Shown: positions 1 through 64,000 of the stretch, piece after piece
How positions within the stretch are numbered: position 1 is the first letter of the stretch
How the letters are laid out: the number at the start of each line of letters is the position of its first letter
Assembly: GCF_000189635.1 (NCBI RefSeq)
Contig: NW_002476212.1
Coordinates: forward strand, 930,001-994,000
Reading direction: 5' to 3'
Source: Tetrahymena thermophila SB210
Taxonomy: Eukaryota; Ciliophora; Oligohymenophorea; Hymenostomatida; Tetrahymenidae
Length of the DNA stretch: 64,000 nucleotides
Notes under the pieces: generated by a model
What the model was told of the DNA's origin: nothing
Database searches by the model: none
What the model saw: the letters and a program-made list of their open reading frames with translations, nothing else
Position numbers and translations under genes: made by a program

Positions 1-546
1 TAAATAAAAAGTTTAAAGAATCTTTAAAAGCTAAAAATATATACACCATTTAAACTTAATTTTTAGATTTTAACATTAATAGAAGAATTGCCATAGCTTA
101 AACAAAACTAAATAGATTTTTAATATTTTTAAGCTATTTAATTTCAAAGAGAGTACGTGTTTAATGAATATTTATTGCAAAAAAGTAGAGTATAAAAACT
201 ATCAATTAAAATATTAGATAATGAATATAATGGAAGAAATTTTTATAATTTTTATGGCTTGGATCGCGCTTTAGAATATTATTCTCATATAACCCACTTT
301 GAATTTAGTTTTACTAATTAAGAAAATTAAGAAGAAATTATATTCCATGCAATAAGTCATTTAAAGAATTTAATAGAATTAAATATTTAATTTTCCTTTC
401 AAACAAATCCAAAAAATTTTTTAAAATACTTTACTAATTTCAAAAAACTTTTAAAATTTAGTCAATATTATAGAGGAATAAAATAATAGTCTTTGAAAAA
501 ATTGTTTATTAGGCATCTAAAGAGATTAGTTGTAATTAATATTTGA
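1..546 (+). CDS. LRR-type protein, C-terminal part (5'-truncated by window edge)
   Basis: The first reading frame is open from base 1 to a TGA at 544-546, about 181 residues, with many in-frame TAA/TAG codons read as Gln. Two stretches look like leucine-rich repeats: IKSLKNLQKLKI near the left edge and SHLKNLIELNI near residue 115. Leu/Ile/Phe recur at the spacing typical of ciliate LRR proteins. The start lies to the left of the window. The protein ends about 870 bases before a second LRR gene on the same strand, so the two may be tandem relatives. The exact function is unknown; LRR proteins usually bind other proteins. A protein without true repeats is possible, because only two units are clear. 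Confidence 0.6.
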
Positions 547-1422
547 CTATAATGGATGTGATATATTTATTTGAATGCTCTTTCAACAAATATTAAATAA
601 ATTTAAATTTATAATAAAAAGATGAATTTACAATTTTATAATATTAAATCCCATTTATTTTATAAATAATTAATGTATATTTGTTATTTTAAAAACCATT
701 ATTACATAAATTTCAAAATTAAATAAAAATTACCTTCTTTTTTTGATTTAACAAATATTCAAAATAAAATTAATTTAATTTTTAGATAAATTAATTGATA
801 AAGATAAAATTTAAATTTATAAAAATAAATTAATACATAAATGTAGAATTTAATGTAAAATGATAAATTTAATATGAATCAATTTATTGAGATTATAAAT
901 TAAGTTTTAATAATAAGAATTTTATTCTAAAAATTATTGAAATTAAATGAAAATAAATTTATTATTTCTAAATTAGAAATCACATTTATTTTATCAAAAT
1001 TTAATTTAATATTAATTGTTTTTAATAGTCAATTGAATTTACCCATAAATTTGAAAGTTAAATCAAAATTCTCTTTGTTTTTGTGTTAATAAATAATCTA
1101 TCAAAATTTATTTAATTTTAAGATAAAAAATATTGATTAGGTTAGAATTCTTAGCTAAAATTGAAATTTATAAAAATAAATAAACACAAAGAAATAGAAT
1201 TTCATGTAAAATAATAAATTTAATAAAAATTTATTTATTTAGATTTTAAATTTGGTTTTAATTTATGAGAATTATTTTTTTTAATAGTAGATGCAGAATT
1301 TATTTATAAAAGATGAAAATAAATTTACCATTGATCTAGATAAGTAAATAAGTTAGAATGTATTAATAACTTAAAAGTCTTGTTTTTATTAAATTAGCTT
1401 TTATTTACTTCAAAACTAAAAT
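547..1422. other. Intergenic AT-rich stretch with a diverged direct duplication
   Basis: No coding signal was seen. Two segments, about 690-940 and about 1030-1290, resemble each other in order: both contain a version of AATTTATAAAAATAAAT followed by GTAGAATTTAATGTAAAAT-like or ATAGAATTTCATGTAAAAT-like sequence. The offset is roughly 340 bases. This looks like an old tandem duplication in non-coding DNA upstream of the modular LRR gene. Confidence 0.4.
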
Positions 1423-3245
1423 ATGAATATTAATGAATCAATTAATAAAGATTATAAATAAATAGAGTTGCTTAAGGTCAATTTTAAGTAAATTTAATTA
1501 ATATTGTTAATCTTAATTTTCTAATACATTTTATATTTTAGTTCTTTGAAATTTGATGGAGATTATTTTTTATAAAATCTTTATGAATTATCTTCGAAAT
1601 GCACAAGCTTAATATCATTAAGTATTTGTTTGGAGTAAGTTTTTATTTCATTCTGAATTTTATTAAAAATATTTTATTTTAATTAATAAGTTCAACATTA
1701 ATAAATGATTTGTCTTTGGTTTCAATTTAGAAATTACTCTCGAATTCCTTAAAAATTAAGTGTCTATAATTAAATCTATCGTAAATAAATGTTTTTATTT
1801 TTTTTTAAATTTAATATCAAATTAAATATAGATAAAATCTAATTACAAAGGAAGGAGCATACATATTAGCTAAGGGAATAAGAGGAAATTTAAATTTGTA
1901 GTCAATTTCTTTGAATTTTGAGTAAGCAACTAATTATTTTTATTTTTACTTTAAAATATTTTAGTAAAAATTAGATTTGTAGTTAAGGACTAAAAAGTTT
2001 ATCAAACTCTTTAAGGGAACTTAAATATTTAACTTAACTAGAGCTTAGCTTGGAGTAAGTTTTTATTTTAATTTTTTCCTTAAACTTCAAAAATATATTA
2101 GGAAAAATTAAATTGAGTCAGATGCAGCAATAGAATTTGGAAAACTGTTAGAATAAACCTAACAATTAGAATCTTTAGTGCTCAATTTTAAGTAATTTTA
2201 TTAAAGATAATTTGATATTTTTCTCATTTATTTCGCATATATTAGTAATAACAAAATTAAAACAGAAGGTGCATTTTAAATTTGTAAAGGAATATCTAAG
2301 TGTAGTAAAATCAAAGATTTAGTGTTGATGTTTAAGTATGTGGTTATAATTTATTTTAAAAATTCTTATTATTCCTTAAAATAAAAGCAATATTTACCTG
2401 ATTTACGATTAATAAAAATACGGACTTTAGCCTTTAGGTATTTAAATTAGTAAATGCAGACATTTAAAAAAGTTAGTTTTAGATTTAGGGTAATTAAATT
2501 AAACTTATTTTTTACTTAATTTATTAGAAATATTAAAAAATTTTTATTAATTTCTCTATGATTGTAAAAAAAAGCTAAAATTCAAATTCTAGCTACAATG
2601 AGCTTTTACCGATTTTAACTAATTGCACAAATTTAAGACATTTGTAGTTTGACTTTAAGTACATTATTGCATCAATATTTACATCTAAATATTGTTAAAT
2701 TTTATTTTAAGTTCAAAAACAACGGAGTTTTAATTAAAAAGTGAATTGAATTAGTTCTATTTTGTTATAGAAAGAGCTAATTACATAACATATCTTTCTC
2801 TTAAAATAGAGTAATTTTAATTTTTAATTTACCATATAATATCTTAAAATTTTCTTTTAGAAATTACACTTTTGGAACTTAAGGAGGATAACTATTGGTC
2901 AATGAATTGCTTAAATGTAAAAATTTAATAACTCTCTAGCTTAGTTTGATGTAAAAAATTAAAATTTAGATTATATTTGATATATATTTTATCTTAGAGA
3001 AACAAACATCTCAATTGCTGACTTTGAATCACTTATTTTGGAATCTAGGAGGAGATTAAATCTTAGCTAATTTTATTGCATTGTTTAGTAAATTTTTATT
3101 TAATCAAATAGTATATCTTATTCAGATAATTTTCAGGTAGTCTTGGCTGACATAACTTCAACTCAAAAAAAGCAAATATTAATATCTATTTAAAAAGAGT
3201 GCTAAAATGGTTTAATACTCTTTGGTATTTACTAAATCCTTTTGA
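1423..3245 (+). CDS. Modular leucine-rich-repeat protein, one repeat per exon
   Basis: Eleven exons fit an unbroken frame: 1423-1487, 1542-1634, 1832-1921, 1965-2054, 2102-2191, 2246-2335, 2388-2489, 2575-2658, 2861-2950, 2998-3087 and 3137-3245. They total 993 nt (330 residues), with ATG at 1423 and TGA at 3243. Every intron interrupts codon position 2. Six internal exons are exactly 90 nt and encode one LRR each, with a pattern like N-x-I-x-x-x-G-A and then C-x-x-L-x-x-L-x-L-x-F (for example TNCTNLRHLQFDFK). Donors are GTAAG, GTATG, GTACA or GTAAT; acceptors are mostly TTTAG or ATTAG. There is no kinase, signal peptide or membrane segment, so it is probably a cytosolic ribonuclease-inhibitor-like LRR solenoid. 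The partner is unknown. The two long introns, 1635-1831 and 2659-2860, could hide further exons. The start of exon 8 could instead be 2593. Confidence 0.7.
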
Positions 3246-4285
3246 AAAAAATGCTACTAGCTTAGAGAGAAGAAATTTGAAAATATATTGTTAATATGGA
3301 TGATAAAAATTTTTAATTTATCTTAAAAATATAGAGTGTATATTTATTTAAAATAATTTGAAGAAATTAATTCAAATATTTAAACAAGTTTATGTTAAAA
3401 ATCATAAATAAATTTATATTTATTTTTTAAAAACAACACAAGGAAATATTTATTATTTTCAGTTAAAATTATACAATTAAGATATTCTCTTTTTATTTTG
3501 ATTTCTTTTTGAATTTTTTTAATTATATTAAAGATAATTTTATTTTAATTAAAATTTTTGTACGTTTTTAGATATTTAAATAATCTAAATATTTTAAAAA
3601 CAATATTTAATGCATTTTTTAGAAGTAAATAAAAAAGTAAAAATAAATAACAATTTAATAAAATATATTTACTTCGACTAAAATCTAAGTTTTAATTTTA
3701 AAAATATTATTAAAAGTTTTATTTTATGCTTCTTTGGTTTTAATTGATAAAATTATTTGCAGATAAAATATGTAAACTTAATAATTTTACTACCATTTAA
3801 TAAATAAATAAGAAAACTAAGATTTAATTTTAGAAAATAACTTTTAAGATATATTGAAAGTTTAATATAAATTATAAACTGAACAAAATTATAAATAATG
3901 ATAATTTTGATATTCAAATTAGAACAAACTTATTTAAATTTAGTAATAATCTTGAATTGTAATATATATATTTAGAGGTAAAAGTTATTTGTAATTTCAA
4001 CTAAGATGGAAATCAAAACTAAATAATATTATTTTTTTGGGTATCTTGTTTTTAATTTAAAGTAATAGATTTAATTAATTAGCAATTAATAAAATAAATA
4101 ATTTGGTTAAGAAATTTCTACTCATAAAAAAATTTATAACAATTCTCTAATATTTAAATAAAAATTTAAAAACATCAATTTATTTATTAGTTGATTAATT
4201 TGTTTATTTATTTGAGATTTTATTTATTTTTTACGAATACATTATAATATTTGGAAATATAAATTATTCTACAGGCAATATTGAA
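3246..4285. other. Intergenic AT-rich stretch
   Basis: I see only A/T-rich sequence with short TTTA and AAAT runs. No ORF of convincing composition is present on either strand. It lies between the 3' ends of two convergent genes (LRR gene and EMC7-like gene), so it should hold both polyadenylation regions. Confidence 0.5.
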
Positions 4286-5363
4286 TCAACTTTGTACTGA
4301 TTATGATTATTAGGCTTCTTAAGCTTATTACTAAAGCTTCTCTATTATTAAAATAAATTTTTAAAAGTTAGTTATTAAGTTAAAAACTTACCCATATCTA
4401 CATTTTTCATACAGAAGTACATAAGAATCATTACTACTATAAAGATACCTTATCCACTTAATAAAGACATAATATTAAAGCCTTCAACTTCCTTTTTAAA
4501 TATTTAATATTAAAAGTTATTTGTTTCTAATTAATTAAAATAATTATTTGTTTATTGTGCTATTAGCATTCTAACACTATTATAAAATTTACTTAAGTCA
4601 ATAATTCATTTATATATTATTTGTTAACTGATTTAAATTAATAATCATTACTTCAAAATATCTTATAATTTTAGATTAAAGAGGCTTGATAATAACTTAG
4701 TTAGGCTTAGTAAATTCCTAAACTCTTTCGTATGTGTTTGGATCAATAGAGTAGATAGTTACTTGATTATCTTCATCACTAATTAAAGGGTTGTAGATTA
4801 CAATGATCTAGATATAAACAAATATATTTCCATATCACAATAAACATATTTACAAACAAAATACCTTAAAATATTAATATAACTTGGATGTAAATTCGAT
4901 AGTGTGTTTGCCAGGTGTTATTCCTTTACTTTATTATAATTTTTAATTAATTTTAACTTTAAATTGCTCATTTTATAATTTTACAGGACAAAATGATCAT
5001 CTTCAGTCAAAAATGCTGTTTATGTGCCATCATCAAGACTAATGTAGGAGTTTTAATGATCTTAAATAGAATCTTTCATGTTTAACTAAGATTTTTCAAC
5101 TTTGATTTATTAATTTTTAAAAGAATATAAGCTATTAAATATTTTTCATTTTCGCATAAATAAAAACTATTTTGAATGTAAATGTATTAGATTTAGGTTT
5201 TCAATTTTGCAAATTTGGATCTACTAAACTAAATATGTAAAAAAAAGTAAGTACATTGTCTGATAACTTGTCCTCTGATAGTCAAGGTATTTTAGAGTTC
5301 AAATTCGCCATAACATACTGCTAAAATAACTAAAATAGCTAAAATTTATAAAATTTTTCTCAT
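4286..5363 (-). CDS. EMC7: ER membrane protein complex subunit 7 (EMC7-like)
   Basis: EMC7 is a subunit of the ER membrane insertase. On the minus strand, ATG at 5363 starts a signal peptide (MRKILQILAILVILAVCYG). Several short exons follow. One carries ISLDDGTQTAFLTEDDHFVL, then GITPGKHTIEFTSKLYQYFK; this matches the EMC7 pattern of a lumenal beta-sandwich with GFLREDGSF-like and VPSGSYxxEV-like segments. Near the end, FNIMSLLSGQG followed by the hydrophobic IFIVVMILMYFCMKN resembles the EMC7 membrane segment, and a Gln-rich cytosolic tail ends at TGA 4288-4286. The introns are short with GTAAG, GTATT or GTAAT donors. The join between the signal-peptide exon and the next exon (about 5260-5090) is not settled; the two lie in different frames, so an intron there is required. 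The family assignment rests on recalled consensus, not an alignment. Confidence 0.72.
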
Positions 5364-6013
5364 CTTATATATGTATGTATCTTCTTTAAATTTTTAAATA
5401 CAATTAATTATTAAATTGTTCAATAAATTTACAAAACAATATTCTTTTTATTATTGATTTTCCTCTAAATTGTCTTGATTTTATAAATATCTTCTTTTTT
5501 ACAAGCATAATTTATATTTAACGCATTATATATCTAGATAGCATTAAAATTTTAAATAGTAGAGAGGATTTATTTATTTGCATTTAAATTGATAAATTTA
5601 TTTATAATCTAATATAATTTTTTTTTATTTTTTGCTTTGGAGTGAAACCAAAAATAATTTTTATTATGATCATTCATCAATAATCTCGTTATTCTAATTT
5701 AAACAATTTTTGAATAATTATTGAAGTTTATAAATTTCAAAATAATTGGTAAAAAAAAGAGTTAATATTAATAACTTCAAACTGCGTGTAGATTACTAAT
5801 AATTGTAATAAATATTTCCAATTAAAATAAATATACAAATTTGACTAAAGTAGTAATGAGCACTCATAATTAATCCTATTTGTAGTTTGAAATAGGAAAG
5901 TAGTTTGAGTTAGATTTAGCTAACATTATTAAAGGAATAGCATTTTCAGAAATATCTGTAAATTTCAATTATATTTACTTTTCTTTTCGATGTTTATATC
6001 AAAACTTTTTATA
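5364..6013. other. Divergent intergenic region
   Basis: AT-rich DNA between the starts of the EMC7-like gene (minus) and the EF-hand gene (plus). It presumably carries both promoters, but I could recognise no specific element. No coding signal was seen. Confidence 0.5.
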
Positions 6014-7757
6014 ATGCATTAGATAGAGAATTTGAAAATAAAATCAGCCGAAGATCCTCATTTCGATATTTTTATGGCCTGGGAATGTATTGATATCTAT
6101 AAAAAAGGTTAAATTACACCGCCATAGCTTTCTTTGTTTTTAGGGTAAATGCTTAAAATAAAAATATCTTAGTTATTATTTCATAAATAGAATTTTTTGT
6201 ATTATCGAATTAAGCACACTTTTTACCTAAAATATAGTATTAACATTATATTATAAAAATGAAATCTTAGTAAGAACCACACACCATGCTCAGAATACGA
6301 GTCGATGTATTTGATCAATTTGATTTCAAAAGGCAAAGAAGTGCTTTAAGAATAAGAGTAAAAATATATTTGAAAATAGATTATTATAAAAAGGAATCTC
6401 TTTTAATTAATTAATTAATTAATGCTACTTTAAAAATCAAATTTATTAGATTAATAACATCGTTAAATTTTGAACTTTACCTAATTCGCTATTTTTCAAA
6501 ATTAAACTAAAAGATTTATAGAATGGTTTTTGCCTTACACAAATTATAACTTAAAAGTTCTCGCATTAAGAAGAAGAGAAAATAATTTGCAACTTAGACG
6601 TATTCATAACATGGATGATAATGTTGTTAAACAGACTTCTTAAAAGTAAGCATCTGAAATATTGGGGTCTGAGCTTGGATTTTATAGAGATATTGACAAA
6701 TTAAAGCAATAATTTGTAAAAGATCACTCCTATAATATACATGACATTTTTAAGTGTATTGAAGTTAATGAAAATGGCTTATTTGATTATTAAGGGTACA
6801 TTTATTTTTAATATTTTGTTCAAAAATTAGCTTGTTTATTATTAAAAATATGAAAATTTAAATTATTTTTTTAGGACAGGTTTTTTGATAATTATTTGTA
6901 AATTTATTAGGTTGAAGAATTTCATGAAGAAACTAAATATCCTATTTAATGAAGAAGAATGCTTAGGATTTTTTTATAGATGCTGTGCAATTGATAACCA
7001 TAAAAAGGAAATATCATATGAAGAGCTGGCTTAGAGCATCATTCCAAATGAACCTTTCTTGTTCAAGGCTTACTAAAATACATTTAATTCTAATGATATA
7101 TAAAAATATATGCTTAAAAAGGCTGGGGATTTCAATTTTGATGTAACTCCTTTATCGTTTGGGAAAAAGCCGCCCATAGAGAAAAAAAATATGATGCAGC
7201 ATTTTTATCCATTCAGAAAATGCTTTGATCCCTACTCAACTGGAAAAGTAGAATTTAGCAGAGATTAAGGATATATGGCTGAATTAACTCATTATAATTA
7301 GACCTATTTTAATCCAAGCAAAGATAATAGTTGCATGATTAGAAATAGCAATAAAAATGGTGGTATTAGAACTCACGATCACTTTTATGATAGATATTAT
7401 GCTTTATTATATGATAGAGAGAAATCTGAGATACTATATAACAAATTAGGTAAGAAGTATGTCTATGATTAAAAAATCAATGATCTGAAAGATGATATGT
7501 AAAAAGGTGTATCAATAACATAAAGCAGAATGCGTTCTCATAGCTCATATAATCCTAATAGGACTAATATTCATATACAAAAGCAAAGCCAATTTGATCC
7601 AACTGATAGAATTAATGGTAATTTTATAGATCATCCTGCCAATAAAAAGTCCACACAACCTAATATGTATACTCAAGAAAGTCTAGGAAAAGGAGGATAT
7701 AGAGATAACACCCCGACGATGAGATACGGATAAAAGTTTAGTGATGATGATTTCTGA
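6014..7757 (+). CDS. Degenerate EF-hand protein
   Basis: Four exons fit one frame: 6014-6144, 6271-6357, 6514-6795 and 6875-7757 (1383 nt, 460 residues, TGA at 7755). All introns are phase 2. Up to four EF-hand-like units can be seen: around FMAWECIDIYKKGQITPPQL near the N-terminus, then IFKCIEVNENGLFDYQG, then CCAIDNHKKEISYEELAQ and finally CFDPYSTGKVEFSRDQGYM. Each lacks some of the acidic ligands of a canonical loop, so calcium binding is uncertain. The last 100 residues are polar, Asn/Ser/Arg-rich and low in complexity. No membrane segment or kinase domain is present. It is likely a cytosolic or cytoskeletal calcium-sensor-like protein; the exact role is unknown. Confidence 0.7.
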
Positions 7758-8386
7758 CTTTTATACGATTAACTTTAATTAATTAATATTATATCTAATA
7801 TTCTTATACTTATAAATAATATTTTTGTCATTAATAAATAATTCTAATTTGTGTCAAATGAGTGATAAGTTAATAAATTAAATGAAATTTTATTTATGTT
7901 TTAATCCTAAAAGAGCTTTCTATTTATTCAGTTAATAAATAAAATTAAATCCATAGAAAATTATTTTCAATTTTTTTAAAAATTTTATAATTTTGATATT
8001 CTGTATTTGATTAAAATTATTGAAAAATTCTCATGTATAGTAGTAAGAGTATTTTATAATTAAAGTAAAAGTAGAGATCTACTTAGTAGCAATAAGAAGA
8101 AGAAGAAGAAGATAAAAAAGGACTATTGATGAGTGAATGAAGAATGAGTGACTAAATGAATGTAAAATCTATAAATCTAAAAATATCGTAAAAAAAGTTA
8201 ATTTTAATTAGATGTAATTTGATATATCTATATTTTTGATTAAAATTTCATTTATTCAATTTACTAATTTAAGATAGATATATATTTCAAAATAGATAAA
8301 TAAAGTAGGAATCAATCAATCAATCAACTAAATAAATAAATCAATCAATCAATTTATTAATATTTTCTTAGTTTAAGTTATTACAA
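7758..8386. other. Intergenic AT-rich stretch with short tandem repeats
   Basis: Contains a (GAA)n run near 8093-8110 and (ATCA)n/(AATA)n runs near 8311-8352, just before the karyopherin ATG. No coding signal was seen. Confidence 0.6.
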
Positions 8387-11300
8387 ATGGATCAAGCAAT
8401 TCTTTTGAAAGTCAGGGAGGCACTTTAGTTATCTATGATGAGTACTGATAAATCAGTTAGAGATGAATCTACTCAGTTTTTAAAGCAAATGAATTTAAAT
8501 TAGCAGTTCTTCTTGATGTTATTTGAGATCATCAACAATAAAGAGTATGGAGAGACTCAAAATTTATAAGCAGCAATTTACATAACAAAATTCATACAAA
8601 CTGAATACGTAAATTTAGAAGGAACTTTCAAATTCGACCTATAAGATGCAATGCTTTAGTCTTTCCTTAATCATAGCATTTCAAAAGTTAGAAATTAGCT
8701 TAGAGTAGGAATCATGCGTTTAATTATTACTGATTTTCCTAAAAGCAAGATATTAGAATTACTGATTTAAGCTCTCAGTAAAGAGAAATTACTTTAAATG
8801 AGCAGTGAGTAAATTACAACAATAACAACACTCTACTATTTTGTTTTTAAAGCTCTCTATCAAGACAAGTAGCATGATCATAAGCTTAAATCTTATGTCG
8901 TCAATTATTTTAATTAAAAACGCGATTTGTTTGTTGCTATTATTGCTGCTTCAGTAGAAAAACTTAAGCTATTTGCTGCTTCTTATCAGAATGGCATAGC
9001 TAATATAGATTAGGCTATGAATGAACTGAATAATCAAGTAAGTATTTCTTGTCTAAGATACGCTATTAAATTCTTAAATATAGAAAATTTACTCTCAATT
9101 AACAACTAAGCTTAACTCAGTGAGCTTGTTAATCAAGTATAAGTAGTTTAATAAATTACGCTTAGTTTCAGTAGCTTTGTAAATCTCCATGAATCTGTTG
9201 ATTAACAAGAGAAATTATTTGATTTTATCCATTCATTACGTTAAGTTATTTACAGCTATCACAAATATTTCATTGGTGCTGTTTAAGAAAAAAGAACCAC
9301 TGCTAATAAATCTATTGCAGTCCTCGAATACTTTAAAGGCACATACTTTGTAAACTCTTAAAATCTTATTCTAAACAATGAAAGTTTTATCAGTTCTCAA
9401 TAATTAAACGATAGCTCATTACTCAATAAGCTGAACTCTTAGCCTAAATTAGTCTAATTCTTCGAAGATGAATGCAATCTAATTACTCAATCTCTCAATT
9501 TTTGCAGTGAACTTATATAAGTATTAGGTTTTCGTTCTACTTAGCATCTTTTCTATGGAGATCAAAAATCATTAGAAGAAAATTGTGAAGATGAAGTAGT
9601 CATATGTCAGTATTTCGATTAACACTATTTCTAGATTATTATAGAATTTCTTCTCAAAAAGGTAAAATTTACTTCATGTATTTGATTATTCAACTTCATC
9701 TAAAAAGAGAAGCTTTTAGTAAGCTGTTCATTCAGAATTTATATTTTATGAGCACTTTTAAAATAAAAATTATTTTCTAAAATATTTTCTTTAAATGTCA
9801 TCTAATATAGATAAGATATTTTTTTAGCAAGCTCTTTTAAAATTAATTTTAAAAATAGGTTCTCAAACTTAATTGGAGTCAGTTAGCTATGATAAATTTA
9901 GAACCTGAAAGAGCATTTTCTGAAGATAAAGGTTCAGATATGACAGGAATTCGTAAAGCTGGTGTAAATTTATTGATAGTGTTTATGCAAAGTGTTAACG
10001 AAGAAAAGATGTTAGAATTAATTAACTAACTTTTGATTTAATTTACATCTAGTATTTGCACTGGCAAATAAGCCTATTCAGAAATGTTAGAAAGAGAAGC
10101 ATTTTATTTCATAATGAACGGCCTTTACAAAGATATCAAAAATACTATTGAATTTGAAGATTGGTATGTTAGTGTACTATCTACTGAATTGATTATTGAT
10201 GATGATAATTTAATTCCCCTTAAAGTATAGATTCTTAATCTTATTTATAGCTACTTATCTAATTCCTACCAAATTCCTGAAGAAACTGCTTTGAGTTTAT
10301 TTTAAACTATAGCTTCATTAATGATTGATAGCAACTAATCCATTTACATTAGGTAAATTTTCTTAACTAAACTATCTTTTCTGTTGAAATATCTATTTCC
10401 TTTGAAATTCTTGCTAAATAATTATATTTGCATCTAATTATAAAAATTTTAAACATAATTGCAAATTAATAAATAAATAAATAATTTTATAAAATAGATT
10501 AATGAGCATGAAGTGCTTTATACCACTCATGGATAACTGCATAGATTTGATGGTAAATATAGATTAGATAATGGGTGGAATTAGAGAATTATTCAATCAA
10601 TGTGAAGAATCAGAATCAAAAATGCTTTTACTTGAATTTGTCTAAAATCTTATTGATTTAATTAAGGATACCTCTCCTGAATTTATGACTCCTGTATTCT
10701 AATTTTTGTATAAAGAGTGGTAACAAGCTTGTGACAATGAAGACAGCTAACAACTTTCTTTGAAGGCTTAGATCACTAAGGTTCTCTCTTCTATTTTAAT
10801 AAAACAAGGGTTGGACATCACTTAAATCTAATTTATAACTGAAGTAATAAACTATGGAACCTAGACTGATGAACTTTAAGAAATTTACTTGATTGAGAAT
10901 GCTTGTAGATTGATGTATTTCTTCACAAAGGAATTAAATAAAAAACTCAGTGAAGACTATCCAACTTCTATGATGAATATCTTAAAATTAAAGCCAGCAG
11001 ACATTTATACTCCTTATGAACAGGCTATACGTGAAAGAGAGATGCTGATTAAAGAAGCTGCTATCTTAGAAAAAGTATTTTTGAATTTCGTATAAAGGAT
11101 TGAATCTATATTTTTGAATAAGTAGAGTTTATATAACACTAGTATTCTTATCCTTATAGAATTAATAAATTCCCCATTTGAAAGTGTTGCTCAAAGCATA
11201 GGAAACACTCTTTAGAAAGGAATCATAGATAACTTAAATGAAATTAAAGATGAGCTCTTCTGCTATATTTTTGATGCTCTAGAATATTTATAAATTGTTT

Positions 11301-11965
11301 ATCCTTTATCTACTGCTCAAGTAGTTGAATAAATTACTTTAAATTTAATTAGTGAATCTATTAATAAAGGATTATTTAACAATTAAATGAAATTATATGT
11401 ACTTAGAATTATAGGTCGTGCCTTCTTTAACAATATTTCAGTAGGTACTTCTCTCTGTGAAAAAATAGCTTCTGCTTTCCAAGAGCCTGATTTCTTAAAT
11501 AACTTGCTTTTTGAAACAGCAAAAATTTTAGAGTAAATAAAGCCTGATTTATATTTCTACAGAATGTAGTACAGTTGTATGCTTTCTGTCATTCAAATAC
11601 TCTTAAAAGTATCAAATGCAGAAGGTAAGGCACATTCTATTACAGATTTAAAAATTCGTTCTCTTATCGATACCTATGTGTAGGAATTAGAAAAGGTTCT
11701 TCAAGTAATTAAACAAAGCTACGATAAATCTATTTCCTAAGATGAGCATTGGATTTTAGTTAATTTACGTTAACTATTAAAGAACGAGGAAATATTTGAT
11801 CCTCAAGAAGTCAATATTGATCGTGCTAATTAAATAACAAAGAATTTGAATTAAGATAAACTTAGAAAAATAGATTTTGCTCCTCATACCAAATTATTCT
11901 TCACTTAGAACAATATAATTCCTAGCATAGAAATTGATTTCGATAAACTATCACTAGAATGCTGA
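8387..11965 (+). CDS. Importin-beta family karyopherin (nuclear transport receptor)
   Basis: Exons 8387-9661, 9859-10352 and 10498-11965 join in frame to 3237 nt (1078 residues, TGA at 11963), a normal length for importin-beta family receptors. These carry cargo through nuclear pores and bind RanGTP through their N-terminal part. The N-terminus (MDQAILLKVREALQLSMMST, then STQFLKQMN and LQAAIYITKFIQTEY) matches the importin-beta N-terminal (IBN_N) pattern: a first helix, a short linker, and a helix pair where A-A-I-Y-I/L-K-N is usual. The rest is a string of amphipathic helices, as in HEAT repeats. The overall arrangement suggests an importin-7/8/11-like or CSE1-like member, but I cannot choose between these. 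The start was chosen because it is the first ATG before the IBN_N helix. Introns have GTAAA donors and AATAG acceptors. Confidence 0.82.
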
Positions 11966-12804
11966 AAAATCATAAATTATATTAAAAAATAAAAATTCTT
12001 AATAGTTTAAATAAAAAATAATTTATAAATAGAATCATTTAATTTTATTTTTAAAATTGTTATAAATTAAATCATTGTTTATCATTCATTTTTAAAGCGC
12101 ATAAATTAAAATTATTGTTAGTAAAATAAAATTTTTTCTATCTCAAAATCTAAAATTTAATTTTTAATAACTTAAAAGAAATAATAAATAAATAAATAAA
12201 TAGCTTTTTCAAAACTAATAAATTAATTAACTTAAATTTTTTTAATTGATTTACTCTACTAAAATTACATGAAAAAAATAAATACTTATTTTATAAGGGA
12301 TTGATCAACTTAGTCTTAAAATATTGAATTGTTTGTTTGTTTGTTTGTTTGAGGAAAAAAAATATAAAAAATAATTTAAATTAAAACAATTTATATTTAA
12401 ATCAGTCATTACAGAATATTTATAATATGAATAAGAATGCAATAATATATTTGAATTTCCTGAAATTCTGATTTTCTTTTATAGATAAAACTTTTAAAAA
12501 TAGTTGATGTGAGTCACTGATTTAAAAATGAATTAATATTTTTTAGTATGAATATTCACTCAAAAACATTATTTTTAATTTAACTTGCATAACAAAAAAA
12601 TATTATGAATATCTAGAAACAAATATGCTATTAATATATTAATAAACTGCAATGGAAGTAGATTATATAATTTATTTATTTATTTATTGTTTACATTTTT
12701 ATTTTTAATGAAACTAATTTCTCATACTTACTCTTAACAGTAGCTAAATATATTTTTACTTATACTCTATATGAAGAAATAATTTTTCATTGAATATTCT
12801 TAAC
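11966..12804. other. Intergenic region between convergent genes
   Basis: AT-rich DNA with a (GTTT)n run at about 12331-12350 and an (AATA)n run near 12183-12200. No coding signal was found. Confidence 0.6.
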
Positions 12805-13737
12805 TCAATCTCTTGTGGAGGGACCAAAACCTTCATATCCATCATCATCTTCATCAAATACAGGCTTTTTGGTTTATCTTTTGATAGTTTTTACTTTCTT
12901 TTATTACACTTCTTTTTTAGGTTATTAAGTTGGTTTAGAAAGTAAATTTTTTAAAGTAGGGTCATCTTGTTATTCTTCGTCCTCCTCTTCTTTTGTTAGA
13001 CCTATACCAAATCCTATTTTCTTTTTATTTTCCTTAGCATATTAGAACACTTCTTCTTTATATTCCTCAGCTATTTATATACCCTAATTATAATCTTTTC
13101 TTAATCCATCTAAGAAATCTTCTCTTGTATCAAAATCGATTCCTTCATCAGTTTCAAGTTCTTCAAATTTGTATCTATCATTTTTTTATTGAAATTTATT
13201 GAATCTAACTGATTCTTATTTTATTTAATGCTTACTTATTTCTTTTATCAGGTACATCTGTAATCTAATTATCTTAATTTGAGAATGGTTCTCCTCTTAA
13301 TGCTTTTGCTATATACTAATTTACAAAACTGTCTGTGATAAAATATAAACATAAATAAATTTAAATACCTCATTTTCTTTTTCGATTTCTTACTCTTTAA
13401 GAGTTTTTACCTTGAACACACTTTGATTCATTTTATCGAATTAATTCTCCATCTTATAAATTATATATGTTGAGAATGAGACAAAAGCCAAAAACGGGAA
13501 AGTCTCCTTCATAAACATTCTGAATCTACGAGTTTAAAAATAGCCATATCCTTACATTACTTTATCCTTTATCATTTAAAACAAAGTTTTCTATTAAAAA
13601 TTATGCTAATATGTCTATTCAGTAAAAAGTTTTCTCCTGACAAACTCCTCTTTTTATTCTTATGATAGCTATTTGTCAACATCTACTTTGATATTCTTTT
13701 TTAAATACTGCTTAATCTTTTCTTCGTGTGGATTCAT
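12805..13737 (-). CDS. Hypothetical protein, acidic C-terminus, possible single membrane segment
   Basis: Three exons fit one frame on the minus strand: 13737-13369, 13315-13236 and 13174-12805 (819 nt, 272 residues). The introns would be 53 and 61 nt. The N-terminal third is basic and charged (EEFVRRKLFTEQ, YFQTRRFRMFMKETF), followed by a short hydrophobic stretch (FPFLAFVSFSTYIIYK) near residue 85 and a coiled-coil-like segment rich in Lys/Glu. The C-terminal half is acidic and ends with FDEDDDGYEGFGPSTRD. I do not recognise the family. The whole span can also be read without introns in the first frame, but the middle exon (YIAKALRGEPFSNQDNQ) has much better coding composition in the spliced model. 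Confidence 0.6.
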
Positions 13738-14985
13738 CTTTTTTGAGATATTAAAATGCTGTAGTCAATAAAATTTATTTGAAGTATTTGAATGTATGTA
13801 TGTTTGCTTTGTAATTTTACTTTAAGCTATTTTATGTAATTGCTTAAGCTAATTTTATATTATTTTGTAAATAATTTAGAAAAACTATTAATTGGAATGT
13901 TTAACACCTATAATTAATATTTATCATTCTTCTTTAGATTATTTTAATAAATTAAATCTATTAGCAAGCAATGTAGAAAGTTCTAATTTAAATGATAAAA
14001 ATTATAATTTATAAATTAAAAAAATTATAAAATAAATTGTATCTTATTAAACGAGTAGTGAAGATTAATCAAAAAGTTTTAAAGAAAAAACCATTTACAA
14101 TATCAACAAATTATTCATAATTATAAATACTGATAAAAGAGCCTAAATTTATTTCAATTAAGTCCATATAAATAAATTAGTTATGAATTAGATTTTAAAT
14201 TTAAAAATTCTTTAAAATTAAAAAAATTAATATAAAGGTAAATTTATGCATTTGATAAATAAAATATGACCTAAAAAATGCACTTAAAAAAAAATGATAA
14301 TCAATTTAATATTTAAATGAAAAATGTATTGATAAAGTTAAATGAGTATCTCATAAATGTACTAAAAATGATTATTGGTGAAAAATATTTTTTTTAAGAA
14401 AATTAATTTAATTAGATTTGGTAATTGAGAGATGTTATAAAATATTGAATCTGAAAAATGCGCGCGATTCTAATTTATTTGTTTTAACAGTATTAATTAA
14501 GATAATTTAATTAAAGATTTGAAGTCAATAGACGACAAATACTGAATCGTTAGAAGGAAAAAGGGGGAAGTAAATGAAATTTAAATAAAATATATTAAGT
14601 TTTTTGAAATAAAGAATTGGAAAAATGATTATAAATTTATGAGAGAGAAGCCTCTCAAAAGCATTTAATGGAAGCGAGAAATGAAAAATATATATAACAA
14701 AATTGAAATACATTTAATCTAATATTGTTTAATTAAGTAGTCAAATTTATATGCATTTTTATATGATTATTTTATTAATTTTTATTTTCATCAGATCAAA
14801 TTACTTTGCTAATTATTTAGTTTGTTATTATTATTATTAACATTTCTATGCTTGATTCCAAAACATGCTTGCTATCAAAGCCAACTCTTCATAAATCTTA
14901 AACTACAAACTCGATTGATTATTCAGCAATTATTTAATATTAATTTAACTCGATTGTTTGAAAAGAATCTTTGTCAAAACACTCC
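13738..14985. other. Intergenic AT-rich stretch downstream of H3
   Basis: No coding signal was found on either strand. Composition is uniformly A/T-rich apart from a short CGCGCG at about 14461-14466. It holds the promoter of the 12805-13737 gene and the 3' flank of histone H3. Confidence 0.5.
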
Positions 14986-15396
<411 letters not shown>

Positions 15397-15535
15397 TTTT
15401 ATTAGTTTGTATAATGAATGAGTTTATCTTTTTTAAAATTAATTTTTCTTTTAAATTAAGTAATTATACAAATTTCATTCTCTTGCCTCTCTTAAATAAA
15501 TTTCAAAAATTCAATCTTAAACGCAATCTTCAATC

Positions 15536-15542
15536 TGATTGG
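15536..15542 (-). promoter_or_regulatory. CCAAT box upstream of H3
   Basis: The minus strand reads CCAATCA here, about 140 bases before the H3 ATG. CCAAT-type motifs are known upstream elements of ciliate and other histone genes. Assignment is by sequence and position only. Confidence 0.5.
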
Positions 15543-15572
15543 ACAATTCTTCAAAATGATCCAGATCTTTTT

Positions 15573-15579
15573 TGATTGG
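15573..15579 (-). promoter_or_regulatory. Second CCAAT box upstream of H3
   Basis: A second CCAATCA on the minus strand, about 177 bases before the H3 ATG and 37 bases from the first copy. The same orientation and spacing near three and a half helical turns suggest a paired element. Confidence 0.45.
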
Positions 15580-17001
15580 AATAAATAAATAACTAAATAT
15601 CATCTTAATAATTTATTTTCATCTTAAATCTCATACTCTAAAGATCTAACAAATTTATTGACTATCCAAGCTAAATAAGATCTATCTTCTAAAGATTTTC
15701 AAAAAATTCCGCGGTAAGAAATTTAACTTCCAACTTGTTTATATAATTTTATAAATAATTTTTATAATATAGTTAATTTATAATTTATTATTTAATTGAT
15801 TGTTATTTTGGCGCTTGATTCATTTAATTAGCAAGTCCATTTTTTTAAATAACAACTTTTTTCAAATTTAAAACATTTAGAATTAATCAATCAATATTAT
15901 TAATTCAGTTAAGAAAATTATTGAATAATGATCTATGAAAATTTGAATATTTTTTAAAACTTTATTGAGATTCTCTACTGCTTTACTGACTATTTTGATC
16001 GTAAACTAAAATTCAAAAAATAATTTTATTTTTATTTATTATTAAGTTATTGCAATATTTTTTAATAGAAATAAATAAATATCTTTATTTGGAAATGAAT
16101 GTGAAACATTTTATTTTATAAAAGATAAATTAAAAAAATTAATTTAAAATTAATTTATATTTCTAAATTATTTTTACATCAAATAATTGAAATATTATTA
16201 TTTAAACTAAAAAAAAAAATTTGAAATAAATTAATATATTAGAATCAATTAAAAAAATTACAATAAAATATTTAATTTTAAAAATTTATTCCAAATAAAA
16301 AATTTTTAAAATTTAAGTGTTAAATCATTTTAATTTTTTCAATCTATTCATACTTCTGATTTCTAATATATTTTTAAGTATACTATCTGGTTTACCTAAT
16401 ATCAAGATTTAATAATCAATTACACAAAAATCTAACTATTTTATTATATCTCTTCCTAAAAGCAAATAAAATTTTATATTTGATATCTCTTATATTTATA
16501 GAACAATTCAATTCAACATAAAATTAAATAAATTTCTTAATATTATAAAAATTATTTTAATTCCTATAAATTATTATTCAATATTTTTTTTGAAAAAATA
16601 AAAAATAATTGATAGAAGAAATATTATGAAAATTAAAAAAATGTAATTATTTATCATTAAATGACTATTTATTTTTTGAATATTTTTTACTTCTTAATAG
16701 GCTTGTAAATTTTTCACTTTTTAACTCATAGAGTTCTCCACTTTCATATAAGTTAAATTTATTACTATTAATTTTTTTTATAATTACTTATCAAGTTAAT
16801 TGCAATATTAAAATTCTAATAAATATTAACTTCTATATTATTTATATTATGTATATGTTTTTTAATTATTTTAACTCAATTATTTTTTAATTTTCAACTT
16901 TTACTTTGACTATTAATAATTTTTTTCATATTATTTTATATTTTTCTTTCTAAATTAATAGATAATAGTAAAAAAATATATTTTCTTAAATATTTAAAAA
17001 G
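15580..17001. other. Intergenic AT-rich stretch
   Basis: Beyond the H3 promoter the DNA is A/T-rich. A minus-strand open frame around 16745-16590 contains a plausible segment (ESGELYELKSEKFTSLLRSK) but has no in-frame ATG, and its upstream frame is closed by TGA. I do not call it a gene. Confidence 0.5.
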
Positions 17002-17754
17002 AGGAAATTAAATTGATGCTATTGATGCTTCAGCCTTAGGTTTTGCTTTAGCAAACTACACTAATCTTTCAAATTTTAAACTTAATTTTTGGTAAAAAAA
17101 GTTCATTATTTTAAAACAATAAAGCTCTTAAAATTGATTTATTAGTTTTTTATTTTACTTATTTTAATTTTGTATTGTTGTTTTGTTTTTTTTCTATATT
17201 AATTTAACTAATAAATTATTTTATTCTCTTCAATATTTAAAAAGTGGAGATTAAATTGGTGATGCATCACACTTAGTTTTTACCCTAGCAAAGTGCACTA
17301 ATATCTTAAATATGAAATTTAATCTTTCTTAAAAAATAATTTATTTATTATTGTTATAATTTTTATATATAAATGAATTTAAAATAATAAATTTCTTATT
17401 ATTTATTTATGTACTAGCTTTTTATTTGATTTAATTTCCTTTTTTATTTTGACTGAGGTTTTATGAATAATTTAACTAATTTTTATTTTTTAACTTTTGC
17501 TTTTTATTTTAGAAAAATATGGTAAATACCAAATTTACAAATCCATGTTTTTTATCTAAGCTAGAAATTTACTTTTATCTAAATCAGTTTTGAAATAAGT
17601 ATGTATATACTCTCCATAAGAATATATATTCATTTCAACATAAGTACATGATTCAAGCTTGAAATATTTGACTATAATACTCAATCATGAAATATCAAAA
17701 TAATCTTAATACTTATCAAACATTATTTCTAAATGTAATTAGAAAATAAAATGA
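17002..17754 (+). pseudogene. Orphan LRR exon modules (gene remnant or unrecognised gene)
   Basis: Exon-like unit A at 17002-17091 is exactly 90 nt. It lies between an AAAAAG acceptor and a GTAAAA donor, in phase 2, and encodes GNQIDAIDASALGFALANYT followed by NLSNFKLNFW. Unit B at 17245 to about 17334 encodes GDQIGDASHLVFTLAKCTNI and then LNMKFNLS; it shares the same upstream sequence (ATATTTAAAAAG) but has no GT donor at the expected end. Both match the repeat exons of the LRR gene at 1423-3245. A further open stretch after a TTTTAG acceptor at about 17516 runs to TGA 17752-17754, but its link to the LRR units is unclear. No start codon or complete gene could be built, so a decaying fragment or recently scattered exons are likely. 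Confidence 0.5.
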
Positions 17755-18899
17755 ACATTTATTTATTATTTTTATCTTTTTAGCTTTGTTAATTATGTAA
17801 TTTTGTAATGCGTTTTATATTTTAATTTACCTGATATTTGTGAAAAGATAATATGCGTTTATATAATTATATGCTTTTTGAATTACTGAATTAATTATTA
17901 TTGGCAATTATTCCCAACTAAAGGTTAGTTTTTAAATAAAATTTATTTTAAGATATTGATCTATTTTTAAATGAACATTTTTTTAAAGATTTTGATCTAT
18001 TTTTAAATTAATATTTTTTTTACAATAAAAACAAATAATAAAATTGTATTAAAATAATAAAGAAAAAAAAAATAATTTAAATTTTTTCTTATAAAAATAA
18101 ATTAATTGTAAATATATTATTAAATTTATCATTTATTATATTTTTTAATTTTTGATATTTATAATTACTTTACTATTATTTAATAATATAGCTATATTAT
18201 TAAATATATTATTTTTTAGTATTTTATATAGAAATTTTGCTGTTTTTACATAATAAAATAAGTTAATCTACCATAAAATTACAGGTTTTTATGTTTCTAT
18301 AAGTTTTTTTGTTTTAAATTCTATCAAAGAATAAAATATTTTAATTTTATTTTATGGGGATATCTTGTTATTAAATTTATAACTTTATTTTTCTGTGCTA
18401 AAATGTTTCTTTAGAAACATTTATGAATCAAGCATGATATCTCATATTTTGTAATAATGTTTTTACAATTCATATAATTATAAAAATATTTTTTAAATTA
18501 ATGATATTAAATTTATTTCTATATATATACTCTTAAAATTGTTTTCTTAATTTATTTAAAAATTACTAAAATTTTGAGATGGTTATTCATTCAAAGCAAT
18601 ATTTTTAATCTAAGAAATCAAAAGCAGGAGAGATAAATATTAATCAGAGCAATTAAAATAATATTCAGAAAATAAAATATAAAGGCCATTTTTACACTTT
18701 TTGTCTTGTTTATTTTTTCAATTTGGAAAATATTCGGATAATTATATTAAAAACGAATAATAAATAAACATAAAATATGAGAAAACGATCAGTATAATAA
18801 GCAAAAAGGATTATTAAATTGCTAATATTGTGATTAATTTATAAAGATATTAAAAACGAAAACAAAAATTACAAAACAAATACTTTGCGATATTATTTA
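17755..18899. other. Intergenic AT-rich stretch with a short tandem duplication
   Basis: About 17950-17985 and 17986-18021 are near-identical 36-base units built round TTGATCTATTTTTAAAT. An open frame at about 18579-18840 directly upstream of the granule protein gene has weak composition and was not called; it is probably 5' flank. Confidence 0.45.
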
Positions 18900-19424
18900 A
18901 TGAAAACTACTTTGGTGGTATTTATTATTTTAGGATTAGCCTTTTCTAAGATAGGCGCAAAATAAAGTTAAACATAGAGTGTTACAATCAACAATAATAA
19001 TCCAATGTAGAGTGTTACGATCACCAAAGGAGGGTAGCCATAAGGTGATACTACTACATGGGATGGAGTTTATAAAAGTTTGAAAGTGACTGATATTGGT
19101 TAAAAACCTGTAGATCCTGTTGTTACTCCTGCTCAATGGGATGGAGTTTATAAGAGTTTGAAAGTGACTAATGATGTTACAAAACCTGAAGAACCTCCTG
19201 TTTTACCACCAAAAGTATGCCCCACTCTTTACAAGCAATGCTATTTCAAAGGAGATCCAATCTAGCTTTGTGATAAAATTCCTAAATTCGATATTAAAAC
19301 CATTCATAGTGTCTGGATCCCTGATGGCAGCAGAGTTACTCTTTATGAAAAAAGCGACTATAGCGGAAAATCAATAACCTTCAAAGAGACTATTCCTTGC
19401 ATTGATTCATTAAGTTTCTCTTGA
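18900..19424 (+). CDS. Secreted protein with beta/gamma-crystallin-like C-terminus (granule-type)
   Basis: A single exon of 174 residues. The N-terminus MKTTLVVFIILGLAFSKIGA is a clear signal peptide. A Thr/Gln/Pro-rich segment follows with two near-identical copies of WDGVYKSLKVT about 27 residues apart. The last 65 residues contain QCYFKGDPIQLCDKIP and SRVTLYEKSDYSGKSITF. The Y-E-K-x-D-Y-x-G-K-S/x-x-x-F pattern is that of a beta/gamma-crystallin Greek-key motif. Tetrahymena dense-core secretory granules (mucocysts) are known to contain proteins with a C-terminal crystallin domain (Grt and Igr families), and I infer a similar role here. Four Cys residues in the C-terminal domain could form disulphides. 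There are no membrane segments after the signal peptide. Confidence 0.72.
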
Positions 19425-20079
19425 AAGAAGCTGGTCAAATACTAAAAAAATATTTGCAAGCTTATAGAAAATAAATATTTTATATAATAGTATGAATACA
19501 TTAATATCTAAGTGGATTTATATCTATTTAGTAGAAGATTAATTAAATATCACAAAATAAATAATTGAATTTATTTCTTTTTAGATTTTAACGTGAATTA
19601 TTATTTCAATTCTAACAAATCTTCCTTTATTTTTTTATTTGATTTTAAATTTTTTAATAAAATTTTTAAAACAATTTATTTTTATTTTTTGATTATTTAA
19701 TTTGGAAATTTTTTTTCATAATTTTAGAATTCAACTTTTTTTAATTATATTTGATATGTAAAAATGATCAACTCTCAGATAAGGATACTTCTATAAGTAA
19801 ATAGTTAATTTTTTATTACAAAGAAATTTCAACTAAAAGAATAATTTTGAGAAAATTATGGATAAACTATTGATTTTTTATATAAAACATATTTTAATAT
19901 TTAATATTTTAAAACGAGTTTTAAGTAAATATTAATTTTTCATTTTATTTAATAAATCTTTTAATCCATAATACAAAAAAATACTTTATTTTAATTTGTT
20001 TAATAAATTATGTGACATTTCTAAATTTTATTAAACATTTCATTTCCTCCCTAAAAACTTATTTAACAATTTAAAAATT

Positions 20080-20685
20080 AACAATATGATGTATAGAAAT
20101 AAAATAAAGAAATTTCAATAATTAAATCTTAATTATTTCAAAGAATAAGATATAAGATGATTATTGAAAATAGAAATTATATAAAATAGAATAAAAAGAT
20201 AATTTTAATTTAAAGTTAAAATATATTTTTTTATTTTGATAAAAATTATCTATTTTACACACAAAAAATGTTTTAAATTTCAAAATCAACAATCTGATGT
20301 AAAGAAATAGCAATTATCAAATCTTAAATATTTCAAAGAATAAGATATAGGATGATTATTGAAAATAAAAATTATAAAAAAATAGAATAATATAACAATT
20401 TTAATTTTAAGTTAAAATATATTTTTTTATTTTGATAAAAATTATCTATTTTACATACAAAAAATGTTTTAAATTTAAAAATCAACTATCTGATTTAAAG
20501 AAATAAAATAAAGAAATAGCAAATATGAAATCTTAAATATTTCAAAGAATAAGATATAGGATGATTATTGAAAATAAAAATTATATAAAAATAGAATAAT
20601 ATAACAAATTTAATTTTAAGTTAAAATGTATTTCTTTATTTTGATAAAAATTATCTATTTTACACACAAAAAGTATTTTAAAAAA
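20080..20685. repeat. Three tandem copies of a ~196-209 bp AT-rich unit
   Basis: Three copies share the landmarks AATCAACTATCTGAT-like start, AATATTTCAAAGAATAAGAT, GATGATTATTGAAAAT and AAAATTATCTATTTTACA. The TATCTATTTTACA landmark falls at about 20247, 20443 and 20652, giving spacings of 196 and 209 bases. Copies 2 and 3 are more alike than copy 1. Non-coding. Confidence 0.75.
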
Positions 20686-21344
20686 CTTTAGGCATATAAC
20701 AGTAGATAATTATTATAAATTATTTTTATAAAAATATGCCTCCAGATAAAAAATTTTTTATAATAAATATTTTTAATGTTACTAAGATTATTAATAAAAG
20801 CTAAAATAAAATTTTCAAAGATACACACATACATTATTTATTTAAATTAATTGTAACTAAAATTTTGAAAATTAATCAGTTTACTTTAATAAGAAAAAAT
20901 AAAAGTTAAGCCAATCTGACTAGTTTAAAATCACCTACTAAAATTAATGCGTAATATGGATAAACTATGACAAATATTTAGCCAAGAAAGTCAAAATGCT
21001 GATTTTTGTGACGATTTATTCAATTTTTTGCAAAATTATTTATTCAACTTAGATATCTAGCCTATGTACAAATTTAGTTAATTATCTTTATCGATGAAAT
21101 TAAATTAAGAATTTAAATGAGTTAAAATAAGGCAGATTGAATTTGGTTACAAAATAATAAATAAGTAAATCAAGTAACTAACTGATTTAACAAGAAATAA
21201 ACGTAAACTCATAATTTACTTTTTTAATTTTGGATGTAGACTAATTTTGTGTTTAATTTTATTTTAGTCTAGATGGTAATACTAACTATATCAGTTTGAA
21301 AGCAAATTTATTTGAATTGATAAAATAAAATTTAATACGTAATA

Positions 21345-21510
21345 AACAAAAAGTAGGTATGTATGTATATCATATGTTTCAAAATATTTGTCACCACCCT
21401 ATAAAATTCAATACCCGACATTCTACAACTCTTCTGAATGAAAGTTTTTAAATGAGGGTGACAGATATTTTGAAATTCATGATATATGTATGAATGTATT
21501 TAGGTACTTT
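21345..21510. repeat. Imperfect inverted repeat (foldback)
   Basis: The left arm at about 21347-21401 contains TTTCAAAATATTTGTCACC. The right arm contains GGTGACAGATATTTTGAAA, its near-complement, and both arms extend outward through GTATGTATATCAT-like and ATGATATATGTATGA-like sequence. The arms are about 50 bases long with a central loop of about 50. This is MITE-like in form, but no target duplication or transposase was identified. Confidence 0.6.
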
Positions 21511-21802
21511 TATAAATTTGATTTAGAACTTATTGTTATTTATTAAATTAAAATATTTAAAATTAGTTGAAATAGATTTAATGTACTGAAATTATATTAG
21601 TTGATTAGGTATATGAGCAGTATTTTTGTTTTATATGTCATCAAATTTACTAATCTGATCAGGAAAACAGATAAAATGTAATAGAGAGATAATTTTATAT
21701 CTTTCAATTAATTTTACTCTTTTACAAATTAGTAAATTTTCTACTTTTCAAAATGAGGATTTTTATCAATTTTTAGATAATTTCTCAAGATTCTTCATTC
21801 AT

Positions 21803-23161
21803 TCATTAATTTTCAATTGTTAATGATGAGTTAGTGATATTTTTTTAAGATGCAGATGTCAATTTAGTACTTTATGTGTAGTAATTCAGATCATGAAAAT
21901 CATGAGTTTCAAGTAAATTAAAAACTTCTTCGAAATAACTCATATCTTTGCCCCACATGAAAGAAGTATGTCCAGAGTGGATTTCTTAGAAATAAAGCTC
22001 CGAAGCGTTAGATAGTTCTCTCTTTAATCTTAGAACATCTTCTTTGACAGCTAATCTATCTTCTGTGCCTAAGAAAAGAGCAACAGGAATATTTATTTTG
22101 CTAAGGTCATAGAAAGGAGCAGTCTTTTATCCATAGTATTTCATATTCTTTTCAGGGCCATAGTCAAATCTTTTGAATTCGTAAGTAGAAATAAGTTGAT
22201 GAAAATGCATCATATTTTTGAGAGAAGTTCCTGAGGGTATGTGTGCAGAAATAACATCGTAGCGGTCATTTTAGTCTAGCATAGGGTCGATTGATCCTAC
22301 TAAACCGTAAGCGTAAGAGCAAGCAAGAGGGAAGACATTGCAAAAGCGGGAAACAACCTCAGTGGTAAACCAAGTAGAAGGAATGAATTCGTAAAATTCA
22401 ATTTTGTAAAGAAGTTATGTTAAATCAATAAATTAGCGTGCAAAATTATAGAGTTAAAGAGGTATAGAAGTAACATGCTAGATATAAGCAATAGGTCCTA
22501 AAGCTATGAACTAATTAATGTAAGCTTTGACTACGGGATGCTCTTCAGTAAGAGCTACAAACATAGACATAGATCCTTAAGAATGGCCTATAAAGTTTAT
22601 TTTACGATCAGTGAAGTTATGGATATATTCAAATATAGAAGGAATATCAATAACGCCCATTTCATGAAAAGAGAAATTCCAGAAGCGACGCACTTCTTCC
22701 TTATTGGGAGATTCAGGATTAAGAATGACATGGCTGCGAGAATGTTTGTTTCCTCTGAAATTTCCGAGCCAAACATCATACCCGCGATTAGCCAGCATGA
22801 AAGCAGGAGCTTTACTTTCTTAGTTGACTATGAATGAATCACTGGAATCCAATAGACCGTGCTGAAGGTAAACTACAGGTAGACCTTATTTAAACTCTTT
22901 TTAATACTTAGCTTGAATTCTGAAAACAGTTAATATGTATCCATCTGGAGTAGCGACTTCATGACGTTGGATGGGATATTTGTAATAGCGAACATAGTCC
23001 TCGAACTCCATATGGGTCTCTTAATGGAGAGTACCAAAGAAATCTCGAGGTAAATAGAGGTATGAGATCATTAACCCGAAAAGAAGTGCTGCGAATCTCT
23101 TCTTTACGATGAAGCTTCTTCTCTAAGTATTTTTAGACTAGTAATTCTTGATTATTTGCAT
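21803..23161 (-). CDS. Acid-lipase-like alpha/beta hydrolase
   Basis: A single exon of 452 residues on the minus strand. It belongs to the lysosomal/gastric acid lipase family, which hydrolyses acylglycerols and sterol esters in lysosomes or outside the cell. An N-terminal basic stretch is followed by a hydrophobic segment (FAALLFGLMISYLYLP, residues about 23-40) that serves as signal or anchor. The family's N-terminal motif is present (YPIQRHEVATPDGYILTVFR), then VVYLQHGLLDSSD (oxyanion-hole region) and RGYDVWLGNFRGNKHSRSH. The nucleophile elbow is FIGHSQGSM, with Ser near residue 198. The catalytic Asp fits FLGTEDRLA and the His fits IHSGHTSFMWG. The triad therefore appears complete. The length is slightly above the usual 400, with a polar extension at the C-terminus. 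The start is the first ATG in frame. Confidence 0.9.
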
Positions 23162-26100
23162 TTTATAATGAAAAAGTTCTTGATTAGTATGAATAAGAGT
23201 CAGTTGACAGAGTTTAATGAGTGATATGGATGATATTTGAGATATATTTATTGTTTCAATTTGAAAATAACTATGAACAATGTACTATTCTGATTTATTG
23301 ATAAAATATGATTCTGTTGAATAAGAATGCTAGTATAATAAGTAACCAAGTAAATAGTAGATGAATATTGAGAAAATGAAAATAATGGAAGAAGTATTTT
23401 GAGAATGTTCAGCTTAATACTATTTTCAAATTAATAATATTCTTTTTTTTGATTTTTTGTTTTTTATTATTATTAATTTTTTATTTGGCTTGATATTAAT
23501 CAATTGTTTCTGTTTATAAATTCAATCAATCAATCAATTTCTTTGTTACTAATTATTAAATTAATTGAATGAATGAATAATTAATTTATCTTTTTTATTT
23601 AGTTTATTAATCAGATATTTATTCTAAACGAAAAACTAAGCAAGATATTCTTTTTCTGTAATAGAATGATTTATTTACTTAATAATTATTATTTGTGTTT
23701 ATTTTAAAAAGTTAAATTCAATTTTTTCTTCTCAGAAATTTATTATTATTTTCACTAAGCAACTAAGGAAGAAAGGAAGAAATTAATTAATGCAGAAATT
23801 ATAATAGATAGATAGATCCTCTTTTTTCTTTATTATTTATTTGATTAATTTATTAATTATGAAATTTATCAAACCTATCGCTTTCAATCATTCCATCTTT
23901 CTATTTCTCTTTATCGCTCCTCACACACGTCAAAAATAATATTCTTAATTTGTTAAAAAAAACTAATTATTAATGAATTAATGCTTTGTAATTAGATAAC
24001 TCAGTCTAATTATTTTCGCTTTCTTAATTTTATTTAAACATGCATTTATTTATTTATTTATTTCTTTAACAAACAAAAAATTTTTTCTAATTATTTTTCA
24101 ATTTATTCTGTCCATTTACAAGCACTTAAAATTTAATATTACCAAGTGTATGTCATATTTATTGTCGAGACTTCTTCCTTAAATAATTAGATATAACAGC
24201 TGTTGATGATAACTAAAAATTGATAGCAGTTTAATTTTCCACTGGATGAATAATTAAATCTACTTCATAATATTCAATATCTGATTTACTAAGTTAAGCA
24301 GGTTTTATTGCACACAAATTGATAAAACTTGAGTTTATTTATTTAAATAGATTGCTAATATATTTTTTTTCAAATATTAAAATTTTTTTTAAATTTACAT
24401 GAAATACACATTTTACATGTAAACAAACAAAATAAACCCATATATATACAGAATTCTATTTACATTAATAAAATTTACACTCGATTTGATATAAGTGTTT
24501 GTAAGTAATTTGAAAATTATTTGAATTAAAAAAAGTATTACGTAATCATTTAGCTGACATATTAAATTAATGTTATGCTTTTAAGTGATTACCAGAAGGT
24601 TTTTTTTTGAAATAAGCTTACGTGATTCATTAAAACAATATATATTTATTAGGTTCCTTAAACTTATATGTTAAAATCTAAAATTTACTAATTTAAATAT
24701 CAAAAAATCAAACCAGACCATAATTTTGTATTTTTAGAAATACTCTGTGTTTTTATAATAATTAATTTACTCTAAGTAGAAAATTTATTATCAAATAAAA
24801 GCATTTAGATTTTGATATTCTACTATAATTTAGTAATATTTGAAATAACACCGTTATAACTTATTTTCTATAAAATTATGTGATTTTTTTATTTTTAAAT
24901 TAGAAAAGGTTTCTTGTTAAAATCTAAATTTTATCTAAGTATTAAAATAGATAGATATACACAAATCATAAATATCTGAAAATTGCTTAAATATTCAGTT
25001 TAATATCCAAGTTATAAAAATACTAAGTTTATTTTAAATAACTCATCTATATTTATTAATACTAGATAAATTATCTCAATGAAAATTAGAGTAGATTGAA
25101 TTCATATTCATGCTTTTGCTTAAAAAATATTTAATAAAAAAATTGCTGTATTTTCAAATGTGAAATAACATTTTTTTTGACTGAGAAAATTTAAAAAATA
25201 AATTGATACAATTTTTAAAATAAGATTTTATTCATTTTTTTATTTATAGAAGGAAAATACCTTTCTAAAAATTATTAAATTTAATTAAACTAAATACATT
25301 CAATCATTTTAAATGGTCTCTTAGTTTTTTTAGAAAGGTATTTTCTCCATTCAAAAAAAAAATTAATTGATATAAATTAAAAAATTGTATCAACTTATTT
25401 TTCTATTTATAAGACAAGCAAACTTATATTTAATTTTAGAAAATATTTAATAAAATATATTTTAAAATTGATTTTGATGAATGAAGTAAAAAGGTTAAAT
25501 TATTTTGAAAAATTTGAAAAATTACAAAAAAATTTAATTTCCTAAAATATTAATTATCTTAATAATAAATAAAATATATTTAATTTTACTTATTCTTTTG
25601 TTGGTTATCAAAATAAAATTGATTAAAATTATTTATTTTAACATTTTAAGTAAAAAATACAAATGGATTTTGATGATTTAAAATTTTCAAAATAAGAATT
25701 CTGAGAATCTTGTGAAAAATTATTAAACCAAAAATATGAATTTAATGAAATCTTAAAATGCTAAATGGTGTTATCGAGCCTCAATTAATACAATTTATCT
25801 TATATAAATACTTTGTTTAAAACTATTATATATATAATAAAATAAGTTAAAGAGATAAAATATATCTTAAAGTTATAAAAAGATAAAAATTAATATCTCT
25901 AAATTTAAAATAAAGATTTAATAAAGTTTATTTTAAAATAATTAGCAAAATCAAAAAAAAAAATTAAGATTTCTATTATAAAGTGACTTTTATCAAACCA
26001 TTTAAAGTAGATAGATCTTTAAAACTTTAAAAATAATTTTAATAATTACTTATTTAAAATTTTTAGATATTTATTTGTAAATTTTATTAATAACATAAGC

Positions 26101-26345
26101 TAAAATGATTGAAATATAAGAATTAATTTAAATGTTTTATATTCATGACAATATATGTGTTTCTTTTAAATAAATAGACATTTTTTATTCGTATATTTTA
26201 ATTGAAAAATTAAAAAAAAATAAATAAAGTAAAAATAAAATAATTTAAAAACAATAAAATATCAAAAAATTTCATAGAATTTTAATAATTTAATAAATTA
26301 AAAATCTCAATTTTATCATTTAAGTCCTTTATTTCAATTTTAAAA
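23162..26345. other. Long intergenic region with simple repeats and a foldback
   Basis: No coding signal was seen over 3.2 kb. Simple repeats include (TCAA)n near 23522-23538, (GATA)n near 23806-23818 and (TTTA)n near 24045-24063. A long inverted repeat at about 25190-25410 is listed separately. Promoters of the flanking divergent genes (lipase, pseudokinase) must lie at its ends. Confidence 0.55.
25190..25410. repeat. Long inverted repeat with a perfect 19-bp inner arm
   Basis: GAAAATACCTTTCTAAAAA at 25253-25271 is perfectly complemented at 25327-25345, with a 55-base loop. The match continues imperfectly outward: the left side has AATTGATACAATTTTTAAAATAAG-like sequence near 25200 and the right side has its complement near 25385-25405. 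Total arm length is about 70-80 bases. It resembles a MITE-like foldback. No transposase gene was found. Confidence 0.65.
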
Positions 26346-28040
26346 ATGGGCTAAAAATAAGTAAGGTTTAATTTTGATAATCCTGTATATAATTCTAATT
26401 ATATTTAATAACAAATAATATACAAACAAGATTTATATCAAGTTGCTATTGTATGCTCTAAAGATTTTTAAGAATTATTTGCATGTCATAGTTTTTAAAG
26501 CATCTATGATTAAAAAGATGTTGATTAAAATGAATTCGAAAAAATAATTAAGGCTCTCTAATATCTTTAAAATGAAAATAATATCTTGTCTATAATTGAA
26601 AAAATAGAGCATACATAATAAGGATTGACAACAATTATTACAGAGTTTGTTGATTGTAATTTAACTTAAATAATTGAGCTCAATAGATTTAACTTTGAAT
26701 AAATCATAGCGTTGACTTATTAGTTGTTAAATTGTTTAAATTTACATTAGGAAAAGGGTATAATTTACCACGATATAAAACATGACAGCATCTTTTTTAG
26801 CAAATCTAAAAATTAATTTTTTATAGCTAATTATCAATAACTTAAAACAACAAAAAACACTTTCTTTAAAAAAATATCTGATTTCCTTAAAATTAATTCT
26901 ATAAATTAATCTACAGAAGTGCTATCTTAATATGAACCAGAACCAACAAGTGATAATTTATTTTCAATAGGAATAATATTAACTGAAGTATATATCTAAA
27001 GAAGCCTTAATAATATTGAGTTGTAGAATTTGAAAAATTAAACATTATTGAATGTATTGCCTTTTCTGTAGTAATCTTCAAACATTGAATTTATAAACAA
27101 AATACTTTCTAAAATGCTTGAATCAAATAAAGATATAAGACTTATGCTAAATATTCTAATATAAAATCTAAATACATTTTTTGTTAATGAGAGCTCTTTA
27201 AAAAAGCTTAAACTGTCAAAATAAATTACAAAGTATAAAATGTCTGAAGATAAAGATATTAAAATAGTAAGAAATTATGAAATAATAGAAATGGATTTTA
27301 AGAGTTTATTAGCATATAAATAATTCAAAGAATAAGCTGTAAAGGATATTGGGATGATTATAGAAAAGTGTCAAGACTTTACAAATTTGATTATTCAAAA
27401 TATATCACTAGAAAATGTAAATTTAATTGAGTTTATCTTATAAAAGTGTAAACACATTACTTCTTTATGTCTTGGTCTTTATGATACTAAACTTGGACCA
27501 GAAAGGGCAAGAAATATAGATATTAACCTTGAAAATTGTTAAAACGTCGCTTGTTTGTATCTTAATCTTGCTGATAATAAACTTGGACCAGAAGGAGCAA
27601 AAAGTATTGGAATGAGCTTAGAAGCTCTTCAAAACATTACTTCATTGACTATCAATCTTTAGAATAATGATCTTAGAGATGAAGGAATAAATAAATTTGG
27701 ATTAAGCTTAGAAAAGTGCCAAAGCATCTCTTATTTGAATATCAATCTTCAATCCAATTTGATTGGACATGAAGGAATAATAAATTTTGGAATGAGCTTA
27801 CTGAGGTGTCTAAAAATAAATTCTTTGACTCTCAATTTCGATCGTAATGGATTAACACAAGAGAATATAATTAATTTTGGAGCAATTGTGCAAAAGTTTT
27901 AAAACCTCAAATATTTTAATTTATTCTGCAGATTTACTAATTAATCTTTTCCTTTATCGCCTTTATACTACTATACATTTTTTAATCATATTTTCAAAAC
28001 AAAAAGATTAGTAATATTTAAAACTAAAATCGATATTTGA
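26346..28040 (+). CDS. Pseudokinase-LRR fusion protein
   Basis: An intronless frame of 564 residues (ATG 26346, TGA 28038). Residues about 25-300 follow a protein-kinase fold. The catalytic loop reads IIYHDIKHDSIFF, so Asp and Lys are kept but the usual Arg and Asn are not. The DFG position reads ANYQQ, and no glycine-rich loop or clear VAIK Lys is visible, so catalysis is unlikely. After a linker, residues about 340-540 contain several LRRs of about 30 residues, for example SLEALQNITSLTINLQNNDL and SLEKCQSISYLNINLQSN. These have the same N-x-L-x-x-E-G and C-x-x-I-x-x-L-x-I-x-L layout as the modular LRR gene at 1423-3245. Kinase-LRR proteins are a known expanded group in Tetrahymena. It is probably a cytosolic scaffold; partners are unknown. 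Confidence 0.75.
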
Positions 28041-28609
28041 ATTAAGAAGTAAAAAAAATTAAACTGAATTTAAGATAACATTAACTCAGCTAACAGCATT
28101 TAAAAGGACAATCCTTTGATTTTCAGGAAATTTGTTACTAAAGATAGTGTTTTCAATAGAATTAAATATTTTACATATAAATATAAATAACTTATGTTAT
28201 AATGTAATTTTTAAAATAAATACATAGTTTATTAAATATTTTTTATCTAGCAAATTCTTTGGTTAAAGTCTGCTAAAAATTTTAAAATTGAATACATCTT
28301 ATAAATTTTAATTTCTGAAACATTAAAATATATAAACATTTTTAGAAAATCTAATTCAGGGAATTTGAATTTTATTAGATTAAAGCTAATTAAATTAATA
28401 TATTATATTTTTAAATATATTTTAAAATATTGTTGATAAGAATATATTTTGTTCACTATAGAAAAAAATAAAATCTTTGTGATGGTATTAATTGAGGAAC
28501 ATTTATTAATTAAGAATTTATCAAACAATTTTTGTTAAAGTAAATCAAACTCAATACATAGATAAATAGATATTAAAATATTTATAAATAGAAGAAGTTT
28601 AAGATATAA
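28041..28609. other. Intergenic AT-rich stretch
   Basis: Between two plus-strand genes. Nothing recognisable beyond A/T-rich sequence. Confidence 0.5.
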
Positions 28610-30009
28610 ATGCATATCCCAGATCAGTAAAGGAAATAAATCACACAATGCTGCTCAATATTTGCAGTTGTTTTATTTGTAATTATATTATTTATATCTT
28701 GGGATACAGTTGAAGTTGTTCACTATGGGCTACTTTGTAATTCAATAAGTAAAGCTTGCTCTCAAAAGTCTGTTTATGGTGCAGGGAGACATTGGGTTTG
28801 GCCTACATATTATTTTATTTATTTTCCATCAAATTTACTTACAATTGAATTCTCTGATTCAGCCAATGCAAATCCTCCCCTAAAAACAAGAACAGCAGAA
28901 GGTTTAAGTTTAGAACTATTTTTATCCTTCGAATTTTAATTGATTAAGTAAATAAAAATTATTTTTAAATTATCTTATTTTGATTATAAAAAACTGATTG
29001 ATTAGAAGTAGAAATAGAATTGCTTAAACTTAAATTTTAAAAAAATAGGGAAGAGATTCCTCAACTTTATAGTATGAATAATTTAGAATATGAAAGAACA
29101 TTTATCCGTATAGCAAGAGATACAATAGTGCAAATAGCCAGTACTTTCGAAGCTAATGAATATTGGACAAAAAGAAATAATGTAACATAGGCTATGAAAA
29201 ATGAATTAACAATAGAATTGAAAAAAGCTCATGCAAAATGTGTATTTTTTTAACTACTTAGAATCGATTTACCTGACTCATATGAAATGTCAATTGTAAA
29301 TACACAGGTAAGGAGATTTAATTTATTACAAATAAGATTTTAATTTTGAAATAATTAAAATATATCTTTTTTGTTCTATCAAAAATAGAATATTTAAATA
29401 TAATACTTAATCAAAATAGATTGAAATGTAAAATAAAAGAACTAAATAATTTGAACAAGAAGCTACAAGGATATTGAAAGAAATAGAAGTTTTAAGATCC
29501 GAAACAGAAAAAGAAATCAAAACATTAAATGCTGAAGCCCAATCAGAATCATATTAAATCCTTAAAAACTCTGAAGTATTTCACCATAAATTGTTTTAGT
29601 TTTTATTAATATTTCATGATATTAACAAAGGCAAAGGCTAACTAGTATGTATTAGAAGCAGAAATTGACTCCTTCTCAGATGCAGCAAATGTATTAGAAT
29701 TTTATTTTTGAATAAATGAATTTTATTTTTCAATATTTTTATAGTGAAATATTTCAAAATAATTAAATTATAAAAATTATTTAGTAAAAACAATTAAAAT
29801 ATTTGGCATAAAGACTTTTTTAAGATTTAAATTGATTAAAAATAAAGTTGTGAAAAAATATATAATTTTTATTTTAGTAAAATAATTTAGACTTAGATGA
29901 TGATGAACTCAATGACTACATTTATTATACATCACTTATTAAAAAGAAAAATGCAAAGATTCTCGTAGGTATGGATAACATTCAGGCTAGAATAGATAGT
30001 GATAACTGA
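28610..30009 (+). CDS. SPFH / band-7 domain membrane protein
   Basis: About five exons with short introns (around 28945-29000, 29309-29425, 29580-29635 and 29690-29880), TGA at 30007. The N-terminus has a hydrophobic segment (CCSIFAVVLFVIILFISW, residues about 15-32), then VEVVHYGLLCNSIS and AGRHWVWPTYYFIYFPS. This fits the start of an SPFH domain, in which G-x-x-x-x-G-P-x-x-x-x-P-F is common. Further on come EYERTFIRIARDTIVQIAS and then CVFFQLLRIDLPDSYEMSI, both typical of the stomatin/prohibitin/flotillin core. A coiled-coil rich in Glu/Lys (EQEATRILKEIEVLRSE) precedes an acidic C-terminus (LDLDDDELNDYIYYTSLIKK). SPFH proteins form oligomeric rings on membranes. I cannot place it in a named subfamily, and exon edges are approximate. 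Confidence 0.78.
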
Positions 30010-30630
30010 AAAAAAAATAAATAAGTTTTCAAAATTGAAATACAGAAATAAAAATTAACTAATTAATCAAATAGAAAAAAATAAAATAAAATTTAAATAT
30101 GTTTAAATATATAACTTTTTTTAGGCTTATTAATAGAAATAATTTAAACAGTTAATAATTTATTTGCTCCTTAATTTATAATATCAAATTTGATTGAAAT
30201 GATAATTTTGCATTTAATAATTAAAATTAGATTTTGCAATATCTGTCTGTGGCAAATAATTAATGAATTTTTTCATATGATTAATTCATATCTTTCAAAA
30301 ATAAAGTGAGAAAATACATTTTATTTTAAATGATTTTAGGTGCTTGAACGAACTAACTTACATGATTATAACATATTAACTATTTATATACAAAGAAGAA
30401 GAATATAAAAACAATGATACAATGATAGTTTTATTGCTTTTTCATATCAATCTTCTCTTTCAAATTAAATCATTAATATATTTATATGAGTGCATTATTT
30501 GGTATTGCAAATTTTTTTGTTTGCTGTTGTGTTTTGTTTGATTGTTGAATGAATGTAAGCGAATTTCATACAACATTTTTAATTATTTCCTTAGAATAGA
30601 TACCATCAATTAAATAGATAAATAAATGAA
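30010..30630. other. Intergenic region between convergent genes
   Basis: A/T-rich; no coding signal seen. It includes the 3' ends of the SPFH gene (plus) and the small basic-tail protein gene (minus). Confidence 0.5.
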
Positions 30631-31110
30631 TCAACATCTGATAGATTAGTGTCCACCATTTTTTCTTTTACTTCTTTTCTTCTTAGCTTGTTTGGAGCGC
30701 TTATTTTACATTTCAAAAATAATATCCTCAGATTCAGCTATTGTTGGGAAAGAGCTAAAACTGAGAGTAGGATTGAATACAACTGTTTAAAGGTATAATT
30801 AATCAGCTTGAGCTTCAACAGGCTTGCTACTTTCTTATTTACTTTATTTATCAAATTTATTAACTATATTGTATTGTTTGCAGTAGTTTGCATATTCATT
30901 TTGAAGTAATTCAAAATTGAAATTATATTTAACAGGATTCCAATCAAATTTAGGAATGGCTGCAGCAGATTAAGATTAGCTATTTTATAAAGGATTAGTT
31001 GCCTTTTGTTTTTACTAAGTAATGTTATTGTTGCTCACAACCAATCTAGGCAAGATCATCATTCTCATTGCCTTTTATTGTTCAATAATATTAATAGTTT
31101 ATCTGAGCAT
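30631..31110 (-). CDS. Small hypothetical protein with basic C-terminal tail
   Basis: A single 480-nt exon on the minus strand gives 159 residues (ATG 31110, TGA 30633-30631). The N-terminal 35 residues are low in acidic residues and contain an amphipathic, Met/Arg-rich stretch (KAMRMMILPRLVVSNNN) that could be a mitochondrial presequence. The middle is Gln/Ser-rich, then FDWNPVKYNFNFELLQNEYA. The C-terminus is strongly basic (NKRSKQAKKKRSKRKNGGH). Small mitochondrial ribosomal proteins often combine such a presequence with a basic tail, but that is only a guess. A nuclear localisation signal is equally possible. No known family was recognised. Confidence 0.55.
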
Positions 31111-32606
31111 TATTTTTTCTTTCTTTCTTTTTCTTTAGTTTAATTTTAACAAATATACCTACTTTAAAATCTTTTTTAATTTTAATAAATATCTTACTCT
31201 GTTTGCTTGCTTTTTATGTGGATTTTTTCTTTATGAAGTTAATTACGCATTTTAGAAGATATTTAATTTTTTTAATTTTATTCATTTCTATTTCATAATA
31301 AAAGTGATCCATCTTTGTTTTATTTTGTTTGGATTGTAAATAAATATTTCAAAAATACTTTATTTACAAACATTTATAAATTTGCTTTGAGTAATTAGTT
31401 TTTCAAAATTGGGCTCTGTTACACAAAAGCTAAAGATACAATTATCTCAAACAAATCTATTTAAAATAAATATTATAATTTATTTAATAAAAATTGTTAA
31501 ATTTTTTTATATAATTTTTAAAAGTATTTTTAAATAAATAAACTTAGGCAAATTAAGTGAATAATGACTGTACCTTCCTGTATTTATTTATAAATTTCTT
31601 TTCATTATTTTACATATTACTAAATTTTTTTCGAAAAAAGAGTGATTTGATTATATCTAAATAAATAGGATTTATTAAATTTTCAAAAATACATAAATCA
31701 AAGTATTTAGATTGTATAAAGACATTTGAAGTTAAATGATGGCCAATTTTATTTTACTATTCACATTAAAAAATTATATTTTTTTAATATTTCAATCTAT
31801 TGGAGATTCATTACTAATTATTTAAAATTCAAGTCTTAATTAATTAATTTAATTTAACATTTAAAAATTTTCAAAAACATTTTTTTAGCAATCTATCATA
31901 AAATAATTAAAAATGCTTTAAAAAACTAATAGGAGTTTATGATTAAATAAAAATAAAAAATGTTAAAATAGAAAAATAATTAAAATATAAAACATTAGAT
32001 AAAGATCTAAAAATTTAATTAAAAAAATATCAATTATTTAATTGAAATGTAAAATTTATTTAAGAATTTAAGTTTAAAGAAATTATTTTTGAAAATTGAG
32101 TAAATATTTCATTTTTTTGTGAATTTTAATTAAAAATTTAAGTTTTATCATATAAAAATAAAGGATTTAAATTTATTTTAAAACTTAAATCCACATTTTT
32201 TTGTTTTCTAAACTATTGAAATAAAAAATAATTATTTAGTAAATATAAATTATTTTATATTTTTCTTAATTTAAATTTTTATTTAAAATCTTTTTAAAAT
32301 AATAAAATAAAATTTGATAAGCAAATTATAAGTAAGATGCCATATAATTCTAATAATAAGTTAAAAATAGATTATTTGCAAAGTTGTTTATTTGACATTA
32401 TTATTTTTTGATTGAAAAATATCTTTACTTTATATACTTGATTTATTTTTTTTTCTTATATTCTATTTATTTAATCTATCCATAGTTTATATTAAAAATT
32501 ATTGAAATATATTTATTTATAAAGTAGTTTAAAATATCTTACAGATTTATAGAGTTTTTATCAAAAAGATTCAAATAAATTCAAATCGTTCAATATTTTT
32601 TTCATA
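31111..32606. other. Divergent intergenic region, AT-rich
   Basis: Between the starts of the small basic-tail gene (minus) and the WD-repeat gene (plus). A TTTC-rich tract lies at about 31117-31140. Otherwise no recognisable element or coding signal. Confidence 0.5.
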
Positions 32607-35600
32607 ATGGTTAGCTTAAGAAGCTCTAAAGTTAAGTCTAGAAAAGTCATCATTGAAGATAGCAGCTCAGAATAAGCAGCTGATAACGAAAGCGATAATG
32701 ATGCTAAAAAAAATAAAAAAGTAAAAGTAGAAACTAAAGTAGCACAAAAGTCAACAAGAGGTAGAAAAAAAAAATCTTCTAAAGAATATAGCGAAGAAGA
32801 TGAAGATTTTGAAGGTTATTATTTAAAATATTAAGGCTATAAAATATTTAAATATTTTGACTTCTAAAATATTTTAAAGTTGAAGCCGATGTAGCAGAAG
32901 ATGACGATGATGAAGAAGAAGATTATGATGATATAGAAGATAAAGAGGAATCCTTTAATCACTAAAAATAAATAGAATCTAAAGCAAAAAAAAGTTAAAT
33001 TAAAAAAGAAGAGATTGACTCTGATGAAGAGGAGTTTGATGAAAGTGATGGAGAAAAGGCTAATAAAAAATAAGGTAGAAATAAATTAGAGATTTAAAAA
33101 AAATCTCAAAGCTAGCTTACTGGGAATAAAGTTTAAGGAAAGAGAGGAAGACCTGCAAAGATAAAAAAAGAAGATTTGGATGAAAAAGAGGGTAAAAATT
33201 AAGATGAAAATAATGAAGGAGAAGAACAGTAGGAATAAAAAGAAGAAGTAATTAAGAAAAAAAGAGGACGTAAGCCTTTAAATTAATAAAAAAAGGAAGA
33301 ATAAGATAACTCAGAAGACTCAGAGTAGTAATAACAATAATCAAATAATTAAGAAACTTCCTAAATGGCACAGAAAGGTAAAAGAGGATTTAAAAGATGT
33401 AAAAATGAAAGTTGCTCTCAATTAATTTATATCCATTAGAAAGTTTGCCCTCATTGCTCCTTTGAGCATAAAATGTCAGTACAAACTCTTGAAAAAAAGT
33501 AAAAGGATAAAAAAGAAAAGTCTTCAAACACATTCGAAGTTCTAAAAGCTTTTATAGAGAGTAGTCAAGGAAATAAAAAAGTAAAGATTAAAAAGAAAGA
33601 TCAGTTACCTATTTAGCAAATTAAAAAAAATGCATTATCTTTGGTAATATTATAAAATTATTTTTTACTTGTTTGTTAAGACATTTTTGTTAATATGAAA
33701 TAGGATGAGTTTAATATTGATCAAGAAAACTTAAAATAAATGTTTAAAGAGCCGAAAGGTTCTTTATTTACATACTAGGAAGAGGAGTAGAAAATAAGGA
33801 ACTAAGACTCATTTGAAGAAAGTAGCTTGAAGGGTTCAAAGCCATCAAAAAAGATAAAAAAAGAAGAATCAAAAGTACAAGAAAAATTAGACTAAAATAT
33901 TTAAGGATAAAAGAAAAATGAAGAAAGCAATATTTTAGAGATACCTAAGAATAATAAGTACGATTTAAAGGTGGACATGAATTTTAACAACAAGCAAGAA
34001 ACAGTGGATATTCCATAATTTGGTCACTTTTGCATTTTTAATCAACCCCAGTAGTAATAGTAAAAGGATTAAGATGACTAGAAAGAATAGCAAGGAGCTC
34101 AAAGCAAAATTACACAGTTTTTAAAGGGCAACAATGAAAAGTTAAAACAGAGTAATTCAATTAAATAGGAAGAATAGCAATAAAAATAAGGTATTTAATA
34201 ATTATTTTAGAAATAGATGTTAGAATAATAAAATCTCCCCTACTATTCTGATGTGATTGATTATTCTAAATATTAAAAATAAATTTTTACAGATCACCTT
34301 TTTAACAATCATACATTATATAATGAATCATATATTGAATAATAAATGAATAGACCGTTTGTTTTGAACTTCATTTTTTATTTGAAAAAATTTTTAATAT
34401 TTATTTTTATCACAAAAAGGTGATGATTGGAGGTTCTTTTTGATGAACATTGGATTTCCTATTACTTGTGTTTCATGGAGCTATACAAACATAGAAAGTG
34501 AGTGGAAGGATTAGTATTTGGCGGTAGGGATAAATATAAGTGAAGTTAGCTAAGATAAAGAAAAACTTGAAATATTTCGTACAATGGAGGCATACAACCT
34601 TCTTGGATGTCATAGAGTAGGTTAAAAATATGACTGTGATGGGTGTATATTAATTTATAAAATACCTTACGATAAGCTTTCAAATACTTTCAAAGAACCT
34701 GTTCTAATAAGAAATATAGCTGTTTAAGGTACTCCACTTTCTATCAAATGGATGCCAAAATTTAGTTAAAATTCAAAAACCTCTTATTCTGTTTTAACTT
34801 CAAATGGATCTATTTATTTTTATTCTTTTGACTTTTCAAACAATGAAAATAGTTGTGTCTCGCAAATAAAAAACAACAAAGCTATAAGTGGGTAAAATAA
34901 TTAAAGTCTCCTTTTTAGACAAGCTTAAAAGCAGTCTCCTTTAATGAAAATAACTATAAGTCAAGATGTGATTTTATCATGTTTTGATTGGCTAAACAAT
35001 GAAAACTGTAATTATCTCATAGCTGGAGATTAAGTTGGAAATATTTATTTTATAGAAATTTAAAATAGTTCATTTAAAATAGCTTAATATTATAATAATG
35101 CTCACATAGGATAGGTTTTAGATGTTAAATTCTACCCATAAAGCAATCAATAAGAACAAATAATTTTTGCTTCATGTGGGTATGATGGATTAGTAAAAAT
35201 ATTTGACGTATACGATTCTCCATTCCCTGTGTTTATTTACGAGTCATGCTTAGTAATTTAAATTTTTTTTTATTTTTGGTTTAATTAGTAAAAATAGTAG
35301 AAAATCTGCTTTATTTTTGGAGCTAAGATATATTTAATAGGATACTTATATTAAATTTTCTATTTTCAAATTAGATTCTAAATAATTAACCTTACTTACC
35401 CCACCCTTAAAATAATTAATAATTCAAATTGGTATAGAAAATACTTTATTTTCTTAGAATTTTAATTTAAAACTCTTTAAAAAAATTTGAAAATATTCCA
35501 TTTTTTCAATTTCAATTTATATTCTAAAAGAATTTTTTTTAAATTAATGACTTTTCTCTTTTGTTAATTAATAATATCAGCTCTAATCATAAAATATAAT

Positions 35601-36598
35601 AAAATATTAAAAAATTTAATTCACCATTTATATTGAATTAAATTTTTCAAAAAATAGAAATCTCATTTTAAAAATAAAATATTTTTGATAGCTTTTATTT
35701 ATTTATTCATTCAAAAATTTCTTAATAATTTTGATAATTTTTCTGATTTTTCTCATATTTTAATTTAAACAGAAAAGCTGTAAAAGTATTGAATGGGATA
35801 TCGGAGGAAAATATTTACTAGTTAATCGTGATAAATAGCAGTTCTCTTAGTTGATACTATCTTTTTTTTCTACCTCAAATTCTAAAAACATAGAACTTAA
35901 TAACTATGCAGAAGCAAGATAGTTGTAAAAAATTAATTAAGACTTTGTCGTCACAGTAAATTAAATATTTTATTAAAATATTCTAACATCTTTATTTATT
36001 ATTTAATTAATTAATGAATAGACGTCTGCTAGTGGTTTTTTTTCTTCGTATGTTTTTAGCTCTAACGAAAGTGGGAAAATATTTTCAAATTTTACAGAAT
36101 AAAATAGAAGAATCAGTGTTAAAAAAGTTAAAAAGAAATCACCAGAATGTGAAGGGTTTGAAATATGCAGTGGTTCATTTTTAGGCTAAAATGATTCAAA
36201 AAGGCATTATGCTTTGTAATTAAGTGATTTAAACTCCTTTTTCTTAAGCAAATAAAATGATGAAGAGGGTAATGGGAAAGAATTAGACGAAGAAATGGAT
36301 GTAGAAGAAACAAATAAAAAATAAAAGAACTCTAAACAAAAAATTTAGAAAGAATTTTAAGTAAACATTTATTGAAAAGTATTTTATTTACTTAATTTTT
36401 ATTTAATATAAATAGAATTTCTAAAATTAATCATATGTCACTTCAATAAATTTATCTCAAAGTAATATCATCTCACTTCAAATTAAAACATCTGAAAAGA
36501 GTAATAATAATGCACAAATAAATAGTTACACTCTAGAATCTTTCTTAGCATTTAGTAATTATGGTGGTGTTTTGCATATTTCTAAAGTTTATATTTGA
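32607..36598 (+). CDS. AT-hook / WD-repeat nuclear protein, candidate TFIIIC subunit
   Basis: A multi-exon gene with at least six introns (about 32813-32880, 33643-33703, 34360-34420, 35258-35773, 35957-36022 and 36361-36414), ATG 32607, TGA 36596. The N-terminal half is highly charged, with RGR-type AT-hook-like motifs (STRGRKKKS, GKRGRPAKIKK, KKRGRKPLNQ). A zinc-ribbon-like motif follows (CKNESCSQLI ... VCPHCSFEH). The C-terminal half has WD40-like blades: GFPITCVSWSY, PLSIKWMPKFS, IGQVLDVKFYPQ, FASCGYDGLVKIFDVYD, and a final FLAFSNYGGVLHISKVYI. An AT-hook N-terminus before a WD40 propeller, with a blade start like WRFFLMNIGFPITCVSW, resembles GTF3C2/TFC6 of the RNA polymerase III factor TFIIIC. 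I hold that assignment with moderate to low confidence. Another chromatin WD protein is possible. Confidence 0.6.
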
Positions 36599-36844
36599 TA
36601 TATATTAATTATTTAACAGAATTAAATAAATTAATTATTTATTTATTTAAATATTTGTTTTATTTGAATTACTTATTAAAATTTCATTATTATGAGTTAT
36701 TTGTTTGAAGGGATAGGGTAGGATAAATATAAAAAAAAAGTAATAAAATAAAACCCTTTTATTTTTTACCTTTTTTGTTATTTAGTATTAGTATAAATAC
36801 ACGTAGAAATTGTTTGAAAAACTATTGAAATAAAAATAATATTT

Positions 36845-39800
36845 ATGAGTATAAAAGACGTTCCTTTTTTTTTAGAAACACCATTAACTTCTTTTAAAAC
36901 AAATTAAAAAGAACGCAACTTTAAATCACTTTAATAAGAAGCATTATTTGATGATATACAAAAGCTTCTTAGAATAAATTTCTCAACATATAGCCCCATT
37001 TCTTGTAAATTGAAAAATAATCAATTAAAAGTAGTATCAATGGTTGGTTAGTAAAATGAAAAAAAGTTAAAAGTAAACATTCAATAATTGTTTTGAATTA
37101 AAAAATAGGTTTAATGATACAATAAAGTATTTGATTGAGATAATTATTGATTTAAATGGCAAAGCAATCAGATTGTCTTACGTTATTAGCAGAGAAAATG
37201 GATAGTAGTATTTTATAGAATCTAAGGCTTAGAGATTGCTAATTATGAGAGGAATAAATAAATTAAATTAAAATACAGATGTTGGTGTCTACTGCATTAA
37301 CAATAGAGGTGGAGTAATAAATACCTATTATTAAATTATACGCTATTTATTTTTAAAAGTGTATTCGCATTTTTTATATTTTTCACGTTTTTAGCGAATT
37401 CAAATCAATAAACTAATTAAAAGAAGATACTTAATTATTTATTAATTTATCTATAAAATTAATATAGATAAGATTCAAGCAGCATATATTTTTTGATGAA
37501 TTCACTTTTGATGAAATGATGGAATAGTATTAAACACATTAGATTTCTCTAAAAACAAAAAAGTACAAATAAATTGCTGAAATAACAGTAGATACACTGA
37601 TAAAAGAAAATTTAAATGAGGATTTATCTTAGAAAAGGATAATCACATTGCTTCAAAGGAACATAGAAGCTCATTTACCTTAGCTGAATATAAATATTGC
37701 TAAAATACTTTACTTATGTGATGAATTAGAACGCGAATATTTTGATATATTAGAAAGATAAGGAGCTTAAGAAAGTTAAAAACTCTTTGATGCCTTGGAC
37801 TAAATTCACGAGACAATAGAAGAAACAGTTAACACCAACAAAATTTATGTTGAAGAAATCAGTGATACATCAGCATTTTAAAACCCTGCACAAACAGTTG
37901 AATAAGGTTTAAAAACCAAGATTCTCTAGGAAATTAATATCAAGTAACTTTTTCAGCTATTTTTCTTTATGCTTGATTATTAAAATAAATAGATCTTATT
38001 CTTTTTAGTTTTAAATTTTAATGAAAATAAATAAATTCATGAAAAAACTAAAAAATAAAATTTATTTATTTATTAAATCTTTCTTGATTATTTAATTCAA
38101 ATCATTTTCTTCACCATAAAATAGGAAAATTAAAAATAAAGAAAATATTGGTTCAGGAGGTTTTGGTACAATCTTTAAAGCTGATATTGTGTGTAAAAAT
38201 TTATTACTAATATTCATTCAAAATTTAAAAAAACTTTAAATTAAAAGTTAGTGGAATGGATTAAAATGTTTAGAGTATTACAATGAGCCACTAAAATTAA
38301 AATTACTCATAAAGTTTACATACACAATCATCAAGTTTACAAAATCCTTCAAATACTGATCAAAATACAAGAAATTAAACAATTTTGACCTCAAACAATA
38401 ATAATATTTATGTTTCTTAAGCAACAAATTAAAGCTAACGTTAATAGCTATCTTCAATTTAAAATTCTTCTAACTCACAGAGCAGCATTACAGATATATA
38501 AAATTCATCAAATATATCAAACTCTTAAAGTATCAGAGAAGAAGAAGGGGTTAAAGAACATACTAAGTAATATGTATTGAAAAAAAATATAGATTTTAAT
38601 TCAAGCGATCGTAATAGAGTTTAGCATGAAATAGATATCCTGTAAATTGATTTATTATTTTTATTCAAAAAATTAACTAACTAACTAACTAACTAATTAC
38701 TTTTTAATATTTTATAGTAAACTTCTTGAAGATTACGAATGCCCTTATATTGCTAAATATTTTTATTCGAAATAAGCTGAATATTCTAGTTATCTCATCA
38801 TAGAATTCTACAAAAATAAAGATCTTGATACATTTAAAAGAAACTTTTCTAACACTTCATCCCTTATTTCTAAAATTGAGTTAATGTACTAATTCAGCTC
38901 GGGTCTTAAATTTTTAAATGATAGAGGTTTCTATCATTTAGATATCAAACCAGCTAATATTTTGGTACCTTTTAAATTATTTTTTTTCTTAAATATATTA
39001 CTCACAAAAAACATATGAGGAAATTAAAAAAGAGATTAATCAAAAATAGAACATGATAAAATAAATACATAAATTTTAAAATAAAATCCAAAGATAATTT
39101 ATTTACATTTAAATATAAAAAATCATAAAGATTAAAATATGCAAAAGTTTTTATAAAAAATTGACGAAATTAGTTTTTTATTTTTGAGAATATTACAATA
39201 TTAATTTAATAAATTAGGTTTCAAATAAACATTAAATTAAAATTACTGATTTTGGTGAGTGTTATCATTACGAAATATGTGAGAATAAATATTTATGTGA
39301 TTGGGATGAAAGAATTAAAGAAGCAAACATTGCTCATCTGGAAAAAATACCATGGAAAATGAAAACTCCAAAAGAGGTAAATCCTGATATAAAATTTAAA
39401 CCAGCTAAAACTATGCCTTATTGTCCTCCTGAGGCGCTAAGTTCTAAGCTGCAAATCAATTACTAAAGTGATATCTTTTCACTTGGTGTCATGATGTGTG
39501 AACTCTTTTTTGACGAATTTCCCTTCAAATTCAAAAAGTCAAAATACTCTTTTATTGAATAGAAGTTCAAGGAACAAAAATGGGAATCCTTTTTGCCAGA
39601 AGAATATGTTTGTAAACACAAAGGACCTGAAAAAATAACTAAAATTATACTTAAACTCGCACTTCTCTGTTTAAATGCCAGCAAATTAGAAAAAGATAAG
39701 GATGATAATAAAAGCTATAAATGTAAATAAATTATCATATTTTTTTTCAATCAAGTTAATTTTAATAAATTTTTAAATCTAATAAATCAGTGGATAGACC

Positions 39801-39885
39801 TTGCTTAAGTTAGATAATTATCATCCTAAAAAAGTGTAAAGAATATCTAGAATAAAGGTATATAACCGCTTTTAACAAACCGTGA
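36845..39885 (+). CDS. Serine/threonine protein kinase with a long insert
   Basis: A multi-exon gene (ATG 36845, TGA 39883). The first third has no recognised domain. The kinase domain begins at about 38130 with IGSGGFGTIFKADI (glycine loop). A Gln/Ser/Asn-rich insert of more than 90 residues lies before YVLKKNIDF (Lys of beta3) and RVQHEIDIL (helix-C Glu). The catalytic loop is GFYHLDIKPANIL, with Asp, Lys and Asn intact but Leu in place of the usual Arg. DFG is intact (KITDFGE), the activation segment ends PYCPPEAL, then SDIFSLGVMMCELFF, and the closing VDRPCLSQIIIILKKC has the structural Arg. An active kinase is likely. Introns occur at about 38195-38270, 38641-38717, 38968-39217 and 39725-39790. 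The subfamily is not clear; an HLD loop is seen in several divergent kinases. Confidence 0.78.
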
Positions 39886-40989
39886 CAATCTAAATACTCT
39901 TTTTTTTTTTTTGTGAATTGTAAAAAAATATATATTTAATTAAAATGTCGATTTTATACTAAATTATTAATAAATCGATAAAAAATTTATTTTTAAAATT
40001 TTTTTGGATTAAAAGTCAAAGAATTAGATAAAACAAAACAACATTTGGTAATAAATAGAGTTATTTTCTATGCTATTTTAATTAATTAATTCAAAAAATA
40101 GTTTTATTTATTTCATAAATATCAATAAATTGATAAATTATTTGAAAATAAACTTTTTCAAATTAAAAAAAATAAAACAATATTCTGTTTTTTATTGTAT
40201 TTTTTCTGGGCAAAATCATTAAATTTATAAAAATCATTTTACCTTTTAGAAGAAAAAAATGAAGTAATTAGATAAAAAGATTATAAATAAGTAAACTTCT
40301 TCATGCTTTTAAAAATAAATCCCCATTATATATCTTTGATTAAATACAATTATAGTGTAAATTAAATAAATTGCTTCAAATATTTACTTAATAGATTTAT
40401 CTTGTCTTAAATAGTTTTATTTAATTTTAAAAAAATGTTAATTTTATCCTTAAGTAGAAAAATTTTTGTTCAATTGTATTTCAAATTCTTGAGATTTATT
40501 TTATTTAAAAAAAAAATGCCAAACAAAAATTTGTTTAATTTAAGAATAAATTTTTGTTAAATTAAAATAAAAAAATTATTTTTAATTAATGATCAATTTC
40601 AATTTAATGAGAAAATTTATAGGGAATATTTTATTTATAAATACAAATTTAAAAGAATTACATGAAACAATACTAATTTGGTGGTTTGAAATATTAAAAT
40701 ATTGTAGAATATTTTTTTGGTTAAATATTATAAGGATATTTATTAATTTTTTTAAAGTAAAATATACACTAAAGCCCATTAATTGTTTGTTTGTTTGTTT
40801 TTGTGTGTGTGTGTGTGTTTGCATAAACACATGCAGATAGACATACCTTATTAAAAAAGAAAATTTCTAGTTGCTATTAGATAGATTAGATTGAATTCAT
40901 ATTTATAAATAAAGAAGGTTTTTTGATTAAATACTCTTAAATTTGCATCAATTAATTATTTATTTATTTAATCTATCAATATAATCTTT
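39886..40989. other. Intergenic region with GTTT and GT microsatellites
   Basis: (GTTT)n at about 40785-40800 is followed directly by (GT)n at about 40802-40818. The rest is A/T-rich without coding signal. It separates the convergent kinase and Arf-GEF genes. Confidence 0.6.
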
Positions 40990-43900
40990 TCATTTGCTTT
41001 ACTAGTTTTGATCTATATTGTTTTCACTGTTGGACTTACTATTATCATTGCTGTTAATATTTATTTAATTATTTTAATTTAAATTTTTATTTCCTGATCC
41101 ATTTAAATCATCTTCATCATAATCTCCTGCAACTTATTTAATTAAATTTTTTTCAATTTTTAGCTAGTTATCTGAATCGTCTTGATAATGTTACTCACTC
41201 CTTATTATATTTACTTTTTATTTGTCATTTTCATTTTATACTTCATCAATTTCAGCATTTATTTCATTTGTTACTTCAGGTATCGAAGAGGAGCTATTTG
41301 TTATTTTTACATAGTCTGAATTAATTGATTTCTAATTAGTAATTTATTGGTTATTCAACTGTTTATCATTATCATTCTCCTAATTAGCAATAATTATAGG
41401 ATTTTAATTTACTGATTTTAGCAAAGCACTTTATTCTAAAACAACCTAAGCTACTGGAGCTTAAGCAGGTAAAGGATTGTCGCAAATAAACTTAAATAGC
41501 TTTTTTAATATTTTTCTTATAAAGATATCTAGATCTTCATCTAAATTCTAGCATCTACTACAATTTTTGCAAAGCTAGCAAACCATCTAACTAAAGCTTC
41601 TATTTTAGCTATATTAAGTCATATCTATAAGAATACAGTATATTTCTTTTACTCTTTCTTTCATCTGTTGGTTGATAATAAATAATTTTATATACTCATA
41701 AATAAATAAGTAAAATATGTTGTAACTTACATGTGACAAATCAATTTTTTCTAAAATAGGAAGAACGGTCTCTGATATCATAGTGCGATGATTGTTAACA
41801 TCTCTCTCTACTTCGGTGAGTTTTATTTTGTGCACAACAAGATCGATAGTTTCTTCGTTTAAATCTGGAACATCCAATCTTTCATAGCTATCATAATAGC
41901 TCCTTTCATCTGTATTTCTTTTTTCTCTTTCACTTTCAATAATCTTAAGTAAATCTTTGTGCTTTTTTAAGAAGAGTGTCATGTATTCCACTAATTTACT
42001 ATTTGATATGATAAAATATTTTTAGTATTGTAATTTTTTTTATATTCTTACTCTATTAGGTCATTATAATTAAAGCAAGATCCTGACTTCATTTATTTTC
42101 TATAATGTGTATATTTGATGTACAAACTCATTGCCTAAGCTTATCTCTCCTATCTTAGTATTCCTGGTAATTGCTTTAACTCAGGATTAAATCCTTTTAA
42201 TTAATTAATAAACAATTTATTTACTCATTCTTTTTTAAATTAATCAAATATATTACCTGTCTTCCATAAGCAGTATCTCAAAAATATTTGAGAGTTAAAT
42301 TCAATAGCAAAAAGATAGGATTTGTCTAGGATGTTGCAGAGATTATCAAGTTAATTTGAAGATAGTTTATCTTAAAAGGAATTTATAACATCTTAGATAA
42401 CCTTAATCAGTAAAAGCTATGCTTTTGATTAAGCGTTTGCATCATCAAAGTTAATTTTTTAATTCTTTATAAAAAATAAATAAATAAATAAAATTAATTT
42501 ACAACCAAAAAAGAAAATAATTTGTTTTACATAAAAATACATGAGAGATTCTTTCCTCTTTCCTTTGACATCTTAAGCTATCTTTTATCCATTTTCGTCT
42601 GAATTAATGCTCAAAAGCTTATTATTTTTAAAGAAAAATAATTAAAATGGTATCTTGTTTGTAAATAATTCAATACCTTTTAAGGAGTAGTTAATCTGAT
42701 CATTCTTTCAAAAAATCCAATTATCATATCCCAATCTTCTGATTTAAATTTAGGACCTAGTTAAATGATTGTATTTTTGGCAGCTGTTACAGATTACTTT
42801 ATCAGCTATTCATTTGTATTGTTTATGCAATTTTCATAAGTCTTGATAAACTCAATCACAAGTGATTGCAATTCATCATAATAATCAAAGAGCAAGTTTG
42901 TGATATGATGGAATGCCTTATTACAAGATTATTTGAGCCAGTTAAACTTTCTATTATTTTGAGTGTTATTCAATTACTTTTGTGATTTTGTTTGGAAGGT
43001 AAATTAAATTTCATCGAATAAGGGTCTCAATACTCCTTAGAATATCATCTTCCAAAATTCTATTGAAAAAGTGTAACCGTATTCTGTAAGGATGTTGAAT
43101 AATGACTCCATACTTTTTTCTTAAATTTCTGGTCTATGGTCTCCGCATAAGTTTGATAAAACACCAAGTAGAGGAACCCAGTAGCCTAAAAAAAAATTAA
43201 TTGAAAAAATTAAAAGAATATTTTAAACTATTAATTAATTACTTTCGTTTGATTTTTTATTAGTTTGGTGAGTATTAGAATGCTCACCTGTTTATGAATT
43301 AATATTAGGATCGGATGATTAAGATTGAAGGGAAGAAAATGATAATTTTGACTTAGGAACTACATGAGATTTATCAGCTAAGTAGTACAAGCATTTCTAA
43401 ACTAGCTCAATAGAGGCTAATGCTAAATCCTCTTATCTCTTTTTACTCAACTTATTGAGGCATTGCACCAAATCAACAAAGACATCATGTATCGTGTCCA
43501 GATTTTCCTCCATAATTCCTTTTATAATCTAGATAATTTAGATTAATTGCTTTTGTTTTTTTAAATTAGAATTAAAATGAAAACACAAATAAAATAATAC
43601 GTTATAAGCATTGCGAGAGAGCTCGTCAGATTCTTCTAGCAAAGCAAATCCGAGAATATTAAATATAATTCTCCAGCCAGATTTGATTTTTTTATATATA
43701 GTCTTATTTCCAAGAAAATTTTTAAAGCAGTCTAGGATAAAATCTTTAATGAATAAGTTTTAGATTGGGACATTTTAAAAAATAATTTCGAAAGGTTTTA
43801 AGAAATCTCTTTAGAATTATTGATTGAATCTCTCTTCCTTAATAAAAAATTTTTATGAGAGCTGTTTCAGACTATCAACTGCTAAAATAGCAATCTAAGG

Positions 43901-46900
43901 GTTCTAGTGACATCCAGCCTCTGCAAAATGGTCTCTAATAATTGCCCATATTCTATTCCAGACAATAACAACTCTATCCATGTTTAATTCAGCAATTTCT
44001 ACTATTTTCTACAAAGAAAAAATACGAGGAGTTTAACTTTTACTAGTTAGCTCATCTTTAGAAACTTGACAAAGAGCAGTAATAAAGTCTTAAATACTCT
44101 CTCCATCAAGTTGTGTGCTTTTAGCATATATTCTATCTATGTAATCGCTCTCTACATAGCTTTGCTAAAGACTCCACTCTGAATCAGTAAGGACTAAGCT
44201 GCTATATAATTTTAGAAAAGAGATTCATAAAAATTATCAAAATATCTAAAAATAAAAAATTATTGTTGAATCAATTTAATTTACCTTGGTCTCCTACCAC
44301 TACCACTGGGTCTTTTATCTGCTCCGTTTTATATAAGCCTATTTTCATTCAACCTTTTAAAATTAAATAAAAATGATAACATATAAATCAAAGACCAATT
44401 TATTTTTTTACTTGCTGATTAAAGTTAAAATCGGCAACCATGATTGATGCAGACTGTTTCCAATTTTTTAAGATAAATGCAATACTTGCTTAATAACTGA
44501 GTAATTTTTTTTCTTAAAACTATTTGGGAAGTTTTCGAGGTTTGACTGTTAGCAAAGAGCTTCTACAAATGAGTTTCTTTCTTATTCTAAATTAAAATGG
44601 CAGCTCAGCAAAATAGTGCTATTGAAGCCTTCCAATGAAAATCTGACTGTCTTATCATCATCACAGTTTTCTAATGCATGCTTAAAAGCACTTAAAATCT
44701 TAGGTCCTATTGTTTCAACTAGAGGGCCTATGTAATACATAGAATTAGCTTTAATAAATTTGCTCGAAAGTTTATTTTTCTCAGAAATCAAATTTTTTCC
44801 TTTCTCGATCATTTTTTAAGTCTCTTAAAGGAACAAGTCTTGTTTTTTTCTCATAGTAGTGGAGATAGAATCTTATAAATTCTTTACAGTCTTTGCTTTT
44901 TCGTGAAGAGCTAAAGGCTCTTTTTATATACTTCTGTATAGCTCTGTTAAATAGTCAGTTTCGAAATGTTCACCTTCTATATTCTTAGCTATTTTTATAA
45001 AATCTTCCAACTTCATCTTATCTTTTACCTAAGGATTGTACATATCTGTCTGAAGCATGATAAGCAAGAAAGAAAGAGTATAAGCACCTCCTGCACTCTA
45101 AAAAGTTTAAGGATTATCTCTCTAAAATTTATCACCGAATTTCTGAAGAATTCTATCAACAATTTATGCCTTTTAACAAAAAATGTATTTATTTATTTAT
45201 ATATGTATGAAAATGTGTATTTAAGCCTTACTTCTCCAGGTAAAGTAAAAGTTTCTAAATATTGTCTCATAGCAACATCAATCCTACGATCTTAAAAGTT
45301 AATTAGGTCAGTAAACTCACTCAGAACATTTATATTCAACTCATGGTGTCCACCTATGTATTCACCAATTTGATCTTTACTAATTGAAGGGTTTTCGATT
45401 AAAAATTTAGCTATTCCTACTGCATCATCTGGCTGAATAATACCTGTTTAAATCAAATGCTTTATACCTAGACTTGGCTTTTTATTAAACTTTTGAATAG
45501 CTCTTTGAGTTTCTATTTTAATTATATGTTCTTTTTCGATCCTTTTTTTAAATAAAATAAATGATTTAGATTAGAAAAAATGTTGAAATTTATTTAATTT
45601 ACTAATTTTAATGGTCATTTAAATCTATTTTTATAATTTCTCTGTTTTCCTCTATTTGCATAATTGTTGTCTCATCTAAATTTTTACCTCCATTAAGCAC
45701 ATCATTTTTACTTTATCCATTAATTTAATTCTAGTTTTAGCTATCTTATTATTAAGTGTAGTTATCAAAATATTCATATATTGATCTCATCATAAGGGCT
45801 AATGTTTCGACAGCATACTGTCTAAGTAACAATTCCTAATTTGGCTAAATCATCATTTAAAATTCTGGTCTTGAATACAATCCAGTTGCGATTTTACCTT
45901 TTAAATTTAAAGTAAATTAAAACAAAATTATATATAAAAATAGAGTAAGTTTAGTAAATTAATTACTTAAAATAGAGACAATTCTATCAACAAGTTAAAC
46001 TTAGTTAAACGAACAATCATAGTTGACATAAAAATCTAAAACAACCCTTGTCTTTTAAAAGGCTTTGTTAAGAACCTATAAAGCTAAATGGCGGTGGTTT
46101 GAACTAGAGTTAGGGCTTTCAAGTAGCTGTAAGAAAATTTCATTAATGAATATAGATATTTCATTTTTAAATTCTTCCTTATGGTAAATAAGAAGCTACA
46201 GGAAAATACCAAATGAAAGAGAAAAGATGCTCTTTTCATTGTTTAAACAACATTTTAATATTCCATCAAATAGCTTTTCCTTAATAACTTTTATTGCTTG
46301 CTCTTTTCTAAAAAAAGTTGAATCTCTTAAATCGAAAATTGCATAAATCATTTCCAATGTAATCACTTTAAGTCTTACACTACTTTTAGCATTTTCTAAT
46401 GAAGATGTAGATATACCTAGCCTATTTATTTAAATTTAAATTAAATCCAATATTTTTTTATATTATTAAATTTATATAGTTTAATTTTTTATTAAAAAAT
46501 TAGAATCTTTAAAAAAATTTTTTAATTTTAGATTCAAATTTACCTTTATTTGATATAAATTTCACTTAAAATTTAAGAAATTTATTTAGAAATTTATGTT
46601 CAATTTAAATATTTATTATTTAAAAAACTTTTAAATAAATTAAATATTTATTTTTATGTGAAAATAAAATTTGGATAAATTTATTATTTTATCTCTAAAG
46701 TAAATTAAAAATTTATTAATTGATTCATTTAATTATTGAATAAATTACACTTATTCTGAAGGAGCTATTAAGAGATATGAAAGAGATTGAAGAATTGATA
46801 GACAATCTTCAAATGCTATTTTGGAGTTCTTTTAATAATCATAGAATCTTTTATTTACTGCTTCATTCATTTATTAGTAGCTAATTTTGCACTCAATAGA

Positions 46901-49027
46901 GCATACAGGTACACGAAGATCTTTACAATAATAATTTGCAGTATTTCTACATTTTGAGCACCAACCAAATAATCCAGCAGGTTAATCGTTTTCATTTACT
47001 AATTGGTCTGAGTTAATGGGTAGTACTCTATAATATTATGGATCATTAGGATCAAGTTGTGTAGGCACAACTCTTGTTGGAATATTTTATAATTCTACCT
47101 ATATGTAATTTTACTTCTAATCGCTTGGAATATTTTCATCTTGGTTAATTTTTTCAACTATAGCATCTTTCCTTGCTTCATAAATGCAAACATCGTCTAC
47201 TATATTGATGAGAGTATCTAGACAAATTGTATCAAAAGTAGGCTAATTTTTATCATTATTCTTTCTAATTCCTTAAAACATAAAGTTTTGATTTTTAGAA
47301 AAGCTGTTTACACCATCAAAATATCCACTCATATCTGCATCTTAAGCATCTTCTTATGATTTGAGGATATTGTTAATTGGCGATAACTCTTTTTAATTTA
47401 ATTGATTCTGCTGCATTAGAGTTGTATCACCTCTAATAGATATTAATTATTTTGTCATATTTGTTTGGTTAGGAGAAGGAGATCTTTCTTTTTAAATAAC
47501 ACTTTAATCCTAAGTTGTTCTCCCTCTTTCTCTTTGCTATTACAATTGCTATGCATTTCCTATAAAAAAACCATTACCAAACAACTATTTTTTGATTTTT
47601 TCTCCTTCTATTAAGGAAAGTTTCTAATAATTATAATTTATGATCTGCTAAAGTGCTTATTTAGCAAGTTTCTCTACTTGACTATTTCTAGTTTCTATTT
47701 TTAATAAAAATTATTTTATTTTTTATATAATTTGCTTTTTAAGCTATTCAAAAACTATTAATTTTTTTTGAAAAAATTAAAAGGGAAAGAGAAAATTAAT
47801 TAGAAAAAATTTTAGAAAGAAGTAAATGTTTTGAAAATATTGTCATAATATTTTAGTGACTTAGATAGTAATTAAGTAAGTAAGTAAGAAAGTAAGCAAG
47901 CAAGCATATATGCTGAGATTTTTACAAGTAAATAAATAAATATTACGAGAGTAATATATGATGATTGTTTGGATAGCAGCTGATATATGAATTCCATGCA
48001 TTTCTGTATGAATGTGAGTTGCTAATAGGACAAATATCTTAATAACTAACATTTAATGATTTTCATCCTTTTCATTCGTAAGAGAAACCATCATATCCAT
48101 TATTGTAGATATTAATTTTCTCGTATTTAGCTAATCTCTGAGAGGGAAAGGGTCATGGAGATCTTTAAACTCCTCTAAATTAACTTCTAAAGTGTAATCT
48201 GGACAATTACCGTTCAAGAAATTATAGCTAATTAGTTGCTTTTAATAAAATAATATGTTTTATATTTAATTAAAATATCTGAAATATTATTTTCTGATTT
48301 TTCTATTGTTTTATTTAAGTTTTTCAAATCAATTTCGTTTTGCAATAATCATTTATTTATCAACTAATTAAACTTAATAAGTATCAACTTGTTTTTTGCA
48401 AAATATTTTCATAAGCTTTATTGAGTTAGTCAGTTAGGTACACACCTTCAAACTATTATTTACATCTACTCAAATTATTACGAATAAGTAGTGTATTTTT
48501 TGAAAATGATATGAGCTAACTTAAACTTATTTAGATACTTTTTGGTGATATTTTTTGTTTAAACTCTAAGATTAAACATGGTAAAATAGAAAATATAATT
48601 AATGCTGATTAAATAAAATGAGTGTTTTTATCTACTTGAATTGCTTTTAAAGAAACTTCTATCAACTTTGGTTATTTGGTATTGATTGCTAGTTTATAAA
48701 TGATGAAATATCTGTTTGCATCCAATTTATGAGCAGGGTCTTACATCACATGGTCTTTTATATTACAAAATATCAATTTAATTCAAATAATAAACATTTA
48801 AGAGCAAAATTTATGTTTCCTCATTTATAATTTTAAGCATCCACAGTGCTACATTTTTTCAACAAATTGCTCAAAAACTATTTACTTTGCATTTTCTGAA
48901 CTAGGTCTTTGACTCCAAGATATTTTTTAGGAAGATTCTTTTTGATCTTTTCAAAAGAATTACCCAAAATATCTTGGTATATCTAAATAGGCTATAGATT
49001 TTCTTCTGGCTGCTACATTTACTACAT
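40990..49027 (-). CDS. BIG/Sec7-type Arf guanine nucleotide exchange factor
   Basis: A large minus-strand gene with at least a dozen introns. It activates Arf GTPases at the trans-Golgi and endosomes. First exons: 49027-48886, 48754-48636, 48238-47947 and 47694-46751; these join in frame. DCB region: LIEVSLKAIQ then LISYNFLNGNCPD and LVIKIFVLLATHIHTEMHG, close to BIG1/2. The HUS box appears as DFYVNYDCSFNQ (about 46030). The Sec7 domain (about 45540-44960) contains INFQDRRIDVAMRQYLETF, then LPGE/AQ with the catalytic Glu, and FLLIMLQTDMYNPQVKDKMK. Downstream HDS regions include SYLFAIEFNSQIFLRYCLWK, matching the BIG C-terminal HDS motif. An N-terminal segment near 46960 carries CSKCRNTANYYCKDLRVPVC, a zinc-finger-like motif. 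The Ser/Asn/Asp-rich tail ends at TGA 40992-40990. Most internal exon edges are approximate. Confidence 0.88.
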
Positions 49028-50733
49028 GTCTAAAGGATTAATTAGCAAGAACAATCAATCAAGTCTTTCTTAATTTGGTTTTGAATTGAAAATTGGCTGA
49101 CTATATATAAATCTAAATCTAAAAGGACTAATAAATAATAACTTAATTCTTGATTCAATCAATCAATTCTTTCTCTTTGAAAAAATAGCTAATAGCGTTA
49201 TATATAATTTTTAATTTTTTATATATCAAAAATAAGAATTCTTTAATTATTTTTTACTCTTTGATTAACAAGCATACAATCAATAAATTATTAATTAATT
49301 TATTTATTTATTTGTTAGGTTGATTTCGTAATTCTATTTATCAAACAAACAAAAAAGCAAGCAAGCAAGCAATCAATTAATAAAACAAGCAAACAAAAAA
49401 ATATTGGAGATTTACTTTTATTTATTTTAAGTAATTTATGATATAAGATAGCGCAAAATAATATTCTGTTTTCATATGATATTAATAAATTAATTATTGC
49501 ATACTTAGATACAACCTTAATTACTTTCTATTTGTTTTCTTTATCCTGTTTTATATATCCCTAAAAAATCTTCAATCTTTCTGTCAAAATTTTAGTGTCC
49601 TTCATTTCAAAGATAAAAATTATAATTACATAATTTGTTTACTAATATCAAGCAAATAATTTTATCTATTCTATACTAATATATGCATTTTATATAATTT
49701 TAATATATTTTAATTAGCTGTTAAAAAATAGAAATTCTTTTCACTTTCTTACTCTCAAATATGTAAAATTGTAATTTATTTATCAAATTTAAAATATGAA
49801 TTATCAGAATAAAAAAGATTATATATTTGCTATTTTTAGATTTTTATTTATTTATTTATTTATGAAATTTAATTAGATCAATATTAAAAAAATTTGTATC
49901 TTTATTATTTTTAAAGTTATAATTAATTGTAATAGCAAAATTTATTTTTTATCTATTTCTAATTAACTTTTTTGAAAAATGTTTTTAACAAACTAAAAAA
50001 TAAATAAATGATTTTGTATGATTTTTAACAAATTCTTTAGTTTAAATATTAATGACTTCTAGAAATATTTTCTAAAATAATTACTAAATATTTAGTCAGA
50101 TCTTTTACAATATTGCTATTTAGAGTATTAAACTGATAAATAAATAATGTTTGTGTTATTTTTAACAGTTCAATAGCTTAAATAATAATCCCTTCTAAAT
50201 TTTTAAAAGATAAATAACTAATAAATAGTAAGTTGTTTCATTTATGTAAACAATATTTAAATATGTAAAAACTAATTTTTGTTTCTTTACATTAAAACTT
50301 TTAATAATGTTAATTAGCAACATTGCTTTTAATAAAATAATTTATTTTTAATTAGATGTAATAAACAAACAAATTTCTTAATTTTAAAAATAATTTCATA
50401 AAGATCCATACAATAATTTTATAATAAAGCTAATATTTTTAAAGGATTTAATTGTTTTAAAAGGTATAAATAATAAAATAACCCTCATTTTTTAAAAATA
50501 TATTATTTTAAAGAAATATATTATGGTTCAACTAGCTGATATATTTATTTACATTTAAAAAAAGATAATCAAATACGCTAGTTATTTATTTACATCAAAT
50601 AATATCTAACAAAATCAAATATTATTTATTTATTTATCTATCTATTTATTATTTTAATATTAGAACAACAAATAAAGGATTTAGCATTTAAATTTAAAAA
50701 TTTACTTATAAAATATAATTAACTACTATTAAA
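49028..50733. other. Divergent intergenic region with simple repeats
   Basis: A (GCAA)n tract at about 49354-49372 and (TTTA)n tracts near 49295-49315 and 50625-50650. No coding signal. It lies between the starts of the Arf-GEF gene (minus) and the calmodulin-like gene (plus). Confidence 0.55.
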
Positions 50734-51210
50734 ATGGGTGATAATGGTGCTATATCTAGAGAACCAACAAAAGAATAAATTGCAGAATATAAAGAAGCAT
50801 TTTCTCTTTTTGATAAAGATGGTGATGGTATTATTGATATTAGAGATTTAGGGTTACTTGTGAGATCTCTAAATAAAAACCCAACAGAATAGGATTTAGA
50901 AGAAATGGCATCAGAAGTAGACCCTTTAGGAAAAGGAAAAGTAGAATTTCCAGATTTTTTAAGTATGATGGCAAGTAGATAGGATGATTGTGATCCAGAA
51001 GAAGAATTATATGAAGCATTTAAAGTATGGGAGAAAGAAAAACCTACTATGTTTGTAAATGTTTTGAAGCATCTTGTAATGAAAGGGAAAGAGCCATTCA
51101 CTGAAGATGAAGCTGAAGAAATGATAAAAGAACTTGGAGGAGAAAGCTAAACTGAATTTAAAATAGAAGATTTTATAAAATTAGTATTATCAAATATGAA
51201 TTAAAATTGA
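50734..51210 (+). CDS. Calmodulin-like protein with one canonical EF-hand
   Basis: A single exon of 158 residues, near calmodulin length (149) with a short N-terminal extension. It starts [20 protein letters not shown] and continues [20 protein letters not shown], a perfect first EF-hand loop. The second loop ([14 protein letters not shown]) lacks several acidic ligands. The third (around [15 protein letters not shown]) has lost the loop, and the fourth is represented only by [13 protein letters not shown]. One calcium site is therefore expected. The layout [11 protein letters not shown] and [13 protein letters not shown] keeps the calmodulin helix pattern, so the fold is probably retained. 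It could be a myosin-light-chain-like or dynein-light-chain-like subunit. Glu/Lys codons end almost always in A and Gln is TAA/TAG, as in neighbouring genes. Confidence 0.88.
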
Positions 51211-53106
51211 ATATTATTATAGTCAAAAGCATGTTTATTATCTAAATAATATTGTTTGTTAATGGAGTTCAAAGCAAAATCAAAAAAAAAAATGAGATTA
51301 AAAAAATTATGAATATATAAATATTTTTTTATCATTTAAGCAATTAATTAATATGTCCTTTTTAAACCATTTTAAAGCATTTTAAGGTTGCTGTATTTTT
51401 TATATAATTTTGTTGGGTGAGTGACTAATAATTAATTTACTTTTAAAATTTCAACTATGAGTTATACTTTTTAAAATCAAACAGAAATATCCAAAATTAA
51501 AACATTTTTTCTTGAAACACAATTATTTAATTTTAATTACTAAATTGCTACAAAAAATAATATCATTAAATTTTTAAATTAAAATTTTGTTAAATATATA
51601 GTAGAAAAAAAAAGCTTCAATGCATTTAAAAATTTAGAAAATAACCCCAAAACCAAGTTTTTATAAAAAATGTAAAACTTTTGCAAAAAAAATTTTTTAA
51701 GATGATCAATTAAAATAGATTACTTTATATATTAATATTTTTTTTATTCTAAATAGAATCTTAAAAACAAAAAATTTTCCAGTTAAATATAGTAGATATT
51801 ATAAAAAATCAATTTTAATTAATAAATTTGAATCGATTTACACCTCAATAGTGGTATTAAATTTTTAGTAATGATAATTTGAACAAAAAATATTAAATGA
51901 ATATTTTAACTTCATTATTAAGATATTTGTTTTTTGTTTGCTAATCAATATAAATAGGTGTATTGTATTATCAGCTTTATATTTATATATTAAATTTCTT
52001 TATTATAATTATCCTTTTAATAATTTTATTTTAATTAATTAATATTATTTATTTAAAATAGTTTTTTGAAAATATTTAAATTATATTTAATTAGATTAGA
52101 ATTAATGTAATCTAAAATATTTATTTTGTTATTTTATATTTTTTTACTTACCTTTAACAATGAAAAATAGATAATTTTAATTAAATTTATTAGCAATTAA
52201 ATTAATTTCTTTAGTTTATTAGTAGATTAAGCTAAAATAATATTATTTTCTTAGAAAAATATTGACTGACAATTAATATATAAAATTTTAATTAAAATTA
52301 AATGGGTAATTTAATCAAATTAGGATGTAAATAACAGATACATACATTATGCAAGAAAGCAAGCAACCAATAAAAATATCAAAGTTGATCAAAAATTAAA
52401 ATTTATTATTTATAAGATATAAAAAATCATGAACATAATTTCAATTTTAAAAATTATTTAAATAAGAAACTGTTGTGTTTTAAAATAGAATAAATAAGTC
52501 CTAATTTATTTAAGAACATGAAAAATGCCTTTAAAATTTTCAAACATTATTAAATTCAAAAACAAAATAATTAGGAATATCTAGAAACTAATCTATCTGA
52601 TTCAAGCATGATTTATTTATTTGTTTTTTTGTCTTCATTAAGATTTCGAAGAATATCTATCTACTGATAAATGCAAATAGATTATTTTTTCTTAAACAAG
52701 AAAATTTAATTCATAAATAATGATCCTGAAAGATTATTTATTTCTTTCTTTCTTTATTTGTTTATATGCTAACAATTTCTTTTGAATTTTTATGAAGATT
52801 ATGTAAACAACTATTATTATAACATTTGCCTTTTCAGACAGCTTTTTTTCTTGTTTTATTTTGAAATAAATAAAAAATTAATATTTATTCAGTTTGTGAT
52901 GTGTGTGATTATTTGATATTACAAAGATCAATAAATTTCAATGTATTTCTTTTTTACATAAAAATTTTATTAAATATTAAACAAATATTCAAGCAATAAA
53001 AATAGCTTTAGTTCTCAAAAGAGCAACAAATAAAGTACATCAAGACAAACATAAATTTAATCCATCTTATAAAATTTATTAGTAAAAAAGTATAAGCCTA
53101 ATAGAA
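51211..53106. other. Intergenic AT-rich stretch
   Basis: No coding signal over 1.9 kb. Includes a TTTC-rich tract near 52738-52756. Otherwise featureless to the eye. Confidence 0.5.
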
Positions 53107-54262
53107 ATGAATAATAGCCATTTTTCCAATGTTGTTGACCCCAGATATTCTAGTTCTAGCAGTTCTCCTCCTTAATAACAATTTACTTAATCAGTGAGCT
53201 AATTCATTACAAGATCAAACAACTAATCATAATATGTATAACATCCACCTATTAATTAATCAGAACCTATTCATGGTTAATCGAACTAATAATTCCTTAC
53301 TTCTATCGTTTATCAATCACCTGCTCAAACTAATACCTATACAACTACATTAAACTATGGTAATGTATCAAATCCTTTACAGAGCCAATATATTTCTGAT
53401 ACTTCAAATATTCAAGATGTTATTGAGTCAGTCAAGAGAAGTGCAGCTCTAAGATAATCTTAGCAACAATAACAATCCCAGATTTAGCAACCTGTAAGCT
53501 TAATTTTTTAATTTTGCATTCTACGCTATGATTACATTATAAAATGGTTTTTTAATCATAATTTATTTGATAAGTAGAAAAGCGATTTAATTAATTTTTA
53601 TTTTCACTGAAAAAAATACATACAACAAAGCAGATATGAAATAATTTATTTATTCATTCATTCATTAAAATTTAGTTTTTCTACTATTAATTTAATATAA
53701 ATATCATAAAAATAAATCAATAAATTTTATTAAACAGTAAATTGTTGAGCCTTAAAAGTTTGGAAACAGTACTTTAGTAAGTAGCTAATATGTCCCTTAT
53801 GATAGTAATTTAAATACTTCTTTCAATCCTAATAAGTAATAATAGTCATTACACTAATAGCCTTCATAGTATGTAAATTATCTTTCTCAAAGCTAAAGCG
53901 GACTAGTTAATAGCACAAATTTGAGTGTACCATCCTTCAGTGGAGCAGGTGGATTGGGTTACTATCAAACTCCTGATCGCTCTGTTTAAATTAAGTAAGA
54001 TTCTAACGCACATATCAAGTTCTTAACTCCTAACAAATCACCAAGTGCTTGTAAGATAGTATAGCGCTCACCAACTAAGCAATAATTAGATAGAGAAATT
54101 GATATATAAAACTAAATTGCTTAATAAGAGTATCTTGCATGCTAAAACTCAGTTAATAGTTTGAAGAATAATATTGAATTTATTAATGCTACAAATGCTT
54201 CACCTGATAAAAGACATACAGCAAAATCTATTGTCACTCAAATGGGTGCTCCTCTCAATTGA
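53107..54262 (+). CDS. Gln/Asn/Ser-rich hypothetical protein
   Basis: Two exons, 53107 to about 53490 and about 53739 to 54262, separated by an intron with a GTAAGC donor and a TAAACAG acceptor. The product is about 300 residues, TGA at 54260. It is dominated by Gln, Asn, Ser, Pro and Tyr, with little predicted structure apart from two short helical patches (IQDVIESVKRSAALRQ and PTKQQLDREIDIQNQIAQQE). Motifs such as FLTPNKSPSACKIVQRSPTK have several Ser-Pro/Thr-Pro sites, suggesting phosphorylation by proline-directed kinases. No domain was recognised. It might be a cytoskeletal or cortical protein, but that is a guess. Confidence 0.65.
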
Positions 54263-54564
54263 TATATTTTAATCAAATAAAATTACAGATTTTTGTAATA
54301 AAATTTACATATTATTATGCATAAAATAAATTGTCAAAAGTATTCAAGAATTTTTATACAAAATCAAAAAATTATTTATAAAATATTTTCCGTAATTTTT
54401 ATTAACTCAACTAAAATTTTCATTTTTTTTTATATGTTTAAATAATTTAGTTAAACTATTATCGAAATTTTTTTATTTAGTATATTTTAGCAAAAAATCA
54501 AGATTATGTACAGTATATGAATGAAAATAAAAAAATAGATTTTATGATTATATTTTTTTATAAT

Positions 54565-55377
54565 TCAATTAGAATGGCTTCTTCTGTGATGGCTATGATA
54601 TTTTTTTAAGCTTTTATGGTGTCTATGACTATGACAAGAATTGTGGCTATCCTTTTTATGTTGCTTTTCTTTTTGCTTTTATCTCCTTTTTCTTATAACA
54701 CATACAGCTATTATAAAGATAGTAATAAATAGGAAAACTCCTATGAGGATCCATGAAAACTTTAAAATATTTATTTATTTATAAATAAATTTATTTTTCA
54801 ATATAAAATTATAATAAAGTTTTACTAAAGGTAAACCAAGAAATGTTGATGTATTGGAGTTAATAAACTATTATGTAAGCTATTAGACTTAGGTTTAATT
54901 TGAATAGTCAACAGGAGTGTCAGAGCTAGTCATTTATTGGTCACACATCTAAAGAATACCGTTGTTTATCTAAATAAATAATTATAATAATATATTATTA
55001 AATGCTTGTTTATAAAAAATTACCTATCCACTACTTTTATATCCACTGTTGCATAAACATCTTTAAGTAGTTGTATTGTAAGAGCCGTTTATACAGTTTA
55101 TTTTGTAACCTGTAACAGGATCTAGACCGCTATAATTGAAGTTACTGGAGTTAGATTGTAAAAAGCGATTACCAGTATAATTATAAAATCTAAAGTGCTT
55201 TTTAAAAAATTAAATAAATTAATATTCGCTCTTAAACTTATGAAAATACTTTTTTTTAGCTCTCAAGAAATCTACGAGTTTACATTTAAGGCTTATATAT
55301 CCCATTATGGATTGTTTCTTCTTAACTAATAGGAAAACTGAAAATTTACTCAAAAAACAATAGCTATTTTATTCCAT
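54565..55377 (-). CDS. Cys-rich single-pass membrane protein with His-rich tail
   Basis: The minus-strand frame ends with TGA at 54567-54565. The last exon encodes one membrane segment (FSWILIGVFLFITIFIIAVC), a stop-transfer RKRRQK and a tail very rich in His, Ser, Lys and Arg (HNSCHSHRHHKSLKK, then YHSHHRRSHSN). Upstream exons carry an extracellular region with EGF-like or furin-like Cys spacing (INCINGSYNTTTQRCLCNSG) and several N-glycosylation sites. Introns lie at about 55026-54965 and 54833-54765. The N-terminus is uncertain: an ATG at 55377 is in frame through to the Cys-rich part, but no convincing signal peptide follows it, so an upstream or spliced start is possible. Likely a surface receptor-like protein; the His-rich tail may bind metal. 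Confidence 0.6.
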
Positions 55378-56025
55378 ACCCCTAGCTTAAAAAAACCAGA
55401 AGTAAAATCTTTTTGAGAGACATTCAAGATAGTCAGTCAACAATAAATAAATTGATTTAATTTATAAATTTTTTTTAGTGATTTTAGAATTTTTCAAAAT
55501 AATTATAAAAAATATCTTAAGGTGAGAAATATTTAAATTGCAAATTCTATTTAATTAATTTTGATTAGCTAGCTTTATTGATGCGCTTTCTTAAAAATTT
55601 TTAGCTAGAATTAGCAAATAAGATTTTTTAAAAATAAAAAAAGGATTAAATTATTTTAAATATTTAAAATAAATAACATGTTTAATTTGATTTGCATTTT
55701 AGAGAAAGAAGCATTTGTTTTGAAACAAAATATTATTTATTATTATTTTATAATATCTAGCTACACTATCAAAAAAGTATATAATAATTTGAAAATTATT
55801 CATTTCGATTAATTTAGGCAGAATCAGATAAATAAGATTAACATTAAAAGCTATCAAAACCTAGCTACATTTTAGGAAATAATTGAATATTTATATTATA
55901 GCAGAGTAGTTTAAAGACACAAATGGTATAATTATCACTTACTTTTGTTTCTTTTTTGAGTTGGTATTTATGTAAAATATATTTTGCTAAAGGACAACAA
56001 AAAAGGTGAAAAGCAATATAAAAAA
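55378..56025. other. Divergent intergenic region
   Basis: A/T-rich with short self-complementary segments near 55565-55620 (GATTAGCTAGC and GCTAGAATTAGC). No coding signal called. Confidence 0.45.
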
Positions 56026-56686
56026 ATGTCAAATAAAGAAGTAAGCTTTTATAAATTTTAGTGGATGAAAATGTAAATAGGGAATTTTTAAATCAATTAA
56101 TTAGATATTCAGAATACTGGCGTTTGAATTCAGACAATCAGATTCGATAGGCATTAAAATTAGTTTGATTTCAGAAATGGTTAGCAATCTTTTCTATCCA
56201 AATGATGTTACCGGAGAAGCAAAAAAAGCATTTAAAGACTTGATAGAAAAAGCATTTAAATCTCATACAGTCAATAATAAGGAAGAAATCACAGAGTAAT
56301 AATTCTGCTCTGCTATGGTAATTTAAAAACAAAGTATATTTTAAATTTGTATTCTTTACTTCAATTAAAAAGGATTCAATTGAGAAATATATGAATGAAG
56401 AAACTAATGATAGATTCTTATAAAAAATATTTAGAAGACACTCAAAACAAGATAAAAATTATCTTAATAAGGAAGGTTATACTTTTTCAACAATTTATCT
56501 TTTTTATATACTAGCATAGCAGAAAAAATCATTTGTTTTTATAAATATTTAGAGTTTAGAGTCTTGATGTAGAATTATAAAGACGAAAATATAAATGAAA
56601 AAGATATTTAAGAAATTTATGAAAGAATGAGTAATGGTGACAAAAATGGAATTTCTTATGAGAACTTTAAGAAGTTTTCAATATGA
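56026..56686 (+). CDS. Small EF-hand-like protein
   Basis: At least four exons, beginning with a tiny first exon (MSNKE, ATG 56026) followed by a GTAAGC donor. Exon 2 starts after ATTAG at about 56105 with IFRILAFEFRQSDSIGIKIS and ends FCSAM. Exon 3 carries DSIEKYMNEETNDRFLQKIF. The last exon has IYERMSNGDKNGISYENFKK, a recognisable EF-hand loop, and ends at TGA 56684. The middle of the protein (AKKAFKDLIEKAFKSHTVNN) looks like a second, degenerate EF-hand helix pair. Total length is about 150 residues. It may be a calcium sensor of the calcineurin-B or caltractin type, but the first lobe has lost its ligands. Exon edges are approximate. Confidence 0.62.
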
Positions 56687-57607
56687 ATTGTTAAATTCTT
56701 ATTTATAAAACAGTAATTTTAGTAAATTGTTTAGTAGAAATATGCCAGAAAAATGAATTAAAAAAGATTCAATCTATGACTCTTGCTGCAGTTATATATT
56801 TTTATCAATAATCTGCAAATTTATATTAGATTATATAATTCAATATTATAAAAGTTGAAAAAAAAAAACAAAACCATACTTAATAAATAAACAAATATTA
56901 CTATTGTAAATGCTTTTTTTTTTCATTTCAAAATTTGCTTAAATTAATTAAAAATTGTTTAAATAGAGAAGACCTCTAATTTGTAAGTATTACTTTTTAA
57001 TATTTGTTTATTTATTTATTAACAAACTAACTTAGTTCTTGATTATTATCAGTTTTATAAATATGTTTTTAAATAAAAATATGGTTCAAAAATATTAAAA
57101 TATTTGTTTCAAAGAAAATATTTTTTAGTTTTTCAAGTTTTATCATAGACTCAAAAGTTTTTTTATGATATTGGTATGTATGTAATTTAAATAAATATGT
57201 AAAGTAATTTGTATAAATAATGACTAGGTAGATTGATAGAATTGGTTTTTACAAATATTAACTTTCTAACAAGTAAGAAATGATATGAAATAAAACCTAT
57301 TCATTTTAATTTAAAATCATAAATAAATAAATAAAAATTTAACTAGATACTTTGGAATTAAAATAATTTATATTTATTTAACTAAGTTAAAGTTAATTTA
57401 TTTAAATGCTAAATAATAGTCACTTACTCTTTTGGAGTTTTAAAAAATAAAATTTAGTTTAAAGAGATGAGTTTTGAGGTAACTACTATTAATTTAATTT
57501 GTGAATAAAAATAAACTAGAGATAATTAATTAATTAGTAGTTAGTTAGTTAATTGCTTTTTTCTTTTTGTTTGATTGTTTGTTAATAATTAAAAAATTAC
57601 TGTATAA
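56687..57607. other. Intergenic AT-rich stretch
   Basis: No coding signal. An (AATA)n run lies near 57321-57334 and a TTAGTTAGTTAA run near 57537-57551 just before the histidine kinase gene. Confidence 0.5.
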
Positions 57608-60600
57608 ATGAAGAATGAAAATTAATTACTGAAAGAACTTAGTCAGGAGGACTCTTATATTAATTTTAATGCTAACATAAAAGGAGAAGAAGAATGTAAA
57701 TAGAATTTAACTCAATAATTAATGAAGATATTACTTTAAGAAAGACTATTAAATTTGATTAGCTCCATGCAAAAGCGATTTTCAATCATAAATTAAAAAA
57801 AACTTTAGATTTTTTAACTTTTTTTACTCTTAATAAGTAATCAAGAAAAGAAGAACTAACTAAATTTAGAATAAGAAGGAATAGGTGACGAGCAAAACAA
57901 AAATAATTCTAGTTTAGTTAAAAAAATACTTTCTTTAAATGCTTCGAGAAGATTAATAAAAACCTTCATTATGTTCTGAAGCTCTTTCAAAATTAAAGAA
58001 AATATTTTCTGTTTGCTTTAAGAACTCTTTAAGTGGCCAAACATCGTCTTCATCTTCTCCTTAAGCATTCTATTATGCCTAAAATGCAAACAAAAACACT
58101 TTATTATAAGATAAGCTAAAGTCTTTTAGCTTAAATGAGAATTAAACTTCTAAATCATGGGTGTAGATTGCAAATAAGCAAGCACGAATAAGATCAATCA
58201 TAATATGCTATGGTTTATTTTTAATATGCTAAATAGCGATTTTTATCTCTTGCTTCTACCTGGATAATCTTTAAAAATAGTCAGATCAAAGTAGCAGCAA
58301 TATTTATTTGTTATTTACTTTATTTAATGTTTTAATGGTTTTCCTAGTGGTTTTAATTCAGCATTTGCTAAAATATAATGCTGAGGACATAGATAGTGAA
58401 CCGCCTTTTATTTATAGTAATCCAATAATCACTCAATTATTGTTTTTATTTTTTTTTGTTACTTTAGCAGCGGTTAAAGGATACCTCTACTAAAACCATT
58501 AAATTGCTAATTTGGAAGTTTTAGTATGCGTTTTAGTGTATTAAAATTGCTAGGAAGAATCTGAATTCTTTTAAAAATTATTTTAGCTATTAATTTTTAT
58601 ATTCTTAATAATCAAACTAATTATAAATAATCACACTGTTTCAGACTTAATATGTACTATATTTTTGCTTCTATCTTTAATCATTTTATACTAAAAATGT
58701 AAATAAAGTCATAGTTTGTGCACCTGTAAAAAGGTAAAAAGCTAAATGGATGAAAATAAAGCTCTGTATCATGAAAACCATCATAAAGGTTAACATGAAA
58801 TATCAAGCAATTTACTAATTCAATAAATCCTAAAAATTAAAAAGGGCATTTCCTGTACTAAATGTGGAAGACCTTATAAGGTTTTTATTGAGAATATTTC
58901 TTAAATTGAATAAGAGATCGTCTATATGCTTGAAGAAAATGATAGCCTCAAATTTATTTTGAACTAATTCCCTCAAGGATTTTGCAAAATAGATAAAAAA
59001 AGTAAGAAAGTGAGTATTTGCAATTATCAAATGCTTAATAGGACTAACATTATTGATAAAGAATCTCTTTACAAGATACTGAATGATTTACGGATATAAA
59101 TAGCAAATATAATTTCCTAAACAGAAACAGCAAACACTAATTAAAACAATCCGTTGCAGCAATCACAGACTAAAATCAATCAAAAAATAAATTCAAGGAA
59201 CAATAATGAGAAGTTAAATGAATATATATCTTAACACAAAGCATTATCAACTAATACATTTTAGAAAAAAAATAATTTGTTTCCCTTTTTGTAATTTAAT
59301 TTAAACAATAATTTACTTCAGAACAATTAATTAATCACAAATAATAAATAAAATTAAAGCTAAGCTTCTTAGTTAGAATAATAAATCCATATCACTAATA
59401 ACTAATATGATGATGACAATGCCTCTGTGAATCAAAATAATATTTAAAATAACATAAATGCCTTTCATTTAACTTAATATTCACAGCTAGAAGATGTAAA
59501 CACAAAAAGAATTTCTGATGTGAGCAAAAAAAGTGGAAAATATACTTAAGTTAAGTTGTCTGCAAATTAAAGTAATATGTTCCATATCAATAATTAAGGA
59601 AATTTAACTCAAAATGCATAAACTTCAAGCAATTAAGAAAATATTGTTAAAATATCAGGATTTTAAGATGACAACAATCTTCATCTGTAACAACAACAAC
59701 AATAATAATAACAACAATAATCCTTTTAGTAAGACAATTAGTATTAAATCCATTTAATGAAATAAAACTTCATACAAAATAATGATAAGTAATTTCCGAG
59801 TAGCGATGTTTGCTCTTTTAATTTCTCTAACTTTGAGGCGTCTCCAATGCAGAATAATAGGTACTCCCATCCACTTGAAAGAGATCTGACTCAAAATATT
59901 ATTTAGTTATAAAAAATAAATGTAAGACAGAGCGATTTTAACAGTTCATAAAAGACTAAGCAGCTAAATACTAGCTAAAATGATTAAGCAATTATTGAAA
60001 GAACTGAAGATGGATTACTTCAAACATCATATCCAATATAAATTATTGGCAAACAAATATCTTAAACAAATAATAGTAACAATCCTAATTTTAATGAGTT
60101 TGACAGTAGCAATTTCAATCTTCTAGAATAAAAGGTGACTCTTAATAAAAATCCCACACAAGAAAATTAATACAAAGCACAAATACAAGCGCCAGATTTT
60201 ACACCGTAGTCAAGCTAACAAACATAATAAATATTCTAGAATAATAAATCCAATAACAGAGAGTTTTTTAATAAAGAGAGCAGTGATTTTAGTAAGCTTG
60301 ATAGATTTTAAACTAAATACAATAGTATGCAAGTGAATGCTAAACCAAATCAATTTAATTTGAATTAAATTAATGCAAAAAGAATGTCCATAAGGTAGGA
60401 AGTAAATAGAAAGCGAGTACTCACTGATAATGTATTGACTCAAATAAGAAGAGATAGTTAATTTATGAATTATTATAGAAATGAAAAGAAAGACATCAAC
60501 ACCACTAATTCCTACAATCTAAATTTCAATCAAAATAATTACAATTCAAATAGCTTGGCAGGTTAACTAAATAATTTAATTGATTAAGATATTCAAAATT

Positions 60601-63600
60601 TAAATATACTTACTCTGGATGAAGTTATGAATGTTCCTATTCTTCAGTACAATATGTCTTATTCACTCAAATTAAGTGAGTCTTTTGGAGATTTTACATC
60701 TGTAAAATTAATTAAACAAAGCGATCAATCCTTTTATTTAATATTTGATGGTAAATATATTTATAATTTTTTTTTATTTATTAAATTTTATTCAGCTTAA
60801 AATTATCTACCAATTAATTAATTAATTTTTTTTTTTAAATGCTTAGATTTCGAAGACAAATTAGTTATAGAATAAGAGCTTCTTAAAGAGTTAGAAAGTT
60901 TTTAAACTAAGGTCCTCAAATCTATTTCTCACGAATTTGGAACTCCTCTAAACTGCGCTATTAATATGCTAAAAATGTGTTCTCTCAAAGTTGAAAAAGA
61001 ATTAAATTCTAATTATATACTGCCTGCTCTTTCTTCTATTAGAATACTGAAATTTTCCTGCAGCGATTTCATAGACTATGCCAAAATTTAATTTAACTGC
61101 TTTAAGTTGGATATAAGAAAAACTGATTTAAGGTTGAATTTATAATTCAATTTTCATATATATTTCATTAAACATTTTAAATTATACTAAATTAATTGAG
61201 TATATTTTTTTTATAATATTTAAAGACATCTACTGAAAAAAGTAGTTGAATACTTCTAGCCTTTGATGGAGTCATAAAAACAGGGAAAAGAAAGAATTTA
61301 ATTGATATTCTTAGAAGATTCTCAGGTACCAGAGTATATTATGAGTGATCCTTCGAGGATAATGCAAGTTATTTTTAATCTCTTAACTAATGCATTAAAA
61401 TTCACTTAAAAAGGATTCATTAAGATTAAGGCTACTTGTATAAGTGAAGATGAAATAGAAATTTCTGTTCAAGATTCTGGAATTGGTATTCAAGTTGAAT
61501 AATAAGATAATTTATTTGAGAGAAAGACAATAAAAAACAAGAAGTAAGAAACAAGTGGTTTAGGTTTAATCATATCAAATGCTTTGGCATAGAGGTTGTC
61601 TTATTAAGGCTAAGGATTAAATTTGCAATCAAAGGTAGGTGAAGGAAGCTTGTTTTCGTTCAATATAAATATAAATTGCTAAAGTGAAAAAAATAAAAAA
61701 TAAGATCTGAACAGAAGATACACTACTTAAAAGAATTAATCTAACAGCGAATAAAACTCTATTTCAGATTTTACTCAGTCAATATTTCCATATTAATTAA
61801 ATCATGCTTCTAATACGCAAATTCAAAATATCTAGCTGTTTAACTAGCAAAGTCTTATGACTCCTCCTCCTAAGATAATTATAAGCAATTCTAGCAATAA
61901 ATTGAACAAAAGTTTAGAGATTGTCGATAAAATTGTTGAATTAAATAAAAGCCAAGAGTAGCTAAGCAAAAATTTTTCAATGATTTAAAATAACTAATAT
62001 GAAATTTAGTAAAGATCTCCAATTAGCTAGAAAATTGATTTCTCATCTTCTGAAATTTCTGATGAAGGGTTAAATATAAATGAGTTTGTAAAAGATCAAA
62101 AATAGATAGTCCTTCCTCCCTCATTTAATCTTAGTCCAAATAAGAAAGCCTAATAATAGGAAGACTCAGAGGATGATGGAATTGTATTATTTAAAGATGA
62201 AGAAAAAATAAATTAAAATGAAAGCTAAAATAAAAAAAGTTTTGAGGGTTTTAATAATGCAAGCGTAGTTGATGATTTGCTTTAATCAAAACAAAACCCT
62301 AAAAATTTCTATTTTAGTGCTAAATTTATTTAAAACATCGACAAAGGCTTAAAATATGATTGTAATCGGAAGATGAGTATTGATTTATGCGATGAAATGA
62401 AAAAAATTTATGATAAGTATGATAACTAAGAAGTTCGTGTTACAAGTAAAAAACACTCTTTTGAAAAAAATTTTCATTCACTGCATCATTTGAATTCTTA
62501 ATATTCGAACATATAATTAGCTTCTAACACATCAATTAACTGTAATAAATAAGGCACAAATACCTTATCAAAGCAAATTATTGAAACTTAAGAACCAAAT
62601 TCAGATACTCTTGAAATAATACATTATGAGCTGACCTAAAAAGATAAGCAAGGAAGTCCTAAAAATTAAAGTAATTTCAACACATAGACAAATGATGACT
62701 AATACCTAACGTAGGATAGTATTATAACTTAGGTAGTAAGTAATTAGCAATCAAAAGATTCTAAAGAAGGAGACAAATTCTCTGAAGGCTAAATGGATTA
62801 AATTATTGTCATTAATGATTAAAAAATTTGTGGAGGTATATTGTAGTACAACAAAAAGGTATCGTCTCCAGTTTAAAAAAAGAAATAATTGACATTCAGT
62901 GCTAAAAATTAAATAAATAATTATGGAAATCTTTATGATTTAGCTTTGGAAAACAGTAATGCTGGCACCTCAAAAGAGAAAATTTAAAATTTTGAAATAA
63001 ATAATTAAGGCAACTACAACAAAATTAACAGTTTGAAGTACATCCAGCACAGCTAAAAGTAAATTATCTCTCCAATAAAGATCATTAATTAAAAAATATC
63101 TACAAATGACCTCAACAGTATTAAATTAATTAACCAGTATGATGCAAGTTGCTTGTAAAACCATCAAAATAACTACCTAATTTAATAATAGAAACCTATT
63201 TTTATTGAAGATTCTAAAAGCAGTGAAGCTTTAATGAATCCTCATTAAAGATTTATTACTGGCTCTGGTGAGGATAATTAAAATAGAAGCCATTAATTGA
63301 CAAATCAATCCTAATAAATTTAAGAATTAGACGGATCCATTTTTATTGGTGATAGTGATTAAAAGTATATTACTCCCTAGCTCGCTCCAAGCGTATCTCC
63401 TAATACACAAGAATACGATTTTTTATAGCTAAATAATTAAGATTTAAACAACAGTTCATTCTTCTTAAGAGAAAAGCTAAAGAATTAAAATATGATTTAA
63501 AACTCTGAAATATCTTCTTAAGATCATGAAATTCATAAAAATTAAGAACTCCAAGCATGCTTTGATAACCCTCATTCATTTAGAGCTACCTCAGAATTGT

Positions 63601-64000
63601 GCATTTAACCCTTTTAAAATAAATTAATATAATAAAACTAGCCTTACTCTCACTCTTACCACAGAGGATCGGAGCTGCTTTCCAGCTAAAAGATTATTCC
63701 AACTCACTTTGCTAAGTTCAAAAAGCCAAGCTACATTTAAAAACCAATTAATAATGGCCAGCCTGTAAAAAAACATTATTCTGAAAGACTCATCCCGATT
63801 AACGATTTTTAGTATTAGCTATAGAATAAATTTATGAAATCGAAATAAAACATTTTAAGTGTTTAAAGCAATTAAGTGAATTAAGAAAGTTTAGAGCTGA
63901 GTACTCCTTTAAGAATGAAGTGTTACACTCTTTAGGAATAATTTTCTAACCCGTATTAGAATTCGTAGTAAGATGAAATTCAAGGCTAAATCCATCAGCA
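57608..64000 (+). CDS. Multi-pass membrane histidine kinase (3' end beyond window)
   Basis: From about 57939 one frame runs to the right edge with two introns (about 60752-60846 and 61132-61224). The N-terminal region has about six hydrophobic segments between 58190 and 58690 (IRSIIICYGLFLICQIAIFI, LFTLFNVLMVFLVVLIQHLL, LLFLFFFVTLAAVKG and others), then CTKCGRPYKVF and a long Gln/Asn-rich linker. The kinase core is complete: the H-box is SISHEFGTPLN, the N-box FNLLTNALKFT, G1 VQDSGIGI and G2 GLGLIISNAL. After it comes more than 750 residues of Gln/Asn/Ser-rich sequence without a receiver domain before the edge. An upstream frame starting at ATG 57608 (KELSQEDSYINFNANIKGEE) has strong coding character but ends at TGA 57977, in a different frame. 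It either joins by an unseen intron or marks a frame break. Ciliates are known to have many hybrid histidine kinases. Confidence 0.85.

Follow-up and report, generated by a model that had tools for sequence, protein, structure and literature searches.

A 13-exon leucine-rich repeat gene of Tetrahymena thermophila, very probably an older member of the 90-bp-exon family

Does a leucine-rich repeat (LRR) gene that is split into interchangeable exons still change its repeat number, or does it preserve an arrangement made long ago? The question is raised by a forward-strand gene at positions 1423–3245 of the window, the 64,000-nt stretch of DNA analyzed here (C288:930001–994000). A first-pass annotation of this DNA had described an eleven-exon LRR gene interrupted throughout at codon position 2, and had proposed that its repeat number can change by exon duplication or alternative splicing. 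Contig C288, 1.143 Mb in length, carries C4A2/T2G4 telomere repeats at either end, and the source is most likely the macronuclear genome of T. thermophila; the genome searched comprised 101 Mb in 445 contigs and contains a telomerase RNA whose sequence matches the one of T. thermophila. The gene is real, fuller than first described, and known in kind: the phenomenon, modular 90-bp LRR exons with phase-2 introns, is already published.

Read with the ciliate code, the gene comprises 13 exons in a hand-placed model running from ATG 1423 to TGA 3245, with lengths of 65, 93, 90, 90, 90, 90, 90, 102, 84, 99, 90, 90, and 109 nt; the CDS of 1,182 nt would encode 393 residues and, as had been claimed, divides by three. 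Exon 1 (1423–1487; MNINESINKDYKQIELLKVNF) is followed by LRR units in exons 2 (1542–1634), 3 (1691–1780), 4 (1832–1921), 5 (1965–2054), 6 (2102–2191), 7 (2246–2335), 8 (2388–2489), 9 (2575–2658), 10 (2712–2810), 11 (2861–2950), and 12 (2998–3087), with weak repeats in exons 10 and 12, and exon 13 (3137–3245) supplies the C-terminal end and the TGA. Exons 3 and 10 had been overlooked in the eleven-exon account, whose list of internal lengths (93, 90, 90, 90, 90, 102, 84, 90, and 90 nt) equals the other internal exons but lacks these two; both match the repeat pattern, and the frame is intact with or without them. Exactly 90 nt is the length of seven of the 11 internal exons, one more than previously counted. 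The assertion that every intron interrupts codon position 2 holds for 12 of 12 introns, and the single cut point of the repeat was likewise borne out: all 11 internal exons share one register, cut directly after the L-x-L-x-[L/F] strand, with L or F as the last strand residue before the cut in nine and I and V in the other two. An observation apart concerns the first exon, which becomes exactly 90 nt when stretched upstream in frame with the ATG to the nearest TAG (1398–1487), as if it were a former internal repeat unit.

The 12 introns measure 43–85 nt, 11 of them 43–56 nt, and carry GT-AG borders that the method imposed; the exon edges are predictions from the sequence. Acceptors are TAG in seven cases, AAG in four (before exons 3, 8, 9, and 10), and CAG in one, and G+C content is 8–17% in introns vs 17–29% in exons. 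A model in which acceptors had to be TAG or CAG and donors had to be GTAA or GTAT yielded a truncated 10-exon gene and was replaced when AAG acceptors and one GTAC donor were admitted. Introns 1 (1488–1541), 3 (1781–1831), and 6 (2192–2245) have lengths divisible by three and are free of TGA in frame; a transcript that retained any of them would therefore still encode an untruncated protein.

The array lies far beyond chance. An exon finder that demands an AG, a TGA-free segment of 81–105 nt divisible by three, a GTA, and hydrophobic residues at the repeat positions joined 11 LRR exons into one chain within 1401–3300, while 300 second-order Markov sequences made from the same interval gave chain lengths of 0 (202 sequences), 1 (93), and 2 (5). 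Elsewhere in the window (the plus strand from 3301 and the entire minus strand), the finder returned 237 candidate segments, three of which score at 6 or 7 of the 7 positions, one of these being a family relic at 17002. This test is circular in part, since the hydrophobic positions came first from the gene itself; an independent check is afforded by the leucine positions that Xiong et al. give for 90-bp exons (nt 36, 48, 66, 75, 81, and 87). At these positions, the seven 90-nt exons encode Leu in 27 of 42 cells and one of LIVMF in 40 of 42. Wrong registers reach at most 15/42 Leu and 21/42 LIVMF for shifts of −1 to −8, and 10/28 and 18/28 (shift +4) with shifts of +1 to +8, which leave fewer cells. 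Across all 11 internal exons, the hydrophobic pattern is present in 63 of 66 cells. A genome-wide count of TTTTAG-N(80–100)-GTAAGT was set aside: with 708 and 655 occurrences vs 905 and 805 in the reversed control, the motif is rarer than its control and therefore uninformative on 90-nt exons.

The family to which such exons belong was described by Xiong et al. in 2019 (PMC6564038), whose main text reports thousands of Tetrahymena LRR genes with exactly-90-bp exons and phase-2 introns. These exons occur in the LRR genes of ten Tetrahymena species, and >98% of the introns preceding them are phase 2. For T. thermophila, the same text gives 90-bp exons in 1,500 of 1,874 LRR genes, from 1 to 51 per gene. 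Two of the published groups are relevant here: group II genes have introns of ~56 bp and are unmasked by consensus repeats, and group III genes have introns of ~257 or ~122 bp and repeat units at the DNA level. Where the family test asks for at least three consecutive exactly-90-nt exons, exons 3–7 of the present gene provide five in a row, alongside the uniform intron phase and the leucine codons detailed above.

The suggested pairwise comparison of exons and introns, intended to reveal duplicated exon-intron units, gave no sign of recent ones. Compared in register, the exons average 41% DNA identity vs 31% when shuffled, and the best pair reaches 54% vs ~53% for the best of the shuffled sets; the mean thus exceeds chance distinctly but by little, as the shared protein motif alone would lead one to expect. 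The introns, once trimmed of splice signals, score no better than shuffled sequences (6.8 vs 6.6, null SD 3.0); untrimmed, they show 59% identity vs 55% shuffled (SD 7). A DNA search of the genome with the whole gene recovered the gene itself at full length and five matches of 49–106 nt, with no further copy. Three of the short matches, at the 3′ end of exon 6 and its donor (2148–2196), reach 86% over 49 nt on C330, C307, and C245; the others, on C219 and C114, have no 90-nt units nearby. At the protein level, the 91 matches in the genome comprise 11 to the gene itself and 80 others at 22–38% identity (best non-self match 1.1e-16, 30% identity), and therefore no close paralogue was found. Many of the non-self matches are collinear over at least 100 residues, an indication that their repeats are not split by introns.

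With its short introns and no near-identical units, the gene very probably belongs among the older, group II-like members of the 90-bp-exon family, an assignment made from intron length and unit divergence. Neither the near-identical exon-intron units of group III nor its ~122 or ~257 bp introns occur in the gene, and 11 of its 12 introns are close to the group II value. The placement falls short of proof because of the 49-nt match between exon 6 and three group III-type genes.

Pursuit of those three matches uncovered arrays of group III type on C245, C330, and C307, in which the proposed process can be seen. On C245, the finder identified 21 successive 90-nt exons of two alternating types (L048 7488 to L049 1871). 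Units two apart share 91% identity in both exons and introns, and adjacent units share 59% in exons and 66% in introns; the duplicated unit is therefore a two-exon block of ~429 nt, not a single exon. The words dimer, two-exon, and alternating are absent from the main text of PMC6564038. The first six exons of the array are common to all three contigs at 89–98% DNA identity. Exons 7 and 8 of the C245 array are present in C330 at 88 and 87%, and the finder, which may overlook diverged units, located no counterpart in C307, where a 204-nt gap lies instead. All three arrays lie near contig ends, so their total exon counts are lower bounds. Among 63 90-nt units from stretches of these contigs, 56 acceptors are AAG, six TAG, and one CAG; AAG acceptors are thus usual in the family. 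Recent exon-intron duplication is plain on C245. The proposed change in repeat number therefore stands as a property of the family, on the evidence of C307 vs C245 and C330 and of the published range of 1 to 51 90-bp exons per gene, but not as a recent event in the gene at 1423–3245, where introns look unrelated and exon similarity is low; under the refuting condition set by the first-pass annotation itself, the claim of recent duplication fails for this gene.

Other LRR sequences lie close by. They were scored with a repeat HMM built from 20 peptides, six of which came from the gene, and so only matches outside it count. Upstream on the plus strand, a single open frame that is LRR-like by eye extends from C288:927895 to window position 546 and ends 877 nt before the ATG at 1423; it contains one HMM match of 13.7 bits, whereas random sequence totalling 200 kb gave 10.2 bits at best. 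A pair of decayed units of group III type, 240 nt apart, occurs at 17002–17091 and ~17242–17331 (+), with HMM scores of 24.6 and 13.6 bits and at best 74–78% identity to C245 exons. The former retains its AAG and GTA borders, the latter lacks a GT donor at the expected place, and neither the finder nor the HMM located further units beside them. At 26109–28040 (+), one long open frame under translation table 6 encodes both a protein kinase domain (PF00069, 32.4 bits, cut-off 31.7) and intronless LRRs spaced at ~30 residues, which score 23.9, 10.4, and 26.2 bits with the HMM and fall under the cut-off of Pfam LRR_6. Within ~30 kb, the region would thus hold the intronless upstream LRR frame, the group II-like array at 1423–3245, relics of group III type, and the frame that combines kinase and LRRs, the group labels being interpretation.

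That any exon could be lost without shifting the frame proved correct: all 66 deletions among exons 2–12 (11 of single exons and 55 of contiguous multi-exon stretches) leave the normal stop in frame. From this property follows the question of whether exon skipping yields LRR isoforms of differing repeat number. Every internal exon is a multiple of three in length and phase 2, as the proposal would have it, but the introns are just 43–85 nt, and short introns are thought to favor intron definition. Published surveys also weigh on both sides: a comparative study (PMC6142364) found T. thermophila to be the sole non-animal with an animal-like bias toward lengths divisible by three in skipped exons, whereas RNA-seq in this species (PMC3274533) recorded a predominance of intron retention, with 832 such events vs 139 cassette-exon events. 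Skipping as a source of isoforms from this gene is accordingly held to be unlikely. A mean intron length of 279 bp at exon-skipping events in PMC3274533 resembles that of group III introns; the value was set aside, since the method given in that paper counts the long skipped span into the average. A wider conjecture, which we regard as doubtful, is that 90-bp phase-2 LRR exons as a class account for the greater part of frame-preserving exon skipping in T. thermophila, forming a large combinatorial LRR-isoform system atop germline exon shuffling. The family might in this way explain why animal-like frame-preserving skipping is seen in T. thermophila alone among non-animals, and, if true, a single cell would possess a splicing-based repertoire of LRR proteins. 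The same signal could arise from reads mis-mapped between near-identical exons. In the main text of Xiong et al. (PMC6564038), "skipp-", "isoform", and "alternative splicing" are all absent; the available text of PMC3274533 lacks the word leucine, and that of PMC6142364 names Tetrahymena in two places, neither on LRR genes. The conjectured link was seen in none of these three papers, and a full-text literature search combining the species with exon skipping and leucine-rich repeats returned one paper, on Paramecium. As a family, these genes offer a remarkable example of exon shuffling.

The history that best accommodates these data would begin with ancient duplication of exon-intron units; each internal exon encodes approximately one 30-residue LRR, with the phase-2 cut directly after the β strand. 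Over the long divergence that presumably followed, the introns would have become unrelated and some units would have drifted by 3-nt steps to 84, 93, 99, and 102 nt. Germline unequal crossing over could alter the repeat number without damage to the frame, as in the young relatives; in the gene itself there is no trace of recent change, whether in its introns, its exons, or the DNA search of the genome. The alternative envisaged by the first-pass annotation, a modular recognition gene of recent origin that now varies in repeat number from allele to allele, draws on the frame kept in every skip and on the exon loss or gain among young relatives in the same genome, but it is very improbable, given that intron similarity is limited to splice signals, that exon DNA similarity between units is low, that no DNA-level paralogue was found in the genome, and that the introns are short and group II-like. 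Decay is a somewhat less remote prospect. Four internal exons other than 90 nt and the weak LRRs of exons 10 and 12 indicate that the 3′ half may be decaying, and these features, with a family relic 14 kb away, could be taken to mark a pseudogene. Such a reading nevertheless appears rather unlikely, as the 13-exon model is free of in-frame TGA (its GT-AG borders being set by construction), the hydrophobic pattern persists in nearly all cells of the 11 internal exons, and the last exon closes in frame. An older, group II-like gene remains the preferred reading.

With respect to the product, Pfam LRR_6 scores 16.9 bits, under the cut-off of 23.4, and the Pfam scan returned no other domain. A phmmer search against the PDB matched the LRR proteins 5irm (listed as uncharacterized), DRC5, LRRC34, and RanGAP1, with a best E value of 8.9e-09. 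We take 5irm to be NOD2, and all four are presumably of the ribonuclease-inhibitor type, which is probably also the repeat type of the product. The protein is probably a small LRR solenoid or scaffold that binds a protein partner; bacterial sensing as a role is a published guess.

Set beside known systems, the predicted product shares its repeat type with 5irm, RanGAP1, LRRC34, and DRC5 by phmmer match and differs from solved LRR proteins in carrying no other Pfam domain. The upstream LRR-like frame and the kinase-LRR frame contain leucine-rich repeats like those of the gene, at the same ~30-residue spacing in the latter, but in both the repeats are unsplit by introns. Exon length, phase, cut point, and AAG or TAG acceptors are common to the gene and the arrays on C245, C330, and C307, whose introns are longer, many at ~122 or ~250 nt in agreement with published T. 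thermophila values; near-identical repeat units occur on C245 and are absent from the gene. With the group II genes it shares exons of 90 bp, introns that are in phase 2 and of ~56 bp, the six leucine positions, and freedom from near-identical intragenic units, and it departs from their pattern in the four internal exons of 84, 93, 99, and 102 nt. For its genome, the gene is an ordinary one.
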